From assembly GCA_018267275.1 (NCBI GenBank), contig JAFDYV010000007.1, positions 186,001 to 250,000 on the forward strand: a stretch of 64,000 nt of DNA, read 5' to 3'. Positions 1-64,000 of this stretch are shown here, piece by piece. A program made the translations under genes and the position numbers. Origin of the DNA: Bacteroidota bacterium. GTDB taxonomy: Bacteria; Bacteroidota; Bacteroidia; Cytophagales; Cyclobacteriaceae. Position 1 is the stretch's first letter; each line of letters opens with the position of its first letter. Below the pieces are notes generated by a model, which saw only the letters and a program-made list of their open reading frames with translations, did not search any database and was not told the origin of the DNA.

Positions 1-774
1 ATCCGAATAAAGCTTTTTTTGGTAGCAATAACCTTGCTAAACTCTTCGGCTTATGTTCGGCCCCCCGGATTTAAGTTAGAGACCATCGTGATTGACCCTG
101 GCCACGGAGGCAAAGACCCCGGCACCCTTGGCAAAAAGGCCAAAGAGAAGGATGTGGCTTTAAAGATCTCCTTGAAATTGGGCAAGTATATTGAAAAGAA
201 CTTCCCTGATGTAAAGGTGATATATACCCGCAAGGATGATCGCTACGTGGCATTGGATGAGCGTGCTGAAATTGCCAACCGAAACAAGGCGCAATTGTTC
301 ATTTGCATCCACGCCAACTCCCTGCCGGGTGCCCCTGCCTACGGCACCGAGACATACGTGATGGGGTTGCACAAAGACAAGGGCAATTTTGAAGTGGCCA
401 AGCGTGAGAACTCGGTGATTTTGATGGACGAGAACTACGAGCAACGCTATGAGGGTTTTGACCCGAAGAGTCCGGAGTCATACATTTTATTTACCTTGAG
501 CCAAAGTGTGTACCACGAGAGCAGCCTGAAGTTTGCGCAGAAGCTGGAGCAGCAGTTTAAAACGAAGGGGGGTCGGTTTAGCCGTGGGGTAAAGCAGGCG
601 GGTTTTTTAGTATTGTGGCGAACGGCCATGCCGAGCGTGTTAATTGAAACGGGTTTCTTGTCGAACTCCAAAGAAGAAGGATTTTTGCTGTCAGATGATG
701 GCCAAGATTTAATTGCCTCCGGCATCTTTAGGGCATTTAAGGAATACAAAACCGAGATTGAATCGATAAACTAA
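1..774 (+). CDS. N-acetylmuramoyl-L-alanine amidase, 5' end outside window
   Basis: Zinc-dependent Amidase_3 family enzyme that cuts the bond between N-acetylmuramic acid and the stem peptide during cell separation or wall turnover. The frame is open from base 1 and the first residues are a hydrophobic signal-peptide core, so the true start lies upstream; the TTG at 19 is not a convincing start. Zinc-site motifs are visible: DPGHGG near the N-terminus, CIHAN in the middle and the catalytic-type LIETGFLSN near the C-terminus. It is followed 6 bases later by the MlaD-like gene on the same strand, so the two are probably co-transcribed. The family call is secure; the exact cellular role is inferred. 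Confidence 0.93.
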   Translation: MRIKLFLVAITLLNSSAYVRPPGFKLETIVIDPGHGGKDPGTLGKKAKEKDVALKISLKLGKYIEKNFPDVKVIYTRKDDRYVALDERAEIANRNKAQLFICIHANSLPGAPAYGTETYVMGLHKDKGNFEVAKRENSVILMDENYEQRYEGFDPKSPESYILFTLSQSVYHESSLKFAQKLEQQFKTKGGRFSRGVKQAGFLVLWRTAMPSVLIETGFLSNSKEEGFLLSDDGQDLIASGIFRAFKEYKTEIESIN

Positions 775-780
775 TATTGC

Positions 781-1752
781 GTGAAGACAAAAGAATTTAA
801 AGTTGGGTTGGTGATTGCTTTGGCAATTGCCATGCTGTATTTCGGCTTTAATTATTTGAAGGGCATCGATTTTTTTTCTACCACTCACAAGTACTACGCA
901 GTTTACGATAACATCGATCAGTTGGCGATTTCAAACCCTGTGTTAATCAACGGATATCCAGTCGGCCGCGTGAGTCGAATTCAAATCATGCAGAACAGAC
1001 AGCACAAAGTTTTGGTGGAGTTTGACATCGAATCAGAGATTAAACTTACTGATTCGACCACCGCTATTTTGAATAGCGCACTCTTGGGCGGAAAGTCAGT
1101 ATTGTTGCGCATTGGCGGATCTAAAAAATTTATCAACCCAGGCGATACGCTACGTTCTGAAGTTGCAAAGGGAATGTTCGATGTGATTTCAGAAACTGCT
1201 ACACCCGTAGCGACCGACCTGCAAACTACGCTGCGTAAATTCAATGTTATTGTTGACAACCTTCTTAAGAACTCGCAACAGCTTGAAGTGATTTTTGCAA
1301 AGCTGCAAACAACACCAGATCTGCTTAACAAAACATTGGTTACGGCCGATGGCAAAATCATAGAACTGTCTTCGACTTTTAAAAAGGTAGCCGAGAACTT
1401 GGACGGTACCCTTACGGAGTTGAAACCTACGCTGAGCAATTTTAAAACATTGTCAGACAGTTTGAAGATGCTGAAGCTCAACCAGACGTTGACGAAGACA
1501 CAGCAAACTATTTCGAGCCTCAATCAAACATTGTCTCGATTAAACAAAGGTGACAACACCATGAGTAAATTGATGACGGAAGATACGCTCTACGTTAACC
1601 TTAATAAGCTGTTGAGGTCGTTGGATAGCCTGGCCATACACTTTAATTCGAATCCGAAACACTTCTTGGCACCTCTGGGCAAGAGTAAGAAGAAAATAGA
1701 TCGTGATCGCAGAAAAGAGGAAGAATTAAGAAAAGCAGCGCAAAAGAAGTAA
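781..1752 (+). CDS. MlaD/MCE family lipid-transport protein
   Basis: 323 residues from a GTG start that lies 6 bases after the amidase stop. An N-terminal transmembrane anchor (about residues 7-24) is followed by an MCE domain (about 35-120, with the NPVLINGYPVGRV stretch), then a long region of predicted alpha-helical coiled coil, and a lysine/arginine-rich tail. MCE proteins form rings that move phospholipids between the inner and outer membranes, with an ABC ATPase and permease. Those partners are not in this window. Coupling with a wall amidase suggests an envelope-maintenance operon (inference). Confidence 0.88.
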   Translation: MKTKEFKVGLVIALAIAMLYFGFNYLKGIDFFSTTHKYYAVYDNIDQLAISNPVLINGYPVGRVSRIQIMQNRQHKVLVEFDIESEIKLTDSTTAILNSALLGGKSVLLRIGGSKKFINPGDTLRSEVAKGMFDVISETATPVATDLQTTLRKFNVIVDNLLKNSQQLEVIFAKLQTTPDLLNKTLVTADGKIIELSSTFKKVAENLDGTLTELKPTLSNFKTLSDSLKMLKLNQTLTKTQQTISSLNQTLSRLNKGDNTMSKLMTEDTLYVNLNKLLRSLDSLAIHFNSNPKHFLAPLGKSKKKIDRDRRKEEELRKAAQKK

Positions 1753-1797
1753 GGCGCACCCAATCTGTAATCTAAAATCTATAATCTGTAATTTCTG
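1753..1797. repeat. short direct repeat of the AATCTGTAATCT type
   Basis: The spacer between the MlaD-like gene and the carboxylase gene consists largely of near-repeats of TAATCTGTAATCT/AAATCTATAATC. It is a low-complexity intergenic repeat, similar in style to those at 3424-3508 and 37199-37290. No gene or clear promoter is visible in it. Confidence 0.5.
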
Positions 1798-3423
1798 ATG
1801 GATTTAGAATTCAATAAGAACGAGGATCAGCTCAAGCAACTCTGCTTTCAGCTTAAAACGAAAGCAAAGAAAACCATGTTGGGAGGTGGGGAGAAAAAAA
1901 TAGACGAGCAACACCAAAAAGGAAAACTTACGGCCCGCGAGCGCATCGAATACTTGACCGACAAAGGTTCTGAGTTTTTAGAGGTTGCACTCTTTGCTGG
2001 TGACGGCATGTACAAGGAGCAAGGGGGATGCCCTTCGGGTGGTGTGATAACAGGCATCGGTTTTGTCAAAGGCAGGCAATGTGTGATTGTGGCAAACGAT
2101 GCCACAGTAAAAGCCGGAGCTTGGTTTCCAATTACGGCAAAAAAGAACCTGCGGGCACAAGAGATAGCAATTGAAAACCGGTTGCCGATTATTTATCTAG
2201 TTGACAGCGCAGGTGTCTTCCTGCCGATGCAAGACGAAATTTTTCCGGATAAAGAACATTTTGGAAGACAGTTTCGCAACAATGCCAAGATGAGTAGCAT
2301 GGGCATTGTGCAGGTGGCAGCCATCATGGGCAGTTGCGTGGCTGGTGGCGCTTATTTACCGATTATGTCTGACGAGGCCATGATTGTAGATAAAACGGGC
2401 TCTATCTTTTTGGCGGGATCGTACTTGGTGAAAGCTGCGATTGGCGAAGAAATCGACAACGAAACACTGGGCGGGGCAACTACGCACTGCGAAATCTCGG
2501 GCGTCACGGATAACAAGTTTCCCAACGACCAGGCGTGTCTCGATCACATCCGCGATTTGTTTGACAAGATTGGCGACTACGAAAAGGCGGGTTTCAATCG
2601 CGAAAATCCCAGCTTGCCGAAAGAAAAGCAAGAAGAGATTTATGGATTGTTGCCAGCCGATCGTACCAAACCGTATGATATGGTTGAAATAATCAAGCGT
2701 TTGGTGGATGGATCTGAGTTTGACGAGTACAAAGCCCTTTATGGTAAAACAATTGTATGTGGTTTTGCCCGGATTGATGGTTGGGCTGTGGGCATTGTAG
2801 CGAACCAACGCAAGGTGGTGAAGACAAAGAAAGGTGAGATGCAGATGGGTGGCGTCATTTATTCAGATGCAGCAGACAAAGCTGCGCGCTTCATCATGAA
2901 TTGCAACCAGCGTAAAGTTCCATTGATTTTTTTGCAAGATGTAAGTGGTTTTATGGTGGGTAGTAAGGCCGAGCACGGTGGAATCATCAAAGATGGTGCT
3001 AAAATGGTGAATGCCATGGCCAATTCAACGGTTCCGAAGTTTACGTTCATCATCGGTAACTCGTATGGAGCTGGCAACTATGCGATGTGCGGTAAAGCCT
3101 ACGATCCGCGATTGATTTATGCTTGGCCTACGGCTCAAATAGCAGTGATGAGCGGGAACTCTGCCGCAAAAACATTGTTGCAGATAAAGGTGAGTTCAAT
3201 GAAAGCGCAAGGAAAAACACTGACTAAAGAAGAGGAGGACGTGCTTTTAAAAGAGATTACCGATAGGTATAACGAGCAGCTTAGTCCGTATTATGCAGCT
3301 TCGCGCCTTTGGGTGGATGGCGTCATCGATCCATTGGACACCCGGAAAGTAGTATCGATGGGCATTGAAGCTGCCAATCATGCGGAGGTTGAGAAGTTTA
3401 ATGTTGGGGTAATTCAAACATAG
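1798..3423 (+). CDS. acyl-CoA carboxylase beta subunit (methylcrotonyl-CoA carboxylase-like)
   Basis: Carboxyltransferase subunit of a biotin-dependent acyl-CoA carboxylase, 541 residues, the usual length for this family. It moves carboxyl from carboxybiotin to an acyl-CoA. The N-terminal half has the acyl-CoA-binding crotonase-like fold (GGCPSGGVITGIG) and the C-terminal half carries the second oxyanion-hole region (GNSYGAGNYAMCGKAYDPR). The segment GVFLPMQDEIFPDKEHFGR is typical of methylcrotonyl-CoA carboxylase beta chains from leucine breakdown rather than propionyl-CoA carboxylase, but substrate is not proven. No biotin-carrier alpha subunit is in the window. It depends on bicarbonate and biotin, supplied by systems encoded further along. 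Confidence 0.93.
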   Translation: MDLEFNKNEDQLKQLCFQLKTKAKKTMLGGGEKKIDEQHQKGKLTARERIEYLTDKGSEFLEVALFAGDGMYKEQGGCPSGGVITGIGFVKGRQCVIVANDATVKAGAWFPITAKKNLRAQEIAIENRLPIIYLVDSAGVFLPMQDEIFPDKEHFGRQFRNNAKMSSMGIVQVAAIMGSCVAGGAYLPIMSDEAMIVDKTGSIFLAGSYLVKAAIGEEIDNETLGGATTHCEISGVTDNKFPNDQACLDHIRDLFDKIGDYEKAGFNRENPSLPKEKQEEIYGLLPADRTKPYDMVEIIKRLVDGSEFDEYKALYGKTIVCGFARIDGWAVGIVANQRKVVKTKKGEMQMGGVIYSDAADKAARFIMNCNQRKVPLIFLQDVSGFMVGSKAEHGGIIKDGAKMVNAMANSTVPKFTFIIGNSYGAGNYAMCGKAYDPRLIYAWPTAQIAVMSGNSAAKTLLQIKVSSMKAQGKTLTKEEEDVLLKEITDRYNEQLSPYYAASRLWVDGVIDPLDTRKVVSMGIEAANHAEVEKFNVGVIQT

Positions 3424-3508
3424 CTAATTTGCTGATTAGCTAATTTTGACAATGTTGGCCTATCAATTAGCTCATCAACGAATTAGCGCATTAACGAATT
3501 AGTACTAG
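3424..3508. repeat. AATTAGC-type simple repeat
   Basis: The 85-base spacer is made of imperfect repeats of GCTAATT / AATTAGC in both orientations, for example TTAGCTAATT and the repeated CGAATTAG. It is AT-rich, has no ORF, and looks like an expanded simple repeat. No terminator with a clear T-run is visible. Confidence 0.5.
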
Positions 3509-4360
3509 ATGCAAGAGAGTGAATTAAAAGCGTTGGTATCGTTGCTCGATGATGAGGACAAGCAAATCAGTTCTCACGTGGAGGAAAAAATCTTGTCGAT
3601 TGGCAAAGATGTCATTCCTTTTTTGGAGCGCGAATGGGAGAGTAACCTGAACCCTACGGTGCAATCGCGAATTGAATCACTCATCCATACGTTGCAGTAT
3701 GAGTTGTTGCGCGAGCGGCTGAAACAATGGCACCAAAGCTCCGATCGCGACCTGCTCACCGGCATGTGGCTCATTGCCACCTTTCAATATCCCGATCTCG
3801 AATTGGAAAAACTGCGCCAAGATTTAGAGCAAATTTACTACGACACATGGTTGGAGTTTCGGCCCGACTTATACGCCTTTGATCAAGTGAAAGTGATCAA
3901 CAGTGTTTTTTTCAACAAGCTGAAATTTGGTGCCAACTCAAAAAACTTTCATTCCCCGGGCAATTCCATGATTAATGTAGTGTTGGAATCGCGCAGGGGC
4001 AACCCCATTACATTGTGTGTGATTTACATGTTGGTAGCCCAAAAGCTCAAGTTGCCCATCCATGGGGTCAACTTACCCAACCTATTCATCTTAACGTACA
4101 AAGACGACAACCATCAGTTTTATATCAATACGTTCAATCGCGGGCTTATTTTCAGCAAGCAAGACATCGAAAACTACATCAACGAGCTGCACCTCGTGCC
4201 GCAAAAATCTTTCTTCGAACCTTGCGATTCGCTGGAGATTGTGAGGCGTGCGCTTAGGAATTTGGTGATGTCTTTTGAGAAGATGGGTGAACACGCCAAA
4301 GCCGAAGAAGTGAAACTTTTATTGGTAGAGATTTCGGATGGCGGGGACTTAGGGGTATAA
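3509..4360 (+). CDS. SirB1/transglutaminase-like protein
   Basis: 283 residues. Residues about 1-75 are helical and HEAT-like; about 90-240 match the SirB1 N-terminal transglutaminase-like domain, seen in the RRGNPITLCVIYMLVAQKL segment and the following GVNLPN and NTFNRG. In most SirB1 proteins the position after RRGxPI/TL is Ser; here it is Cys, so a thiol nucleophile is possible. The final about 50 residues are helical (RNLVMSFEKMGEHAKAEEV), like the TPR tail of the family. Molecular function is not established for this family. Confidence 0.75.
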   Translation: MQESELKALVSLLDDEDKQISSHVEEKILSIGKDVIPFLEREWESNLNPTVQSRIESLIHTLQYELLRERLKQWHQSSDRDLLTGMWLIATFQYPDLELEKLRQDLEQIYYDTWLEFRPDLYAFDQVKVINSVFFNKLKFGANSKNFHSPGNSMINVVLESRRGNPITLCVIYMLVAQKLKLPIHGVNLPNLFILTYKDDNHQFYINTFNRGLIFSKQDIENYINELHLVPQKSFFEPCDSLEIVRRALRNLVMSFEKMGEHAKAEEVKLLLVEISDGGDLGV

Positions 4361-4378
4361 ATCGATTGCAATAATTGC

Positions 4379-4386
4379 TAACTTTG
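4379..4386 (+). promoter_or_regulatory. Bacteroidota -7 element TAACTTTG
   Basis: TAACTTTG matches the Bacteroidota housekeeping -7 consensus TAnnTTTG and ends 5 bases before the ATG of the Uma2-like gene, so the transcript may be nearly leaderless. No clear TTTG -33 box is visible at the usual distance. Confidence 0.4.
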
Positions 4387-4391
4387 TTAAT

Positions 4392-4799
4392 ATGCACGAC
4401 AACCTCATCATTATGGGCATTAACGCTCCCAAAGAGCATCAAGCTGTCATTACCAGACTTATCCATGGGCTGGCTGATTTGTATATCAAAGACAAAACAA
4501 CTTTTTTTCCCTATCCGGAGACCATGATTGATGAGGGGCAAACCAGTCCTGCACCTGATATTTTGCTTTACGATCACAAGGAAGAAAAAACAGTTTTGCT
4601 GATTGAAGTAACACACACCGCGGGTGTAAAAAAAGATTGTAGCAAAGTGCGTACGTTGATGAATGACTATGATGTGAACGAAGGTTTTGTTTACGACTAT
4701 AAGAAGGGCGACTGGTTTAAGATTGATGGTGAACAAATCGAAAAATCGTCCCATTCAAAAGTCTTGAAACTTGATTTGGCCGATTTCCTCAAATCTTGA
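4392..4799 (+). CDS. Uma2-like restriction-endonuclease-fold protein
   Basis: 135 residues. The pattern PAPDILLYD followed about 12 residues later by VLLIEVTHT resembles the PD-(D/E)xK-like core of Uma2/DUF820 proteins, a family of unknown role that is abundant in cyanobacteria and some Bacteroidota. An upstream Glu and the hydrophobic strands around the motif fit the fold. The protein is shorter than typical Uma2 members (about 180-200 residues). It stands alone between a SirB1-like gene and the convergent redoxin gene. Function is unknown. Confidence 0.6.
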   Translation: MHDNLIIMGINAPKEHQAVITRLIHGLADLYIKDKTTFFPYPETMIDEGQTSPAPDILLYDHKEEKTVLLIEVTHTAGVKKDCSKVRTLMNDYDVNEGFVYDYKKGDWFKIDGEQIEKSSHSKVLKLDLADFLKS

Positions 4800-4806
4800 T
4801 TGGCTT

Positions 4807-5361
4807 TTACTTTTTCTTAATAGTACAGCCCACCGCGCGGTTGTTGTTCACATCAATTTTTGTCCCGCTCAAAACGCGATCAATAGCATCTTTTAAAAAT
4901 GATTGTTTCACAGCTGAGGCAACCTGTGGATTGTCATCGATGGCACCACTGTATTGCAGGATCAATTTGTCCGCTTCCTTTTTGAGTAAAAATGCTTCCG
5001 GAGATTTTCTGGCACCCACAATATCCATTGCTTGTTGTGCTTTGTCGGCCAAATACGGTATACCTAAATCCGCATTATGGATGGCCATCTTTTCAATGCT
5101 TTCTTGCGGGTCTTGGTTGGAGTTGACCAATACAAACTGAACCTTACCTTGGTAGGCTGCTATCATTTCTTTGATGCGTGTTTTGTAATAGTTATCGAAC
5201 GGGCATTCATTGCTGGTAAAGATCACAACTACCGGCACGGTGTATTGCGCAAGCGAAACAGTTTCGTTGGTGTAAGCATTTGGCAGGCTTACAGTTTCTA
5301 AGCCCTGCCCGCACAACTGAAGTGATAGTAATAAAAGGGCGCAAAATAGAAAAGTCTTCAT
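4807..5361 (-). CDS. secreted thioredoxin-fold (redoxin-like) protein
   Basis: 184 residues with an N-terminal signal peptide ending near residue 18. The VVVIFTSNECPFDNYY segment resembles the AhpC/TSA-like group in which NxCPxxxxY replaces the CxxC of thioredoxin; Cys53 is the only active-site-type cysteine, with a second Cys close to the C-terminus (GCTIKKK). LVNSNQDP and the DxxGxxxxPEAFLL segment fit the thioredoxin fold. It starts 2 bases after the phosphopantetheinyl transferase stop, so they form a tight operon. A periplasmic redox role is inferred. Confidence 0.75.
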   Translation of the reverse strand: MKTFLFCALLLLSLQLCGQGLETVSLPNAYTNETVSLAQYTVPVVVIFTSNECPFDNYYKTRIKEMIAAYQGKVQFVLVNSNQDPQESIEKMAIHNADLGIPYLADKAQQAMDIVGARKSPEAFLLKKEADKLILQYSGAIDDNPQVASAVKQSFLKDAIDRVLSGTKIDVNNNRAVGCTIKKK

Positions 5362-5363
5362 GG

Positions 5364-5987
5364 TCAGTTTTTTTTGGTGTACACTAGCACAAACTCTTTG
5401 TCCACAACATATGCTAAATGTACCATTTGTTTTTCAAACCTGCTGATTGTCCCGGTTAGGCCACCCGCTTCTTGCAATTCAAAAGGCGCAATATTGAGTT
5501 GGTTGGAAAAATGAAGCCCTTTCTTACCATCGATTTTGTAGAGCGCTTCTTTGGCACACCAATACACGCAATGCTTTGTAAGGTTATTGCCCGCATCTTG
5601 CAGCTCGGTGGGCGACAACACGCGCGGGGCGATATGCAACAATTTCTCCTTTGGCTGCTCGAGGTCGATGCCTACCGGGTGATTGATGCTGATTTGCGCT
5701 GCCACAAACGGATAGGAATGGCTCAGCGAGACGTGGAAAGAACTCTCCCGTAAAAACGGTTTTCCGTATTCGTCTTTGTGCACACCCATGTAGGCTTCGC
5801 CCATGGCTTCGGCCAAGTACCTTAACAAGTTGCGGCCCGCCAACCACTCCAATCGTTTAGATTCGTTGATAATGTCACTTGGGCACTCTTCTTGCGCCCG
5901 AAAGGCCAATTCACTTTCCATTTCACCTACTTCCCATATCGCCCATCCTCCTTGGCCTTTTTCAATTTCTGTTTTTTTGATGGGCAT
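5364..5987 (-). CDS. 4'-phosphopantetheinyl transferase superfamily protein
   Basis: 207 residues, the size of Sfp/AcpT-type enzymes. They transfer the 4'-phosphopantetheine arm of CoA to a serine on carrier proteins. The two family signatures are present: GIDLE near residue 109 (Mg-binding) and WCAKEALYK near residue 145 (WxxKEAxxK). It is the promoter-proximal gene of a two-gene operon with the redoxin. No polyketide or peptide synthetase is encoded nearby, so a fatty-acid acyl carrier protein is a possible target (inference). Confidence 0.9.
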   Translation of the reverse strand: MPIKKTEIEKGQGGWAIWEVGEMESELAFRAQEECPSDIINESKRLEWLAGRNLLRYLAEAMGEAYMGVHKDEYGKPFLRESSFHVSLSHSYPFVAAQISINHPVGIDLEQPKEKLLHIAPRVLSPTELQDAGNNLTKHCVYWCAKEALYKIDGKKGLHFSNQLNIAPFELQEAGGLTGTISRFEKQMVHLAYVVDKEFVLVYTKKN

Positions 5988-6046
5988 TTGATTCGGTCAG
6001 TTTAAAGACTCATTTTTGTCGAGCAGGTAAAGTTACATTTTTATTC

Positions 6047-6955
6047 ATGTTGCCCATTCAAGTAAAGAAACTCAATGCACTTACCGGTCACCGTGATTGC
6101 GTTTACACACTTGAGCCGACCCATGATGCTGGTAAGTTCTTTAGTGCAGCGGGTGATGGCATGGTAGTGCTTTGGGATTTAGAAAAACCAGATGAAGGGG
6201 AATTAATTGCACGGTTGAACAATTCAATTTATGCACTTCACTTGCTCCCCAACAATTTGTTGGTGGCAGGTCACAATTACGATGGCATTCACCTGCTGGA
6301 TTGGCAACAAAAAAAAGAAGTGGCATCGCTGCGCCTTACAACGGCCGCTATTTTCGATATTAAAAGTGTAGGCAACGAATTGTGGATTGCAGAGGGTGAT
6401 GGTGGCGTTACCGTAGTAGATTTGTCTTCACTCACGATCAAAACGAAAATTCATGCTTCTGAGAAAAGCGCTCGGGTGATAGCCGTTAACCCGGCAGCAG
6501 CCGAAGTGGCGGTAGGGTATAGCGATAACTTCATTCGTATTTTCGATGCTCATCACTACACATCAAAAAATGAATGGGAGGCACATACCAACTCGGTGTT
6601 TACACTGGCGTTCTTGTCCAATGGCCATTTGCTGAGCGGATCGCGCGATGCCCGCTTGAAGTTATGGAAGCAAGGCGATTGGAATTTGGAGACTGAAGTA
6701 GTGGCGCACTTGTTTGCCATTAACGACATTGCCCTGCACCCCAGCCTGCCGTACTTTGCTACCGCCAGCATGGATAAATCAATCAAGATTTGGGATGCCA
6801 ACACATTGCAGTTGTTAAAAGTAATTGACAAAGCAAGGCATGCGGGGCACGGAACTTCCGTAAACAAACTTTGGTGGTCGGGTCACCGGCAGCAATTGGT
6901 AAGTGCCAGTGACGACCGCAGCATATCAGTTTGGGAAATTGAAGGGCTGCGCTAA
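6047..6955 (+). CDS. WD40 repeat protein
   Basis: 302 residues built from about six or seven WD40-type blades, with repeated endings such as VVLWDL, LKLWKQ, IKIWDA and ISVWEI and the GH/D turns that precede them. There is no signal peptide, so it is probably a cytoplasmic beta-propeller scaffold. Catalytic residues are not expected. It is transcribed divergently from the phosphopantetheinyl transferase operon. The partner is unknown. Confidence 0.9.
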   Translation: MLPIQVKKLNALTGHRDCVYTLEPTHDAGKFFSAAGDGMVVLWDLEKPDEGELIARLNNSIYALHLLPNNLLVAGHNYDGIHLLDWQQKKEVASLRLTTAAIFDIKSVGNELWIAEGDGGVTVVDLSSLTIKTKIHASEKSARVIAVNPAAAEVAVGYSDNFIRIFDAHHYTSKNEWEAHTNSVFTLAFLSNGHLLSGSRDARLKLWKQGDWNLETEVVAHLFAINDIALHPSLPYFATASMDKSIKIWDANTLQLLKVIDKARHAGHGTSVNKLWWSGHRQQLVSASDDRSISVWEIEGLR

Positions 6956-6967
6956 CAACTAATCCGT

Positions 6968-6975
6968 TATTTTTG
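6968..6975 (+). promoter_or_regulatory. Bacteroidota -7 element TATTTTTG
   Basis: TATTTTTG fits TAnnTTTG and lies 18 bases before the ATG of the NfeD-like gene. A -33 TTTG box is not evident at the expected spacing, so the call rests on the -7 element alone. Confidence 0.4.
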
Positions 6976-6993
6976 TGTAAAGTCTAGAGAATT

Positions 6994-8328
6994 ATGAGAA
7001 TCATATTGTTGATGGTTGGGATACTGTTTTCTGTCCAAGCTTTCGCGCAAAGCGGCAAGAAGCAGGTGATGGTGATGGATATTAAGGATGAAATTGACCC
7101 GCGTATGCTCAGGTATGTCAAACTGGCCTTCGAGCATGCAGATAAGATAAAAGCCGATTACGTCATCATAGACATGGATACATATGGTGGAGTACTAACA
7201 GATGCCAAGGAGATTGTTGACGTTGTGATGGATTCTAAAAAACCTGTTTGGGTGTTTATCAATTCAGATGCAGCCTCTGCCGGGGCGTTGATCTCAATTG
7301 CTTGCGATAGTATCTACATGTCGCCTGGCGCAAGCATTGGTGCCGCCACCGTGGTGGAAGGCGATGGTAAACAAGCGCCCGACAAATACCAGTCATACAT
7401 GCGGTCTATCATGCGCTCAACGGCAGAAGAAAATCATCGTGACCCGCGCATTGCCGAAGGCATGGTAGATGAGCGCGTGGTGATTGACAGCGTGAAGCAA
7501 GCCGGTAAAGTGATTACGTTCACCACCACAGAAGCCATTGCCCACGGCTATTGTGAAGCAAAGGTGGAGTCGATTGAAGAAATTTTGAAGCGCAACAAAA
7601 TTGAGAACTACGAACTGCATCATTTCAAATTAGGTGCTACGGAAAAAATCATCGCGTTTTTTCTCAACCCATTCATCAGCGGTATTTTGATATTAGTGAT
7701 CTTAGGAGGTATCTATTTTGAGTTGCAAACACCGGGTGTGGGCTTTCCCTTGTTTGCGGCCATCACCGCCTTGGTGCTGTACTTAGTCCCGTATTATCTA
7801 AACGGTTTGGCAGATTATTGGGAAATCATTGCGCTGTTTGTAGGGCTGTTGTTGATAATGGCCGAAATTTTTGTGATACCCGGATTTGGAATAGCGGGCG
7901 TAGCAGGCATCACGCTTACATTGGTTTCTTTGGTACTCATCATGCTCAATAACGATTTTTTCAATTTCGAGTTTGTACCGCTGGGCGATATTGTGCAGGC
8001 GAGTTTTGTGGCGGTGGCCGGGCTGGCAGGTGGTTTCTTGCTATTGATATTTGCCGGACCGAAGTTGCTGGAGTCGAAAGCATTTCAACGAATTGCCTTG
8101 AATGACGCGCAGAACAGTGCCGAGGGTTATACTGTAAATGCCAATGCACAGTCGATGCTCAACAAGAAGGGCGTTGCACACACGGTGTTAAGACCAAGTG
8201 GAAAAATATTGCTGGATGGCGAGGTGCTGGATGCGTTCACGCGGGGTGAGTTTATTGAAAAAGGTGAGGCAGTGGAAGTAATTGGCACCGAAGGGGTGAC
8301 GTTGAGAGTTCGAAAAATCACTGAATAA
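6994..8328 (+). CDS. NfeD-family membrane-bound serine protease
   Basis: 444 residues. A signal peptide (1-18) is followed by a ClpP-class protease domain (about 25-210); AASAGALISIACDSIYM carries the candidate Ser nucleophile and a downstream Lys (near DKYQSYM) could complete the Ser-Lys dyad. Residues about 220-370 hold four or five membrane helices, and the last about 60 residues form the OB-fold NfeD domain. Long NfeD proteases often pair with a stomatin/flotillin-type protein, but none is encoded next to it here. Its role in membrane protein quality control is inferred from the family. Confidence 0.9.
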   Translation: MRIILLMVGILFSVQAFAQSGKKQVMVMDIKDEIDPRMLRYVKLAFEHADKIKADYVIIDMDTYGGVLTDAKEIVDVVMDSKKPVWVFINSDAASAGALISIACDSIYMSPGASIGAATVVEGDGKQAPDKYQSYMRSIMRSTAEENHRDPRIAEGMVDERVVIDSVKQAGKVITFTTTEAIAHGYCEAKVESIEEILKRNKIENYELHHFKLGATEKIIAFFLNPFISGILILVILGGIYFELQTPGVGFPLFAAITALVLYLVPYYLNGLADYWEIIALFVGLLLIMAEIFVIPGFGIAGVAGITLTLVSLVLIMLNNDFFNFEFVPLGDIVQASFVAVAGLAGGFLLLIFAGPKLLESKAFQRIALNDAQNSAEGYTVNANAQSMLNKKGVAHTVLRPSGKILLDGEVLDAFTRGEFIEKGEAVEVIGTEGVTLRVRKITE

Positions 8329-8330
8329 AC

Positions 8331-8398
8331 GAAGCCCTCACCCACAGTGATTCTGCAATGTTGCAGGGCTTCAATGCCCTCTCCCGAGGGAGAGGGCA
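8331..8398. repeat. two adjacent intergenic hairpins, one a perfect CCCTCTCC palindrome
   Basis: The first element pairs GAAGCCCT (8331-8338) with AGGGCTTC (8365-8372). The second pairs TGCCCTCTCCC (8375-8385) with GGGAGAGGGCA (8388-8398), a perfect 11-bp inverted repeat around a GA loop. The second type (CCCTCTCC/GGAGAGGG) recurs in many bacterial genomes as an intergenic palindrome. It lacks a T-run on either side, so a simple intrinsic terminator is unlikely. Confidence 0.6.
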
Positions 8399-8466
8399 GT
8401 ACAAGTCGGCAAGCAATGACGGATTTTTTGGGTGGGGGTATAAATTTCTGCAAAAAAATAGATTAG

Positions 8467-9216
8467 ATGTCGAAAAAAATATTGGGAGTTATTCCCGCAC
8501 GTTATGCTTCCAGCCGTTTGCCGGGAAAGCCATTGGTTGATTTGGGTGGCCAGTCTATGATTGAGCGGGTGTACAAACAGGCGGTATTGTCAAAAGCGCT
8601 GGCAAAAGTGGTGGTGGCCACTGATCACCATCAGATTTTTGAACATGTAAAAAGTTTTGGTGGCCATGTATGCATGACTTCAGACAATCATCCCAGTGGC
8701 ACCGACCGTTGCTATGAAGCGTTTGCATTGGAGCGTGAATCGTTTGACTACATCATCAACATACAAGGCGATGAACCGTTTATCGAACCAACTCAAATTG
8801 ATTTGTTGGCGGCACAGCTAGATGGATATACCCAGTTGGCCACGTTGATTAAGAAAATTGACACCGAAGACCAACTCTACAGTATTGGCGAAGTGAAGGT
8901 GACCTTCAACAGAAATTTTGAAGCGCTGTACTTCAGCCGCGCGGTGATACCGTATTTGCACAAGGTAGAGCAGAAAGACTGGCTTACGAGCTACGCGTTT
9001 TACAAACACGTAGGCATGTACGCCTATCGAGCCGATGTGTTGAAGGCCATCACTGAATTGAAACTATCTGCGTTAGAGAAGGCCGAATCATTGGAGCAAT
9101 TGCGCTGGATGGAAAACGGCTTCACCGTTAAGGTGGCTGTGACCGATGTAGAAACGATGTGCGTAGATACGCCCGAGGATTTGGAGAAGGCGAGGAGGAT
9201 TATTGGTCAATTCTGA
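8467..9216 (+). CDS. kdsB: 3-deoxy-manno-octulosonate cytidylyltransferase
   Basis: Activates Kdo as CMP-Kdo for lipopolysaccharide inner-core synthesis. 249 residues, the normal length. The N-terminal nucleotide-binding motif (IPARYASSRLPGKPL), NIQGDEP (Mg/CTP site) and the C-terminal SLEQLRWMENG are clear. Presence of kdsB implies an outer membrane with Kdo-containing lipid A. It stands as a single gene after the double hairpin. Confidence 0.96.
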   Translation: MSKKILGVIPARYASSRLPGKPLVDLGGQSMIERVYKQAVLSKALAKVVVATDHHQIFEHVKSFGGHVCMTSDNHPSGTDRCYEAFALERESFDYIINIQGDEPFIEPTQIDLLAAQLDGYTQLATLIKKIDTEDQLYSIGEVKVTFNRNFEALYFSRAVIPYLHKVEQKDWLTSYAFYKHVGMYAYRADVLKAITELKLSALEKAESLEQLRWMENGFTVKVAVTDVETMCVDTPEDLEKARRIIGQF

Positions 9217-9403
9217 TCGGGAGCGAAGAATCTTGATTTTATTCTGAACGCAGTGTCAAAGTGCAGGTCGATTAACTAGAAGAGATACATTTGAATTTGC
9301 TGCTCAGCATTTCATCGAATATGAGATCAAAACCTACGGTTAAGATTCTGAAAGGAAATGACCTTTAGGGATAGGTGGATGATTATTGCTTCGTTCAAAC
9401 AGT

Positions 9404-10135
9404 TTACGATTTTTTCAATACTTCTATAAAGTCACGCAACGACCTGATGACGGACTCGAAGTCATTCGTTATTTTTATGTTTGACTTTTGAATTATCTGC
9501 TCGGCAGTAAAAAATTGATTGATCAAATTTCCGTAAACAGGTTGTTGTACTTCATGAGCGAACTTTTTTAAATCAATGCTTATCGTAGACGCCTGTTTGT
9601 GGTATAAATAGGTTTTAGATTGTATCATTATTTGATTTCTAAAGTAGTTCGCAGTTTCATTTTGTTGTTCATACAAATGTTGAAGATCAGGCAGTTTGCT
9701 CTCATACACATTGTAAATTTTTCTTTGAATAGAATCGGGTAGTTTAATTAATATTCCACTATTTATTGCCGACAAATAAGCTGGGGAATTTCGGTCAAAC
9801 AATCCAAATTCTTTGCCAATAAGCAATTGGTAAAACCACAAAAGTTCCGATTCACCAATGTTTTCCACATCACGTTGTATACGAAGAGAATCGAGATTTT
9901 GAAGCCAATTGTTTGTTCCCTTTAAATCAGATTGTAGGTGAGCTTTTTCCAATTCGGCATCTCGTATAAGAGATTCTGCCAGTTCAATCAGCTCTTGCTT
10001 TTGTCTGTTCTCTTCTCGCCACTGCTCAAACAAAAAGGAAATAGTAATACCGATAAAAATAATTACAATTTCAACGAAGTAAGTCAGCAACCGATGATAG
10101 ATGTTTTTGAAATTTTGTCTATTGAATAGTCTCAT
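9404..10135 (-). CDS. DUF6090-like membrane-anchored protein
   Basis: 243 residues. The first about 45 residues contain one transmembrane segment within YFVEIVIIFIGITISFLFEQWRE, the hallmark of the Bacteroidota DUF6090-type family, followed by a charged helical region that is probably periplasmic. No catalytic motif is visible. The gene is visibly more AT-rich than its neighbours kdsB and the acyl-CoA oxidase and is flanked by gene-free spacers of about 190 and 220 bases in which I see nothing. Function is unknown. Confidence 0.7.
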   Translation of the reverse strand: MRLFNRQNFKNIYHRLLTYFVEIVIIFIGITISFLFEQWREENRQKQELIELAESLIRDAELEKAHLQSDLKGTNNWLQNLDSLRIQRDVENIGESELLWFYQLLIGKEFGLFDRNSPAYLSAINSGILIKLPDSIQRKIYNVYESKLPDLQHLYEQQNETANYFRNQIMIQSKTYLYHKQASTISIDLKKFAHEVQQPVYGNLINQFFTAEQIIQKSNIKITNDFESVIRSLRDFIEVLKKS

Positions 10136-10357
10136 AAAAAAGCCTATAGTGATTCACAACTTTTTCAGCATGTCAAATCAAGATTAAACCATCCCTTGAT
10201 TGTCAATGAGATATCCAGTATCCGTCAGACGGGTAAATGGAAATGCCCGTTGTTTTATGAATCTCACCAAGTTTATAGTCAAAGTCCACGCTAGCCACGA
10301 ATATCAGCATAATTTTATTTTCATTTGATTATTTAAGTGAAATGCCGATGGTTCAAT

Positions 10358-12658
10358 TTACTTTCCCACCACAATCGGGGCGGCCAGGCAACTATCGGGT
10401 ATGGCAAACGCATCTACCAGCGGTACCGCCTCTTGCCGGATGTCCCAACACAATTGGTTCATCAACTTGCGGATGGCTTTGGTTTTCACGCCTTCCATGT
10501 AGCCTTGCTCCAGGTACCAGCCCTTGTTCTTGTCAATCTGCGAAAGCGCAAAGAGGTCGCAGAGTTTTTTCAAGATGGCTTTGCACCCCGCATCGGTTGT
10601 TTGGTTTACTTGTTCAATAAACTTCTCCAACACCATCCGCTCAATGTATGCAAACCCTACTTGCACGAGGTGGTGTTGCGCCACGTTAAAGGCATCAAAA
10701 GAATCCATCCCTTCGCTGATGTGGCGCTTCAAACGTTTGGCGGCAGAGGTTAAAATATCTCGCTCGCGGTATTTAAAGGCATCCAGTTGAAACGTGGGGT
10801 CGAGCAAATGTTCTTCGTCCGTATTCCGCACGGTAATGGGGTTAAGTTCGCTGATGGACGTAGCGGCTTGTTCGGCCACATAGCCGAGTATTCCAAAAAA
10901 ATCCATTCGCGCAAACTCTTGCTTAAATTCTGTGAGGCGGCTTTTGGCCACCAACTGCATCAGCACGGTGTTGTCTCCTTCAAAAGTTGTGTAGATGTCG
11001 GTATCGTTTTTCAAGTCATCGATGCGGTTTTCAGAAAGATAGCCCTTGCCACCACAGCTCTCGCGACATTCTTGTAAGGTGGCGGTGGTGTTCCAGGTCG
11101 CAAATGCTTTGAGTCCGGCAGCGAGTGCTTCAATTTCTTGCATCTCTTCTTCCGTGCGGTTGATGAACCTGTCGGTAAGGTATTGCAGAGAGAAGTGCAG
11201 CGCGTATGCATTCGCCAACAAAGGCATCAGTCTGCGCTGGTGTGTGCGGTAGTTTAGAATGGGCACTTCGGGCGCACCCTCCGGCCCAAACTGCTTGCGC
11301 TGATCACTGTATTTGATGGCAATGGTGAGTCCGGATTTCACTGCGCTCAATCCCGAGCGCGGAATGCCAATGCGGCCACCCACCAACGTACCCAGCATGG
11401 TAAAGAACCTGCGGTTGTCGCTAGCGATGGGGCTGGTAAATTTTCCGTCATCGGTAATGCCCGCGAAGCGATCCAATAAATTTTCAACCGGTACAATTAC
11501 ATTCTTAAACTCAATCTTGCCATTGTCTACACCGTTCAATCCCATCTTTCGGCCGCAGTCTTCAATGGTGATGCCCGGCATCGTATTTCCTTTTTTATCG
11601 CGCAATGGCACCACCACGGCACTCACGCCATAGTCTTTTCCGTCAATGATCAACTTCACAAACACGGTAGCCATTTGGCCATGCTTCGCTGCGTTGCCGA
11701 TGTAATCTTTTTTCGCGAAAGCATGTGGCGTATTGATCACCAACGTTTTGGTGGCGTGTTGATAAGTAGCGGTAGTTTCAATTCCTTTCACGTTGCTGCC
11801 ATGGTGTGTTTCCGTCATGGCAAAGCAACCGGGCAAATCCAATGTGCCGATGTCTTTCAAATATTTTTTGTGGTGTTTCTCTGTTCCCAAAAAGTAAACG
11901 CTCATGCCCCACAAACCAAATTGCACACCAAATTTGATCACCATGCTCAAATCGTGGTAGCTCAAGGTTTCCATAATGGCAAAGTAGGCTGCCATGTCGC
12001 CTTGGCCTCCATATTCTTTTGGGTAGGCCATCGCACCAAATCCCTGCCCTGCCAGCAATCGGCACCAGTCGAGCACGCGCTCGCGGTAAGCGTCTAAGTT
12101 GCTTGGGTCAACGTATTGAAATTCGGGATCGGTAATGATGGTTTTTACTTTGCGGATGGTGGCTGCGTTTTTTCCATCCAGCAAACGCGTCATGGCGTTT
12201 ACATCAAATGTTTTCTGTGTGGTCTGCTGGTGCGTAACAGTTGATCTTCCTCCGGATTGAAAGTTGAAAGTAGCCTCGTGGCTGATGAACCCCAGCGTGG
12301 CTTCGATATTGGCCAAGCTTGGTTTTGCTTTCAGTACTTCAACAGGAACATTGCCGCCCTTCAATTCCACTAGCTTGATGCCGATGTCGACCAACGTTTT
12401 GCCGATGGTAAGCTCGGCTGCATTTTTGATTTCATCTTTCCACTCCATCAGTTCATCGGCCGTGGGCGGAGCGGCAGGGTTTAATTGTGATACCAAAAAA
12501 TCATGTTCGCTTTTGGTCAGCCAACCTTGGCTGTTGATCAAACCCTCAATGGTTGCGATTTCGCTTGGGGTGAGGATGGCGTCTGACCAAACCGTATAAA
12601 ACAACGGCAAGAAGACGTGCAGCGATGGGTTGGCTTGTAAGTAGGGTGAGTGGAGCAT
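10358..12658 (-). CDS. acyl-CoA dehydrogenase/oxidase family flavoprotein
   Basis: Predicted FAD enzyme oxidising acyl-CoA at the alpha-beta position. I take the ATG at 12658 (766 residues, MLHSPYLQANP); an in-frame start at 12700 would add 14 residues without family support. After a roughly 150-residue N-terminal extension comes the dehydrogenase core: CFAMTETHHGSNVKG, GIPRSGLSAVKSGLTIAI, and the C-terminal CGGKGYL and TTFEGDNTVLMQ. These, the DQRKQFG segment and the length point to the acyl-CoA oxidase branch. No other beta-oxidation gene adjoins it. Substrate chain length cannot be told. Confidence 0.88.
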   Translation of the reverse strand: MLHSPYLQANPSLHVFLPLFYTVWSDAILTPSEIATIEGLINSQGWLTKSEHDFLVSQLNPAAPPTADELMEWKDEIKNAAELTIGKTLVDIGIKLVELKGGNVPVEVLKAKPSLANIEATLGFISHEATFNFQSGGRSTVTHQQTTQKTFDVNAMTRLLDGKNAATIRKVKTIITDPEFQYVDPSNLDAYRERVLDWCRLLAGQGFGAMAYPKEYGGQGDMAAYFAIMETLSYHDLSMVIKFGVQFGLWGMSVYFLGTEKHHKKYLKDIGTLDLPGCFAMTETHHGSNVKGIETTATYQHATKTLVINTPHAFAKKDYIGNAAKHGQMATVFVKLIIDGKDYGVSAVVVPLRDKKGNTMPGITIEDCGRKMGLNGVDNGKIEFKNVIVPVENLLDRFAGITDDGKFTSPIASDNRRFFTMLGTLVGGRIGIPRSGLSAVKSGLTIAIKYSDQRKQFGPEGAPEVPILNYRTHQRRLMPLLANAYALHFSLQYLTDRFINRTEEEMQEIEALAAGLKAFATWNTTATLQECRESCGGKGYLSENRIDDLKNDTDIYTTFEGDNTVLMQLVAKSRLTEFKQEFARMDFFGILGYVAEQAATSISELNPITVRNTDEEHLLDPTFQLDAFKYRERDILTSAAKRLKRHISEGMDSFDAFNVAQHHLVQVGFAYIERMVLEKFIEQVNQTTDAGCKAILKKLCDLFALSQIDKNKGWYLEQGYMEGVKTKAIRKLMNQLCWDIRQEAVPLVDAFAIPDSCLAAPIVVGK

Positions 12659-12723
12659 GGTATTTTGTTTTGATTTAGCAAGATACCAAATCAGATTCAC
12701 ACGCTGAGCGATATGTAGCGGAC

Positions 12724-13974
12724 CTATTTCGGTAAACTCAACCGAATTAAATTCAATACCGCGATGCTCGCCATTCTGATGTTGATGGCGCGGTCTTGCG
12801 ACAATTGCAGTTTTTTGGTTACAGTTTGGTGTTTGTCAGAATAGGCAATCCATACCAAACCCACAGGCTTTTCGGGCGTGGCGCCCCCCGGCCCGGCAAT
12901 GCCGCTGGTGGCCACGCCAATGTCGGTGTTGAATTTTGCACGCACAATGTTGGCCATCTCTACAATAGTGGGTTCGCTCACGGCTCCGTGTTTTTCCAGC
13001 ACTTCGGGCTTTACACCTAGTTGCCGCATTTTTACTTCGTACGCGTAGGGAATCATGGTGCCTAAAAAATAATCAGAGCAGCCGGACACGCTGGTAATCA
13101 AATGGGACAAATATCCGCCCGTACAACTTTCAGCAATCGAGAGGGTAACTTTTCGTTCGCGTAGCATTTTGCCGATCGCTACTTCAATCGGCTCGTCTCC
13201 ATATCCATACACATACTCGCCAGCCAAAGGCAGGAGGGCATCACTCAATTCATCAATTTCTTTTTGCAGGTCAGCAGTTGAGCTGCCGAAACCTGTAAGG
13301 CGCAGCTTTACTTCACCCAAGCTGGGCAGGTAGGCGAGTTTGATGTGTGGTGGCAATGATTTTTCCCAAACCGCAATCTTATCTGCCAAAAAAGATTCGC
13401 CAATGCCAATGGTGCGAATGACTTTGTGGTAGATCACCGGTGTTTTAAATTTTTCTTTCAACTTCGGAATCACCCGCTCGGTCATCATCTTTTTCATTTC
13501 GTGCGGTACGCCCGGCATCGACATAAAAACTTTGTTGTTGCGCTCAAACCACATGCCTGGTGCAGTGCCAATGGGATTGGTTATTTTGGTACAACAGCTG
13601 GGCAGAGCGGCTTGCTGGCGGTTGAGTTCGGTCATCTCTCGACCGCGACTTTTGAAAAATGCAGTGATTTCGGAAAGTGCCTCTTGGTGCATGACTAAAT
13701 CGCAATTAAAATATTTTGCGAGCAAGGGTTTGGTCAAATCATCGCTGGTGGGGCCAAGGCCTCCGGTAATCAAAACGATGTCGGCACGTTTTTCCGCTTC
13801 TGCGAACGCGGTAAGTATTTCGGTTTCCTGATCGCCCACGGTGGTTTTGCGAATCACTTTGATGCCCACCTTGTCAAGTTCTATACTCATCCATTGCGAG
13901 TTGGTATCTACAATTTGGCCGTAGAGAATCTCATCACCAATGGTGAGCAATTCAGCTTTGATAATCTGTGTCAT
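12724..13974 (-). CDS. cinA: CinA family protein (competence/damage-inducible, NMN amidase domain)
   Basis: 416 residues with both standard domains: an N-terminal MoCF/molybdopterin-binding-like domain (TIGDEILYGQIVDTNS, ITGGLGPTSDD), linked to ADP-ribose or CoA pyrophosphatase activity in some members, and a C-terminal PncC-type nicotinamide mononucleotide deamidase domain (SIAESCTGGYLSHLIT, TSGIAGPGGATPEKPVG). The likely job is NAD by-product salvage. It lies upstream of the acyl-CoA oxidase gene on the same strand, separated by 65 bases. Confidence 0.95.
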   Translation of the reverse strand: MTQIIKAELLTIGDEILYGQIVDTNSQWMSIELDKVGIKVIRKTTVGDQETEILTAFAEAEKRADIVLITGGLGPTSDDLTKPLLAKYFNCDLVMHQEALSEITAFFKSRGREMTELNRQQAALPSCCTKITNPIGTAPGMWFERNNKVFMSMPGVPHEMKKMMTERVIPKLKEKFKTPVIYHKVIRTIGIGESFLADKIAVWEKSLPPHIKLAYLPSLGEVKLRLTGFGSSTADLQKEIDELSDALLPLAGEYVYGYGDEPIEVAIGKMLRERKVTLSIAESCTGGYLSHLITSVSGCSDYFLGTMIPYAYEVKMRQLGVKPEVLEKHGAVSEPTIVEMANIVRAKFNTDIGVATSGIAGPGGATPEKPVGLVWIAYSDKHQTVTKKLQLSQDRAINIRMASIAVLNLIRLSLPK

Positions 13975-14008
13975 GGATTAGACGATTGAGTTCACAAACA
14001 AAAGCCAA

Positions 14009-14078
14009 TGTCAGGTTGAGCTTGGCGAAACTGAGTAATTTGAATTTTTAAATCGACTTCGCCAGGCCCAGTCTGACA
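14009..14078. repeat. 70-bp palindromic intergenic repeat, copy A
   Basis: Begins TGTCAGGTTGAGCTTGGCGA and ends with the imperfect inverse, GCCAGGCCCAGTCTGACA. The central about 25 bases are unlike those of the other copies. Copies B (30625-30691) and C (38296-38363) share the ends and nearly the same length, so this is a dispersed MITE- or REP-like family. It sits between the divergent cinA-side spacer and the 3' end of the channel-like gene. Confidence 0.75.
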
Positions 14079-14104
14079 GTAGTTTTTGTTGTGCATAGTA
14101 TCAT

Positions 14105-15049
14105 TTAGTTAAGAACTGCGATGGAAACAAAAAGAATATTAAAGAACAGATACATGGCCAAGATGAAACCAAATCCGGTTTTGTTCAGGCGTTCGCTTGC
14201 CGATATCTTGCCTTTATCATGCAGGCGTATACAAATGGCCGACACCACGAGCATTGAAAAAATAGCCATGAATGTGAGCGTGTGCAATGTATCAACCAAA
14301 GTAAATGTTGATGACTCCGGCAAAATGGAATCGATAATATACTTGTTACCGACCGCTGCAAACAAACCACCCACGGGCAAGCCAAAGCGCGGGTCCAGCT
14401 CATGCGGTTTGGGTGCGAAACTCAAAAAGGCAATTAGGAATGAGATGTACATGCCCACAAAAATCTTCATGAACAAACCAATCGCATCGCGCTCAAGATC
14501 CATCTCAACCTGAAAAGACGAAAAAATTTGAGAACCATGCCCCGGCCTCGAATCGCCAAAACCGGTTTCATATTTCTTTAAGTGGGTAGACACCCGAAAG
14601 TTCTTAATCTTCCATCCATCGATGGCTTCTTCCGGATCGAACCTGCTGCCTGCTGTATCTGGCTTAAAAATTAAACTTGAAGTGTCGTATTGAGAGTTTT
14701 CTACGTGAATATTTAAGTGCTGGCTATCGAATGGAAAATCAGAGACATTCCATTTTTCTTTCATCACGGCTTTCATCTTCATCATTACCCACGCTTTGCC
14801 TTCAAGACTGTCTTTGATGGGAAATGCCTGTTCTACCGATTTTGAGTTGGGAATATCGAGCTGTTGTGTAAAATCAAGTTTCGGGTTACTGTACACAAAC
14901 CAAATCCAAAAGCGCGCAGTGTATTCCTTTTCGTGAAAATTGATGTCGTGCACGCTGATAACGTACGAGCCAACCCGCACGGTATCGGGCTGTGCCCGGC
15001 AAATTGAGCTCGCCAGTAAAAAGCAAATCAAGCTAAGGAACTTTTTCAT
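14105..15049 (-). CDS. pentameric ligand-gated ion channel homologue (Cys-loop superfamily)
   Basis: 314 residues from the ATG at 15049, which begins a good signal peptide; the longer frame to 15079 adds 10 unlikely residues. The extracellular half (about 20-195) contains FPFDSQHLNIHVE, matching the FPFDSQ turn of bacterial channels such as GLIC, where the eukaryotic Cys-loop is replaced. Four hydrophobic helices follow (about 200-220, 235-255, 262-285, 295-313), in the M1-M4 arrangement. The usual proline in M1 is not obvious. Ligand and ion selectivity cannot be deduced. The fold assignment is reasonable but needs profile confirmation. Confidence 0.7.
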   Translation of the reverse strand: MKKFLSLICFLLASSICRAQPDTVRVGSYVISVHDINFHEKEYTARFWIWFVYSNPKLDFTQQLDIPNSKSVEQAFPIKDSLEGKAWVMMKMKAVMKEKWNVSDFPFDSQHLNIHVENSQYDTSSLIFKPDTAGSRFDPEEAIDGWKIKNFRVSTHLKKYETGFGDSRPGHGSQIFSSFQVEMDLERDAIGLFMKIFVGMYISFLIAFLSFAPKPHELDPRFGLPVGGLFAAVGNKYIIDSILPESSTFTLVDTLHTLTFMAIFSMLVVSAICIRLHDKGKISASERLNKTGFGFILAMYLFFNILFVSIAVLN

Positions 15050-15138
15050 AGGGTAAGTAAAGGTAACATTTGGCAGCAAGAGCCCGAATGTTTATCTAAA
15101 ATTGAGTAATTTTCAACTCAAATTAAAATCTTACTCCC

Positions 15139-15579
15139 ATGTATTCTACTTTATTGTTACTTCACTCGCTGGTACGTTACTTCATTTTGATTTTCTTGAT
15201 TTTGGTGATTGTTCGATCTTTCATCGGTGTTCGCAGTAAATCAGAGTTTACCAAGCGTGATGATCAATTGAGTCTGTGGCTTTTTATGTTCACCCATACA
15301 CAACTGCTGTTTGGTTTGATTTTGTATTTCATAAGCCCTGCCGTGATTTTCAGCAAGGCAGCGATGGCCGAACGAATGACCCGCTATTGGTTGGTGGAAC
15401 ACAACACTGGTATGATTGGTGCGATTATCTTAATTACCTTGGCACGAATCACGATGAAGAAAATGAGCGACCCCTCTAAAAAATATATGCGATTGCTTAC
15501 GTTCAATGCGCTGGCTCTGTTGATTATTGTGTTGATGATTGTTCAATCACAGCGCGGCTTCTTTTCTCTATCAATGTAA
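15139..15579 (+). CDS. small four-helix membrane protein
   Basis: 146 residues with four predicted membrane helices (about 5-27, 48-70, 88-108, 118-138). Histidines occur inside or next to helices (LLLHSLVRY, FMFTHTQ, LVEHNTGM), reminiscent of cytochrome-b-type membrane proteins annotated as cytochrome B in Bacteroidota, but no haem-binding pattern is proven. It is divergent from the channel homologue. Role unknown. Confidence 0.75.
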   Translation: MYSTLLLLHSLVRYFILIFLILVIVRSFIGVRSKSEFTKRDDQLSLWLFMFTHTQLLFGLILYFISPAVIFSKAAMAERMTRYWLVEHNTGMIGAIILITLARITMKKMSDPSKKYMRLLTFNALALLIIVLMIVQSQRGFFSLSM

Positions 15580-15621
15580 ATTCAAATTCTGTACCTGCAT
15601 CGATCTAACATACCAACTTGA

Positions 15622-17382
15622 ATGAAACAAACCTTTTTTCTTTTTTTCTGTCTATCGTTATCCAATCTCTTTGCCCAAGAAATCAGCCCTCGTTATGAGT
15701 TGGTGAAACTCAACGACAATGTGAACTCGCGCTACAACGAGGTGTCTCCAGTGGTATCGCCCGATGGCAAGAGCTTGTATTTTTTTGTTGCCAACCATCC
15801 TGAAAATACGTTTGGAAAAGAAGGCAGCCAGGATATTTGGGTTTCCAGCCTTGATGACAAAGGTCAGTGGACAAAGGCGACACACCTGGGTGCACCGTTC
15901 AACCAAAATCGTTTCAATCAAGTATTTAACTTCTTGCCCGATGGTTCTTTGTTTGTGCGAGGAGGGCGCGCCAAAAACTCAAAAGGATTTTCTGTGGTAT
16001 CTCCGGGCGGCAGTTGGAACGAACTGAAAGTGACAGACTTTGAAATCATGGACAAAGGTGTTTTCAATGGCGGTACGCTATCGGCCGATGGCAGGCAAAT
16101 GATTCTTTATTTCGCAGAGAAAGAAAAGGAAAAGTTCAGCGACTTGTATTTGTCTTCAAAGCAACCCGATGGACATTTTTCAAAGCCAGTTAAACTTAAA
16201 ATCAGCAGCATTGCAGATGATTATGCACCGTTTATCGCACCCGATCAAAAGACATTATACTTCGCCAGCAACCGTTTTACAAAAGACCGTGTGGGTGCCA
16301 GTGACATTTATAAAGTAACGCGGCTGGATGACAGTTGGGCAAACTGGAGTGAGCCCGTCAATTTGGGGCGTGCCATCAACACACCTTCAGAAGATGCCTA
16401 TTTTTCGATTGATGAACATGGAAATATTTTCACCGCCCGTGCGGGCAATGTGGTAGATGGTGGCAACTTTGATTTGCTGGTGCTAAAACCACGTAATATC
16501 AGAATTACCCTGGCCGGCAACGTGTTCAGTCAAAAAACACAACAACCTTTGGTGGCCGCCTTGGAAGTCAAGATCAAAGATCAGAAACCTACCAACCTAA
16601 AATCTACCCCTGCGGGAAAGTTTGAAACCAAAATACCCGAGACCAACCTCTACACGCTTACGGCAGCAGCTACGGGCTATTTGCCTTTTACACAAGATTA
16701 CAAAGTGCCCAAGATCAACCGAGATACCACGTTGCATGTAGATGTTTACCTCACGCCCATTGCCAAGCAACTTGTGTTGGCCGGTGATGTGATGGACAAA
16801 AAAACAAATGCCAACGTGCTCAATAGCAAGTTGGGTATCATGCTCAAGAGTGATCGCTCGGTTGATTTCAAACTCAACCCTACCAATGGAAAGTACCAAC
16901 AAGAAATTCCGGGGCTTGGGTGGTATTTGTTTACCGCGTCTGCAGAAGGGTATTTAAATACTACAGACAGCGTTCAGGTGGACAATTTGGAAATAACACC
17001 GGTGGTGAAAAATATTTTTCTCACACCCATTGAAGTGGGCATTACCGTGCGGCTTAAAAATATTTACTTCGATTTTGACCGTACTACGCTAAAGCCTGAG
17101 TCGTTTGTTGAACTGAATAAAGTGGTAGACTTCCTCAGCCAAAATCCAAAAGTTTCGATTGAGATTGCAGGGCACACGGATGCAAAAGGTTCCGACACTT
17201 ACAATGAAAATCTTTCGCAAGGCAGGTCGCAATCGGTAGTCGATTATTTGGTGAGCCAAGGCATTGACCGCGGGCGTTTGCAAGCACATGGTTATGGCGA
17301 AAGCAAGCCAATTGATAGCAACGAAACCGAAGAGGGGAGAGCGAACAACAGACGAGTGGAGTTTACGGTGTTGAAGATGTAG
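15622..17382 (+). CDS. OmpA-family outer membrane protein with PD40 repeats
   Basis: 586 residues. Signal peptide (1-18), then a beta-propeller of WD40-like PD40 repeats (about 30-290; e.g. VSPDGKSLYFF, DQKTLYFASNRF), then two carboxypeptidase-regulatory-like beta-sandwich modules (about 295-460), and a C-terminal OmpA peptidoglycan-binding domain (about 470-586) with IAGHTDAKGSDTYNENLSQGRSQ. This architecture is common for Bacteroidota envelope proteins, including PorE-type T9SS components, but the exact member cannot be named. It probably bridges the outer membrane and peptidoglycan. Confidence 0.9.
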   Translation: MKQTFFLFFCLSLSNLFAQEISPRYELVKLNDNVNSRYNEVSPVVSPDGKSLYFFVANHPENTFGKEGSQDIWVSSLDDKGQWTKATHLGAPFNQNRFNQVFNFLPDGSLFVRGGRAKNSKGFSVVSPGGSWNELKVTDFEIMDKGVFNGGTLSADGRQMILYFAEKEKEKFSDLYLSSKQPDGHFSKPVKLKISSIADDYAPFIAPDQKTLYFASNRFTKDRVGASDIYKVTRLDDSWANWSEPVNLGRAINTPSEDAYFSIDEHGNIFTARAGNVVDGGNFDLLVLKPRNIRITLAGNVFSQKTQQPLVAALEVKIKDQKPTNLKSTPAGKFETKIPETNLYTLTAAATGYLPFTQDYKVPKINRDTTLHVDVYLTPIAKQLVLAGDVMDKKTNANVLNSKLGIMLKSDRSVDFKLNPTNGKYQQEIPGLGWYLFTASAEGYLNTTDSVQVDNLEITPVVKNIFLTPIEVGITVRLKNIYFDFDRTTLKPESFVELNKVVDFLSQNPKVSIEIAGHTDAKGSDTYNENLSQGRSQSVVDYLVSQGIDRGRLQAHGYGESKPIDSNETEEGRANNRRVEFTVLKM

Positions 17383-17392
17383 TTCTTTGACT

Positions 17393-17623
17393 TCAGTTTT
17401 CCGTTGCTTCGTTTAAGATTTTGCTCACCTCTTCTTTGTCTTGCTCAAAAATATGCAGCCGCACACCGGGGAAGATATCGTTTCGCAGCGGGTAAAGGCC
17501 GGTAAAATTCTCTTCCGTTAAAAAACACGGGATTCCATAGGCATCGAGTTTTGTCTTGGCTAAGTTGGCTACTATCACGTTATCATAGGCTTGATAAACA
17601 ATGATTTTCTCTGATGCTTCCAT
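17393..17623 (-). CDS. DUF2007-type small signal-transducing-like protein
   Basis: 76 residues. The sequence EKIIVYQAYDNVIVANLAKTKL followed by GIPCFLTEEN fits the DUF2007 family of small cytosolic alpha-beta proteins, whose role is unknown. It is convergent with the OmpA-family gene, their stops only 10 bases apart. Complete and without oddities. Confidence 0.75.
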   Translation of the reverse strand: MEASEKIIVYQAYDNVIVANLAKTKLDAYGIPCFLTEENFTGLYPLRNDIFPGVRLHIFEQDKEEVSKILNEATEN

Positions 17624-17713
17624 TGCTACAAGTTAAGAAAAGATGCGTTTTCGATTTAAAAAAATCGGCTCACATAAGCCAAAAAATGCGTTAGGCGCAT
17701 CATAATTATTGAT

Positions 17714-17721
17714 TAACTTTG
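17714..17721 (+). promoter_or_regulatory. Bacteroidota -7 element TAACTTTG
   Basis: TAACTTTG lies 9 bases before the ATG at 17731, consistent with a very short leader. No good -33 TTTG is seen. It also argues that the gene begins at 17731 and not at the TTG (17719) that overlaps this element. Confidence 0.45.
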
Positions 17722-17730
17722 CCAGGCTGT

Positions 17731-18348
17731 ATGAATCGTATTGTCTTGTTGTGCGGTGTTGTGTTGATGTTTGGTTTAGCTACTGAAGGCTTTTCCCAGC
17801 AAAAACGAAGGGTTATACAGTTGTCGGGCATCGTGCGCGACTCCTCTGAACTACTCGTTGGTGCGCACGTCTATGTGCCCAAAGCGGGTAGGGGCGATAT
17901 TACCAACGTCTATGGTTTTTTCTCCATGCCAGTATTGGTAGGCGACAGCGTGGTGATCAGTATGGTTGGTTATCACCGCACCCACTACATTGTGCCTGAT
18001 GCGGCATCTGACCAACTAACGATTTTGATTGAACTGACCCAAGATGTAACCATGTTGAATAGTGTGATTGTTGGTTTCCCCACTGAAGAATTATTCAAAG
18101 AGGCGGTGTTGGCCATGAACTTGCCTACGGACAATCGCGGCTTAGACCAAAAAGCCCTCAATGCCGAATTGCTAGCCCTGATGGCCCGTTCGGCCCCAAT
18201 GGATGGCAACGCCAATTACAAGTACTACATTGATCAATGGTCGCAATCTGCTGGAAATAGCTTTAGACCTGTTTACAATCCTTTTTTGGATCCCCTCAAC
18301 TGGGCGCGGTTTATCAAGGGCTTCTCCAACAAAAAGAAAAAGAAATAG
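17731..18348 (+). CDS. secreted carboxypeptidase-regulatory-like protein
   Basis: 205 residues from ATG 17731: signal peptide to about residue 22 (ending GFSQQ), then a CarboxypepD_reg-like beta-sandwich (about 28-115: LSGIVRDSSELLVGAHVYVPKAGRGDITNVYGFFSMPV) as found at the N-terminus of TonB-dependent receptors, then a helical tail ending in a run of lysines. There is no receptor plug or barrel, so this is a stand-alone version. Its role is unknown. It lies just upstream of the tRNA-Pro accessory patch. Confidence 0.8.
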   Translation: MNRIVLLCGVVLMFGLATEGFSQQKRRVIQLSGIVRDSSELLVGAHVYVPKAGRGDITNVYGFFSMPVLVGDSVVISMVGYHRTHYIVPDAASDQLTILIELTQDVTMLNSVIVGFPTEELFKEAVLAMNLPTDNRGLDQKALNAELLALMARSAPMDGNANYKYYIDQWSQSAGNSFRPVYNPFLDPLNWARFIKGFSNKKKKK

Positions 18349-18398
18349 CCGCAGTTTTAATAGGTTTTCTTATTATTGCGGCCTGAAATTTTGATTTT

Positions 18399-18440
18399 CG
18401 AGGTGTAGCGTCCCGCTAAAAGCGGGATTAGCGCATCACG
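18399..18440 (+). pseudogene. 5'-half tRNA-Pro remnant with hairpin inserted in the D-loop
   Basis: CGAGGTGTAGCG and TTAGCGCATCACG are identical to the 5' part of the intact tRNA-Pro 50 bases downstream, but the D-loop is replaced by TCCCGCTAAAAGCGGGA, a perfect 7-bp hairpin. The copy stops in the 5' strand of the anticodon stem, so it cannot form a tRNA. It is a truncated duplicate. Confidence 0.85.
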
Positions 18441-18448
18441 AAAAACAT

Positions 18449-18523
18449 CGAGGTGTAGCGCAGCCCGGTTAGCGCATCACGTTAGGGACGTGGAGGCCGG
18501 AGGTTCGAATCCTCTCACCTCGA
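18449..18523 (+). tRNA. tRNA-Pro, anticodon AGG
   Basis: Complete cloverleaf of 75 bases. Acceptor CGAGGTG/CACCTCG with discriminator A; D-stem GCGC/GCGC; anticodon stem TCACG/CGTGG around loop TTAGGGA, giving anticodon AGG at 18484-18486 with the G37 typical of tRNA-Pro; variable loop AGGCC; T-arm GGAGG-TTCGAAT-CCTCT. CCA is not encoded. A34 is unusual, since most bacterial proline tRNAs read with U34, G34 or C34. The degenerate downstream copy has TTTGGGA (anticodon TGG), suggesting a T-to-A change in this copy. Confidence 0.9.
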
Positions 18524-18524
18524 C

Positions 18525-18551
18525 AAAGCCTCACAAGTTAAGTGAGGCTTT
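18525..18551 (+). terminator. terminator after tRNA-Pro
   Basis: AAAGCCTCAC and GTGAGGCTTT form a perfect 10-bp stem with a 7-base loop directly behind the tRNA, followed by TGTCTTTAT. It would end the tRNA transcript before the GIY-YIG ORF, whose ATG lies 9 bases beyond. Confidence 0.75.
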
Positions 18552-18559
18552 GTCTTTAT

Positions 18560-18820
18560 ATGGCGTTCACAGTTTATGCCTTGTTTAGCAAATCGACTCG
18601 AAAATTTTACCGCGGCCAAACCGATGATTTCAATTTGCGTCTTTCACGGCATAATGCAGGTATCGTCAACTCAACAAAAAACGGTGTGCCTTGGGTGAGC
18701 ATATGGACTTTAAATGTTGACACCAGAACGGAGGCATTGGCGCTCGAGCGTAGAATAAAAAAGCGCGGTATTTCTCGCTATCTAAATGACATCGGATTTG
18801 TGGTTCAAATCGGGGTGTAG
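18560..18820 (+). CDS. small GIY-YIG nuclease
   Basis: 86 residues from ATG 18560; a GTG at 18542 falls inside the terminator stem and is less likely. The single GIY-YIG domain is complete: VYALFS (GIY strand), FYRGQT (YIG strand), RLSRHN (catalytic Arg), KNGVPW and ALALERRIKKR (catalytic Glu). Such UvrC-like stand-alone nucleases are frequent in Bacteroidota, often beside tRNA genes. The stop codon lies within a GGGGTGTAGC sequence that is itself the start of a tRNA-Pro remnant, so the gene runs directly into that remnant. A degraded second copy starts at 18915. Confidence 0.9.
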   Translation: MAFTVYALFSKSTRKFYRGQTDDFNLRLSRHNAGIVNSTKNGVPWVSIWTLNVDTRTEALALERRIKKRGISRYLNDIGFVVQIGV

Positions 18821-18870
18821 CATCCGGCAGGATTTGGGACGTGGAGGCCGACTCGCTTCGGGCTGGGTCA
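18811..18870 (+). pseudogene. degenerate tRNA-Pro remnant
   Basis: CGGGGTGTAGC at the front and TTTGGGACGTGGAGGCCG in the middle match a tRNA-Pro acceptor, anticodon loop (TGG) and variable region, but the D-arm is collapsed to ATCCGGCAGGAT and the T-arm is replaced by GACTCGCTTCGGGCTGGGTC. No cloverleaf can form. It overlaps the last 10 bases of the nuclease gene. Confidence 0.8.
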
Positions 18871-18914
18871 TCTTTGCAAAACCTCACTTATTTGTGGGAC
18901 TTTGTTGTTTTATC

Positions 18915-18989
18915 ATGGCGTTTTCTATTTATGTCTTGTTTAGTAAGTCAGCCTACAAATTCTGAAGTGGCCAGACGGATTATTTGACC
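18915..18989 (+). pseudogene. GIY-YIG nuclease remnant
   Basis: Translation gives MAFSIYVLFSKSAYKF, stop, SGQTDYL, clearly the N-terminus of the intact nuclease upstream, with TGA (18963-18965) in place of the Tyr codon of the YIG strand. The rest of the gene is missing. It is preceded at about 18878-18904 by a decayed copy of the tRNA terminator (AACCTCAC...GTGGGACTTT), so the order tRNA, hairpin, nuclease is repeated. Confidence 0.85.
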
Positions 18990-19038
18990 TGATTTACCAA
19001 CAGTTTTTTTATCTTTAAACAAGAAAACTTCTTTGACT

Positions 19039-20838
19039 ATGAAAAAGGCATTTTTCCTGTTGTGTATTTGCTCAATTGTTTTGATCGCGATTCGGTGCTC
19101 CCGAATCACTAAACAGGACATTGAACAGCGAATTTTTGCCTACCTCGAGGCCTTTGCAAAGGATTTAAATGCGAGCGAGGAGAAGGCGCTCGGTCATTTT
19201 CGGGTTAGTAAGAGCAAAGAGGCGATAGAAAAGGCAATTAAGATACTTCAGAATTCTAATCAGGAAAATCAAAATATTAGATGTGTCACGAACTTCAACA
19301 AATCAAAAATTGAATTTGGCGTGAATGATTGGAAAGTAACGGTGCCTGTGGAAATTATGAGTCTGTCATCGAGTTATCCTCGTATAGCTAAATCTGAATT
19401 CACAATGTGGCTTACCCCCGTGCAAAAAAGTTTTGCCATTTCCGAATTTGATGCAGAAGAATTGTACGGCACATATCGCTCAATTTCTTTTGAGTTGGAA
19501 AATCAAAAAAATTATGAAATAGCTGTGGCAAAAAAAGAAAGATTTTTTCAACGAGCAATAGAGCTGCAGCAAAGTTATGATTCAGTGATTTGGTTTACAC
19601 AGTATAGAGATTCCACATACTACTATGTTGTTAATGGTTCATTTAATAACTTTTTCTTGAACGATAAGGCGAAGCGACCAGAAGTTTCAATGGGATTGGT
19701 AAGTGAATCCGGTCGAATCATAGTGCCCGCGGAATACGATTTGGTTGGCACTATTGGCTTCGAATTGCCAGGTGTGTTGGAAGTAAAGAAGAATAATAAG
19801 GTCGGGTTGTTTAGCATTGAAGGAAAAGAATTGTTGTCAGCGCAATTTGATGTTTTGGTGCCATATCAAGCTGAAGGCATTAGTTTTTTGTTTCGTAGAG
19901 ATACAGTACTAGGACGGATTAACAAGAATTATGAAATTCAAGAAGGACTGCAAACAAATGAACAGAGATATCTTGCTGAATTTCAATATTTATCAAAGCC
20001 TTTAACTATCGATAAGAATAGCACCACAATGACCGAAGTGTTGTCAAAAAGTCACCTAGGTTTTGGAATAGTTATGCCATCCAATTATCTGGTTGCTGCT
20101 GGCACTTTAAAAGAAATAGAACCCTACATCTACTTAGGTGATGATGCATTAAGTTGGGGTGGCACTGAGTATATTAGGACTGAAGGCTCTTGGTTTGAGA
20201 AAGTTACAGAAAATATTTCTGCGATTTTTGTGAAAGTAAAGGAGAGTTACCTCGAAGGAAGAGAAGGCTTTTACGAATCTAACCAAATAACTTTTGTTGA
20301 TGAAAAGAGTAATCCAATCCTAACGACTTCTACTAGGCGTGGAAGCGTTGAAATGACAGTGAAAGACAGTGTGTATCTTGAGGTGAAGACTTCATATCAG
20401 GTGGATAATCAGGCAGGTTATTGGCGAATGGGTGGTGGGAAGGAGTGGAATTTTCCTGACTACAAGTATTTTTATCTAGGAGAAACGAAGAAAGCATTGG
20501 AATCCAATCGTAGGTATCCATTTACGCAGTTTGTCAAACTAGACAGCTCTTATTTAAAAGGGCACTTTGGTTTCTGGGATAATGAAAAACAAGCGCCAGG
20601 AGTCAGCGATTTCGTTTCAATGGAATCGTTGACCAAAATGCGTAATGAGATACTAGCCTCTTATGGTTATATTTTCGCAGATGAGAATACTTCAAAGGAG
20701 TTTGAGTATTTTGAATGGTATAAACCGATTTCGGGCCGATATCAGGAAGTGAAAATGAATATGACCAAGGTTGACTTATACAATCTGGCTTTTTTAGAGA
20801 GAATGATTGGCACATTGAATGCTGAGACTTCACTGTGA
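19039..20838 (+). CDS. WG-repeat-like secreted protein of unknown function
   Basis: 599 residues from ATG 19039 (a TTG two codons earlier is less likely). A hydrophobic N-terminus with a Cys after IAIR suggests export, possibly as a lipoprotein, though the lipobox is poor. Residues about 215-300 contain WG/KWG-like motifs (MGLVSESGRIIVPAEYD and KVGLFSIEGKELLSAQFD). The remainder has no recognised domain. The gene is AT-rich relative to most of the window and adjoins the decayed tRNA cassette, which fits accessory origin (inference). Its stop overlaps the next start by GTGA. Confidence 0.7.
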   Translation: MKKAFFLLCICSIVLIAIRCSRITKQDIEQRIFAYLEAFAKDLNASEEKALGHFRVSKSKEAIEKAIKILQNSNQENQNIRCVTNFNKSKIEFGVNDWKVTVPVEIMSLSSSYPRIAKSEFTMWLTPVQKSFAISEFDAEELYGTYRSISFELENQKNYEIAVAKKERFFQRAIELQQSYDSVIWFTQYRDSTYYYVVNGSFNNFFLNDKAKRPEVSMGLVSESGRIIVPAEYDLVGTIGFELPGVLEVKKNNKVGLFSIEGKELLSAQFDVLVPYQAEGISFLFRRDTVLGRINKNYEIQEGLQTNEQRYLAEFQYLSKPLTIDKNSTTMTEVLSKSHLGFGIVMPSNYLVAAGTLKEIEPYIYLGDDALSWGGTEYIRTEGSWFEKVTENISAIFVKVKESYLEGREGFYESNQITFVDEKSNPILTTSTRRGSVEMTVKDSVYLEVKTSYQVDNQAGYWRMGGGKEWNFPDYKYFYLGETKKALESNRRYPFTQFVKLDSSYLKGHFGFWDNEKQAPGVSDFVSMESLTKMRNEILASYGYIFADENTSKEFEYFEWYKPISGRYQEVKMNMTKVDLYNLAFLERMIGTLNAETSL

Positions 20839-21494
20839 AACAGCGAGTGGGGAAATTCATTCAAGCACTTTTGTTGTTCACTACATTGTCGCTGGTTGTA
20901 TCCCTTTCTATCAATGCGTTTACTTATGCCAATTTTGATTTTAAATACAGCTTCCTTCGGCTAAAGCAGGAAGCAATCACCACAGGCTGGTACCTGCCCG
21001 CGTATTATTCTCATGTTCTCATTGCAGGACTTATTTTATTAGCAGGTTTTTTTCAAGTCAATAGTCGGTTGAGCCTTGGAGGTCGCAGGCTCCATAGGGC
21101 AATCGGCTATGTGTATGCCTACGGTATCTTTTTTTTTGCCGCCCCCGGTGGCTTAGTAATGAGTTTTTTCATTGACAGAGGGCCAGTGGTTTTGTTAAGT
21201 TTTGTCCTTCAAACGATAGCTTGGGTTTGGTTTACTGCTGTTGCAGTCTATAAAGCAAAAATGAAAGACATATCGCGGCATCGCAAATGGATGCTAAGAA
21301 GTTATGCGATAACGTTTGCTGCAGTAAGTTTGAGAGTCTACACGTTTGTGTTTACGGGCTCGATAGATTTGATGCATCCCCTTTCTTACGGATTGATAGC
21401 CTGGGCAAGTTGGGTGGTGAATTTAATTGGTTTGGAAGTTTACTTTTACTTCAGAAATAACGACAGTGTGTTTCAAAGTACTTCAAAACGCTAA
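20835..21494 (+). CDS. DUF2306-like membrane protein
   Basis: 219 residues from a GTG that overlaps the upstream TGA (GTGA), implying translational coupling. About six membrane helices. The arrangement GGRRLHRAIGYVYAYG and DISRHRKWMLRSYAIT matches the DUF2306 family, with conserved His-Arg near helix ends (LHR, RHRKWM), possibly a haem or metal site, though unproven. It and the WG-like gene form a two-gene unit. Convergent with cutC, overlapping by 12 bases. Confidence 0.8.
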   Translation: MKQRVGKFIQALLLFTTLSLVVSLSINAFTYANFDFKYSFLRLKQEAITTGWYLPAYYSHVLIAGLILLAGFFQVNSRLSLGGRRLHRAIGYVYAYGIFFFAAPGGLVMSFFIDRGPVVLLSFVLQTIAWVWFTAVAVYKAKMKDISRHRKWMLRSYAITFAAVSLRVYTFVFTGSIDLMHPLSYGLIAWASWVVNLIGLEVYFYFRNNDSVFQSTSKR

Positions 21495-22229
21495 ATTTTC
21501 TGATAGGGTTCTCATCCTCTGCACCCTCTCCGCATCCACTGTCCTCAATTTGTATTCACTTCCTTCATCTGAGCCCATTCCAGTAATCGCTCCATTTTTG
21601 TAAATCATTCCGCCCTCGCGGAAGGCGGTGGCAGAGAAATGGATTTCCCGGCAATTTGTTTTGCGTACTATTTCTTGCACAGTGTTTTCATTTACGCCAG
21701 ATCCGGGCATGATGCCAATCCGGCCGTTTGCTTTTTCAATCAACTGCCCAATCAAGTCGGCACCTTGCAGCGCTTGTGGCTGTCGGCCGGAAGTCAGTAT
21801 TCGATGAAATCCAATTTCAATGCAATCTTCTAATGCTTCAAACGGGTCGCGCGTCATGTCAAATGCACGGTGGCATGTCACTTTCAATGGTCGTGCAATG
21901 TCAATCAATTCTTTGCACCGCTTTTTATCGATGCGGCCTTCAGGTGTTAAAATTCCCAACACAATTCCATCTACGCTTATCTTTTGGCATTGGTAGATGT
22001 CGCGTTTCATGCTGTGGAATTCATAATTGGAATACAAAAAATCTCCACCTCGCGGACGGATCATCACATACACATCCATGCTGATATTTTGCCGGACGGC
22101 TTCAATAGTGCCGTAACTGGGTGTGGTGCCACCTTCTGCAGGGTTGTCGCAAAGTTCAATGCGATCCGCTCCGCCTTGCTGCGCGCGCAGGGCAGATTCA
22201 ATGTTGTAAACGACTACTTCTAGTTTCAT
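21483..22229 (-). CDS. cutC: CutC family protein
   Basis: 248 residues starting at ATG 22229 (MKLEVVVYNIESALRAQQGG); the in-frame extension to 22283 does not fit the family. TIM-barrel family with RIELCDNPAEGGTTPSYG, VMIRPRGGDFLYS and CHRAFDMTRDP motifs. CutC was linked to copper tolerance in E. coli, but its biochemical activity is not settled. The 3' end overlaps the convergent DUF2306 gene by 12 bases. Confidence 0.93.
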   Translation of the reverse strand: MKLEVVVYNIESALRAQQGGADRIELCDNPAEGGTTPSYGTIEAVRQNISMDVYVMIRPRGGDFLYSNYEFHSMKRDIYQCQKISVDGIVLGILTPEGRIDKKRCKELIDIARPLKVTCHRAFDMTRDPFEALEDCIEIGFHRILTSGRQPQALQGADLIGQLIEKANGRIGIMPGSGVNENTVQEIVRKTNCREIHFSATAFREGGMIYKNGAITGMGSDEGSEYKLRTVDAERVQRMRTLSENLAF

Positions 22230-22309
22230 GTAAGATTCAATGATGACATTAATTTCAACCGCGACCGCTTTTTGCGGATTCAATCAGCCGTCCGATGTCT
22301 GGGCAATAG

Positions 22310-23269
22310 TTAAAAAATACTTTTCGAATCACTCAACGTATTGCCGCTTGGCTGATAGACGGCAAACGTAAATCCCTTCTGTAAACAAAAAGCTCCATAA
22401 TTACCATTTTTATTCAGCGCCAAAAAACCAACTTGGATTTCTTTTGCCTTGGAAGGATTTTTTTGAATGATTCGCTCCACCGCTAGTTTACATGCCGCTT
22501 CGGGTGAATGGCCTTGCCGCATCAATTCCACCACCAAATGACAACCGACTATGCGAATCACTTCTTCGCCCACACCTGTCGAGGTGGCCGCGCCTACTTC
22601 GTTATCAACATACAAACCCGCACCGATGATGGGCGAATCTCCCACGCGGCCGCGCATCTTGTACGCCATACCACTAGTGGTGCAAGCACCCGATATATTT
22701 CCGTTTACATCCAACGCTAAAATCCCAATCGTATCATGGTTTTCGATGTTCGCAATGGGCTTGTACTTTTTTTCTTTCAGCCATTCTTTCCATGCTTTTT
22801 CTGATTCCTTGGTGAGCAGTTTTTCTTTCTTGAATCCATTCGCCAATGCAAATTGTTGCGCGCCTTCGCCCACCAACATTACGTGTGGTGTTTTCTCCAT
22901 CACCAATCGCGCTACCGACACCGGATGTACGATGCCTTCCAAAAATGCTACTGACCCAATGTTTCCCTGCTCATCCATGATGCAGGCATCTAATGTTACG
23001 TGTCCATCGCGGTCGGGCAGGCCGCCCAATCCAACAGAAGTTTCTTTCGGATCTCCCTCTGGCACGCGCGCTCCGGCTTCCACTGCATCCAACGCTCGTC
23101 CTCCTTTTGATAAGATAGCCCACGCTGCTTCATTCGCTTTCAATCCGAAATTCCAAGTGGAGATAACGATAGGTTTTGTAGTGGCGCTTGTTGTGGTAAA
23201 TGCTGAAGCGATAGGCAATGCCGCTGCAGCAGTGCTCAGTTGTATGAATTTTCTTCGCGTGGTTTTCAT
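22310..23269 (-). CDS. secreted N4-(beta-N-acetylglucosaminyl)-L-asparaginase (glycosylasparaginase)
   Basis: 319 residues. The N-terminus MKTTRRKFIQLSTAAAA looks like a twin-arginine signal (TRRKFIQ). This Ntn-hydrolase cuts itself before a Thr; the HDTIGILALD segment (about residue 180) supplies that autoprocessing site with Thr as the new N-terminal nucleophile, and the GRVGDSPIIGAGLYVD and GVGEEVIR segments form the substrate pocket. Family members remove GlcNAc from asparagine-linked glycans, as the enzyme from Elizabethkingia (Flavobacterium) meningosepticum does. Isoaspartyl peptidase activity is the alternative. Confidence 0.9.
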   Translation of the reverse strand: MKTTRRKFIQLSTAAAALPIASAFTTTSATTKPIVISTWNFGLKANEAAWAILSKGGRALDAVEAGARVPEGDPKETSVGLGGLPDRDGHVTLDACIMDEQGNIGSVAFLEGIVHPVSVARLVMEKTPHVMLVGEGAQQFALANGFKKEKLLTKESEKAWKEWLKEKKYKPIANIENHDTIGILALDVNGNISGACTTSGMAYKMRGRVGDSPIIGAGLYVDNEVGAATSTGVGEEVIRIVGCHLVVELMRQGHSPEAACKLAVERIIQKNPSKAKEIQVGFLALNKNGNYGAFCLQKGFTFAVYQPSGNTLSDSKSIF

Positions 23270-23319
23270 GTTTTAAAACTTGGGTGTTGGGACTTAGGAT
23301 TTGAGTTGTTAGGTTCTGG

Positions 23320-24501
23320 TTAACTCACTTCAATGGCTTCTTTGATAACTGCACACGCTTTCCTGATTTCTTCTTCAGTAATTGTAAGGGGTGGCGCAAT
23401 TCTAAAACTGTTGGGGTGTGATAGAAACCAATAGCAAATCACACCATGCTCCTTGGCGTATTGCACAATCCGATTTACCCGTTCGTCTGTATCGAAGTCA
23501 AAAGCAAACATCAACCCGATGCGCCTTATTTCCTTTACTTTTGGATGCTGCAACAAGTCTTCGATCAGTTTTCCTTTTACCTCCACATGTTCCAATAACT
23601 TCTCTTCTTCAATTACTTGCAGTGTTGCCAGTGCAGACGCACAACAAACCGGGTTACCGCCAAAGGTAGTGATGTGGCCGAGCATAGGATTGTGTGTGAG
23701 CTGCTGCATGTTTTCGTAGCTAGAGATAAAAGCCCCGATGGGTAAGCCTCCGCCAAATGCTTTTGCGATGGTAAGAATATCGGGCACTACTTCGAAATGC
23801 TGAAAGGCAAACAGCTTACCTGTGCGGCCCATGCCACACTGTATCTCATCAAAAATCAGCAACGCACCAACCTCATTGCATCTCTTTCTTACTGCTTGTA
23901 AATATTTTTTAGTCGGCACACGCACGCCTGCATCACCTTGTACCGTTTCCATAATTACGCACGCGGTTCGTTCGGTGATGTCGACCAAATCTTCTTCTTG
24001 ATTGAAATGAATAAATCGAACATCGGGCAGTAAAGGTCTGAATGCTCGTTTCTTCACTTCATTTCCCGAAACGCTTAGCGACCCATGCGTGCTGCCATGG
24101 TAGGATTTTTTGCATGAAATGATTTCGGTTCGTCCCGTTACGCGCTTGGCCAATTTCAGTGCGGCTTCATTTGCTTCAGTGCCGGAGTTCACAAAGTAAC
24201 TGCAATTCAATTGGGGCGGCAGTAAGCTGGCCAACTTCGCAGCCAACTGGTTGGGTGTAGATTGAATATACTCTCCATACACCATCACATGCAGGTGTTT
24301 ATCTAATTGTGCTTTGATGGCCTCTACTACTTTAGGATGTCGATGCCCCACATTGCTCACGGCAATGCCAGAGATCATGTCTATATACGTTTTGCCATCG
24401 GGGCTATACAGGTAAACACCCTCGGCACGGTCCACCGATATTAGGAAAGGGTAGGGCGAAGTGGGTGCAAGCTGTTTTAGAAAAACTTCCTGTGAGGTCA
24501 T
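23320..24501 (-). CDS. class III PLP aminotransferase (acetylornithine/ornithine type)
   Basis: 393 residues, fold-type I PLP enzyme. Visible motifs: NSGTEANEAALKLAKR (phosphate-binding), KKSYHGSTHGSLS, IFDEIQCGMGRTGKLFAFQHF, and LTIAKAFGGGLPIGAF with the Schiff-base Lys. The sequence is of the general ornithine/acetylornithine/4-aminobutyrate group; the substrate cannot be fixed from sequence, and no arginine genes adjoin it. It is upstream of the glycosylasparaginase on the same strand (about 50 bases apart), so both could serve amino-acid use (inference). Confidence 0.88.
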   Translation of the reverse strand: MTSQEVFLKQLAPTSPYPFLISVDRAEGVYLYSPDGKTYIDMISGIAVSNVGHRHPKVVEAIKAQLDKHLHVMVYGEYIQSTPNQLAAKLASLLPPQLNCSYFVNSGTEANEAALKLAKRVTGRTEIISCKKSYHGSTHGSLSVSGNEVKKRAFRPLLPDVRFIHFNQEEDLVDITERTACVIMETVQGDAGVRVPTKKYLQAVRKRCNEVGALLIFDEIQCGMGRTGKLFAFQHFEVVPDILTIAKAFGGGLPIGAFISSYENMQQLTHNPMLGHITTFGGNPVCCASALATLQVIEEEKLLEHVEVKGKLIEDLLQHPKVKEIRRIGLMFAFDFDTDERVNRIVQYAKEHGVICYWFLSHPNSFRIAPPLTITEEEIRKACAVIKEAIEVS

Positions 24502-24542
24502 CAGGTAAAGTTACCCCAGAATTTTGGCACTAAAAAAAGAAA

Positions 24543-24568
24543 GCCCCGACACATTGCTGTGCCGAGGC
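24543..24568 (-). terminator. intrinsic terminator of the small 120-residue gene
   Basis: On the minus strand GGCCTCGGCAC pairs with GTGTCGGGGC around a short loop and is followed by a T-rich run (the A-rich stretch 24531-24542). It lies about 30 bases behind the stop at 24597. Confidence 0.75.
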
Positions 24569-24596
24569 CTTACCAAACACCCTGCTTTAAATATCG

Positions 24597-24959
24597 TTAT
24601 TCCGCGCTAGCTAACAAAATTTTGTTTTTGCTAGTGGTATTATTTTTTGCTGTACGGATGTAAGCAGGCGCATCTACTTCAGCCTGGGGCTTGTATTTTG
24701 GCTTCGCTTTTAAAAAGGCAAACATTGGCTGCTTGGGCTGCTTTGTTCTTCTTTTGGCCAGCACATCGCAAGCATGGGCGTTGCCTTTTATCTGCGTGCG
24801 ATACTTTGCTTTATAGTGCTTTACCTTGGCCTTGTGAAAATTTTGCGCCTGCAGCGAGTTGGAGATCAGCACCCCAATCAAAATGACTACTACTAAAACT
24901 ACTACCTGCCTCAGCCTGCTTTTCAAATTGATGTTCGATAATCCCTTCTGCGCATCCAT
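24597..24959 (-). CDS. small membrane-anchored basic protein, unknown
   Basis: 120 residues from ATG 24959; the frame extends further upstream without similarity to a signal sequence. One transmembrane or signal segment (VVVLVVVILIGVLISNSL, ending LQAQ) is followed by a lysine-rich segment (KAKVKHYKAKYRTQIKG). It could be an exported basic protein or a single-pass protein. Not recognised. It has its own intrinsic terminator, which supports it being a gene. Confidence 0.6.
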   Translation of the reverse strand: MDAQKGLSNINLKSRLRQVVVLVVVILIGVLISNSLQAQNFHKAKVKHYKAKYRTQIKGNAHACDVLAKRRTKQPKQPMFAFLKAKPKYKPQAEVDAPAYIRTAKNNTTSKNKILLASAE

Positions 24960-25119
24960 AGTGTGACTGATTATGATACAAAGGTGCGCGATCAAGGCTG
25001 TCCGCGCCTTGCAAAAAACGCTGAAAAAGTACACCCGTGTCTTTAATTGGGGAGGTACCAATAGAGCTAAAAAACGGCCTTTTTGTTAAAAAAACCAGAT
25101 CAAATGGCGAGCGCCAGGC

Positions 25120-25539
25120 TTAACTATTTTCGATTTTTAAGAAATCGATTACCTCTTTTCTTACATCTGTTTCTGAGAGATGCGCAGCATCTGCGGTGGT
25201 AATGGACTTAAACAAATCTGCGACCATTGATTTTTTAAAGCCCAATCGTTCGGCAAAGATCGTGGCTACCTCCAATTCTTCGTCTTCCACCACGCTGTCC
25301 AGTTGAATCATGTACACCATATGGTACACCCACTCGAGTTTCTCGATATCATCATTGGGTTGTTGAAATTTTTGGTGTGCCAGGTTGCGGCCAATCCGCT
25401 CGAGGTCGGCCGTGCTAATACCGAGTTGGATGCCCCACTTGAGCAAGCACCGCACATGGTGGCCGCTGATATGTTCCTGCTCAAAAAAAACCGAAAGCAG
25501 GTTGAAGTAGCTTTTCTTGATCAGGTCTTTTTCTTCCAT
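25120..25539 (-). CDS. TerB-like small helical protein
   Basis: 139 residues from ATG 25539 (MEEKDLIKKSYFNLLSVFFE); the longer frame to 25683 overlaps the divergent gene and is unlikely. All-helical sequence with the acidic pattern DSVVEDEELEVATIFAERLGF, reminiscent of the TerB/DjlA-type fold (metal-binding acidic loops). Function unknown. Divergent from the next gene. Confidence 0.65.
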   Translation of the reverse strand: MEEKDLIKKSYFNLLSVFFEQEHISGHHVRCLLKWGIQLGISTADLERIGRNLAHQKFQQPNDDIEKLEWVYHMVYMIQLDSVVEDEELEVATIFAERLGFKKSMVADLFKSITTADAAHLSETDVRKEVIDFLKIENS

Positions 25540-25645
25540 GGGACGAATGTAAGCAAATAATTTAGCTGGCGTCACGGTGTTTTTTACAAAAAACTTGTGC
25601 GACATTAGGCTGAATGATAGCTTTCCTTTTTGTTTGTTTAAGGTG

Positions 25646-26236
25646 ATGAAAAGGTTGATGTTCGCCATAATGATTTTGGCCAACTTTCCAGCGTGCGGCC
25701 AAGAGGGTTATATAAAACTTCTAAACGATTCCATTTTGCATGGATATTTGAGAAAGTACGTTTCATTTCAAGATAGCCACCAAGGATTTGAGCTATGGAA
25801 AACTAAAAAGGACAAGTCTCCTCGAAAAATACCAAAGGTTGATATTTCGGAATACGCGATTAAGAAAGATACTTTCAAAGTATTGCAGCAATTTAGGCCC
25901 TTTGACAATGAAAAAACCTATTTCGAACTGGTTGACGCATTGTTAAAATCCCGCGGAAAAGTGGATTTATATGTTATAACTCAAGTTAGCACTCGTGGTG
26001 GCGGGTACGTGAGTGGAGGTATATCGACTCCTACCATTACTACCGCGACAGAAATCTACGTTCTTGAAGATAAAAAATCGAATGTGTTAAGAGCTTTACC
26101 TTTAAGGAAAGAGAGTCTCAAAGAGGCCTTGAAGGAGTTTTTCCCAGAAGGGTACGTATCAAAATACGAAGAGGTTTACGGGCGGATCACTTTTAAGAAC
26201 CTAGTCGATTTTGTTAAACTCTTTAATTCGAAATAG
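25646..26236 (+). CDS. exported lipoprotein-like protein, unknown
   Basis: 196 residues from ATG 25646: short signal (MKRLMFAIMILANFPACGQ) with a Cys that could be lipidated. The remainder is mixed alpha/beta with a glycine-rich turn (STRGGGYVSGGIS). No family recognised. AT-rich compared with the flanking gapA, and followed by the terminator shared with gapA. Confidence 0.6.
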   Translation: MKRLMFAIMILANFPACGQEGYIKLLNDSILHGYLRKYVSFQDSHQGFELWKTKKDKSPRKIPKVDISEYAIKKDTFKVLQQFRPFDNEKTYFELVDALLKSRGKVDLYVITQVSTRGGGYVSGGISTPTITTATEIYVLEDKKSNVLRALPLRKESLKEALKEFFPEGYVSKYEEVYGRITFKNLVDFVKLFNSK

Positions 26237-26272
26237 ACCCGGGCAACCATTTTCGTGGCACGCCCAAATTTC

Positions 26273-26305
26273 AAAAAAAAGCCCCACCGTTTAGGGCAGG
26301 GCTTT
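26273..26305 (-). terminator. intrinsic terminator of gapA
   Basis: On the minus strand AAAGCCCTGCCC pairs with GGTGGGGCTTT, followed by a T-run (A-run at 26273-26280). It lies about 22 bases beyond the gapA stop. The A-rich left side also gives the plus-strand gene a weaker bidirectional terminator. Confidence 0.8.
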
Positions 26306-26326
26306 CTGATAAAACTCCGTTGCAGC

Positions 26327-27421
<1,095 letters not shown>

Positions 27422-27433
27422 TTATGGGCAACG

Positions 27434-27464
27434 TTTGCAATTCAGACGGCTGGATTTATCTTTG
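27434..27464 (+). promoter_or_regulatory. promoter of tRNA-Glu, TTTG-N19-TATCTTTG
   Basis: TTTG (27434-27437) and TATCTTTG (27457-27464) with 19 bases between match the Bacteroidota housekeeping promoter exactly. The expected transcript start is around 27471, about 12 bases before the tRNA. Confidence 0.75.
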
Positions 27465-27482
27465 CGCCTCTTTAGAAGGAAC

Positions 27483-27554
27483 GGCCCGTTCGTCTAGGGG
27501 TTAGGACATCAGATTTTCATTCTGGTAACAGGGGTTCGATTCCCCTACGGGCTA
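27483..27554 (+). tRNA. tRNA-Glu, anticodon TTC
   Basis: Canonical cloverleaf: acceptor GGCCCGT/ACGGGCT with a G-T first pair and discriminator A, D-arm GTC...GAC, anticodon stem TCAGA/TCTGG around TTTTCAT (anticodon TTC), T-arm AGGGG-TTCGATT-CCCCT. CCA is not encoded. It has a consensus promoter and a strong terminator. Confidence 0.96.
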
Positions 27555-27563
27555 CTCAAAATC

Positions 27564-27592
27564 AAAGCCATCTTGCAAAGGATGGCTTTTTT
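27564..27592 (+). terminator. terminator of tRNA-Glu
   Basis: AAAGCCATC and GATGGCTTT form a 9-bp stem, followed by TTTT, 10 bases behind the tRNA. Confidence 0.85.
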
Positions 27593-27728
27593 GTTTGCCC
27601 AGTTCACAATAAGAACCTCGGCATCCCAACCTTTAGTTCTTTAGACGAAGGGAGGAAGTCGCGAATTTTGACTTCATTCAAAACATTGAAATTGAACTGA
27701 CAAGGTTAGTAGGTATGATTCAATATCG

Positions 27729-28424
27729 CTAAGGTTGAGTTTTCTCTTCTTGCACCCCAGCAATCAACAACCACAAGGCTAACCCCAACTCGCCAATAAA
27801 AATCGGCACTGCCAAATACACAAACAATGGGTTGGCAAAACCTTTGGACAGCAGCATGATAAAGGTATTGATAAGATAGCACAGTCCGGCAATGGTATAC
27901 AAAACCCCCAGAAACCTGGGTATTAAATTCGAAACCATAATTAAGTAGCCAATAATGAGGCAATAAAATCCGAAGAATACCAGCGCGATGCCATACCCTT
28001 GAGCTTGCAAGTCCAGCGCATGCAACGATAGGGCCGCCAATTGTTCTTGCGAAAATGTATTCAGGTATGAATCGTTGCTCAGGTAAAGCAAAGGCGAAAT
28101 TTGGTTTAATAGATTAGTTGCTATAATGGCGGTTTGTATCACCACAAATAGCAATGCCAAGCTAGCCAGCAATTTGTTCACCGATTTGAAAAGAGAATAG
28201 ACTATCAATACACATGGCAACCCAAATACCAGATTAACCAAGTCCGCGGATATCCCCCAGCGAAATAACATTTCAGCATCACGTATATTCAACGCGGTGG
28301 CGATTGCATTGTCGCCTACACGCAGGGCCTGCCTTACGAAAACTTCCGAAAAAAGACCGCATACAATCACCAGCAAGTAAAAAAAGCCAGCAATGCGGGC
28401 AAGTTGTTTGTTTGTAAAGTTCAT
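27729..28424 (-). CDS. DUF4386-like membrane protein
   Basis: 231 residues with six to seven predicted helices. The N-terminus MNFTNKQLARIAGFFYLLVIVCGLFSE and the spacing of helices match the DUF4386 family, which has no known function. It follows the sbtA-sbtB pair on the same strand by about 60 bases but probably is a separate unit. Nothing in the sequence suggests an activity. Confidence 0.75.
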   Translation of the reverse strand: MNFTNKQLARIAGFFYLLVIVCGLFSEVFVRQALRVGDNAIATALNIRDAEMLFRWGISADLVNLVFGLPCVLIVYSLFKSVNKLLASLALLFVVIQTAIIATNLLNQISPLLYLSNDSYLNTFSQEQLAALSLHALDLQAQGYGIALVFFGFYCLIIGYLIMVSNLIPRFLGVLYTIAGLCYLINTFIMLLSKGFANPLFVYLAVPIFIGELGLALWLLIAGVQEEKTQP

Positions 28425-28482
28425 TACGATGTGGGGTTATGACGGTAAGACGACTCCCCCCAACCATTGTTACGGCCAAGGG

Positions 28483-28779
28483 TTAATAAAAATGCTGCAT
28501 TCTCAACACCGTTACCGGATGGAAGAACGTAATCATCGGGTAGCGTTCCAGGTATTTGTCTTTTAGATGTTGAACGATCTTCAAGCAAATTTCTTCGCTG
28601 GTGATGATTTCGATGCGGATGTTCTCCCCATCCCACGGATTGTCGCGAACGGATGACTGACTACGACCCGTGACTTTGGAAACGGTGAATCCTTTGGCAC
28701 CCAACGCCATAATGTCTTTCTCGATTACGTTCTCCAGCACTTCTTCTCCGATGATGGTAAGCAAATAGGCTTGTGTCAT
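28483..28779 (-). CDS. P-II-like regulator of SbtA (SbtB-type)
   Basis: 98 residues with the ferredoxin-like P-II fold. It starts 13 bases behind the sbtA stop. The region that corresponds to the T-loop (TGRSQSSVRDNPWDGENIR) lacks the Tyr used for uridylylation in GlnB, and VLENVIEKDIMALGAKGFTV fits SbtB-type members. SbtB binds adenylates such as cAMP and AMP and controls the SbtA bicarbonate transporter in cyanobacteria. The same operon position here supports that role (inference). Confidence 0.8.
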   Translation of the reverse strand: MTQAYLLTIIGEEVLENVIEKDIMALGAKGFTVSKVTGRSQSSVRDNPWDGENIRIEIITSEEICLKIVQHLKDKYLERYPMITFFHPVTVLRMQHFY

Positions 28780-28792
28780 GGCATCAATTATT

Positions 28793-29749
28793 TTAATGAT
28801 AAATCATTTCTGCGATTTGGTGATAGATGGGTATGCCCACAATAATGTTGAACGGGAATGTAATTGCCAAAGCGGACGTTAAGTAGTAAGATGGATTTGC
28901 TCCGGGCAATGCTACGCGGCACGCAGCAGGCGCAGCAATGTAAGAAGCGCTCGCAGCCAAAATTCCTAACACGGTGGCGCCACCCATGCCCAGGCCGGCC
29001 AACTGCCCAAGCGATATGCCTATGGTTGCGTGGATAATTGGGAAGATGATGCCGAAAGCCAATAAGAACACGCCCCCTTTTTTCAAGTCTGAAAGTTTGC
29101 GGCCCGCGACAAGGCCCGCTTCCAATAAAAACAGTGTGAGGATGCCCTTGAAAGGGACATCAAACAGTGGCGACACTTGTTCCCAACCGCCTTTACCTGC
29201 CAAGAAACCTATGACCAAAAAGCCCATCAGCAACAAGCTGCTTTTGCCGGCAAGTAATTCGCGGGCTACTTCTTTCACAGGGGTTTGCTCCACCACGCTG
29301 TCGGAGTTAATGCGCGCTAGGGTAATCCCGATGAGGATGGCAGGTATTTCCATCATGGCCAACATGCTGGGCATAAAACCTTCTACTTCTATTTTTAGGT
29401 TTTCGTGAAAAGCGAGTGCAGCACTGAACGTAACAGCTGAAACAGAACCATAATGTGCCGCCAACGCGGCCGCATCGGCTACGCTAAACTTACCCACTTT
29501 GCGCATAAGGCCATAGGTCCAAAGTGGAATGATGCAGCATAATGATACGGCACCAATGGCGGGGTAAATGACTTCGTCAAATGTGGCGAGTGAAAGTTTG
29601 TATCCACCCTTCATGCCGATGGCCACCAACAGATAGATCGTAAGTGAAGTGTAAAGTCCTTCCGGAAATTTTAAATCACTTTTTAAACGCGCAGCAGCAA
29701 TGCCCAACAAAAAAGCGAGCACCATGGGCGATAATAAACTGGCGAGCAT
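28793..29749 (-). CDS. sodium-dependent bicarbonate transporter SbtA family
   Basis: 318 residues, ten predicted helices in two inverted halves. The signature AAHYGSVSAVTFSAAL in the first half and ASASYIAAPAACRVALPGANPS in the second are diagnostic of SbtA (formerly DUF897), a Na+/HCO3- symporter first known in cyanobacteria. The long hydrophilic loop (residues about 145-165) between the halves corresponds to the region contacted by SbtB. It is the first gene of the pair with the P-II-like gene. Confidence 0.92.
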   Translation of the reverse strand: MLASLLSPMVLAFLLGIAAARLKSDLKFPEGLYTSLTIYLLVAIGMKGGYKLSLATFDEVIYPAIGAVSLCCIIPLWTYGLMRKVGKFSVADAAALAAHYGSVSAVTFSAALAFHENLKIEVEGFMPSMLAMMEIPAILIGITLARINSDSVVEQTPVKEVARELLAGKSSLLLMGFLVIGFLAGKGGWEQVSPLFDVPFKGILTLFLLEAGLVAGRKLSDLKKGGVFLLAFGIIFPIIHATIGISLGQLAGLGMGGATVLGILAASASYIAAPAACRVALPGANPSYYLTSALAITFPFNIIVGIPIYHQIAEMIYH

Positions 29750-29869
29750 AGGCAGGTAGGTTTACAGCCGACAAAGTAGTGTAAATTAAATGTCATCTAA
29801 AAACATTCTGGTCAGATTGTGCCCTACGGCTTTTTTGGATTAAATTGAGATAAAAAGAAATTATACCAC

Positions 29870-30592
29870 GTGACCGCTGTTCAACTGCATCAGGTAGCAT
29901 ATCGCTTTGGAAACCATTTTTCAATTGCGCCCCTGTCGATTGATTTTCCCCAAAACCAAATCACCGCGATTGCAGGCAAAAGTGGAAGCGGTAAGTCTAC
30001 CCTTTTGAAGTTGATGAACGGCTTGTTGTTGCCCACCCAAGGCGAGGTGCGTGTGTTCGGTGAAGCATTAAATTACAGCAACATCCAAGCAATGCGATTG
30101 AAGTGCGGTTATATGGTGCAGGGCAGCGGATTGTTTCCCCATTTATCAGTGAACGAAAATATTTCAATTCCTGCAAGAATTGCCGGGCAGCCAATAGATT
30201 CTCAACGAGTCGAAGAACTGATGCAACTGGTTAGCTTGCCGCTGTCGTATCAAAATAAATATCCACACCAACTCTCGGGTGGCGAGCAACAGCGCGTAGC
30301 TATTTGCCGTGCGTTGTATTTAGATCCACCTTTGTTGCTGATGGACGAACCCTTCGGGGCACTGGACCCCATCACGCGAAGTGAGATACATGATGAAATG
30401 AAGAAGCTGCAACAACTGAAACCGCGTACAGTGGTGTTGGTAACGCACGATATGATGGAAGCACGCAGGCTGGCCGACCATTTACTGATTTTACAAGATG
30501 GACAAGTATTACAATTTGACGAGACGGAGAAAGTCTTTCAGTCGCCCGCGCACGAGTCGATTCGCAAAATGTTAAATGTTGCTGTGGCATGA
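29870..30592 (+). CDS. osmolyte ABC transporter ATPase (OpuC/OsmV-like)
   Basis: 240 residues from GTG 29870. Walker A GKSGSGKST, signature LSGGEQQRVAICRAL, Walker B LLLMDEPFGALDP, and the switch His in VTHDMM. The ATPase lacks the tandem CBS domains usually found in OpuCA. Its stop overlaps the next start by ATGA, so ATPase and permease are coupled. Substrate inferred from the partner as a quaternary amine. Confidence 0.9.
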   Translation: MTAVQLHQVAYRFGNHFSIAPLSIDFPQNQITAIAGKSGSGKSTLLKLMNGLLLPTQGEVRVFGEALNYSNIQAMRLKCGYMVQGSGLFPHLSVNENISIPARIAGQPIDSQRVEELMQLVSLPLSYQNKYPHQLSGGEQQRVAICRALYLDPPLLLMDEPFGALDPITRSEIHDEMKKLQQLKPRTVVLVTHDMMEARRLADHLLILQDGQVLQFDETEKVFQSPAHESIRKMLNVAVA

Positions 30593-32181
30593 GTTTAGAA
30601 CCTATTTCAAAAATACTCTTGCCCTCTCAACCTGAGCAAGTCGAAGGCAGTTTTTATACTAACACAATGTTTCGCCATGCTCAACCTGACAATTACTCTT
30701 TTTTTAGGTGGCCTCCCATTGCAAGTTTATTAATTGTTCTTCTTTTGCAGGCAAGCGCTGTTGGCCAAACGATACACGTGGGTGCAAAGCATTTTACAGA
30801 AGGCTACATTTTAAGCGAAATCATTTCGCAGATTTTGGAAGCCGAAGGTTTTGACGTGAAAAGGCACTACAACCTGGGCGGTACCACGGTTTGTTTTGAA
30901 GCTTTGCGAAAAGGCGAAATTGATGTGTACCCCGAATACAGCGGCACACTGTCGGCAGAGATATTAAAGCAACCGCAACTTAGCTACGGGCAAGCGCAAC
31001 ATGAGTTGACAAAACGCTATCAACTTTCCGTTACACCGCCTTACGGTTTTAGCAATTCGTATGGCCTAGTAATGAGAAATACGTGGTACGAAAAAGGTAT
31101 TTCTAAAATCAGTGACCTTAAAAATTTTCAGCAGCTGAGTTTTGGTATCAGCTACGAGTTATTAAAACGACAAGATGGCTGGGATAACTTAGCGAAACAC
31201 TACCAACTCTCACAACAACCGGTGGGTCTCGAGCATGGGTTGGCTTATCAGGCATTGCAAGCGGACAAAATTGATGTAACGGATTGCTACACCACCGATG
31301 GAGAAATTCCGCAATACAAATTCTTGCTATTAGAAGATGATTTGCATTTCTTCCCCGATTATCAGGCTACTTCCTTATATCGTGCTTTGCTGGATGAGCG
31401 GGCCATTGCAGCCCTTAACAAGCTGTCGGGCAAAATCAGTGAGCAAAAAATGCAGCAGATGAATGCGCAAGTGTTGTTTGAGAAGAAGACTTTTGCCGAA
31501 GTCGCTGCAAGCTTTTTAAAGGAGCAAGGCATCACGATCAAAAACCAAAACCACCCATCTACAGATGCACAAGATTTAGTGCAAAAAGCCCTCCGCCATT
31601 TGTTGCTCACTTTCTCAGCGCTGATCCTTGCGATGTTGGTAGCTGTTCCGTTGGGCATTTACTTGTACTGGCACCCGCGGTTTGCATCGGGAGTGGTGTA
31701 CATCACAGGCTTATTGCAAACCATTCCTTCCATTGCGTTGCTGGCCATTCTCTTACCTCTGTTTGGCATCGGCATCGTGCCTGCGGTGGTGGCGCTTTTT
31801 TTGTACGCGCTGTTGCCCATTTTGCGAAATACCATTGCCGGCTTGCAAGGCGTTGATCCATTGCTGAAACAAGTAGGCGAGGGCCTCGGCATGAGCCGCG
31901 TTCAAAAAATGAAATGGGTGGAGTTCCCGTTGGCGTTGCCGGTGGTGCTGGCGGGCATCCGCACGGCTGCTGTGATCAATGTGGGCACGGCTACGCTGGC
32001 AGCTTTTATTGGCGCAGGCGGTTTAGGCGAGTACATTGTTACCGGCTTGGCGCTCAACAATACGTCATTGATTTTGCGTGGAGCCATTCCCGCTGCGCTG
32101 TTGGCGTTAGTTGTCGAGTTTGGGTTTGAAATGGTGGAGAAGTTGGTGGTGAGGAAGGATTCTAAATCATCAAATAACTGA
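30589..32181 (+). CDS. fused substrate-binding/permease protein of OpuC-type ABC transporter
   Basis: 530 residues from ATG 30589 (ATGA overlap). N-terminal membrane segment (about 45-60), then an OpuAC/ProX-type binding domain (about 62-325, e.g. HFTEGYILSEIISQILEAEG and GEIDVYPEYSGTL), then a permease domain of about five or six helices (about 335-525; IGAGGLGEYIVTGL coupling region). The domain order binding domain then permease is the reverse of the Lactococcus OpuABC fusion. Residues about 12-35 derive from the 67-bp palindromic repeat at 30625-30691, read in frame. Substrate probably glycine betaine, choline or a related compound. Confidence 0.88.
   Translation: MSLEPISKILLPSQPEQVEGSFYTNTMFRHAQPDNYSFFRWPPIASLLIVLLLQASAVGQTIHVGAKHFTEGYILSEIISQILEAEGFDVKRHYNLGGTTVCFEALRKGEIDVYPEYSGTLSAEILKQPQLSYGQAQHELTKRYQLSVTPPYGFSNSYGLVMRNTWYEKGISKISDLKNFQQLSFGISYELLKRQDGWDNLAKHYQLSQQPVGLEHGLAYQALQADKIDVTDCYTTDGEIPQYKFLLLEDDLHFFPDYQATSLYRALLDERAIAALNKLSGKISEQKMQQMNAQVLFEKKTFAEVAASFLKEQGITIKNQNHPSTDAQDLVQKALRHLLLTFSALILAMLVAVPLGIYLYWHPRFASGVVYITGLLQTIPSIALLAILLPLFGIGIVPAVVALFLYALLPILRNTIAGLQGVDPLLKQVGEGLGMSRVQKMKWVEFPLALPVVLAGIRTAAVINVGTATLAAFIGAGGLGEYIVTGLALNNTSLILRGAIPAALLALVVEFGFEMVEKLVVRKDSKSSNN
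30625..30691. repeat. palindromic repeat, copy B, inside a coding region
   Basis: TCTCAACCTGAGC...TCGAAGG at the left and TTTCGCCATGCTCAACCTGA at the right match the ends of copies A and C (14009-14078, 38296-38363) in length and sequence. Here the 67 bases are translated without a stop as part of the N-terminus of the binding-protein/permease fusion. Confidence 0.75.
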
Positions 32182-32241
32182 AAGTAGCCTTTTAAATCAT
32201 TGAACAAACTCTCAGATATCATTCTATTTTCGTGCGCAGAT

Positions 32242-32979
32242 TTATCTTTCGATTATCAATAAGCTAAAGGTAAACGATTTGTCGCTTGGGTATATGCTGA
32301 CACCCTGATCGATATCAACCAAATTATTACCCCACGCAATAACAAAAGATTCAGTTGTGATTTCAAATACGCTTACTTGGAATTTTGAATCAGTAATTGG
32401 GATTATGACTGGAGCTAATTTAAATTCAGGTAGCTTGTCACCATGAGACGTTGTTAAGTCTTTTAGAAATAGCTTTTGTGGTTTTTCTAGTACAGGACGC
32501 TCGATTGACGAAATGATGTAATAATTTTGTTTAAGGATGTTTTTGCTATTGATAATCTGAATTTTCTCTTCAAGTTCATTGAGTCGATTAAATGAACTAT
32601 TTATTCTTGGCAGGTTCCTTGAAACATCAGAAAAACTATTTTCGAGTTCTTTTGCATCGGATTTATTTTGGGTTATTATGTCTTGTAAACGTTTTAGTTC
32701 AGAATTTAATGAATCAGTTGACTTAATGATTTCTGCTCTCGCCTCTTTCTTTGCCTCCTCCAGCGTATTGTATCCGTAGAAAGCACCTACACTAACGAAA
32801 ACAGCAAACATGGCGGCTTGAAACTGAATTTTATATTTTAACTCGAAGTATTTTGGATCAGAAAGCCCAACCGCGCCAACATTTTCACTTTTGTTTTTGA
32901 TGAGCTGCCTCAAGTTCACCAAATTCCAGAAGGAAAAAACTATCAAAGTTGTAAGCAGTACGTAAAGAATGGCTGTCAT
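32242..32979 (-). CDS. single-pass membrane protein with coiled coil, unknown
   Basis: 245 residues. Two N-terminal hydrophobic stretches (about 3-20 and 52-72) bracket a charged segment, followed by a helical/coiled-coil region (about 75-150) and a beta-rich C-terminal domain. No recognised motif. The gene is more AT-rich than most neighbours and stands alone downstream of the ABC transporter (convergent). Confidence 0.6.
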   Translation of the reverse strand: MTAILYVLLTTLIVFSFWNLVNLRQLIKNKSENVGAVGLSDPKYFELKYKIQFQAAMFAVFVSVGAFYGYNTLEEAKKEARAEIIKSTDSLNSELKRLQDIITQNKSDAKELENSFSDVSRNLPRINSSFNRLNELEEKIQIINSKNILKQNYYIISSIERPVLEKPQKLFLKDLTTSHGDKLPEFKLAPVIIPITDSKFQVSVFEITTESFVIAWGNNLVDIDQGVSIYPSDKSFTFSLLIIER

Positions 32980-33079
32980 TTGTTACCTAAAGCTAAGTTC
33001 GTAATTTCTTTTTAAATTGTTGCAATAATGAGGGAATAAGAGCTCGATGTTTTTTGAATTTTCCATAACAACTCTTGAA

Positions 33080-33355
33080 TCAATACCCAATAATCTGTTC
33101 ATCTACATAGCACCAGGCCCATTGCTCGCCCGGCTCGGCAGAGATGGCCACGTGGTGGTTTTCATGTTTGGCATGTTTGGATGCATGCCGGTTAGGCGAG
33201 GAGTCGCAGCACAAAGTAACACCGCAGGTTTGGCAGGTGCGCAAGTGCATCCACTCATCACCTGTCTTTATGCATTCTTCGCAGATATGCGCTTTTTCAG
33301 TTTTGATTTCTTGCTTGGTCCAAGCGAGCAGGTGTGAGCAGATTTCTTTTTTCAT
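33080..33355 (-). CDS. UBP-type zinc finger protein
   Basis: 91 residues, almost entirely a UBP-type zinc finger. Metal ligands are visible: Cys6 and His8, CEEC (25, 28), CQTC (41, 44), Cys49, then His57, His61, His64 and His67. In eukaryotes this domain binds the ubiquitin C-terminus; bacterial stand-alone versions are of unknown purpose. Its first about 20 codons are repeated in each unit of the 168-bp array immediately upstream. Confidence 0.9.
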   Translation of the reverse strand: MKKEICSHLLAWTKQEIKTEKAHICEECIKTGDEWMHLRTCQTCGVTLCCDSSPNRHASKHAKHENHHVAISAEPGEQWAWCYVDEQIIGY

Positions 33356-34128
33356 AAGTTATTTTTTTACCACAGAGAACACAGAGAGGCACAGAGGTTT
33401 GTTTTGCTTTTCATTATCGGTGCTTCTCAGTGTTCTCCGTGCCCTCTGTGGCTGATTAGTTTTTTCCGTTTGGATTTCTTGCTTGCTCCAGGCGAGCAGG
33501 TGTGAGCAGATTTCTTTTTTCATACGTTATTTTTTTACCACAGAGACCACGGAGAGGCACAGAGGTTTGTTTTGCTTTTTACTCTCAGTGCTTCTCAGCG
33601 TTCTCCAAGCCCTCTGTGGTTGATTAGTTTTTTCGGTTTTGATTTCTTGCTTGCTCCAAACGAGCAGGTGTGAGCAGATTTCTTTTTTCATACGTTATTT
33701 TTTAACCACAGAGGACACAGATAGGCACAGAGGTTTGTTTTGCTTTTCATTATCGGTGCTTCTCAGTGTTCTCCGTGCCCTCTATGGCTGATTAGTTTTT
33801 TCCGTTTGGATTTCTTGCTTGCTCCAAGCGAGCAGGTGTGAGCAGATTTCTTTTTTCATACGTTATTTTTTACCACAGAGAACACAGAGAGGCACATAGG
33901 TTTGTTTTGCTTTTCATTGTCGGTGCTTCTCAGTGTTCTGTGTGCCCTCTGTGATTGATTATTTTTTTCGGTTTTGATTTCTTGCTTGGTCCAAGCGAGC
34001 AGGTGTGAGCAGATTTCTTTTTTCATACGTTATTTTTTACCATAGAGAACACAGAGAGGCATAGAGGTTTGTTTTGCTTTTCATTATCGGTGCTTCTCAG
34101 TGTTCTCCGTGCCCTCTTTGGTTAATCA
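33356..34128. repeat. 168-bp tandem repeat array (about 4.6 units)
   Basis: The gene-free stretch is a tandem array with period 168, 168, 168 and 167 bases (CAT triplets at 33353, 33521, 33689, 33857, 34024). Each unit joins an imperfect palindrome (left ACCACAGAGAACACAGAGAG, right TGCCCTCTGTGGTTGATT-like) to a copy of the first about 20 codons of the zinc-finger gene on the minus strand. The last unit ends at the flavoprotein stop. A minus-strand ORF of about 55 codons is seen in the unit that starts at 33523 (MKKEICSHLLAW...); whether it is translated is unknown. The array separates two minus-strand genes. Confidence 0.95.
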
Positions 34129-35790
34129 CTAATTTTCTGCCAAGTACTCATGCACAAACTTAATCGCCATTGCCCCTTCGCCCACGGCCGAGGCCACGCG
34201 GTTCATCGCGCCCGACCGCACATCGCCTGCCGCAAAAATGCCGGGGCTGCACGTCTCCAACAAAAAAGGCTCGCGGCTTAACTTCCAGCTTTTCTTAAAA
34301 GACTCATATTTCAACAAGTCGCGACCGGTAACAATAAATCCTTTTTCGTCTTTGATGATGCTGAGCTGAATCCAATCCGTGACCGGCTTTGCTCCGATAA
34401 AAATAAACAACGCTGCCGCCTTCACTTGTTTGCGCTCACGGGTGTTAATATGCTCCAAACAAACCTCTTCCAACTTTTCGTTGCCAAATACTTGACCTAC
34501 TACGGTTTCGCCCACCACTGAAATATTGGGTGTGTTGTTGATTTGATCAATAAGGTATTGCGACATGGTGCTGCTTAAGTCTGGTTTACGCACCACAATA
34601 AAAACGCGCGCAGCGTAGTTGGACAAATACATGGCAGACTGACCTGCGGAATTACCACCACCTACAATGTACACATCTTGGTTTTTGCACGCATGGGCTT
34701 CGGTGTTCGATGCTCCGTAGTAGATGCCCGCTCCGGTAAACTTTTCAATGTCGGTGGCTTCCAATGCGCGGTAGTCAACGCCTGTGGTGATGATGATGCT
34801 CCGTGCGTTCAACGTGCTGCCATCGCGCAGCGTGATGATTTTGTAGTTGTCTTTCAGTTGGATATTCTGCACTTCTTGCGGTGACAAAAATTCCACGCCA
34901 AACCGTGTTACTTGCGAGATGGCCCTGCGCGAAAGTTCTGCACCGCTCAATCCGTTGGGAAAGCCCAAATAGTTTTCGATGCGCGAGCTGGTACCTGCCT
35001 GCCCACCCGGTGCACGTTTTTCGATCAGGGCCGTGTTCAATCCTTCTGACCCACCGTACACGGCTGCGGCCAATCCGGCTGGGCCCGCGCCAATAATTGC
35101 CACATCGTACATGGGCTTTGATGCCCGCGATTGCATCCCCGTGCATTCGCCCAACGCTTGCAAGTCGGGATTCAGCAAAAACTTGCCGTCTTCAAAAAAT
35201 ACGACAGGCAACGATTTCTCATCAATCGCATTCAGCTCAATTAGTTTTTGTGCCGTTTCGTTTGTTTCTACATCCAGCCACAGGTAGGGAAGCAAATTCC
35301 CTGAAAGGAAATCTTTGATTTGGTGCGAACGCGGAGACCATTGGTAGCCCACCACACGGATGCCTTGAAACACCGGCACATAACGGCTCTGCCATTCTTC
35401 CAGTTGGTCGGTAATGGCAGGGAAGAGTTTTTCTTCGGGTGGGTCCCAAGGCTTCATCAGATAATAATCCAACTGCACATCGTTGATGGCGCGGATGGCC
35501 GCGTCTGTGTCTGAGTAGGCAGTGAGCAATAATCGTTTCGCTTCCGGAAACACCAGCTTGGCTTTTTGCAAAAACTCCACGCCCAACATTTCGGGCATGC
35601 GTTGGTCTGAGAGAAAAAGCGCTACGGTTTCGTTTTTGTTTTGAAGCTCTTTCAATGATTCGAGGGCTTCAAGCGCAGACGCTGTGCTGAGCACACGGTA
35701 GTTTTTTCCGTATTGCTTTATGAGGTCGCGTGCCACTGCGCGCAGCACTTGGGGGTCATCGTCAATTACAAATAAAATTGGTTTGGTCAT
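34129..35790 (-). CDS. response-regulator / thioredoxin-reductase-like flavoprotein fusion
   Basis: 553 residues in three parts. Residues 1-125 are a CheY-like receiver (DDD at 10-12, phospho-acceptor Asp62, Thr90, Lys113). Residues about 140-220 are a glutaredoxin-like domain in which the CxxC is replaced by SPRS (152-155). Residues about 226-553 are an FAD/NAD(P)H domain of the thioredoxin reductase type (GAGPAG at 234-239, second dinucleotide motif VGGGNSAG), but the CxxC of true thioredoxin reductases is absent (YYGASNTEAHAC region). The enzyme therefore lacks both classical redox centres. It starts 3 bases behind the histidine kinase gene. Confidence 0.88.
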   Translation of the reverse strand: MTKPILFVIDDDPQVLRAVARDLIKQYGKNYRVLSTASALEALESLKELQNKNETVALFLSDQRMPEMLGVEFLQKAKLVFPEAKRLLLTAYSDTDAAIRAINDVQLDYYLMKPWDPPEEKLFPAITDQLEEWQSRYVPVFQGIRVVGYQWSPRSHQIKDFLSGNLLPYLWLDVETNETAQKLIELNAIDEKSLPVVFFEDGKFLLNPDLQALGECTGMQSRASKPMYDVAIIGAGPAGLAAAVYGGSEGLNTALIEKRAPGGQAGTSSRIENYLGFPNGLSGAELSRRAISQVTRFGVEFLSPQEVQNIQLKDNYKIITLRDGSTLNARSIIITTGVDYRALEATDIEKFTGAGIYYGASNTEAHACKNQDVYIVGGGNSAGQSAMYLSNYAARVFIVVRKPDLSSTMSQYLIDQINNTPNISVVGETVVGQVFGNEKLEEVCLEHINTRERKQVKAAALFIFIGAKPVTDWIQLSIIKDEKGFIVTGRDLLKYESFKKSWKLSREPFLLETCSPGIFAAGDVRSGAMNRVASAVGEGAMAIKFVHEYLAEN

Positions 35791-35793
35791 AGG

Positions 35794-37188
35794 TTAAATA
35801 GGCAAGCACACGGTAAATGCTGTATGCCCGGGTTGAGATTTTACATATACTTTTCCGTTGTGCTGTTGGATAATTTGGCGCACTACTTCCAAACCCAAGC
35901 CGGTGCCTTTACCCACCGCTTTGGTGGTGAAGAACGGATCAAACACGCTGCTCTGAATTTCTTCAGGTATGCCGGTGCCGTTGTCAATCACACTCACGTA
36001 CACAAAGTCATTTTTCTGTTCGGCTTTTATTTCAAGTTGACTGTTTGGTCTTCCCTCCATTGCATCCAGTGCATTGTCGATGAGGTTTGTCCACACTTGG
36101 TTCATCTCACTCACAAAAAGCTGCACCCGCGGTAAATCAGCGGGAAAGGATTCTGCTAATTGCACGTTTCCTTTTTTGATTTTGTGGTTGAGCATCGTGA
36201 GCGTGTTTCTGATGCCTTCGCGAATGTCCACCGCTTGCTTTTCAGGTGCTTGGTCCATGTGGGTGTAGCCCTTGATGGAGCCCACCAATTTGTTGATGCG
36301 GTTGGCGGCCTCTTCAATTTCGTTCACCATCCGCTCAGTGGTTAGCACTTGATAAACCCAATTTACTACGGGGGCGACATCTTCGGGCCGTAGCCAGTTT
36401 TTACTTTGCTCTAGCTCCGCTTCCTCAATTCCAAAGCTCACCAGTGTTTCAGCTATTTCGTAAGCATTGTCAATTTGATTTTGTTCTAGCCAGGTGGTGA
36501 CTTCATCTTCGCGGGCGGATTTCTCCATCAGCGAAAGCATAACTTTTCCTTGGCGCGCAATGGCAGAAAAAACCCATTGGTTTACATGTTCCACCACCTC
36601 GTCAGTGACTTTTATTTTTATTACGCGCTTGAAATTTTCCGGAATGTTGGAAAGATGCTTTTTTAGTTCGTTGGCACTGCGCACAACGGCTGCTGAGGGA
36701 TTGTTGAGCTCGTGTGCCAGTCCGGCCGAAAGTTTCCCCAACGCCATCATCTTATCGTTTTGCTGCTGCATGCGGGTGGTTTCGCGCACGCGGTCTGTCA
36801 TTACGTGTACTAACGCCTCAACCAGCTCGTGGTGGTTTCTGATCATCTCTGGGAAAAGACTTTCGTGCAGTGTGTACAACAATGTCTCGCCAGTCACTAT
36901 GCCAATGCCTGTGGCGCCTTTCATACGCGAGAACGGCAACTTCCCGGTGATTTCACCTTTCTCCACCGTGCCCACATTGCGCAGGTTTCCCGCTTGTTCC
37001 ACAAAAAAATTCATTTCGCCTTCCAGCAAAATCCGCAACGAGTCAATCTTGTCGCCTTTGCTAAAAACTTTTTCGCCATCGGTATAAGCACGTACAGAAC
37101 CCTTTTCTGCAAGCCATTGCAGCTGAGCATCTGGCACCCCTTTCAACTCGGGGATATCCTTTAATAAGTCTAACAATGGTTGGGCCAT
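35794..37188 (-). CDS. sensor histidine kinase with N-terminal cNMP-binding-type domain
   Basis: 464 residues from ATG 37188 (MAQPLLDLL). Residues 1-125 resemble a Crp-type cyclic-nucleotide-binding domain. His159 in KLSAGLAHELNNPSAAVV is the phospho-accepting histidine, and the ATP-binding half has NLIDNALDAM (N box), DNGTGIP (G1) and GKGTGLGLEVV (G2). There is no transmembrane segment, so it is cytoplasmic. Its likely partner is the receiver of the downstream fusion, 3 bases after it. Confidence 0.9.
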   Translation of the reverse strand: MAQPLLDLLKDIPELKGVPDAQLQWLAEKGSVRAYTDGEKVFSKGDKIDSLRILLEGEMNFFVEQAGNLRNVGTVEKGEITGKLPFSRMKGATGIGIVTGETLLYTLHESLFPEMIRNHHELVEALVHVMTDRVRETTRMQQQNDKMMALGKLSAGLAHELNNPSAAVVRSANELKKHLSNIPENFKRVIKIKVTDEVVEHVNQWVFSAIARQGKVMLSLMEKSAREDEVTTWLEQNQIDNAYEIAETLVSFGIEEAELEQSKNWLRPEDVAPVVNWVYQVLTTERMVNEIEEAANRINKLVGSIKGYTHMDQAPEKQAVDIREGIRNTLTMLNHKIKKGNVQLAESFPADLPRVQLFVSEMNQVWTNLIDNALDAMEGRPNSQLEIKAEQKNDFVYVSVIDNGTGIPEEIQSSVFDPFFTTKAVGKGTGLGLEVVRQIIQQHNGKVYVKSQPGHTAFTVCLPI

Positions 37189-37198
37189 AGTCAAAGAT

Positions 37199-37290
37199 AG
37201 AGATTAGAAGTTAGAAGTTCGAAGTTAGAAGTTCGAAGTTAGAAGTTCGAAGATAGAGGTTAGAAGCTCGAAGATGGAGTTAGAAGTTTG
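37199..37290. repeat. simple tandem repeat AGAAGTT(C/A)GA
   Basis: About nine imperfect units of GAAGTTAGAAGTTCGAAG type precede the kinase gene. Low-complexity tandem repeat; slippage-prone. The remaining spacer to 37359 has no visible gene. Confidence 0.75.
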
Positions 37291-37359
37291 GCATTGGTGA
37301 TTAGGACTTCGGGATTAGACTGAAATGCTGATTGCCGAATACCGATTACCACTTACTAA

Positions 37360-38229
37360 CTACTTCTTCACAAATTGACCAATGTAAAGAGCCGCCATCA
37401 CCAGAGCTGCTCCAATGGCGGTATGTAGGGTGAAGGGTTCGTGTAACAGAAACGTTGCATACATAAAACCGAACACAGGGCAGAGGAACAACCACAAAGA
37501 CGCCCGCACAGCATCATCTTTCAACAAACGCAGCCAAAGCTGTACGGCTAAAATTGATACCGGCACAATCAACCAAGCCAGCGAAATCCAAAAACGCGTA
37601 TCGAATTGATTACCTTCTTGGTGGAGCAACCAAGCAAAGGGTACTAACATCAATCCGCCAAAAAAAACTTGCCACCCATTGATGGTGATGCGCGGCAACT
37701 GCCATTTTACCGATGCATAATAGACCGCTCCAATCGAGTACATCAGCATGCACAATACAATCAGCAGCACACCACCCAAGGTGCTGTGGCCGGTTTGCAA
37801 CAGCGGGTAAGTGGCGATGGCCACGCCCAACATGCCCAACAAAATACTGACCCATTCGCGGACCAAGACTTTGCGTTTCATCACGATGGCGGAAAGAATG
37901 CCTATCATTAAAGGATTGATGGCAATGGCCATGGTGGTGATGCCTGCGGCTACGAATCGAAGCGCCAGAATGAAGATGCCGAGGTAAAGTGCAGTATTAA
38001 ACGCTCCGAAAATTGCAATTTGCCGCCACTCAACTCCGCGGGGTAAGGGATGCTTCCATACTGCATGCGCAACGATGAGCAGAAGCACACCTGCCGTTAA
38101 AAACCGAATAGTGAAAAATGTAAGGGGCTCAACGGATTGAAGACCAAACTTGCCAGCGGTGGAAGCCGATGCCCACAACAATGCAAAGCCTAACCCTGTA
38201 AAAACAAAAGCCGGATCAATCTTTTTCAA
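37360..38229 (-). CDS. EamA/DMT-family transporter
   Basis: 289 residues with ten predicted helices, two EamA repeats (about 10-140 and 155-288). Conserved ends such as WASASTAGKFGLQSV in the first helix and the glycine-rich LLGMLGVAIATYPLL before the second repeat fit drug/metabolite exporters. Substrate is unknown. Confidence 0.9.
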   Translation of the reverse strand: MKKIDPAFVFTGLGFALLWASASTAGKFGLQSVEPLTFFTIRFLTAGVLLLIVAHAVWKHPLPRGVEWRQIAIFGAFNTALYLGIFILALRFVAAGITTMAIAINPLMIGILSAIVMKRKVLVREWVSILLGMLGVAIATYPLLQTGHSTLGGVLLIVLCMLMYSIGAVYYASVKWQLPRITINGWQVFFGGLMLVPFAWLLHQEGNQFDTRFWISLAWLIVPVSILAVQLWLRLLKDDAVRASLWLFLCPVFGFMYATFLLHEPFTLHTAIGAALVMAALYIGQFVKK

Positions 38230-38295
38230 TTTGTGGAATTAGGGCTTGGGCTAAGCATTTATAATGTAAGCTTAACGACTAAAATTGTTTTCTAC

Positions 38296-38363
38296 TGTCA
38301 GCCTGAGCTGGGCGAAGGCCATTGATATCCGTTGCATACGGTTTCGCCAAGCTCAACCTGACA
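38296..38363. repeat. 68-bp palindromic intergenic repeat, copy C
   Basis: Left end TGTCAGCCTGAGCTGGGCGA and right end TTCGCCAAGCTCAACCTGACA are inverse of each other, and match copies A and B. It sits between the DMT transporter and metG in the intergenic region. Confidence 0.8.
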
Positions 38364-38384
38364 CATGGTTGGCTTTGTGATAAC

Positions 38385-40487
38385 CTAACTAACCGTGGCA
38401 CCCGGACTCACTCCCTCGTTGGGTTGTAACAAACGAAGTTTGCCGTCTTTATCGGCAGCCATCAAAATCATTCCTTGCGATTCGACACCCATTATTTTGC
38501 GCGGAGCGAGGTTCACCAAGATGGTAACTTGCTTACCCGTTACTTCTTCCGGTGAAAAATGTTCGGCAATACCGCTCATCACCGTGCGCGTGTCAATGCC
38601 AGTGTCCACTTGCAGTTTCAACAACTTTTTTGATTTCTCTACCCGTTCTGCTTGTAAAATCGTGCCCACACGAATATCCATTTTTTGAAAATCGTCAAAA
38701 CTGATTTCGGGCTTGGCAGGTTCTGCAGGCTGATTGGCGAGTTCCATTGCTTTTTTGTTGTCGTTTAGTTTTTTGATTTGTGCGTTGATTACTTCGTCTT
38801 CAATTTTTTCGAATAGCAGGGTAGGAGCCCCCAATGAATGCCCCACTGCTAATAATTCTGAATTGCCCGCTTGCGCCCATTTGCCTGCTGATTGTTGCAG
38901 CATCTCACGTAGTTTTGTTGCAGAAAATGGCAAAAATGGTTCGGCCACAATCGAGAGGTTGGCAGCAATCTGCAAGGCAACGTTCAAAATTGTGCCCACG
39001 CGAGCCATATCTGTTTTCGCCAGTTTCCATGGTTCTGTTTCTGCTAAATACTTGTTGCCCAATCGAGCCAAATCCATTAACCCCGCAGTTGCTTCGCGGA
39101 AGCGATAACTCTCCAGGGATTGTCCGATGCGGCTGGGGAATTCCTTTAACTCGGCCAGCACTTTGCTGTCTGTTTCCGATAGCACACCCAATGCAGGTAC
39201 TTTATTATCGAAATATTTTTGTGTGAGCACTAACGCACGGTTCACAAAATTTCCAAAAATGGCTACCAACTCGTTATTGTTCTTCGCTTGAAAATCCTTC
39301 CACGTGAACTCGCTGTCTTTGGTCTCTGGCAAGTTGGTGAGCAGCGCATAGCGGAGCACATCGGGTTTGTCAGGAAAATCGGCTAGGTACTCATGCATTT
39401 CAATCGACCAGCCGCGGCTCGTGCTCATCTTATCGCCTTCCAAATTCATAAACTCATTGGCGGGTACATTGTCGGGCAAAATATACTCACCGGTAGCATG
39501 GAGCATGATGGGAAAAATAATGCAGTGAAAGACAATGTTGTCTTTTCCCACAAAATGTAAAAGCTTAGTGTCTTTGTCTTGCCAGTATTTTTTCCAATCG
39601 TCTGCGGTGGCACCTGCAAAATATTTTTGAGGCGTGGCAAACTTTGTCTTGTTTGTCGTGATTTCTTGAAACAACGCACGTGTAGCAGATATATAACCAA
39701 TGGGTGCATCGAACCATACATACAAAACTTTGCCTTCGGCATCGGGCAATGGTACTTTGATTCCCCAATCCAAGTCGCGTGTCATGGCGCGGGGCTGCAG
39801 GCCGGCATCAATCCAAGATTTACATTGGCCGTACACATTTACCTTCCAATCATCTTTGTGCGATTTCAAAATCCAATCGCTAAGCCATGTTTCATAATTC
39901 TGCAATGGCAAATACCAGTGCTTGGTAGATTTCAGCACGGGCGGGTTGCCCGAGAGCGTGCTGCGCGGATTAATAAGTTCACGGGGACTTAACGTGGAGC
40001 CACATTTTTCGCACTGGTCGCCATAGGCGTTTGGGTTGCCGCACTTAGGGCAAGTGCCCATAATGTAGCGGTCGGCCAAAAAGGTGTTGGCCGTCACATC
40101 AAAGTACTGTTCAGAAATTTCTTCGGTCAGCAGCCCCTTATTGTAAAGTGTTTTGAAAATCTCTTGCGAGGTTTGGTGATGGATGGGCTCGCTGGTGCGG
40201 TGGTAAATGTCGAACGACATACCCAACTTGAAAAAGCAATCGCGTATCTGCGCATCGTATTTATCGATGATGGCCTTGGGCGTAGTATTTTCTTTTAGCG
40301 CTTGGTTGGGGATGGCCGTGCCGTGTTCATCGCTGCCGCATACAAACACCACATCTCGCCCTTGCGACCGCAAATACCGCACATACACATCAGATGGTAT
40401 GTATGCGCCCGCCAGGTGACCGATGTGCTTGGGGCCGTTGGCATAGGGCAATGCAGCGGTAACTAAATATCTTTTTGGTTCAGTCAT
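38385..40487 (-). CDS. metG: methionyl-tRNA synthetase
   Basis: 700 residues, class I synthetase with C-terminal tRNA-binding (Trbp111-like) extension. HIGH-type [16 protein letters not shown], zinc knuckle [23 protein letters not shown] motif ([10 protein letters not shown]) and the terminal [22 protein letters not shown]-fold domain are all present. Essential translation enzyme charging initiator and elongator tRNA-Met. Confidence 0.98.
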
Positions 40488-40508
40488 GCTTCAATAAAAA
40501 AACAGCGG

Positions 40509-40516
40509 CAAAGATA
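40509..40516 (-). promoter_or_regulatory. -7 element TATCTTTG of metG
   Basis: Read on the minus strand, TATCTTTG lies 21 bases before the metG ATG. It is identical to the -7 box of tRNA-Glu. The -33 box is not clear. Confidence 0.45.
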
Positions 40517-40568
40517 GCCGTTGTTTAGCAAGAAATAACTATTCAGTTTTAGGGGCTTTGTGACCTCC

Positions 40569-42764
40569 TTAGGTAGCAATAAATGGGTTACTTGCCTTGC
40601 CGCCTTGTTCGGCATCCTGCTCCCTCTTTTCGTATTCAACTTGGCGCTCCATCTCTTGCCGGTATTCCGATTCTAAAAAGGTGTTCCAAGCTTTAATCTG
40701 TTCGGTGGCATCGAGCGTAAGTTTCAACGAGAAGGTAGTGCCTTCCTTCGAAGTCTTCTCCAATTTGATGGTACCTTCCAATTTGTCGGCAATTACTTTG
40801 CAGAGGTAAAGGCCAACGCCACCAATGTCCGAGCGTTCGGATCCGCGCAAAAACATAGTGAATACGTCTTGGCCTGGTTTCATGATGATTCCTACACCGT
40901 TGTCTTCCACTTTGATGAGGGCATCAGATCCGGAAGTGCTTACAGTTATTTTTACATAGGGGTCAATACGCGTGGACTCATTGAAGAACTTCAACGAGTT
41001 GTCCACCATATTTTCCAGAATTAAATGGATCAGGTATGGGTCTGAAATCATTTTGAGCCCCGGCTCAACGTCCACCAGCACACGTATGTGTTTGAGTTGT
41101 CCGTTCTTCTTTTCAAAATCCACTATGTCGTTGAGCAATGCATGGAAGTCGATCACTTCGGGTTTCAAAAATGTATTTTGGATACTCGTAACCATAGAGA
41201 TGCGGTTGAGTATCTTATATATTTTTTCAATTTGCACCCCTTCACGTACAATCAAATCCTTTAACTCTTCCGGTTCGTTTTGTTTGGTGGTGATTAGGTT
41301 GTAAAGCCCTTTGAGTGTAGCCACAGGGCCACGTATGTCATGCGAAGTTTTATATAAAAAGTTGTTGAGATCGTGCTGTGCTTTTAAAAGCTTCTCGTTT
41401 GATTTTTGGAGTTCTTTGGTGCGCTCCAGCACTTTTTGTTCTAGTTCTTCATTATGCCTTTTGAGTTTGGCACTGTACGTTCTGCCCGATTGAATGGCGA
41501 AGTAGGTGAAACCGAGCAGCAATAATGCAATGACCATTGCCAAAACGGTGATGGTACGCTGCTTGCCCAGCACTTGGTCTTTTAAGGCGATAATGTCGTT
41601 TTGTTCGCTGATGGTTTTGATGTTTTCACGCTCAGCAAAGTTTGCTTGCACTTTTGCAAGGTTCTTAATCAAGTCTTCAGAATAAATGCTGTCTTTTAGT
41701 TTAATGTACTTGCTTTGGTACAAAGACGAATTTTTAAAATCTTTATCATCTGTATAGAGAGTGGAAAATTCTTTATAAACCTCTATTAATGGAATTAGAT
41801 AATTGGTTTTTATGGCAAGCTTTTCGGATTCCTTTAGGTATTCTATGCCCTTACTTCTGTTTCCTCTCTTTACTTCATTTGATCCTAAGTTCCATAAATT
41901 TTCAATTTCAAATCTTGTATCGTTAAGTTGCTTCGATAGTTCTAGTGATTTCAAAAAGTGTTCTACGGCTTCGTCTCTATGCCCTTGCTCAGACAATGAA
42001 ACACCAAGACTGAACTCCGCTGGCATCACAACTTTATCGTCACACTTTTCGCCACAAAAGGCGAATGTTTCTTTTATTTTTTTCTCTGCCTCTGCATACT
42101 GTTTGTTTTGATTGTAAGCCAAAGCAAGGTTAACAAGCAATTTATCCAAATCGTAACTGCTATTAATCTCTCGTTTTAACTCGAGTGACTTTGTAAAATT
42201 TGTAATCGCGTTCTCCCAATCCTTGAGTTTAAAAAACACGAAGCCAATGTTATTGAAATTCAAACTGGCAGATTCTTTATCACCAAGCTTTTCGTTGATT
42301 TGCAAAGCTTGAAAATGATATTCGAGCGATTTGTCATAGTTACCGTTAAGGGAATAAACGATTGCGAGCGTATTGAGTATCTTCACGGATTCAGTCTCAA
42401 ACTTATTTCTATTCGCAATGCCCAACGACTTCGTTAAACTTGCCACGGCCTCTCTCGTCATGTTCAGCTTAGACTGTATGAATCCTCGCGCATAAATCGC
42501 TTTTTCGATTCTCAGACTATCGTTCATCGAAGTAGCAATTTTTTCGGCTGCAAATGATAGTTCAAGTGCTTTTGTTGCATCGTACTTGAGCAAAACACGC
42601 ATTAATTCAAGTGTGGCATCAAATTGATCAGTACCTTTTGAGTTCTGCACGGCTGCATTTAGGGAGTCGATTTTTTCTTGGTCATTCTGGGCTTTAGAGG
42701 GAAGCGTAATAATCATTAATGCTGCAGCAACATGTATCCAGAGAAGCCTACTACAATTCAACAT
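40569..42764 (-). CDS. TPR-containing sensor histidine kinase
   Basis: 731 residues from ATG 42764, which begins a signal peptide (MLNCSRLLWIHVAAALMII); the longer frame to 42848 would bury it. About eight TPR units fill residues 75-370 on the periplasmic side, one transmembrane helix (TVLAMVIALLLLGFTYFA) lies about residue 410-430, then a coiled coil and a HisKA-type domain with SHDIRGPVATLKGL. The ATPase domain follows with DNGVGI and GGVGLYL. No receiver domain or DNA-binding partner is encoded beside it. Divergent from the four short peptide genes at 42882. Confidence 0.88.
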   Translation of the reverse strand: MLNCSRLLWIHVAAALMIITLPSKAQNDQEKIDSLNAAVQNSKGTDQFDATLELMRVLLKYDATKALELSFAAEKIATSMNDSLRIEKAIYARGFIQSKLNMTREAVASLTKSLGIANRNKFETESVKILNTLAIVYSLNGNYDKSLEYHFQALQINEKLGDKESASLNFNNIGFVFFKLKDWENAITNFTKSLELKREINSSYDLDKLLVNLALAYNQNKQYAEAEKKIKETFAFCGEKCDDKVVMPAEFSLGVSLSEQGHRDEAVEHFLKSLELSKQLNDTRFEIENLWNLGSNEVKRGNRSKGIEYLKESEKLAIKTNYLIPLIEVYKEFSTLYTDDKDFKNSSLYQSKYIKLKDSIYSEDLIKNLAKVQANFAERENIKTISEQNDIIALKDQVLGKQRTITVLAMVIALLLLGFTYFAIQSGRTYSAKLKRHNEELEQKVLERTKELQKSNEKLLKAQHDLNNFLYKTSHDIRGPVATLKGLYNLITTKQNEPEELKDLIVREGVQIEKIYKILNRISMVTSIQNTFLKPEVIDFHALLNDIVDFEKKNGQLKHIRVLVDVEPGLKMISDPYLIHLILENMVDNSLKFFNESTRIDPYVKITVSTSGSDALIKVEDNGVGIIMKPGQDVFTMFLRGSERSDIGGVGLYLCKVIADKLEGTIKLEKTSKEGTTFSLKLTLDATEQIKAWNTFLESEYRQEMERQVEYEKREQDAEQGGKASNPFIAT

Positions 42765-42881
42765 ACAATACCCGCGTGACAAAAGACCTAAAATCATCTG
42801 GAATGGAAGTTTCAATTCGAACAATTTTGACTTGTCAAGTAAAACCAAAAAAACCTTTTAACCAAATAAAAAATTATCCCT

Positions 42882-43016
42882 ATGAAAAAGTTATTCTACT
42901 CTCTCGCATTGCTTTTAGTGTTGTCGGTTGTAGCTATCTCCTGCACCAAAGAGGAAATTAAACCTCAAAATGGTGGCAACAATGGTGGCGTTCAAACGAG
43001 CGACAAAGGTTTCTAG
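42882..43016 (+). CDS. 44-residue surface-type lipoprotein peptide 1
   Basis: Too short for usual ORF thresholds. MKKLFYSLALLLVLSVV is a signal sequence, AISC the lipidation site, followed by TKEE (a K-(D/E)2 pattern at +2 to +4, like the Capnocytophaga surface-export signal) and a C-terminus GGNNGGVQTSDKGF. The mature part differs from peptides 2 and 3 by only two residues. It lies 117 bases from the divergent TPR kinase gene. Function unknown. Confidence 0.85.
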   Translation: MKKLFYSLALLLVLSVVAISCTKEEIKPQNGGNNGGVQTSDKGF

Positions 43017-43055
43017 TAGTTAATTAGCATTTCACATTCTAAAATTTAGAAAACT

Positions 43056-43190
43056 ATGAGAAAGACGTTTTTATATATTCTATTGTTTGCGGTAATCACT
43101 GTAAGTGCCATGTCATGCACAAAGGAGGAAGTGAAGCCACAAGGTGGTGGTAATAATGGTGGTGTTCAAACGAGCGACAAAGGTTTCTAG
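43056..43190 (+). CDS. 44-residue surface-type lipoprotein peptide 2
   Basis: Same architecture as peptide 1 (MRKTFLYILLFAVITVSAMS signal, Cys, TKEE, then GGNNGGVQTSDKGF). The mature peptide is identical in amino acids to that of peptide 3. The spacer from peptide 1 (39 bases) is also similar to that before peptide 3, so the unit (gene plus spacer, about 171 bases) was duplicated. Confidence 0.87.
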   Translation: MRKTFLYILLFAVITVSAMSCTKEEVKPQGGGNNGGVQTSDKGF

Positions 43191-43226
43191 TTAATTAACA
43201 TTTTACATTCTAAAATTTAAAAATCG

Positions 43227-43361
43227 ATGAGAAAGACATTTTTATATACTCTATTGTTGGCTGTAATCACCCTAAGTGCCGTCTCATGTACAAAAGAGGA
43301 AGTGAAGCCTCAAGGTGGTGGCAATAATGGCGGTGTCCAAACCAGTGACAAAGGATTTTAA
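43227..43361 (+). CDS. 44-residue surface-type lipoprotein peptide 3
   Basis: Mature sequence identical to peptide 2, while 10 of its 24 codons carry synonymous changes (for example TGC/TGT, CCA/CCT, GTT/GTC, ACG/ACC) and none is nonsynonymous. Changes that do alter residues are confined to the signal peptide. This is direct evidence that the mature peptide is translated and constrained. Confidence 0.9.
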   Translation: MRKTFLYTLLLAVITLSAVSCTKEEVKPQGGGNNGGVQTSDKGF

Positions 43362-43393
43362 CTGATGATTTAAAAAGATAAATACAAAGTACT

Positions 43394-43549
43394 ATGAAAA
43401 CTAAATTGGCAGTAGTAGCAGTTCTCGTAACGCTAGTAATGGTGTCTTTTGCGTTTACGGTATCAAAAAAGGAAGTTAAGGCAAGCACTGAGTCAACTAC
43501 TTCAAAATCAGAACCGGTTGGTGGTTTTGTATCTGAAGGTAGCTTTTGA
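43394..43549 (+). CDS. 51-residue exported peptide 4
   Basis: MKTKLAVVAVLVTLVMVSFAFTV is a signal sequence; no Cys follows it, so it is not lipidated. The rest (SKKEVKAST...PVGGFVSEGSF) is a divergent relative of peptides 1-3, sharing KEVK and an ending in Gly-x-Phe / Gly-Ser-Phe. It follows peptide 3 by 32 bases and is probably in the same transcript. Confidence 0.72.
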   Translation: MKTKLAVVAVLVTLVMVSFAFTVSKKEVKASTESTTSKSEPVGGFVSEGSF

Positions 43550-43869
43550 CGTTTTTTTTCGCTGTTAGGCCTTTAGCGTTCGATTCCAGGTTGGATGCGC
43601 TTTTCATAGCGGGAGCCTCACATCGAGAAATCTGTCAAAGCCGGTGTTTCTATTCATGAGTGAGTAATGATGCCGGCACGGAGTTTCGGGTTGTTTTGTT
43701 GAAACTTCCGATATGATTGTATCTTAATAGCCCACGTGCCGAGGTGACGTTGGGCTTTTGCTATTTATTTTTTCCCCAAAATTGTTAAAAATTAGGTTTG
43801 GATATTACATGCCTTTTCGGGCATTTTATACCCTTTTCAAGACTTTTGCCAGAATAAAATTCTACGCTT
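43550..43869. other. 320-base gene-free stretch between peptide array and bioB
   Basis: No ORF or tRNA is supported. It contains a hairpin (GGAGTTTC...GAAACTTCC, about 43680-43709) and the terminator at 43729-43758, so about 180 bases could be a structured 3' untranslated region of the peptide transcript. The 110 bases after the terminator (AT-rich) show nothing recognisable. Confidence 0.5.
43729..43758 (+). terminator. intrinsic terminator of the peptide array
   Basis: AGCCCACGT pairs with ACGTTGGGCT (one bulged T) around a 9-base loop, followed by TTTT. It would end the transcript carrying peptide genes 1-4, about 180 bases beyond the last stop. Confidence 0.7.
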
Positions 43870-44853
43870 TTAGGCTGTAACAATTGCTGCTTTTTCGAGG
43901 CCCTTGTACGCTTGTCTGGGCTTCAAATTCAGTATCTGAAACATCTGCTGGTCTTGTACCACGGCAGGGTTGGGTGTAGTCAATAACTTATCACCTGCAA
44001 ATATGCTGTTGGCACCAGCCAAAAAACAAAGCGCCTGTTCTTCCAACGTCATCCGCACGCGCCCGGCTGACAACCGCACCATGGCTTTGGGCATGATGAT
44101 ACGCGCAGTGGCAATCATGCGCACCATTTCCCACACGCTCACCTTCTCTTGGTCTTCCAAAGGTGTGCCTTCCACAGGCACCAGTGCATTTACAGGCACC
44201 GATTCGGGATGCTCTGGCAACGTTGCCAGCGTGTGTAGCATGCCAATGCGGTCGTTCTCGCCTTCGCCCATGCCAATGATTCCTCCTGAACAAACAGAGA
44301 TCTTCGCTCCCCGCACATTTTCTAAAGTTTCAAGTCTGTCTCTATAGGTGCGTGTGGTAATCACGTCTCCGTAAAACTCCTCGCTGGTATCGAGGTTGTG
44401 ATTGTAAGCATACAAGCCGGCTTCTTTCAATTTATTGGCTTGCTCTGATGTCAGCATTCCCAGTGTGCAGCAAACTTCCATGCCCATGTTGCTCACGCCT
44501 TTCACCATTTCCAGTACCTTGTCAAAATCGCGGTTGTCGCGCACTTCGCGCCAAGCAGCGCCCATACAAAACCGTGTGCTTCCGGCTTCTTTTGCTTCCA
44601 GGGCCTTTCCAATTACTTCCTGTACCTCCATTAGCTTGTGCACTTTCACATCGGTATGGTAGCGTGCTGCCTGCGGGCAGTAAGCACAATCTTCCGGACA
44701 GCCGCCTGTCTTCACCGATAGTAACGTGCATACTTGTACTTCTTGTGCATCGTTGTGCTGGCGGTGCACCGTGGCAGCGCGGTAGATTAAATCAAGAATA
44801 GGTGTATTGTAGATTTCAGAAATCTCTGCGCGTGTCCAGTTGGTTCTGATCAT
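43870..44853 (-). CDS. bioB: biotin synthase
   Basis: 327 residues, radical SAM enzyme that inserts sulfur into dethiobiotin. The [4Fe-4S] motif [24 protein letters not shown] (Cys of the auxiliary cluster), [13 protein letters not shown], and the [2Fe-2S] Arg/Cys region [22 protein letters not shown] are present. Biotin is the cofactor of the acyl-CoA carboxylase encoded at 1798. No other bio gene is in the window. Confidence 0.98.
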
Positions 44854-44995
44854 ATACTTAGGTTTTGGTCAACAGTTATAGGTAAAGGCTAATACTTGGT
44901 AGGAATTACAGGTTGGCCGGTAGCGATCTTTGACAAGAATCTAGTATTCAGCATCCCTTATCTGCTAAGTATAACTCCTAGGTTCTGGCTTCTTC

Positions 44996-46771
44996 TTAAT
45001 GAATTTTTAACTCAAACGGCATTCGCGCTTGCGCACCTTGGTATGTTTTCAGCTTTTTCACTTGCTCTACCATTTTGTAATTTTCGCCCAACTCGTCTTG
45101 AAGTACTTTTATTTTTGCGTTTTCCTCCAAGTCGCTCAACCATTGTTCGAAGAAGGTTTTTTGTTTTGGATAGAAACGTACTTTGTAGTTGTCGGCAACG
45201 CCTGCCTTTTCTGCTGCAATCTTCACGGCATCGTCAAATCCACCAAGTTCATCCACCAGTCCACGTTCTTTGCCCTGCGTACCGGTCCATACCCTGCCAG
45301 AGGCTACTTTTCTTAGGTCTTCAACATTCATCTTGCGTCCCTCGGCTGCCTTGCTGGTAAAGGTTTCGTAAATGGCGTCAGTACGTTTTTGCCAAATGCG
45401 TTTTTCTTGTTCAGTTAACGGTCGCGTCACCGTTATCAATTCACCAACGTCACCCGTTTTCACCTCATCAAACGTAATGCCTATTTTATTGCCCAAGAAG
45501 CTACTCATATCAAACAGCACGCTGAACACACCGATGGAGCCTGTGATTGTATTTGGTTCTGCAACAATTGTGTTGGCACCCATCGCCAGGTAATATCCAC
45601 CAGATGCGGCATAGTCACCCATGGATGCGATCACAGGTTTTTCTTTCGCGGCCAGTGTAACTTCGCGCCACATTACGTCTGATGCCAAGGCGCTGCCACC
45701 CGGTGAGTTGATGCGCAACACAATAGCCTTTACCTTCTTGCTGTTGCGTGCTTTGCGAATTTCCTTGGCAAAAGTAGTCGAACCGATGGTGCCCGGGTCA
45801 GCTTTCCCCGGCATAATGTCACCTTCGGCTACAATTACGGCAATTTCATTTTCCGAGGTTTTGGTGTTCGTTACTGTTTTTTTGTACTTGTTGTACTTCA
45901 CAAAATCAATATCGCTTTCGTTCGTTACCCCAAGTTTATTTTCCAACTCCGCAAGCACTTGATCGTAATACAGCAACGAATCAACAAGTTTGAGCTTTTT
46001 TGCTTCCTGCAAGTTGGTAGCCATCATCTTATCCGAAATCTCTTTGAGTTTACTTTCTTCGATGTTACGACTTACTGCGATTTCTTTGATCATTTCATTG
46101 TTGATGCGCTCGATCAATTCATTTAACTGCAACCGATTTGCATCACTCATTTTATCGAGCATAAAAGGTTCAACGGCACTTTTAAAGTCGCCTACGCGGA
46201 ATATTTCTGGCTTAATCTCAAGTTTATCAAATAGTTTTTTGAAGAAAGAAACTTCTACGGCAAGGCCGTTGAACTCCAAGTCACCTTCGGGATTTAGGTA
46301 CACCTTGTCGGCAGCGGATGCAATATAGTAGGCAGACTCTGTCATCACTTCGCTGTAAGCAATTACCCATTTGCCAGATTTCCGGAATTCTAATAACGAC
46401 TCACGAATTTCTTTTGCTGTTGCAAAACCGCTCATGAAAACTGAAATATCTAAGTAAACCCCGGCTATTTTTGAGTCTGCTGCGGCAGATTTGATTACTT
46501 GTTTAAACTGGAGTAAGCTGATGGTAGCATCGCCCGCCCCTGGCAGCGGCAGACCTTCGAACGGGTTTTCGATCTCCGCTTCTGTTATGGGTACGTCTAG
46601 CTTCAAATGCAGCACCGAGTTATCGTTAATGGCTACTTTGTTGTTGTTTCCCCCATCTGAGATCGCAGTGCCAATTAAGCCCGCGAGTAAAAAGAAAAGC
46701 AAGAAGAAAGCAACGATAAACGCGACCAAAGAGCCTAAACAAGAGGCAAGAAACGATTTAAAGAAATTCAT
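44996..46771 (-). CDS. sppA: signal peptide peptidase SppA, 67-kDa type
   Basis: 591 residues from ATG 46771 (MNFFKSFLASCLGSL). N-terminal membrane anchor (about 10-35) and two tandem ClpP-like S49 domains. The C-terminal domain has the Ser nucleophile in MGDYAASGGYYLAMGA; the Lys general base should lie in the N-terminal domain, at about residue 180-200 as in E. coli (SAYYIASAADKVYLNPEG region). Degrades signal peptides left in the inner membrane. Confidence 0.95.
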   Translation of the reverse strand: MNFFKSFLASCLGSLVAFIVAFFLLFFLLAGLIGTAISDGGNNNKVAINDNSVLHLKLDVPITEAEIENPFEGLPLPGAGDATISLLQFKQVIKSAAADSKIAGVYLDISVFMSGFATAKEIRESLLEFRKSGKWVIAYSEVMTESAYYIASAADKVYLNPEGDLEFNGLAVEVSFFKKLFDKLEIKPEIFRVGDFKSAVEPFMLDKMSDANRLQLNELIERINNEMIKEIAVSRNIEESKLKEISDKMMATNLQEAKKLKLVDSLLYYDQVLAELENKLGVTNESDIDFVKYNKYKKTVTNTKTSENEIAVIVAEGDIMPGKADPGTIGSTTFAKEIRKARNSKKVKAIVLRINSPGGSALASDVMWREVTLAAKEKPVIASMGDYAASGGYYLAMGANTIVAEPNTITGSIGVFSVLFDMSSFLGNKIGITFDEVKTGDVGELITVTRPLTEQEKRIWQKRTDAIYETFTSKAAEGRKMNVEDLRKVASGRVWTGTQGKERGLVDELGGFDDAVKIAAEKAGVADNYKVRFYPKQKTFFEQWLSDLEENAKIKVLQDELGENYKMVEQVKKLKTYQGAQARMPFELKIH

Positions 46772-46789
46772 AGTAGGAATTTGAAACGA

Positions 46790-46797
46790 CAAAAATA
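46790..46797 (-). promoter_or_regulatory. -7 element TATTTTTG of sppA
   Basis: Read on the minus strand, TATTTTTG matches TAnnTTTG and lies 18 bases before the sppA ATG, supporting the start at 46771. An upstream TTTG is only 2 bases away and not the -33 box. Confidence 0.45.
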
Positions 46798-46846
46798 CTC
46801 AAACGATTTTAGATTCAGCCATTTAGGCTTAACTTGTAACGAGAAA

Positions 46847-47332
46847 ATGGAATCGAATGTTTTTCTTTTGCTGGGTGCGAACTTGGGCGATCGCGCTGAG
46901 CAGTTGCGAATTGCTGCTGCAGAGATTGACGACAGAGTGGGGAAAGTGTTGCAAAAGAGTTCGATGTACCAAACCGCTGCCTGGGGAAAACAATCTCAGC
47001 CAGACTTTTACAATCAAGTGTTGCGCGTGCAAACTCCACTTACTGCCGAAAGGGTTTTAGAGGAAGTATTGTTAATAGAGCAGAAATTGGGACGGGCGCG
47101 AAATGAAAAGTGGGGAGCGCGCACCATTGACATTGATATTCTCTATTTCGGACGCATAGTAGTTAATCTTCCTCAACTAACTATTCCTCACCCCGCTATT
47201 TCCGACAGGAGATTTACCTTAGTGCCGCTGGTAGAAATTTCACCTTCATTTGTGCATCCGGTTTTGCTACAAACAAATGAGGTACTTCTTCAAGAATGCA
47301 GTGATCCCCTGAAAGTGGAACGACTTTCCTAA
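46847..47332 (+). CDS. folK: 6-hydroxymethyl-7,8-dihydropterin pyrophosphokinase
   Basis: 161 residues from ATG 46847 (MESNVFLLLGANLGDR), the family-standard start; the frame extends upstream to 46781 without HPPK similarity. Folate synthesis enzyme that pyrophosphorylates the pterin. YQTAAWGKQSQPDFYNQVL and WGARTIDIDILYFG (Mg-binding DID) are diagnostic. Divergent from sppA, convergent with fabD. Confidence 0.96.
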   Translation: MESNVFLLLGANLGDRAEQLRIAAAEIDDRVGKVLQKSSMYQTAAWGKQSQPDFYNQVLRVQTPLTAERVLEEVLLIEQKLGRARNEKWGARTIDIDILYFGRIVVNLPQLTIPHPAISDRRFTLVPLVEISPSFVHPVLLQTNEVLLQECSDPLKVERLS

Positions 47333-47341
47333 CTGAAGAAA

Positions 47342-48217
47342 CTAAAGGCTGCCTGCTTCCACTTGCGGTGCAATTTTCTTCACTAGTCCTTGAAGCACTT
47401 TACCCGGCCCGCATTCAATGAAAGAATTAGCTCCATCCTTTACCATGTTTTGCACAGACTGCGTCCAGCGCACGGGCGCGGTCAGTTGGCTAATCAAATT
47501 CTTTTTGATAGTTGTGGTATCCGTAGATGGGAGGCCATTCACGTTTTGGTATACTGGGCAGGTGGGTGTGTGAAAGACAGTTGACTCGATGGCGGCAGCG
47601 AGTTCTTCGCGAGCTGGCTCCATCAATGGTGAGTGAAATGCTCCGCCCACCTGCAACTGCATGGCGCGCTTGGCACCTGCTGCTTTCAATTTTTCACATG
47701 CAATTTCTATTCCCTTCAACGAGCCGGATATTACCAATTGTCCGGGGCAATTGTAGTTGGCGGCTACAACTATTTCCTCTTTAATGGATGCGCAAACTTC
47801 TTCCACCACTTTGTCATCGAGGCCTAAAATGGCGGCCATGGTTGAAGGATTGATTTCGCAAGCCCGCTGCATGGCCAACGCCCGTTTCGAAACCAAACGC
47901 AGTGCATCTTCGAAAGACAAAGTTTTATTTACTACTAAGGAAGAAAACTCACCGAGCGAATGCCCGGCCACCATGCTGGGTTGCTGCACATCTTGCGACA
48001 GTGCTATAGCAACTGAATGGATGAACACGGCTGGCTGTGTCACCTTTGTTTGTTTGAGTTCGTCAGCGGTGCCGCTAAACATGATTTGGGTGATATTGAA
48101 ACCCAGAACATCGTTTGCGGAATCAAACAGTTGCTTCGACTTTGGATTGTTGTCGTAAATATCTTTGCCCATGCCAGTAAATTGGGCGCCTTGGCCGGGG
48201 AATACGAATGCTTTCAT
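47342..48217 (-). CDS. fabD: malonyl-CoA:ACP transacylase
   Basis: 291 residues. VFPGQGAQFTGMG, GHSLGEFSSLV (Ser nucleophile) and the His in VGGAFHSPLM complete the catalytic pair. It loads malonyl groups on acyl carrier protein for fatty acid synthesis. Monocistronic, facing folK with 9 bases between stops. Confidence 0.97.
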   Translation of the reverse strand: MKAFVFPGQGAQFTGMGKDIYDNNPKSKQLFDSANDVLGFNITQIMFSGTADELKQTKVTQPAVFIHSVAIALSQDVQQPSMVAGHSLGEFSSLVVNKTLSFEDALRLVSKRALAMQRACEINPSTMAAILGLDDKVVEEVCASIKEEIVVAANYNCPGQLVISGSLKGIEIACEKLKAAGAKRAMQLQVGGAFHSPLMEPAREELAAAIESTVFHTPTCPVYQNVNGLPSTDTTTIKKNLISQLTAPVRWTQSVQNMVKDGANSFIECGPGKVLQGLVKKIAPQVEAGSL

Positions 48218-48221
48218 GATG

Positions 48222-48229
48222 CAAATTTA
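48222..48229 (-). promoter_or_regulatory. -7 element TAAATTTG of fabD
   Basis: TAAATTTG on the minus strand lies 4 bases before the fabD ATG, implying a leaderless or nearly leaderless transcript if it is used. The -33 box is unclear. Confidence 0.35.
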
Positions 48230-48304
48230 AGATTTAAGAACTCAAATTCATGATTTTTGACAAGCGTAATTGCATGCTGGTTGACGCTTAAAACCTTTCA
48301 ACAA

Positions 48305-48718
48305 TCACGCTATAAATCTGGACTTTAATTGTGGCGTGGGGATCATGCATTCATCCTTTTTTCCGAACCATTTGTAACGGTGCCGGGCTATCCAATCATA
48401 CACCAAGTCGCGCAAGGGAGCAGGTATCACCACAAATGCAAATAGCAAGGGCCAAGGTGCGGCAAGCCTCAAGGCGATTTCTAAAACGGCTCGACTCCTC
48501 TTATACACCCTTCCGTTTTTATACAGCACAATACTGTTTAATTCCTTGGCAGTAGAATCAAGGTTATTTAAATGTTGCTGTGCATAAGCCGATTGCAGCG
48601 GGGCAAAATTGAATTTTGCTTTTTTATCCCTTTTGATGACGAACAGCACTGATTGATTACACAAGTTGCAGACACCGTCAAAAAATATTATTGGTTTTAT
48701 CGGATGATTTGTACCCAT
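48305..48718 (-). CDS. DCC (DUF393) thiol-disulfide oxidoreductase-like protein
   Basis: 137 residues. FFDGVCNLCN near the N-terminus is the D-x-x-C-x-x-C motif that names the DCC family, and the Y/F-rich C-terminus with WIARHRYKWFG follows. Its start overlaps the last 22 bases of the large T9SS protein gene in another frame. Physiological substrate unknown. Confidence 0.9.
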   Translation of the reverse strand: MGTNHPIKPIIFFDGVCNLCNQSVLFVIKRDKKAKFNFAPLQSAYAQQHLNNLDSTAKELNSIVLYKNGRVYKRSRAVLEIALRLAAPWPLLFAFVVIPAPLRDLVYDWIARHRYKWFGKKDECMIPTPQLKSRFIA

Positions 48719-51588
48719 CCCTTAATCGATTTGTTTGCTTTGGAAGGATCTACTACGTTGAATGTCACTTGTGCTTCGTAATAATAGGTACCTGCCGGTA
48801 ATTCAGCTTTGTTGTTATCACGGCCGTCCCAATCTATATAAATTGTCTTTTCACCTCCTGATTCATATGTGTAAACCACGCCACCCCAGCGGTTGTAAAC
48901 GGTGAATATCACTTTCTGTACAAAACGCGCGCAGCGTCTTTGCAGGTCAGATACTTGGTCATTCGTCAGGTTTCCGCAGTCGGTTTTGTTTCCTTCTGTA
49001 ATGATCCGTAAACTGTAGGCGCTAAACACATCGTTACACTTGTCGCCATTGGGTGTAAAAACATTTGGCAGTTCGTAGTAAGGGCAATTGTCAAAGCAAA
49101 CTTCTTCACTCTGATCGCTTTCATTGCCCGCCCTATCTACAGCCGTTATTTTGTAGCAACCCGCGAAAGAAGATAAATCTTTGTGTTCAAAAACAGTATC
49201 GGTAACTGTTACCGGCAGTTTTACAAACTCGCCACCTTTTCTCGAAGAGAAATAAATATTATAACTCTTGATGTCCAACTTACAATTTGGATCAAAAGGG
49301 CGCTTCCATCGAATAACGTTGGAAAATGAGTTTGATTGACCACATGGTGTGTTTTCCGGTTTACTGCAATCAGTACCTTTTAGGTCTGTAGCAAATTGCG
49401 GTTTGCAAGGCGGAACTTTGTCGTCAGGCACGGCACAGGTAATTTGCGAGAAGTTGTTTTGTGGCGCCTTGATCTTCGGGTTTCCGTACGATCCGCGGGT
49501 CATCACCTTGTAACAATACTCTTGTCCGTTCTGAAGTTTTACATTGTTATACTGCCCTTCATCTAAATATGAAAAACCCTTTTGATTTACATTAACGCTG
49601 TCAATTAGCACCATTTGATTTTCGGTGGCATTCGCTGGTCCGCGGTAAATTCTGTGCCAAGGATACTGGGCAGTGTTGTTTGACCAAGGCACTACTGCAG
49701 CCCAAGTCAGTTTAATTCTTTCAAATTCTGGCTTGGCATCTAAACGCACCAGCGAAGCGCTTTCGGAAAGGGCCAGCTCTGCATCGTTGTTGGCAAATGC
49801 TTTTACCGTGTAGTTGTAAATCACATCGCGTGTTGCAATGTTGTTATCAACAAGGGTTGAATCTCTAAACTTGCCGGGTGGCGAAATATCTACCGTGCGT
49901 ATGGTGCCTGAAAAACCTTCGGCCCGGAAAATCTTAAAATAGAAGGGCTTAGGGAAGTTGACAGCATTAGCATCAAAAGGCGAGCGCCAACGTACCGTAA
50001 TTTGGCCATCATTCAAAGGTTGATTGTTTGTACTTGCTGTTGATGTTTTATCAACTGTAACATGGGTGACCACAGCCTTGTCAACTTGGAATGGTGGAAT
50101 GCAGATCTCTTGCGACACAATGCTTTGACCGCCCTGTGGCAACGGAAATACCGCTACTAAGCGGTAACAGTATTGCGCCCCGGCTGCGAGCCCTGTGTTG
50201 GTATATTGAGTGGCATTGGCCGGAAGTGTTGCGATTTTAGTAAAGCCTAAAAAATTCGGAATGCCGGTAACACAATTAGGTGGCGTGTAGGGGAACGATC
50301 CTACCCTGCGATACACTTCGATGGAACTGGCATTTTGACACGCGTAGCTGTTCCATTGCAAATTGGCAGATCGGGTAGGCACATTTACGGTAGCCGATTG
50401 CCATACAGGTGGAGGCCCGATGACTTTTATATTCCAGGTTTTGAACTGCACTAAAGAAGGGCCGCGGCCAGATCGATCGCTTATCTTGAAAACCACCTGG
50501 TAAGGCTGGTCTTTCACGTGCAAGCAGTTGGTGGCCCAGCGAAACTTCAGCACTGCATCTTGAGTGGAACTGGTCGGTTGTTCAAAAGCTTGATTAGGTT
50601 TAGTCAAATCTGGGCTGTAGAAAACAGCTGGAGATGGGTTGACAATAAATACTTGCGAAAATGCCTCGATAGTGACCGGGTCAAAATCCGGGTCGGTTCC
50701 AAATATGCTTTCGTCCAAAATCGTTCCCGCCACGATGCAAGTATCTTTCGGCACTTTTAGTTCGGGGCGTTTATTCAGGCAGTCTTCAATCACAATTTGC
50801 ATATCGCGCGTTACCGAGGCCAATTGCACAAACGTACCGGCAATTTTGCGCCATGATATAATTCTAAACGCGATGTTGTATTCTCCTTGTGCCCCCGGTG
50901 CGTCCCAAAGGATCGTGCCCGTGCGGGAGTTAATGGTAAACGTGGGCGGTCCGTTTTGTTTTTCATTGGCGCGACTGTAATCAATGCCTGTGTATAAGTC
51001 AGGATGGTCAGGATACCGATAAGCTCCTACAGGAATGTTTTTGTCCTGTTTCGGCACCACAAATTCATATGAGAGCGAGTCGCCATCAATGTCGTAAGCG
51101 CCAGGGTTGTGATACCAAGCTGCCCCGCTGCAGCCTTTGTCGATGGGTGGTACTAACAAACGCGGAGAGTTATCACAAACAAATCGGTCTACCACTATTG
51201 CCGTTTCGAGGTAAAACTGTGTGTTTACCGAATTTGACATATTCAAAATCCCAGCGTTTCGGTTGCGTTCTTTGTAACTGATGACATAATAACCGGCTCC
51301 TGCATACGTGTGGGTAGTGGTGTATACAACCCGGCCAATGCCCGGAGCAAAAGGAGTATTATCAATTGTGGGGGTGCGGGTAGGGGTGCTACCATCGCCA
51401 AAATCTAAAATTCCGTCACTAAACTTTACTGGTGATCCGGTATTTGTGTAGGCAGTGATTGTGATGGTGAAGGTTAACCCGCTACAGTTATCGCGCGTTA
51501 CCGTTATTTCTCCTGCCCGCAAATGAGTCCCGTGAGCGTAAAATCCAACCGCCAACCCCAACAAAACCAGAATCAACCTTCTCACCAT
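48697..51588 (-). CDS. large T9SS-exported protein with CHU_C C-terminal domain
   Basis: 963 residues. Signal peptide to about residue 20, then PKD/cadherin-like beta-sandwich segments, followed by several fibronectin type III modules (about 390-830), and a C-terminal gliding-motility-associated domain (about 845-963: LPNVFTPNGDKCNDVF, VYNRWGGVVY, DGRDNNKAELPAGTYYYE). That ending directs type IX secretion or anchoring to the cell surface. It could serve as an adhesin. The C-terminal domain belongs to the type B CTD group. Confidence 0.92.
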   Translation of the reverse strand: MVRRLILVLLGLAVGFYAHGTHLRAGEITVTRDNCSGLTFTITITAYTNTGSPVKFSDGILDFGDGSTPTRTPTIDNTPFAPGIGRVVYTTTHTYAGAGYYVISYKERNRNAGILNMSNSVNTQFYLETAIVVDRFVCDNSPRLLVPPIDKGCSGAAWYHNPGAYDIDGDSLSYEFVVPKQDKNIPVGAYRYPDHPDLYTGIDYSRANEKQNGPPTFTINSRTGTILWDAPGAQGEYNIAFRIISWRKIAGTFVQLASVTRDMQIVIEDCLNKRPELKVPKDTCIVAGTILDESIFGTDPDFDPVTIEAFSQVFIVNPSPAVFYSPDLTKPNQAFEQPTSSTQDAVLKFRWATNCLHVKDQPYQVVFKISDRSGRGPSLVQFKTWNIKVIGPPPVWQSATVNVPTRSANLQWNSYACQNASSIEVYRRVGSFPYTPPNCVTGIPNFLGFTKIATLPANATQYTNTGLAAGAQYCYRLVAVFPLPQGGQSIVSQEICIPPFQVDKAVVTHVTVDKTSTASTNNQPLNDGQITVRWRSPFDANAVNFPKPFYFKIFRAEGFSGTIRTVDISPPGKFRDSTLVDNNIATRDVIYNYTVKAFANNDAELALSESASLVRLDAKPEFERIKLTWAAVVPWSNNTAQYPWHRIYRGPANATENQMVLIDSVNVNQKGFSYLDEGQYNNVKLQNGQEYCYKVMTRGSYGNPKIKAPQNNFSQITCAVPDDKVPPCKPQFATDLKGTDCSKPENTPCGQSNSFSNVIRWKRPFDPNCKLDIKSYNIYFSSRKGGEFVKLPVTVTDTVFEHKDLSSFAGCYKITAVDRAGNESDQSEEVCFDNCPYYELPNVFTPNGDKCNDVFSAYSLRIITEGNKTDCGNLTNDQVSDLQRRCARFVQKVIFTVYNRWGGVVYTYESGGEKTIYIDWDGRDNNKAELPAGTYYYEAQVTFNVVDPSKANKSIKGWVQIIR

Positions 51589-51843
51589 TGTCCTGTTTAT
51601 TAATTCACGTAAAAATACAACAATAAAAGACGTTATTTAGTTACTAATCGTCAAGTGATAAACCTCCGCTACTGACAAAAACGAATATTTTGGCTTATTA
51701 TTTCCACTCATAACGTTAAAAATCCGAGATCTAACACAGCAATCTGCACCTTCCGCCAAACAGTTAGATCAAAGCGGGAGCCGACAAATGAGTAATATTG
51801 TAAGGGTCGGTTAATTTTGTATCAACAAACATAGTGTATTTTC

Positions 51844-52083
51844 ATGCGCGTAGTAGGCGAAATTCCCCATCCCGAAATCAAGATCACGTTGTTTCATTGG
51901 AACAACCGATACCTGATAAAGTTAGAAGCAGGGCCGTTTGAGCAAACGTTTAAACTGCAAGAGTTTGATGTCTCTTCGGAGGATGACTTAAAACAAATTG
52001 TAAGCGAAACTTTCTTAAAACAAGCCATCGAACGTTTCAACGATATGTCGGCAAGTCTCCAGCAGGCCACGCAGTTTTTATAG
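51844..52083 (+). CDS. small hypothetical protein
   Basis: 79 residues, no signal peptide. IPHPEIKITLFHWNNRYLIKLEAGPFEQTFKL suggests a small beta-rich domain followed by an amphipathic helix. No family is recognised. It precedes the acyltransferase gene by 52 bases; a strong promoter between them makes them separate units. The 255 bases upstream of it show nothing recognisable. Confidence 0.7.
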   Translation: MRVVGEIPHPEIKITLFHWNNRYLIKLEAGPFEQTFKLQEFDVSSEDDLKQIVSETFLKQAIERFNDMSASLQQATQFL

Positions 52084-52084
52084 C

Positions 52085-52115
52085 TTTGAATATCTCTACC
52101 TGCGCGTTAACTTTG
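52085..52115 (+). promoter_or_regulatory. promoter TTTG-N19-TAACTTTG of the acyltransferase-gpsA pair
   Basis: TTTG (52085-52088) and TAACTTTG (52108-52115) are separated by 19 bases, the same spacing as in the tRNA-Glu promoter. It lies 20 bases before the ATG at 52136. Confidence 0.75.
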
Positions 52116-52135
52116 ACGCCCCGTATGGCTTTAAC

Positions 52136-53824
52136 ATGGAAATACTAGAGGAGAAGAAAAACAAGAACAAACCGTATAAGCCAGTTCTTGAGGATATACC
52201 TGATTGGCCCGTCTACAAGCTGAGCAAAAACCGCAAGGAGTTTATAGATGATGTAGCCCAGCAATCCATTCAACGCATCAAAGCACTGCGGCCGCAAAGC
52301 AAGCAACTGATTGATGACCTGGAAGCCACCGTATACCGCGAACAAAATCGATTGAAACGGAATCGCTGGCGCGTGGACCCAAAAGATGACCCGCGGTTTT
52401 GGTCGGACGTGAAGAACGAACTGTCGGCACTGACTAACAAAAGCCAAGAGGAGGTAGACCGTGCGGTGGATTCTATTTTGGAGAAAATCACGCATCGCTA
52501 TGCGAGCGAGATTGCGGGTAATTTTAAACAGACATCGTACAAATTCGCACGCAGTGTGCTCAAGTTTGGTTTTTTGCGTTTGCTGAACGGGGTGCGCATC
52601 AAAAAATTTGGTGCATTTTTTCGGAGTCAATATACGCTGCGCGATAAGATTCAAATCGTGGGCAAAGTAAAAATGTTACGCAAGTTGGCGAGGCAAGGCA
52701 CAGTAGTAATGGTGCCCACGCACTTCAGCAACCTCGATTCAATTTTAATTGGTTGGGTCATCCACTCAATGGGCTTACCTGCGTTTATTTATGGTGCAGG
52801 TCTGAATCTTTTCAACATCAAAATCATAGCCTATTTTATGAACAGCCTCGGGGCTTATAAAGTCGACCGAAGGAAAAAGAACTTACCCTACTTGGAGACA
52901 TTAAAGATGTATTCGAGCTTGGCCATGCAGCGAGGCGCACATAGTTTGTTTTTTCCGGGAGGCACTCGCTCGCGCTCCGGTATGATTGAAAAGCAATTGA
53001 AGTTGGGGTTGTTGAGCACAGCGATTGAAGCACAAAGGGCCTTGTATTCGCAGCATGGCGAAGCAAAAAAGATTTTTGTTGTGCCGGTAACGCTTAACTA
53101 TCACTGTGTGTTAGAGGCGCCCGAGCTGATAGAAGATTATCTCCAAGTGAAAGGCCAAGACCGATACTTTCCGGAAGAAGATAAGTATGGAAGTTTTCAA
53201 TTGATTCGTTTTGTTTTTAGGTTTTTCAGTAACCCTTCCAGCATTTCGGTTTCTATTGGGCCTGGATTAGATGTGATGGGTAATTACGTAGACGAAAACG
53301 GAAATAGCCTCGATCAGGCAGGGAGAATTGTTAACACAAAAGAGTATTTTGTATCGAATGGTGACATCACCATCGATAGGCAGCGCGAAGATGAGTATAC
53401 GCGCATGCTCAGCCAGCGCATTGTGACTGAGTACCACAAAATCAATCGCGTCTTTTCGAGCCACCTAGTGGCGTTTGTTGCCTTTGCGATGTGGCAAAAG
53501 AAGTTCGCTAATCTTGACCTGTTCAGTTTGCTGCGGTTGCCCGAGGAAGATCTAGAATTAGATTATGTAGAGTTTAAACAGACCTTTAAAAGAGTACGCA
53601 AACAAATCTACGTGATGAAGCAAGAGGGGAAAATCAATTTTGCTTCACATCTTAAAGGTAAGTCAGATAGTTCTATACAGCGCGGCATTGATAACGTTGG
53701 CGTTTTTCACCTCAATCGGCCTTTAATGAAAAACAAGAAAGGCAATATCATCACCAAAGATTTAACGTTGCTTTATTACTATCACAATCGCCTGGTGGGT
53801 TATGACCTTGAACAGTTTATCTGA
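52136..53824 (+). CDS. glycerol-3-phosphate / 1-acylglycerol-3-phosphate acyltransferase-like protein
   Basis: 562 residues. A PlsC/PlsB-type domain is central: VPTHFSNLDSILIGW (H-x4-D motif, here HFSNLDS), FPGGTRSRSG (the FPEGTRS-type phosphate-binding motif with Gly), and VPVTLNYH. The N- and C-terminal regions are longer than in PlsC, so it resembles a bacterial PlsB-type enzyme. Its gene overlaps gpsA by 23 bases, so product of GpsA (glycerol 3-phosphate) is probably its substrate. Confidence 0.85.
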   Translation: MEILEEKKNKNKPYKPVLEDIPDWPVYKLSKNRKEFIDDVAQQSIQRIKALRPQSKQLIDDLEATVYREQNRLKRNRWRVDPKDDPRFWSDVKNELSALTNKSQEEVDRAVDSILEKITHRYASEIAGNFKQTSYKFARSVLKFGFLRLLNGVRIKKFGAFFRSQYTLRDKIQIVGKVKMLRKLARQGTVVMVPTHFSNLDSILIGWVIHSMGLPAFIYGAGLNLFNIKIIAYFMNSLGAYKVDRRKKNLPYLETLKMYSSLAMQRGAHSLFFPGGTRSRSGMIEKQLKLGLLSTAIEAQRALYSQHGEAKKIFVVPVTLNYHCVLEAPELIEDYLQVKGQDRYFPEEDKYGSFQLIRFVFRFFSNPSSISVSIGPGLDVMGNYVDENGNSLDQAGRIVNTKEYFVSNGDITIDRQREDEYTRMLSQRIVTEYHKINRVFSSHLVAFVAFAMWQKKFANLDLFSLLRLPEEDLELDYVEFKQTFKRVRKQIYVMKQEGKINFASHLKGKSDSSIQRGIDNVGVFHLNRPLMKNKKGNIITKDLTLLYYYHNRLVGYDLEQFI

Positions 53825-54857
53825 AAAACCCGTGGGTGTAATTGGTGCTGGTAATTTCGGCACCGTAATAGCCAACTTGCTGGCTATTAACCGCAATGTG
53901 TTGCTCTATGCCCGAGATGAAAAGGCGGTCCATAACATCAATCACAAAAAGGAAAATCGCGGCCACAAAATTCACGGCAACGTGGTCGCCACCCACGATT
54001 TGCGCGAAGTAGCAGAGAAGTGTGATGTCATTTTTCCCATGGTGCCATCGCAGCATTTTCGACAGATGATGCGCAAGCTGTCTCCATTTCTGCATCCATA
54101 CCATGTGCTCATTCATGGAACCAAAGGTTTTGACATTAAGTTGCGCAAAGGAGAAACGATTGAAAGTGTGCCGACTTTGAGTCGCAAGCAGGTGAAAACC
54201 ATCAGCGAAGTGATCCGCGAAGAAAGTGTGGTGGTTCGCATCGGTTGTTTGGCAGGCCCCAACCTATCCAAAGAGTTGGCGCAACGCCAGCCGGCTGCCA
54301 CAGTGGTGGCGAGTCCATTTGATGAAGTGATACAAATCGGCAAACGGTTGTTACGCAACGAGCGTTTTCAAGTGTATGAAAATCGCGATATGGTGGGTGT
54401 AGAAATTGCGGGCGTATTGAAAAACATTATCGCGATTGCCTCGGGTGCGTTAAGCGGTTTGGGTTATGGCGAAAATGCAAAAGGCTTGTTGGTGAGCCGA
54501 GGTGCTGTGGAGATGGTCTATTTAGGCCGTGCGCTGGGAGGTGATGTAAAAGCATTTTTGGGAGTGGCGGGAATCGGTGATTTGGTGACTACGTGTAACA
54601 GCCCAATGAGTAGAAATTTTACAGTAGGGTACCGTTTGGCGAAAGGGGAAAAGCTTGAAGACATTTTAACTGATATGGGCGAAATTGCCGAAGGTGTGAA
54701 CACCGTTCGTATTGCCAAGAAATGTGCCGACTACTATAAGATTCGCGCGTTAATTACCGACCGATTGTACCGCGTGCTGTTTGAGGGTACTACCGTAGAA
54801 GAGGCATTGGAGTTTTTGATGCGTTTTCCACTTAGCGCGGATATCGATTTTATTTGA
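53802..54857 (+). CDS. gpsA: NAD(P)+-dependent glycerol-3-phosphate dehydrogenase
   Basis: 351 residues. GVIGAGNFGTVIANLLA is the dinucleotide-binding motif; ATVVASP, EIAGVLKNIIAIASGALSGLGYGENAKG (catalytic Lys) and GIGDLVTTCNSPMSRN are diagnostic. It makes sn-glycerol 3-phosphate for phospholipids. Translation is probably coupled to the upstream acyltransferase through a 23-base overlap; together they begin phospholipid synthesis. Confidence 0.96.
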   Translation: MTLNSLSEKPVGVIGAGNFGTVIANLLAINRNVLLYARDEKAVHNINHKKENRGHKIHGNVVATHDLREVAEKCDVIFPMVPSQHFRQMMRKLSPFLHPYHVLIHGTKGFDIKLRKGETIESVPTLSRKQVKTISEVIREESVVVRIGCLAGPNLSKELAQRQPAATVVASPFDEVIQIGKRLLRNERFQVYENRDMVGVEIAGVLKNIIAIASGALSGLGYGENAKGLLVSRGAVEMVYLGRALGGDVKAFLGVAGIGDLVTTCNSPMSRNFTVGYRLAKGEKLEDILTDMGEIAEGVNTVRIAKKCADYYKIRALITDRLYRVLFEGTTVEEALEFLMRFPLSADIDFI

Positions 54858-57054
54858 GTTCAACTTTTGCATACTGCACAAACTCTTGTGCAAACTTCTC
54901 AACAAATTCAATTTCCGCAGGCGTTAGTTCCCTTTTCTTTTTGTAGAAAACCAATCGGTTGTTGTGGCACTCAATGTGCATCTGCTCACGGTTTTCAAGA
55001 AACCGAATTAATGGTTCTTTGAAAAATGTGCTCATCAACGCTTCGTGTTCACTCCGCAGATAATACTTCTTCGAAAATTCAGGGTATGCCGCAAAGTCTA
55101 TGTCTTTGCCCGCACTTTGTTCGAAAAGCTTGGACCACAATCCTTCCGGTTCCAATGCAAAATCAGGAATGTTCAATTTGGTTTCTGACAATTGTACAGT
55201 GGTAATTACCGCATCTGCCTTGGCATGGCCAGCGCCTTCTCGCACGTGCATATCGCTTACCTCTATTTTACCAAATGAGGTGTATTTGAGCATCAAGTTT
55301 TCTTCATAAAGTACATCATGACCTTTCTCAATTGGGAAGTCTTCATATTTGGCACCAACCCTCAATTTTTGCGGAAAGAAATCGTAACCATGTGCATTTG
55401 CAAATTCGCGCAGCTCAACTTGACGAGTCGTGAGCTTGATTTCGAGGGTGTTAATTTTGTTGGTAGAAAATTTTCTGGCTGCCAGAGGATGGTTAGAAAA
55501 AGGATTGAACTTTTCTAAACCTACTAAACTAATGTGGCCGCCCGTTTGGTGATACTCTTCTTCGAAGTGGTGCAACTGTTCCATAAAAGAGTGGTCAACC
55601 AATTTACTTTCTGAGAAATTGAAATTGATTTGCTTGCCTGGCTTTAAGCTTGCCCACAATTTTTTGTAACCAATGAAATTGGAGAATATGGCCGAGTCTT
55701 TGACTTTAATATCGTAAACGTCTCCATTTTCATGGATCTCATATTTTGCTTTGAATAAACTTGCCACAGGCGCACCGTTGATAACATGGAAAACGAATTT
55801 TGTGAGAATACCAGCACCCACGCCCAACAGCAAGTCTTCGCCCACTGTAACCACAATTGTAACACAAAAAATCACCAACTGCTCTGAGCCAACTTTGAAT
55901 GTGTTTACAAATTCTTTCGGGGCCGCCAAACGATAAGCCACCGCAATAAGCATGGCTGCCAATGCCGTGTTCGGAATCAAGTTGATGACGGGTATCAACA
56001 CAAGCATTGCCAAAAACAAAAAGAGGCCGTGAAAGAAGTTAGCCCACCGGGTTTTAGCGCCATTGTTTACGTTAGCGGAGCTACGTGCTACTTCTGATAT
56101 CATCGGCAAGCCACCCAACAAACCAGACAGGCCGTTGCCAATGGAGAGTGCCCGCAAGTCTTTGTTGTAGTCTGACACGCGTTTGAATGGGTCAAGGCCG
56201 TCTATGGCTTTTACGGTTAGTAAAGATTCTAAACTGTTGACGAACAAAAACATCAGCACATATTTCCAAAACACGAAAGTGCCAATGGCATCAAAGCTTG
56301 CATTGATTTTAACGCCCTGCCAAAAGTCAACGATGTGCACCAACGCAAATGGCTTCCCGTCTTGCGCCAAAATTTCGCCCAAGCCAAGCGCCATCGAAAG
56401 AGGAATTGCTACTACCAGGACAACCATTGGCGCAGGTATCGTCTTGAAGATCCCCCCAATTCTTGGCAATACAAAAATGATGAGTAGACTAAGCACGCCC
56501 ACCGCAGCAATTTTTGGGTTGGCATTTTGGATAAACATGGGAATGTGAGTGTAGAGATGAATTGGATCTAGCCCTTTGGTAAGCGAAGCATCTACGCCCA
56601 ATAGTATTGGAAATTGTTTGGCAAAAATCAAAAAACCAATGGCGGCCAACATGCCGTGCACCGCAGAGAGAGGGAAAAAATCACTGTAGGACCCAAACTT
56701 TAATAGTCCGAACCCAAATTGAATAACAGACATCACTACGATACAGCCACAAGTAAGTGCTACCGCATCACCCATGTTCAGCGATCCAAAATCAGTAACG
56801 GCTCCTGCACAAACCGTGATTAGCCCCGCTGCAGGCCCTTTAATGGTGAGGCGTGAGCCGGCAAAAATACTTACCACCAGCCCACCAATCATGGCTGTAA
56901 GCACGCCCATGGCGGCAGGAAATCCACTGGCCTTCGCGATGCCCAAGCTCAGCGGTAGTGCAAGTAAGAAAACGAGAAAGCCAGAAAGCGCATCGGTGTT
57001 CCAATTTTGCTTGAGGCCTTCAAGGCCATCTTTAGGTAGTTCAATTGTCTTCAT
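54850..57054 (-). CDS. SulP-family anion transporter (putative bicarbonate)
   Basis: 734 residues. About 13 helices (residues 20-420) with DALSGFLVFLLALPLSLGIAKASGFP and VKAIDGLDPFKRVSDYNKDLRALSIGNG, then a STAS domain (about 440-530). The C-terminal about 200 residues after it are not recognised. SulP transporters carry sulfate, bicarbonate (BicA) or other anions. The divergent dabA-dabB pair supports bicarbonate here (inference). Slight overlap (8 bases) with the convergent gpsA end. Confidence 0.88.
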   Translation of the reverse strand: MKTIELPKDGLEGLKQNWNTDALSGFLVFLLALPLSLGIAKASGFPAAMGVLTAMIGGLVVSIFAGSRLTIKGPAAGLITVCAGAVTDFGSLNMGDAVALTCGCIVVMSVIQFGFGLLKFGSYSDFFPLSAVHGMLAAIGFLIFAKQFPILLGVDASLTKGLDPIHLYTHIPMFIQNANPKIAAVGVLSLLIIFVLPRIGGIFKTIPAPMVVLVVAIPLSMALGLGEILAQDGKPFALVHIVDFWQGVKINASFDAIGTFVFWKYVLMFLFVNSLESLLTVKAIDGLDPFKRVSDYNKDLRALSIGNGLSGLLGGLPMISEVARSSANVNNGAKTRWANFFHGLFLFLAMLVLIPVINLIPNTALAAMLIAVAYRLAAPKEFVNTFKVGSEQLVIFCVTIVVTVGEDLLLGVGAGILTKFVFHVINGAPVASLFKAKYEIHENGDVYDIKVKDSAIFSNFIGYKKLWASLKPGKQINFNFSESKLVDHSFMEQLHHFEEEYHQTGGHISLVGLEKFNPFSNHPLAARKFSTNKINTLEIKLTTRQVELREFANAHGYDFFPQKLRVGAKYEDFPIEKGHDVLYEENLMLKYTSFGKIEVSDMHVREGAGHAKADAVITTVQLSETKLNIPDFALEPEGLWSKLFEQSAGKDIDFAAYPEFSKKYYLRSEHEALMSTFFKEPLIRFLENREQMHIECHNNRLVFYKKKRELTPAEIEFVEKFAQEFVQYAKVELK

Positions 57055-57244
57055 TACTTGCGGTTTGGGTTTATCGCAAATGTGAATATTATTCTTTAAA
57101 GTCCTAACCTAGGTGTAAGTTCTCTTGTCAAGTTGAAGTAAGCATTCTGAAAAAAGCATGTGCATGAAAGTAAGACTATCGCTTTTGAAATTTTTTCTCA
57201 CACAACAGCTCATCATTTTTCTAACAACGAAGAACGAAATTCTA

Positions 57245-57252
57245 TACATTTG
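57245..57252 (+). promoter_or_regulatory. -7 element TACATTTG upstream of the small exported protein
   Basis: TACATTTG ends 5 bases before ATG 57258, consistent with a nearly leaderless transcript. It may drive the small gene and dabA-dabB. The -33 box is not obvious. Confidence 0.45.
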
Positions 57253-57257
57253 AAAAA

Positions 57258-57596
57258 ATGAACATCACATTTTGGATACAAGTAAAATCGTGGGCAGCCT
57301 TGGCTGTGTTTTGCTTTTCGTTGGTGTCCATTTCAACTTTTTCTGAAGAGGTTGACGAGTTTGACTTTGGCAACACATCTTTTGAAGCAGCAGCTGCTGG
57401 CGATTCTACACCGGCCGAAGAAAGGGAGGGCTCTGAATCTTTGGACAAGCGTACGTTGGTGTATGCGCCTGCTGCGTTTGCGTTCAATACTTGTTTGCAG
57501 CTTGATAACCGTGTAAATAGAAAAGTAGCTCTCACTTTTGTTACATATTGCGTAGGCAAGTCTTTGTACCTTGTGCACCGCGCGGTGCTGCTATAG
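57258..57596 (+). CDS. small exported protein upstream of dabA, unknown
   Basis: 112 residues: hydrophobic N-terminus (SWAALAVFCFSLVSISTF), an acidic stretch (EEVDEFDFGNTSFEAAAAGD), then a helical segment. Not recognised. It ends about 77 bases before the preferred dabA start, and its frame overlaps the longest possible dabA ORF, which favours the later dabA start. It could be a regulator or accessory membrane peptide of the Dab system (inference). Confidence 0.65.
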   Translation: MNITFWIQVKSWAALAVFCFSLVSISTFSEEVDEFDFGNTSFEAAAAGDSTPAEEREGSESLDKRTLVYAPAAFAFNTCLQLDNRVNRKVALTFVTYCVGKSLYLVHRAVLL

Positions 57597-57673
57597 GTCG
57601 GCCGGTTTTTTCTTTTTCCGCTTTTGACTTTCGAATGGCCGCCATTCGAATCTTTACAATTCACAACCAAGAA

Positions 57674-60187
57674 ATGGAATCCCAACATTCAATATTTGAT
57701 GAACACCAAGTCATTCACGACTTAAAGCATTATTTGCCTGCGCAGGCTCCTCTCAAAGACTTTATTCACCATAACACCCTACACGCTTTTCAGCAATTGA
57801 AATTCAAAGACGGTGTCAGGCATGCCTCTGAGATTTTGGGATATCGGTCCTCGTTGTCGCTCGGTGATTACCGAAGATTGTTTGCAACAGGTCAAATCAA
57901 TCCGGAAGTGCTCGATAGAGTGATTCGCGAAAAGAAAGGTGACGCATTTGACGAGTGGAAAGCGAAAGTCACAACGCACGAATATCATAACACTTCAACA
58001 CCACGAATCGGAGCCCTTCGCAGTCAGTGGAAAAAGTGTTATCGCATCGACATGGACTCTTTGGTACAGCCCATTCTGTTCCGCATTTTGTGTAGTTACC
58101 TCGATCAGGGAATTGCCATTTGGAATTTTCCGATCCGGGAGCAAACCTTTTTGGCCTCACTGCGCGAAATGGAAAAAAAGAGCTTAAGTAGCTTTTTTCG
58201 CAAAAAGAGAGCTAGGCAATTACTGTTGGAGACCAAATGTGAAATCAAAGACTTGTTAGATACTTTGATTGGAGATGAATCACTTTATCAGCAGTATTTG
58301 TTCGATCAACAATTTGCCCATCAGGGTTGGTCGGGTATGGTGAGTACCATCGAAGACCAACCATTTACGATTTTGGATCCGCGCAAGCTTTCGATGCATG
58401 ACTTAATTGTGTTTGAGTTGCTGCTGGAGATTGACGCCTTGGATTTTGAATTTGGTACAGGATGGCAGCCGTTGGCGCAGCAAATTACCGAGCGACCAAT
58501 TGAACTATTTGCAGACGTGCAGGAACGCGAAATACACGAGGTTCTTTTTATTTGGCAAGAAGCATTTGAATGGACCTACCACGATCAGGTGCTGGCAGGT
58601 ATCATGCAAAAGAAAGTGCCGGATAAGAAATTCACTTCAAAGAGCTTTCAAGCACTGCTTTGCATTGATGATCGCGAGTGTTCATTGAGGCGTTACATCG
58701 AAGAATTGGACCCAACAGCAGAAACCTTCGGCACGCCTGGTTTTTTTTCTGTTGAGTTCTATTATCAGCCCGAGGGCGGAAAGTTTTATACCAAACTCTG
58801 CCCAGCGCCTGTTACGCCAAAATACCTGGTGAAGGGCGTAGGTGGCGAGAAGCTGCAGAAGGATGCGTACCTTAACAAACACTCCCATTCGTTTTATGGA
58901 GGTTGGCTCATCTCGCAAACGCTTGGTTTTTGGTCTGCGTTCCTCTTGTTCCTCAATATTTTCAAACCCTCCATGGGTCCGGCCACTGCTTCTTCATTTA
59001 AGCATATGAGCAAGAAGTCGAAGCTCACGATCGAGAATCACTCTCCCGAACAAAAAGAAAATGACTTGCAAATTGGTTTTACTTTAGACGAGATGGCCAA
59101 CCGCGTAGAGGCGCTTCTTAAGAGTATTGGCTTAGTAAAAGAATTTGCGCCCTTGGTGTATGCCGTTGGCCATGGGTCCAGCAGCGTGAACAATCCACAT
59201 TATGCCGCTTATGATTGCGGGGCATGTTCTGGCCGTGCAGGCTCGGTAAATGCACGTGTCATTTCCTTTATGGCTAACCATCAAAAGGTTCGTGAAGTGC
59301 TGCGTGGCCGCGGTATTGATATTCCAGATACGACTCAGTTCATTGGTGGTTTGCACGATACCACGCGCGATGAGGTGGTGTTTTTTGATGAAGATGTACT
59401 GACACCACTAAATCTACAGAGCCACAAAAAAAACGAAGCTGTTTTTGCCAACGCACTCGATTATAATGCGAAAGAGCGATCGCGTAGGTTTGCATCAATC
59501 GATTCGCACTTAGCACCGGCAGCGATCCATGAAAAAGTGCGCACACGGTCGGTTTCATTGTTTGAGCCGAGGCCCGAACTCAACCATGCAACCAATGCGC
59601 TGTGTATTGTGGGCAGACGTGAGTTGACGAAGCATTTATTCATGGATAGAAGGGCTTTCATGAATTCTTACGACTATAGGGTAGACCCAGACGGTAAGTT
59701 TTTGGTGAACGTTCTTAGGCCGGTGGGGCCGGTTTGTGGTGGCATCAATCTCGAGTACTTCTTTTCTAGGGTTGACAATCAGAAGTTGGGAGCTGGTTCT
59801 AAGCTACCCCACAATGTAATGGGGTTGTTTGGCGTGGCCAATGGCATCGATGGAGATTTAAGGCCAGGTTTGCCCAGCCAAATGATAGAAGTGCACGACC
59901 CCGTGCGGTTGATGGTGATTGTTGAGCATTTTCCGGAAATAGTATTGATGGCCATTCAGAAGGAGGCGCCAACATATGAGTGGTTCTTGAACGAGTGGGT
60001 ACGTATTGTCGCAGTTCATCCGGATACTCACCAATTGTATTTGTTCAAAGAGGGCGATTTCAGCCTTTATCAGCCCACTCTAAAAGAAGTGCCAGTGGCT
60101 CCAAATTTGAAATCCATTTTTGAAGATCACGAAGAAAATCTGCCAGTGTACGAGTTAGAGAAAACGCTATCGCCATCCTTATCATGA
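57674..60187 (+). CDS. dabA: inorganic carbon transporter subunit DabA (DUF2309)
   Basis: 837 residues from ATG 57674 (MESQHSIFDEHQVIHDLKHYLPAQ), which fits the family N-terminus; earlier starts (57548, 57635) overlap the small upstream gene. DabA is a beta-carbonic-anhydrase-like zinc protein. The four ligand-site residues known from Halothiobacillus are present with the right spacing: Cys330-x-Asp332 (LCIDDRE), His500 (GHGSSS) and Cys515 (CGACSG), 15 residues apart as in the reference. It overlaps dabB by ATGA. Confidence 0.95.
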   Translation: MESQHSIFDEHQVIHDLKHYLPAQAPLKDFIHHNTLHAFQQLKFKDGVRHASEILGYRSSLSLGDYRRLFATGQINPEVLDRVIREKKGDAFDEWKAKVTTHEYHNTSTPRIGALRSQWKKCYRIDMDSLVQPILFRILCSYLDQGIAIWNFPIREQTFLASLREMEKKSLSSFFRKKRARQLLLETKCEIKDLLDTLIGDESLYQQYLFDQQFAHQGWSGMVSTIEDQPFTILDPRKLSMHDLIVFELLLEIDALDFEFGTGWQPLAQQITERPIELFADVQEREIHEVLFIWQEAFEWTYHDQVLAGIMQKKVPDKKFTSKSFQALLCIDDRECSLRRYIEELDPTAETFGTPGFFSVEFYYQPEGGKFYTKLCPAPVTPKYLVKGVGGEKLQKDAYLNKHSHSFYGGWLISQTLGFWSAFLLFLNIFKPSMGPATASSFKHMSKKSKLTIENHSPEQKENDLQIGFTLDEMANRVEALLKSIGLVKEFAPLVYAVGHGSSSVNNPHYAAYDCGACSGRAGSVNARVISFMANHQKVREVLRGRGIDIPDTTQFIGGLHDTTRDEVVFFDEDVLTPLNLQSHKKNEAVFANALDYNAKERSRRFASIDSHLAPAAIHEKVRTRSVSLFEPRPELNHATNALCIVGRRELTKHLFMDRRAFMNSYDYRVDPDGKFLVNVLRPVGPVCGGINLEYFFSRVDNQKLGAGSKLPHNVMGLFGVANGIDGDLRPGLPSQMIEVHDPVRLMVIVEHFPEIVLMAIQKEAPTYEWFLNEWVRIVAVHPDTHQLYLFKEGDFSLYQPTLKEVPVAPNLKSIFEDHEENLPVYELEKTLSPSLS

Positions 60188-62052
60188 AATCATTTTTAGA
60201 GTTTTTTGTATTGATTCCCCTTATCGGTTTTTTGGGAAGCCTTTTTTTACCACGGCATAACGAAGGGTTGATTGCCAAATGGACATTCACCTCAGTAGCC
60301 GTTCACATGATCAGCTTTCAAGCTTTTTTGATGTATTGGATTTTACAAGGTTATGATGCCATTAACCTAAAAGATATTGTATTGTACAGAAGCGAGCAGT
60401 ATGAATTCTTCCTCGATTTCTACTTTGATAAGATTACGGCCGTCTACATTTTTGTTGGGTCGCTACTCACTTTCATGGTGACAATGTACAGCCGCACTTA
60501 CTTACACCGCGAGGTAGGCTACAAGCGATTCTTCAACACCATTTTGCTTTTTTATTTGGGCTACAATTTGGCGGTCTTTTCGGGTAACTTAGAAACGTTG
60601 TTTATCGGCTGGGAAATTTTGGGTATCTCTTCTTTTTTGCTTATCGCGTTTTACCGCGATCGCTACCTGCCCGTAAAAAACGCAGTGAAAGTTTTTTCCA
60701 TTTATCGCGTTGCCGATGTGGGCTTGATTTTGGCGATGTGGATGAGCCATCACCTGTGGCATGAGAGTATCACTTTTGACGAACTCAGCAACTATGATTT
60801 GATTCATTCCCATTTACAAGAACACACATGGGTGGGTGTTTTTATCTCGCTCATGTTTTTGCTCTCCGCTTCGGCAAAATCTGCGCAACTGCCATTTTCA
60901 TCATGGCTTCCCCGCGCAATGGAAGGACCCACACCAAGTAGTGCCATTTTTTACGGTTCGTTGTCGGTACACTTGGGCGTTTTTATCATGATGCGTACCT
61001 ATCCAATCTGGGAGCACCAAACATCAGTGCGAGTGCTGATCGGGCTAATGGGTTTCACTACGGCAGTTATTACGACAGGCATCGCTCGTGTGCAGTCTTC
61101 TGTTAAAAGCCAGATTGCATACAGTTCCATCGCGCAAATTGGGTTGATATTTATTGAAATCGCAGCCGGGTGGGGCGCCATTGCGCTTATCCATTTTGCG
61201 GGCAATGCTTTTTTGAGAACGTATCAATTGTTGGTGTCGCCTTCTGTTGTTAGCTACCTCATTCGTGAGCAATTTTACAATTTCGTTCCGCGCATTCGAT
61301 CGGTTGAAGATTCATTTCCTCAAAGAATCCAATACACCTTGTACATGCTTTGCATCAAAGAATGGAATTTGGATTCGATGATGTATCAATATCTGTGGAA
61401 TCCGATGAAGAAGATTGGCCAATACTTTACTTTTTTAAACTTGTCGCGGGTATTTGCTTTGTTGGTGCCTGTTTACTTGGTTGGATTATTCTGCACCTAT
61501 AATAAACAATGGGTGCCAGACTCGGTGGAAGGTTACCTACCCATAGTTTTCTCACTGGTAGGGGTAATTTGTGTGTTGAAGGCATTTACCGAAAGGCAGC
61601 ATGCTCGCGTTAGTTGGCTACTGGTAATCATGAATCACTTTTGGATTGCGCTGGCAATATCGTTCAATGAGAATTTCACATTCAATGAAATTCATTTGTA
61701 CCTGATTGGTGTTGCCATTGCAGGTTTAGTTGGTTTTGCAGCATTGAGGCGGTTACGTTTGATTGAGGGCAATATTGATTTGGATCAATTTCATGGCCAC
61801 TCTTACAAACACCCAAAAATCAGTATGGTGTTTTTACTAGCCTGCTTAGGGGCTACGGGTTTCCCGATTACGCCTACATTTATTGGCGAGGACTTAATCT
61901 TCAGCCATATTCATGAAGATCAATGGTTGTTGGCCTTTTTCACTTCATTAAGTTTTGTGGTAGATGGGCTGGCCATCATTCGCATTTATGCGCGTGTGTT
62001 TTTGGGGCCGCATTCAAAGTCGGTTTATGAGATGGCGTACCGCTCATCTTAA
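60184..62052 (+). CDS. dabB: inorganic carbon transporter subunit DabB (NuoL-like)
   Basis: 622 residues with about 14-16 helices, homologous to proton-pumping complex I subunit NuoL/MrpA. SASAKSAQLPFSSWLPRAMEGPTPSSA is the key proton-channel motif with conserved Lys. DabB uses the cation gradient to drive CO2 hydration in DabA. The start overlaps the dabA stop (ATGA), so the two are coupled. No NADH dehydrogenase genes are nearby, excluding respiratory complex I. Confidence 0.94.
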   Translation: MKSFLEFFVLIPLIGFLGSLFLPRHNEGLIAKWTFTSVAVHMISFQAFLMYWILQGYDAINLKDIVLYRSEQYEFFLDFYFDKITAVYIFVGSLLTFMVTMYSRTYLHREVGYKRFFNTILLFYLGYNLAVFSGNLETLFIGWEILGISSFLLIAFYRDRYLPVKNAVKVFSIYRVADVGLILAMWMSHHLWHESITFDELSNYDLIHSHLQEHTWVGVFISLMFLLSASAKSAQLPFSSWLPRAMEGPTPSSAIFYGSLSVHLGVFIMMRTYPIWEHQTSVRVLIGLMGFTTAVITTGIARVQSSVKSQIAYSSIAQIGLIFIEIAAGWGAIALIHFAGNAFLRTYQLLVSPSVVSYLIREQFYNFVPRIRSVEDSFPQRIQYTLYMLCIKEWNLDSMMYQYLWNPMKKIGQYFTFLNLSRVFALLVPVYLVGLFCTYNKQWVPDSVEGYLPIVFSLVGVICVLKAFTERQHARVSWLLVIMNHFWIALAISFNENFTFNEIHLYLIGVAIAGLVGFAALRRLRLIEGNIDLDQFHGHSYKHPKISMVFLLACLGATGFPITPTFIGEDLIFSHIHEDQWLLAFFTSLSFVVDGLAIIRIYARVFLGPHSKSVYEMAYRSS

Positions 62053-62096
62053 ATTCTGGCCGTAGGCCTTAGGATGGGATGCCAAAGTGACAAACC

Positions 62097-62519
62097 CTAC
62101 TTCTTGTTCATCAGATAGAGGAGCGCTAACGCGTATCCTTCTAGGCCAAACCCGGTAATGAGACCTTGGCATTTTGAAGTAATCAGACTTTTGTGCCGAA
62201 ACTCTTCGCGTGCATACACATTCGAGATGTGAACTTCTACTACCGGTGTTGTGATGGCGCCAATCGCATCATGAATGGCAATTGAGGTGTGGGTGTAGGC
62301 CCCGGCATTTAAGATGATGCCATCAAAAGAAAACCCTACCTCGTGTAATTTGTTAATGATTTCACCCTCCACATTTGATTGAAAGAATTGAATATCAACC
62401 GTGGGAAAACTGTTCTTTAAGTTCTCGTAAAATGCGTCAAAGCTGGTGGAGCCGTATACTTCTGGTTCGCGCTTGCCAAGCAAGTTTAAGTTTGGCCCGT
62501 TGATGATTTGTATTCGCAT
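62097..62519 (-). CDS. aroQ: type II 3-dehydroquinate dehydratase
   Basis: 140 residues from ATG 62519 (MRIQIINGPNLNLLGKREPEVYG); the longer frame to 62708 overlaps xerD and is not part of the enzyme. The catalytic Tyr and Arg in LNLLGKREPEVYG, ILNAGAYTHTSIA, and VEVHISNVYAREEFR (His) are complete. Third step of the shikimate pathway. Divergent from the recombinase. Confidence 0.97.
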   Translation of the reverse strand: MRIQIINGPNLNLLGKREPEVYGSTSFDAFYENLKNSFPTVDIQFFQSNVEGEIINKLHEVGFSFDGIILNAGAYTHTSIAIHDAIGAITTPVVEVHISNVYAREEFRHKSLITSKCQGLITGFGLEGYALALLYLMNKK

Positions 62520-62594
62520 GATTGAATGATTGAGAAACGAAAGATAGGAATTTAGTGATTGCAAATTTAGCTTTACCTGTTTTTGAAAACGAAA

Positions 62595-63497
62595 ATGGCA
62601 AATTGGTCGTCCTACATCAAACAATTTGAGAATTACCTGAAGTTGGAGCGATCGCTTTCTCAAAACTCTATAGATGCCTATGTGCGAGATGTGGAAAAGC
62701 TGGATCAATTTATTGAAATCAAGGAACTTGACATTAGCCCGTTAAAGATCACTTCCATGCACCTGCAATCATTTTTGGAATACATCAACGAGCTGGGCAT
62801 GAGCAGCTACAGCCAGGCACGCATTCTCAGCGGACTCAAAGCTTTCTATAAATTTCTAATTTTTGAAGAGTTGATCAGCGCTGACCCAACGGCCTTGATC
62901 GAAGGTCCGAAAATCGGCAGAAAGCTACCCGATACGCTAGATTATAGCGAAATTGAAAAACTGCTTGCGGCTATTGACCTTTCCACGCCCGAAGGCGGCC
63001 GCAATAGGGCTATGCTAGAGATGTTGTATAGCTCAGGTTTGCGCGTGTCTGAGTTAATTGACTTGCGGCTGGCCAACGTGCATTCTGATATTGGTTTTTT
63101 GCGTGTGATTGGCAAAGGCAATAAAGAACGCCTCGTTCCCATTGGCCGCGAAGCACTAAAATACCTGAAGATATATATTGATGAGATTCGCGTGCATACC
63201 CCTAAAATTGAAACTTTTTCAAGCTATGTATTTCTTAATCGATCTGGAAGAAAATTGACGCGCGTGATGGTCTTTTTGATCATCAAAGCATTGGCGGCAA
63301 AAATAGGGTTGAAGAAGAATATCAGTCCGCATACGTTTCGTCATTCTTTTGCTACGCATTTGATTGAAGGCGGTGCCGATTTGCGTGCCGTACAAGAAAT
63401 GCTGGGGCATGAATCAATTACCACCACAGAAATTTACACACATTTAGACCGAGACTATTTGCGGCAAGTGGTGCAGCAATTTCATCCGCGAAGTTAA
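62595..63497 (+). CDS. XerD/XerC-type tyrosine recombinase
   Basis: 300 residues from ATG 62595. N-terminal SAM-like core-binding domain (about 1-90) and the catalytic domain with Arg in SSGLRVSELIDL, Lys in GKGNKERLVPIG, HTFRHSFATHL (His-x-x-Arg), LGHESITTTEIYTHLD (His/Tyr nucleophile). Length and absence of phage features point to the chromosomal dimer-resolving XerD rather than an element integrase. No dif site was recognised in the window. Confidence 0.93.
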   Translation: MANWSSYIKQFENYLKLERSLSQNSIDAYVRDVEKLDQFIEIKELDISPLKITSMHLQSFLEYINELGMSSYSQARILSGLKAFYKFLIFEELISADPTALIEGPKIGRKLPDTLDYSEIEKLLAAIDLSTPEGGRNRAMLEMLYSSGLRVSELIDLRLANVHSDIGFLRVIGKGNKERLVPIGREALKYLKIYIDEIRVHTPKIETFSSYVFLNRSGRKLTRVMVFLIIKALAAKIGLKKNISPHTFRHSFATHLIEGGADLRAVQEMLGHESITTTEIYTHLDRDYLRQVVQQFHPRS

Positions 63498-63559
63498 TGT
63501 GTTCGATATTGCGCTGATTACAATTCTTTTTTTCATTCTGTTTTGTGCGCGACTTAATG

Positions 63560-63567
63560 TAGATTTG
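63560..63567 (+). promoter_or_regulatory. -7 element TAGATTTG
   Basis: TAGATTTG lies 1 base before the ATG at 63569, so transcription would begin at or after the start codon region; the second ATG (63572) may be the real start. Confidence 0.3.
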
Positions 63568-63568
63568 T

Positions 63569-64000
63569 ATGATGAATCGCACCTTATTAGTCGCTCTGTT
63601 ATTTGTTTCTGCTATTGCAAATGGTCAGTCCATTGAAGTAGAGTACGATAAAACGCGCGACTTCTCGAAATATAAAACATTCCGTTTTGGCGAAAGCCAG
63701 ATCATTACCCCTGAAGATCAGAAAAAAACTTCTGATAAGGACTTGAATCGGTGGATTGTGGCTGCCATCACCGAAGAATTGAACTTGAAAGGATTGAAAA
63801 AAAATGATTCTTCGGCCGACCTTGTTATCACCTATGCAGCCGGAACGCTGTCTCGATCGGACATTGCGAGGGTTGGTCCGGTGCCCCTCACACCTGGGCA
63901 AGATGCCAACAACAGCATTATGCAGGAATACCGACAATCAAGCCTGATCATAGATCTCAATGATAAAAACAATAATTTGATCTGGCGGATTAACTCTACG
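63569..64000 (+). CDS. DUF4136-like exported protein, 3' end outside window
   Basis: At least 144 residues with a signal peptide (MMNRTLLVALLFVSAIANG), then IEVEYDKTRDFSKYKTFRFG, the typical opening of DUF4136 lipoprotein-like proteins, ADLVITYAAG and SSLIIDLNDKNNNLIWR. The frame is still open at base 64000. Function unknown. Confidence 0.8.
   Translation, partial: MMNRTLLVALLFVSAIANGQSIEVEYDKTRDFSKYKTFRFGESQIITPEDQKKTSDKDLNRWIVAAITEELNLKGLKKNDSSADLVITYAAGTLSRSDIARVGPVPLTPGQDANNSIMQEYRQSSLIIDLNDKNNNLIWRINST

Follow-up and report, generated by a model that had tools for sequence, protein, structure and literature searches.

In the window analyzed here (the whole stretch of 64,000 nucleotides from a Bacteroidota bacterium), an intact tRNA-Pro(AGG) gene lies on the forward strand at positions 18449-18524 (ARAGORN; Rfam, 62 bits). 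It is followed on the same strand by a terminator-like hairpin at 18525-18551 (AAAGCCTCAC..GTGAGGCTTT), recognized by its sequence and by its alignment with a decayed second copy, and by an intact gene at 18560-18820 encoding an 86-residue, single-domain GIY-YIG protein (ATG at 18560, TAG at 18818-18820; PF01541, E=1e-10). The same three parts then recur, again on the forward strand, in decayed form: a tRNA-Pro copy at 18811-18870 whose clear homology stops near 18850, a hairpin at 18878-18904 that aligns with 18525-18552, and a nuclease copy at 18915-18989 (MAFSIYVLFSKSAYKF*SGQTDYLT) retaining 63% amino acid identity over 24 residues and interrupted by one in-frame TGA at 18963-18965. Upstream of the intact tRNA there is a forward-strand tRNA-Pro 5' remnant at 18399-18440, made of bases 1-12 and 21-33. 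The eight D-arm bases 13-20 are replaced in it by a 17-bp perfect palindrome, TCCCGCTAAAAGCGGGA, at 18411-18427 (no strand assigned), and palindrome-interrupted 5' remnants of a like kind were found at tRNA-Pro in relatives. A promoter-like sequence of the tRNA-Pro gene, TATTATTGC (18372-18380, forward strand), was inferred only by comparison with relatives, where boxes resembling TATTATTGC and TATACTTGC are also found 5' of the empty orthologous tRNA-Pro genes.

The original prediction, made from the sequence alone, had proposed the order tRNA-Pro, hairpin and GIY-YIG gene followed by a decayed repeat of all three, and this order held when examined with ARAGORN, Rfam, PF01541 and alignments against shuffled sequences. 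The repeat of terminator plus nuclease (18525-18630 against 18878-18985) scored 57, the best of 500 shuffles reaching 28; the upstream 5' remnant, which had also been predicted, gave a local alignment score of 35 with tRNA-Pro against 26 for the best of 1000 dinucleotide shuffles. The downstream tRNA remnant was the weakest of the aligned parts (31 versus 28 in shuffles), and the best tRNA-Pro-like match elsewhere in the window scored 22. As the scores exceeded those of the shuffles for every part, chance similarity of the repeats was ruled out. The in-frame TGA of the nuclease remnant was likewise confirmed, as was the claim that the nuclease stop codon lies inside the next tRNA remnant: its TAG corresponds to bases 8-10 of the tRNA copy starting at 18811. 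The span given for the nuclease, 18449-18820, held only in part, since this range takes in the tRNA and the coding sequence is restricted to 18560-18820; the palindrome of the 5' remnant had gone unmentioned. The presence of the nuclease stop codon inside the decayed tRNA led us to infer that this copy was once an intact downstream tRNA.

AGG, with A34, is an unusual anticodon for a bacterial tRNA-Pro. It was observed in the window and in relatives (L135-L161). The possibility that this gene is an aberrant, mutated tRNA was ruled out, as tRNA-Pro(AGG) is a core single-copy gene present in nearly all genomes of the genus.

The window nuclease keeps all its catalytic residues (Y6, Y17/G19, R27, H31 and E63); across the family Y6, Y17, G19, H31 and E63 are invariant and R27 is nearly so. 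An AlphaFold model (pLDDT 93) predicts one GIY-YIG domain, and the nearest solved proteins by sequence and fold were those of UPF0213 (1zg2, 1ywl), then Slx1, with I-TevI and UvrC giving weaker matches. A search of PHROG with the window protein returned no match, and a Leu-type relative matched phage homing endonuclease families weakly. Selection on the nuclease is purifying: close pairs showed dN/dS values of 0.08-0.17, and two noisier within-genome pairs gave 0.35 and 0.49.

The association with tRNA genes is not peculiar to this locus. The genome that harbors the window contains nine PF01541 matches, two of them in long proteins and seven in stand-alone genes, and five of these seven adjoin a same-strand tRNA within about 100 bp. 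The hosts are Pro(AGG), Ser(GGA), with one gene on each side, His(GTG) and Asp(GTC). With only 39 tRNA matches across 4.25 Mb, chance alone would place about 0.9% of genes at 300 bp or less from a tRNA. We then surveyed 39 genomes of relatives, 24 of them of the same genus, and examined 103 places. In the nuclease tree, 24 proteins with frames of roughly 100-140 residues formed one tRNA-less clade (SH-aLRT 98). Outside this clade, 65 of 78 places had a same-strand tRNA within 700 bp, eight were near contig ends and five had none, so that adjacency was 65/78, whereas none of the 24 sister-clade members was adjacent (Fisher p=3e-14).

A wider search of GTDB genomes was carried out as a DNA-pattern scan with five Leu/Arg-type proteins, blind to tRNAs, adjacency being judged on fetched loci. 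Of the 80 loci recovered, 72 had a tRNA at a distance of 300 bp or less, in every case on the strand of the nuclease. Among them are Flavobacteriia, Bacteroidales, Chitinophagales-type and Saprospirales members of the Bacteroidota, as well as Ignavibacteria, Patescibacteria, Neomarinimicrobiota and records labelled Planctomycetota. Cultivated carriers of the cassette include Maribacter caenipelagi (L235) and Leeuwenhoekiella polynyae (L259). As the queries derived from proteins linked to tRNAs, and as related loci do not count as independent, the proportion of 72/80 is valid for this clade and not for all GIY-YIG genes. Moreover, a profile spanning every isotype proved too heterogeneous for scanning DNA, and with Leu/Arg-type queries other isotypes are under-sampled.

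Several rules of the architecture emerged from these loci. Joining relatives and GTDB loci, the nuclease lay on the tRNA strand in 126 of 126 tRNA-adjacent cases. At the 67 loci with a split fragment a strict polarity was observed: when the intact tRNA was downstream, the fragment was a 5' piece in 37 of 37 cases and never reached the 3' end; when it was upstream, the fragment reached the 3' end in 23 of 30 and only three began at base 1. In the 62 cases with the tRNA downstream, 39 nuclease frames terminated within the intact tRNA, most commonly at the TAG of bases 8-10 or 21-23. Tandem tRNA/nuclease units had periods of 323-373 bp, the repeat unit overall measuring about 295-373 bp. At a tRNA-Val locus (L072, genome G016) we observed about four tandem, nuclease-free, 80-bp palindrome-bearing 5' remnants upstream of the intact tRNA-Val, together with nuclease repeats downstream.

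The same clade of nucleases is found at about twenty types of tRNA, and the nuclease tree tracks the tRNA isotype rather than the genome: 34 isotype changes were needed versus a shuffled mean of 58, and none of 200 shuffles was as low. Many inner forks of this tree are weak because the protein is short.

Occupied and unoccupied alleles were both found. An orthologue of the gene upstream of tRNA-Pro in the window (57-61% identity) precedes an unoccupied tRNA-Pro in six genomes (G009, G010, G011, G012, G013 and G024). Among about 24 genomes of the genus a nuclease was present at tRNA-Pro(AGG) only in G000, G019 and G022, and those of G000 and G019 belong to different lineages. At a tRNA-Pro/tRNA-Arg(CCT) pair, the Arg(CCT) site is empty in G003, whereas in G001, beside the same tRNA-Pro, it is occupied by a unit of 295 bp beginning with tRNA base 1. 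The original prediction had included among its checks an enrichment of such nucleases beside tRNA genes, partial tRNA copies at their far ends and empty sites in relatives; all three were found, and neither of the outcomes named as refuting it, a lack of enrichment or an unrelated origin of the two copies, occurred.

The Gly(GCC) cassette has been laterally exchanged between genomes. In G018 and G024 it shares 94% identity over 486 bp, the conserved block being confined to the cassette and the tRNA operon and the flanks having no similarity. The nuclease dS was 0.22-0.25 versus 1.5-1.8 for UvrC, and for the pair G013-G024 these values were 0.07 versus 0.37. This is the single clear recent case, and it rests on one background gene. 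A search of phages and plasmids revealed only distant relatives, and the four inspected had no nearby tRNA; a phage or plasmid origin was therefore set aside. Relatives on viral contigs were few and distant, and one of six was beside a tRNA. This one, on an IMG/VR contig (L305), adjoins tRNA-Arg(ACG) and has its stop codon inside the tRNA; the contig could be bacterial and mis-binned, or it could be a genuine vehicle.

The interruption of tRNA remnants by palindromes was also recurrent. Among 67 remnants with an insert, 47 form a stem of 6 bp or more, as against 7.5% of random windows, and the inserts are GC-rich (0.69 versus 0.41). Most of them lie in the D loop (TA|GA) or the T loop (TTC|GA), others in the anticodon loop, and 33 entered without the loss of any tRNA base. 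The exact 17-mer TCCCGCTAAAAGCGGGA has only three further copies in the genome, all within tRNA-Leu(TAA) remnants. The commonest palindrome is a 20-mer, CCTGCCTGCCGGCAGGCAGG, found in Bacteroidota and in one Uhrbacteria record. In other Bacteroidota, 15 of the 16 copies examined were away from tRNAs and, because most copies are not at tRNAs, CCTGCCTGCCGGCAGGCAGG is probably a repeat in its own right that ends up in tRNA remnants as well. A palindrome acting as a tRNA-only element was thus ruled out for CCTGCCTGCCGGCAGGCAGG; TCCCGCTAAAAGCGGGA remains exclusive to tRNA remnants in this genome. At three loci without a tRNA (L268, L274 and L280) CCTGCCTGCCGGCAGGCAGG was seen near the tip of longer imperfect hairpins, positions that might hint at a small palindromic repeat inserting into hairpin loops.

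In the genome that harbors the window, nuclease-free partial tRNA copies, each with a palindrome, flank the Leu(TAA), Thr(TGT) and Met(CAT) genes. Antisense partial copies were not seen, the best antisense score being 25 versus 35-90 for the sense copies at these loci. Three remnants surround tRNA-Leu(TAA) (L022, C9:365650-366100), the anticodon arm of each being exactly swapped for TCCCGCTAAAAGCGGGA; we read this locus, with its duplicated terminator and no nuclease, as a nuclease-free scar array. A solo palindrome-bearing 5' piece of tRNA-Thr(TGT) was observed at L014 (C13:326240) and a solo 3' piece of tRNA-Met(CAT), also with a palindrome, at L020 (C14:265200), both without a nuclease. At L004 (C1:79609-79683) a tRNA called by ARAGORN, as tRNA-Ala(CGC), and by Rfam is a tRNA-Asp remnant in which a palindrome replaces the anticodon arm.

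The strand and polarity rules, the stop codon within the tRNA, the clustering by isotype, the empty sites, the tandem arrays and the scars are thus established. The explanation we favor, to which we assign a probability of roughly 0.7, is a minimal homing-like mobile element living in tRNA genes; DNA cleavage, its site and homing by recombination are inferred. In this view, the element would be made up of a gene for the single-domain GIY-YIG endonuclease and a portion of a tRNA gene. Its enzyme would cleave empty tRNA genes of the matching isotype. With an occupied copy as template, repair of the break would then bring in the nuclease along with tRNA sequence; a complete tRNA would be restored every time and an incomplete one left over, either a 5' piece (restoration downstream) or a 3' piece (restoration upstream). 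Repeated rounds would lead to tandem arrays, and loss of the nuclease to scars. Within this model, we infer that the window represents a late stage, with a 5' scar, an intact tRNA, an intact nuclease, a decayed tRNA and a decayed nuclease. The palindrome would probably destroy the site of the enzyme in the leftover tRNA copy; the location of the TTC|GA hot spot within the T-loop target of the phage nuclease SegB suggests, but does not show, such a role.

Some observations weigh against the homing reading. The protein comprises only the catalytic domain, and because it is a single domain without a DNA-binding tail, with UPF0213 and the structure-specific Slx1 as its nearest relatives, site-specific cutting is not obvious. 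The intact neighboring tRNA would be a target as well, unless recognition requires flanking sequence, and its escape is unexplained. Clustering by isotype could come in part from vertical inheritance. Finally, the evidence is sequence-based, without biochemistry, and no intercellular vehicle was identified among the distant phage and plasmid relatives.

The closest known parallel in architecture is SegB of phages T4 and T6, a GIY-YIG homing endonuclease that stands free in the tRNA region (PMC13096335; see PMC2988022 for a review). T6 SegB cleaves tRNA genes at the motif RAWTSGAAC, which on the opposite strand reads GTTCSAWTY, the T-loop sequence. It drives the tandem amplification of tRNA-Tyr plus segB, in which the 5' end of the tRNA shares microhomology with the 3' end of segB (PMC13096335). 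Both systems share a GIY-YIG domain, a position beside tRNA genes of many isotypes and tandem tRNA-plus-nuclease repeats, and the cleavage motif of SegB matches the T loop, one of the interruption hot spots in the bacterial cassettes. However, SegB is phage-borne and resides in multi-tRNA clusters, whereas the bacterial cassettes are chromosomal, encode 80-95 residues, contain a restored tRNA and a polar fragment, and have their stop codon in the tRNA. SegB has more than a catalytic domain. The features expected of a Seg-like free-standing homing endonuclease were met, namely an intact catalytic domain, occupied and empty alleles, and lateral spread beyond host divergence (one case); those of the T4 Seg family proper, whose phage-borne members have a DNA-binding region in addition to the catalytic one, were not, the protein having 86 residues and one domain. 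In our judgement, therefore, the architecture works like a free-standing homing element, yet it lies outside the T4 Seg family as tested.

Among chromosomal proteins, the nuclease satisfies the definition of a UPF0213 or single-domain GIY-YIG protein, that of being closest to 1zg2/1ywl. UPF0213 (YazA/YhbQ-type) gives the best sequence and fold match and is also single-domain, but its solved members are not described as tRNA-linked. A clade of GIY-YIG proteins of 103-114 residues in the same genus, never at tRNAs, resembles ordinary chromosomal genes. The structure-specific endonuclease Slx1 is the second-best fold and profile match, but it lacks mobility; Slx1 is a eukaryotic enzyme that contains a RING domain and is partnered by Slx4. 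A tRNA gene that stays functional is also the site of integrative elements and of group I introns, the former carrying a tRNA fragment as well; in contrast, the 295-373-bp unit has room for the nuclease only. A group I or II intron homing endonuclease was ruled out, as Rfam scans showed tRNA only and no self-splicing intron. Nor were the criteria of a site-specific integrative element, an integrase gene and att-type repeats, fulfilled, the unit containing only the nuclease gene and a tRNA piece. No description of a chromosomal tRNA/GIY-YIG association was found in the open-access literature searched; subscription papers and preprints were not covered and a prior mention is not excluded.

Two interpretations had been put forward in the original prediction: either a homing-like element whose site is a tRNA gene, or a nuclease gene that hitchhikes when tRNAs duplicate. 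According to the latter, tandem tRNA duplication by unequal recombination would passively carry a nearby nuclease that is not causal. In support of this idea, nuclease-free tandem units and palindrome-bearing remnants exist, both in the genome studied (Leu-TAA, Thr-TGT and Met-CAT) and at Pro in G020 and G006, but these are simply read as scars. Hitchhiking does not readily account for one nuclease clade at about twenty tRNA types, always on the tRNA strand, when the sister GIY-YIG clade is never so placed, nor for the conserved catalytic residues and the low dN/dS. The fixed strand, the fidelity of nuclease lineages to isotype, the frames ending in the tRNA's own TAG and the laterally exchanged cassette led us to favor the homing-like reading, which is supported over passive hitchhiking, the nuclease activity and the homing step being inferred; hitchhiking we regard as unlikely.

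A second alternative is a vertically inherited, host-serving nuclease similar to Slx1 or UPF0213 that resides beside tRNAs and processes branched DNA or adjusts tRNA copy number. Its closest folds are indeed nucleases of branched DNA, it is under purifying selection and isotype-specific lineages are common to a genus. However, the patchy occupancy of tRNA-Pro(AGG), in three of about 24 genus genomes and by two nuclease lineages, argues against it, and the decay, the scars and the exchange of the Gly cassette better fit a mobile element; this alternative is improbable as well. Least likely of all is a palindrome-driven process, in which a structure-specific nuclease cuts the cruciforms that GC-rich palindromes form within tRNA-copy loops, amplification and spread being the consequences of these breaks: the stem-forming, GC-rich inserts in the D, T and anticodon loops, often without loss of tRNA bases, and the similarity to Slx1 agree with it, but the commonest palindrome is mostly found away from tRNAs.

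A bolder version of the homing-like reading, which we put forward only as a possibility, is that these cassettes of 300-370 bp represent an unnamed class of minimal autonomous mobile element, present in several bacterial phyla, that invades and rebuilds a tRNA, takes its stop codon from it and employs a GC-rich palindrome in the tRNA copy left over as a working part, either for self-immunity or as a cruciform substrate for an Slx1-like nuclease.

Transfer RNA genes are essential and nearly identical between cells, and a selfish nuclease that targets them must therefore repair the damage it causes. The logic of such a repair can be read in dozens of independent loci, in the polarity of the fragments, the tRNA-borne stop codons, the tandem arrays and the scars. 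Palindrome-bearing tRNA remnants give rise to false tRNA annotations and, if true, the homing-like reading would explain partial tRNA copies and spurious tRNA calls, such as the false tRNA-Ala(CGC) at the Asp locus, as well as the 'GIY-YIG nuclease family' genes scattered near tRNA loci of Bacteroidota and Patescibacteria. Furthermore, this reading would extend the SegB mechanism of tRNA amplification from phages to bacterial chromosomes, including those of cultivable species.

Follow-up and report, generated by a model that had tools for sequence, protein, structure and literature searches.

The ligands of the periplasmic TPR sensor kinases of Bacteroidota are unknown, and the locus described here raises the question of whether one such kinase takes its signal from tiny peptides encoded immediately beside it. 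The window analysed, i.e., the whole stretch of 64,000 nucleotides from a Bacteroidota bacterium, had received an initial annotation that placed four tiny ORFs in a row, 117 bases from the ATG of a divergent sensor histidine kinase, and all of these assignments were confirmed (Table 1). It had also regarded the four as a single array, and while all four ORFs are real, the 51-residue gene is not a fourth member of the repeat: the ORFs form two families, A, with three copies, and B.

Table 1. Features of the kinase and peptide locus in the window, followed by features of other loci (locus labels and positions as in those loci).
Feature	Position	Strand	Description	Basis or remark
metG	38385..40487	-	downstream of kinase; context, outside the system	synteny in nearly all loci
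Sensor histidine kinase	40569..42764	-	731 aa, ATG 42764	Pfam, AF2
Catalytic half	40695..41381	-	residues about 462-690	HisKA, HATPase_c
TPR sensor domain	41679..42677	-	residues about 30-362, predicted periplasmic	AF2, PDB matches, coevolution
Intergenic region kinase/A1	42765..42881	.	divergent, 117 bases	
A1	42882..43016	+	44-aa predicted lipoprotein, mature CTKEEIKPQNGGNNGGVQTSDKGF	ORF; homologues beside orthologous kinases
A1 tail, last 10 codons	42984..43013	+	GGVQTSDKGF	proposed recognised element, from sequence
A2	43056..43190	+	44-aa predicted lipoprotein, mature CTKEEVKPQGGGNNGGVQTSDKGF	ORF
A2 tail	43158-43187	+	GGVQTSDKGF	same as A1 tail
A3	43227..43361	+	44-aa predicted lipoprotein, mature part as in A2	ORF
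A3 tail	43329-43358	+	GGVQTSDKGF	same as A1 tail
B	43394..43549	+	51 aa, Sec-like N-terminus, no lipobox, tail EPVGGFVSEGSF	second family
B tail, last 10 codons	43517..43546	+	VGGFVSEGSF	tracks TPR domain distance; resembles same-locus A tail
Half-kinase paralogue, L037	7352-8794			
Half-kinase paralogue, L042	6520-7947			
Half-kinase paralogue, L043	9620-11173			
Half-kinase paralogue, L062	5129-6538			
Half-kinase paralogue, L090	399-4993			
Half-kinase paralogues, L049	13438-14913, 15027-16376			
Second system, L056, lipopeptide	392-526	+		
Second system, L056, kinase	743-2512			
Second system, L056, regulator	2505-3227			
Second system, L219, lipopeptide	just upstream of kinase starting 3444	-		
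Second system, L220, lipopeptide	1150-1284	+		

The A genes lie in tandem (repeat family D1, 171 nt, at spacings of 174 and 171), and each product has a signal peptide, a lipobox cysteine, an acidic start, an I/V-x-P motif, a Gly/Asn linker and a C-terminal tail of about 10 residues, with all three copies in the window ending in GGNNGGVQTSDKGF; their designation as lipoproteins is a reading of the lipobox. B is normally single-copy and always lies behind the last A of an array, and across loci, adjacent to the kinase, the A products have 39-57 residues and those of B 47-65. Neither family had a match above cut-off in Pfam or NCBIfam; weak matches to DUF6520 (PF20130) occurred in five of 24 B members (best E 0.0028), and the B of the window reached 13.5 bits, short of the gathering score of 25.4. 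Weak matches of the peptides to the Phr and AimP models covered the signal sequence only and were discarded. The LES surface-export signal has the form C-X-K-(D/E)2-X in Capnocytophaga and consists of polar plus acidic residues in other Bacteroidota (PMC5080379). The resemblance to the Capnocytophaga form pointed out in the initial annotation holds for A1-A3, which begin C-T-K-E-E, and not as an exact motif among relatives, which mostly begin C-T-E-E-E/N; by sequence, these starts fit the LES description and constitute a putative surface signal. Some A tails contain two cysteines (e.g., CQFGC, CQWGGPGC and CGGLPC; L038_9828, L040_4149, L043_14574, L048, L049_6186, L060, L098 and L046), a pattern that suggests a disulfide-closed loop in those types.

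The kinase carries, in order, a signal sequence, eight TPRs (TPR_12, E 1.7e-29, among other Pfam matches), a TM helix, HisKA and HATPase, with H475, N589, D621 and G623 invariant. The AF2 model of the TPR region has eight helix pairs, mostly at pLDDT >90, and since the signal sequence precedes the TPRs and the TM helix follows them, the sensor is predicted to be periplasmic. The fifth TPR holds a nearly invariant C-x3-C pair (C237 and C241; approximately window 42042-42056, minus strand). Paralogues with TPRs and a TM helix, but without the catalytic half, adjoin the full kinase at the loci listed in Table 1, and three stand in tandem in Pseudochryseolinea flava; no peptide genes were found beside these half-kinases, which are possibly decoy or accessory receptors. 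A search across loci for a promoter or regulator motif common to the region between kinase and A1 found none, and the Bacteroidota -33/-7 promoter pattern is absent from the intergenic region. A perfect palindrome, TTGAC-TT-GTCAA, does lie there (window 42827-42838), and as TTGAC-N2-GTCAA it was rejected as a conserved operator because it is present in only 2 of 34 loci.

That the array is more than a chance row of short frames was borne out both by the selection described below, in arrays of many species, and by a single-sequence search of 36 other genomes of the genus, 31 of which gave a match at E ≤ 1, mostly to short frames. The peptide genes had also been expected to recur beside orthologous kinases in relatives, and they do so across the genus and in other genera. 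The neighbourhoods in the genus have a single layout: metG, kinase, then divergently one to four A genes, one B, sometimes bioB, and then sppA, folK and fabD. Within the genus, B comes next in 33 of the 34 kinase loci with A, the sole exception (L058) being cut by a contig end. Beyond these 34, L065 has frame-broken A repeats plus B, and its repeats, in an assembly of one contig, make up one 287-aa frame-broken ORF (7361-8224) that probably represents several A copies disrupted by sequencing frameshifts. Of the 197 genomes and 84 genera of the family, 40 and 16, respectively, gave a match to a profile of A (E 1e-6), and the unit of one to four A genes and B, divergent from this kinase and mostly next to metG, was found throughout the genus and in 15 further genera. 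A adjoins a kinase homologue in all 22 newly inspected loci outside the genus and, by the filter applied, in 28 of 30 loci of a further set (B being absent from two of those 28, both near contig starts). Named hosts are Pseudochryseolinea flava SDU1-6 and Fulvivirga marina 29W222, and we infer that Chryseolinea serpens DSM 24574 is another. Where the full-length kinase is duplicated (L038, L040, L043 and L049), each copy has its own A and B, with differing tails, and the kinase paralogues without A are either devoid of the catalytic domain or truncated at the end of a contig. In the genome that contains the window, five further kinase loci have no A- or B-type genes adjoining the kinase. A match elsewhere in that genome, on contig C7, was set aside, the stretch examined there having no small signal-type gene and no kinase match.

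A regulator divergent from small, secreted, multi-copy and species-variable products is also what would be seen if the peptides were outputs of the kinase, i.e., secreted toxins, bacteriocins (many of which have these traits) or structural surface peptides. In the neighbourhoods inspected, however, the unit is not accompanied by genes for immunity, modification or dedicated transport, and outputs should track the DNA target of the regulator, not its TPR sensor half and groove positions, as the tails do (below); we regard this explanation as quite unlikely.

The claim that the mature parts of A2 and A3 (24 residues) are identical although 10 of 24 codons differ was correct, all 10 differences being synonymous and none nonsynonymous, and the strong purifying selection deduced from it extends to many species: neighbouring in-array A copies have 80.5 synonymous and 5.5 nonsynonymous differences in the mature part (pN/pS 0.019), with a pN/pS of 0.27 in the signal sequence. 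Gene conversion as the source of identical mature parts was rejected, because silent sites differ widely. Where in-array copies do differ, their last 10 residues are 79% identical (right-aligned), their first eight mature residues 86% and their linkers 58%, and in L236 four A copies with two mature starts all share exactly SGDGSAISETGGF. Because the tail is kept better than the linker and is shared throughout L236, these alignments indicate that the recognised element is probably the C-terminal tail. The initial annotation had proposed a test of relatives for conserved SDKGF endings, and it had counted nonsynonymous drift among homologues as evidence against its interpretation. Tails do change between species, but the drift follows the sensor domain, as predicted for a diversifying ligand-receptor pair. 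Orthologous pairs gave mixed results for positive selection on tails, and no claim of such selection is made.

Between species, the tails of both A and B change with the periplasmic TPR domain and not with the catalytic half or MetG. Across 40 loci, the partial correlation of tail with TPR distances, once the catalytic half and MetG were removed, was 0.49 for A and 0.61 for B (p = 0.001), and the catalytic half, given the TPR domain, added nothing (-0.05 and -0.13). With columns matched for number and conservation, the TPR domain gave 0.45 and 0.57 and the catalytic half -0.02 and -0.08, and in a sliding window along the kinase the sign flips around residue 390, immediately beyond the TPRs. 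Replication in 21 loci of other genera was weaker (0.34, p = 0.001, and 0.36, p = 0.0015), with the catalytic half not significant. Among 28 pairs whose catalytic halves are at least 68% identical, TPR identity predicted tail distance (r -0.81 and -0.87), and neither catalytic identity (0.22, -0.18) nor MetG identity (0.05, -0.25) did so; in the replication set this pairwise contrast is less clean, because there the A tail shows a correlation with MetG identity, too (-0.60 vs -0.65 for TPR). Some kinase pairs are mosaics, in which catalytic halves are 82-93% identical, TPR halves just 35-42%, and the tails differ. In L049_6186 and L040_4149, for example, the catalytic halves are 91% and the TPR halves 40% identical, the break lies near residue 350, and the tails are not the same; L049_9183 and L040_7217, and two L043 paralogues, behave in the same way, as do L238 and L232 of another genus (91% vs 42%). 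In L052, L057 and L059, both TPR halves and tails are kept.

The ligand-facing positions of TPR proteins are 2, 5, 6, 9, 12 and 13 of helix A, and this groove set was fixed before testing. For A and B together, groove positions covary with tails above other positions (p = 3.6e-4). With the A tail, the groove set ranks first of 40 phase shifts and was equalled by none of 5000 random sets; with the B tail, it does not stand out (rank 7; 464 of 5000 random sets). The groove Asn of TPRs 3-5 is nearly invariant, to which little weight is given because TPRs in general often have Asn at position 6. In addition, the A and B tails of a locus are more alike than shuffling would give (p = 2e-4, 46 loci with 33 representatives; e.g., FERI/LERI, SERV/SERI and SDKGF/SEGSF), a likeness in sequence that suggests a common partner; because shuffles take no account of shared ancestry, such p-values are optimistic. 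A and B tail distances are correlated (0.43), but little of this correlation is left after the removal of TPR distance (0.10).

Because the peptide genes adjoin the TPR-coding end, linkage could yield part of the tail/TPR correlation, and it might be argued from this position, and from the mosaic breaks near residue 350, that recombination tracts over adjacent DNA gave tails and TPRs a shared history and no physical interaction. That linkage is not the whole cause is indicated by the groove pattern and by the almost complete absence of nonsynonymous differences between copies of an array, and the likeness of A and B tails, the co-duplication of kinase and peptides, and the retention of A and B beside the kinase across genera likewise speak against linkage only, which we consider very improbable.

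The best reading of these sequence patterns is a ligand-receptor pair with pherotype-like diversification. The proposal of the initial annotation that the peptides are kinase ligands has thus gained strong support from comparison, in the form of universal linkage, co-duplication, selection within arrays and tail/TPR coevolution with mosaic kinases, and we consider it likely that the tails are ligands of the TPR kinase. From what was computed (the genes and their linkage, the selection and coevolution, and the integrity of the kinase with its predicted fold) we infer the remainder, i.e., binding, export, signalling direction, response regulator and output, as follows. The A genes would give rise to short lipoproteins, and B to a second small exported peptide with an A-like tail; the tails would be bound in the groove of the predicted periplasmic eight-TPR domain, setting the activity of the HisKA/HATPase half, which would hand phosphate to a response regulator encoded elsewhere. 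The presence of several A copies would serve as dose, every copy keeping the same mature tail, and tail and TPR half would diverge jointly, giving rise to specificity types, with the output half remaining conserved. As such joint diversification beside a conserved output half is a feature of pheromone systems, an autocrine or intercellular (kin or density) signal is, by analogy, the most likely role of the peptides; the narrower claim of cell-to-cell signalling is held tentatively, at slightly less than an even chance.

Other observations, too, run counter to the ligand reading: the A start is surface-export-like and the sensor predicted to be periplasmic, the B tail has no groove-specific covariation, and the locus has neither a linked response regulator nor a linked target gene. 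A predicted periplasmic sensor fits an intracellular encounter better than it fits a surface-exposed ligand, and A, as a predicted lipoprotein with an export-signal-like start, could with the same ligand and receptor be a tiny reporter of lipoprotein export, nothing passing between cells: were export to stall, periplasmic A would build up, its tail would bind the TPR domain, and the kinase would signal stress, much as in NlpE-Cpx or RcsF-Rcs. A generic reporter, however, would have no need of many copies with one tail, or of a tail and sensor half that are rapidly replaced together, and B is not a lipoprotein; envelope surveillance of this kind is unlikely.

If the tails are indeed ligands, a Gram-negative phylum with cultured hosts available would be added to peptide signalling through kinases. 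The sequences supply candidates for the ligands, residues likely to mediate recognition, and natural variants of specificity, so that the question is testable with synthetic 10-14-mers and purified TPR domains. A second, distinct TPR kinase of the genus (HisKA_2) has a small lipopeptide just upstream on the same strand in all three carriers among 39 genomes, with a PIIIPP-proline-rich tail followed by K or KR, and a REC-LytTR regulator adjoins this kinase in two of the three loci (L056 and L219). This second system hints that the arrangement of peptide and TPR kinase may be more general, and Bacteroidota TPR kinases at large may be peptide receptors. The chances are about even that lipopeptide arrays with a companion peptide, a periplasmic TPR kinase and joint replacement of tail and sensor together represent a new class of Gram-negative Bacteroidota communication. 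No peptide ligands of Bacteroidota TPR kinases were found in the open literature, outside which most subscription journals lie.

Several known systems resemble this one in part. The PDB structures nearest to the modelled TPR domain were the peptide-binding TPR domains of LGN/Pins in complex with target proteins, which fits the ligand reading; these are superhelices solved with their partners, but LGN/Pins is a eukaryotic scaffold at about 20% identity, and the analogy is of fold only. In NlpE-CpxA and RcsF-Rcs, likewise, a lipoprotein serves as ligand for a sensor kinase pathway, a likeness by description; theirs are single larger lipoproteins without diversification of tail and sensor. The nearest kind of kinase is FimS of Porphyromonas gingivalis, a histidine kinase with eight predicted periplasmic TPRs for which a polypeptide ligand has been proposed and the signal stated to be unknown (PMC11053733). 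FimS (NF053520) is the best NCBIfam match of the window kinase, at 107.3 bits against a cut-off of 600, i.e., not as an equivalog, and FimS works with FimR and has no known peptide ligand. No FimS-family genomes were found for a comparison of neighbours, the control being equally silent.

The RRNPP systems (Rap-Phr, PlcR-PapR, NprR and AimR-AimP) place a Sec-exported propeptide, the last residues of which are usually the signal, beside a TPR receptor, and these receptors, described in Firmicutes, are intracellular, of 250-500 aa, with C-terminal TPRs (PMC10075063). The present locus shares with them a propeptide of 10-100 aa beside the receptor and the TPRs themselves, but here the TPRs are N-terminal, in a 731-aa Bacteroidota kinase outside that size and architecture, and predicted to be periplasmic, whereas RRNPP receptors are intracellular and the peptide is re-imported. 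The ComQXPA quorum-sensing system of Bacillus likewise has a small peptide gene beside a membrane histidine kinase. It differs in that here there is no ComQ isoprenyl transferase and no linked ComA (the neighbours being metG, bioB, sppA, folK and fabD), the sensor is a predicted periplasmic TPR domain where that of ComP is a multi-TM domain, and the putative ligand genes are divergent, multi-copy and of two families, with A predicted lipoproteins. Based on the lack of ComQ and a linked ComA, and on the misfit in receptor size and architecture, the system belongs to neither ComQXPA nor RRNPP, and its parts are unrelated to those of ComX-ComP and Phr-Rap. Its pattern of variation resembles that of ComX-ComP, in which the peptide and the N-terminal sensor half are variable and the cytoplasmic kinase half is conserved (PMC4008528): here too, the candidate ligand and the sensor half are polymorphic, and the kinase half is conserved.
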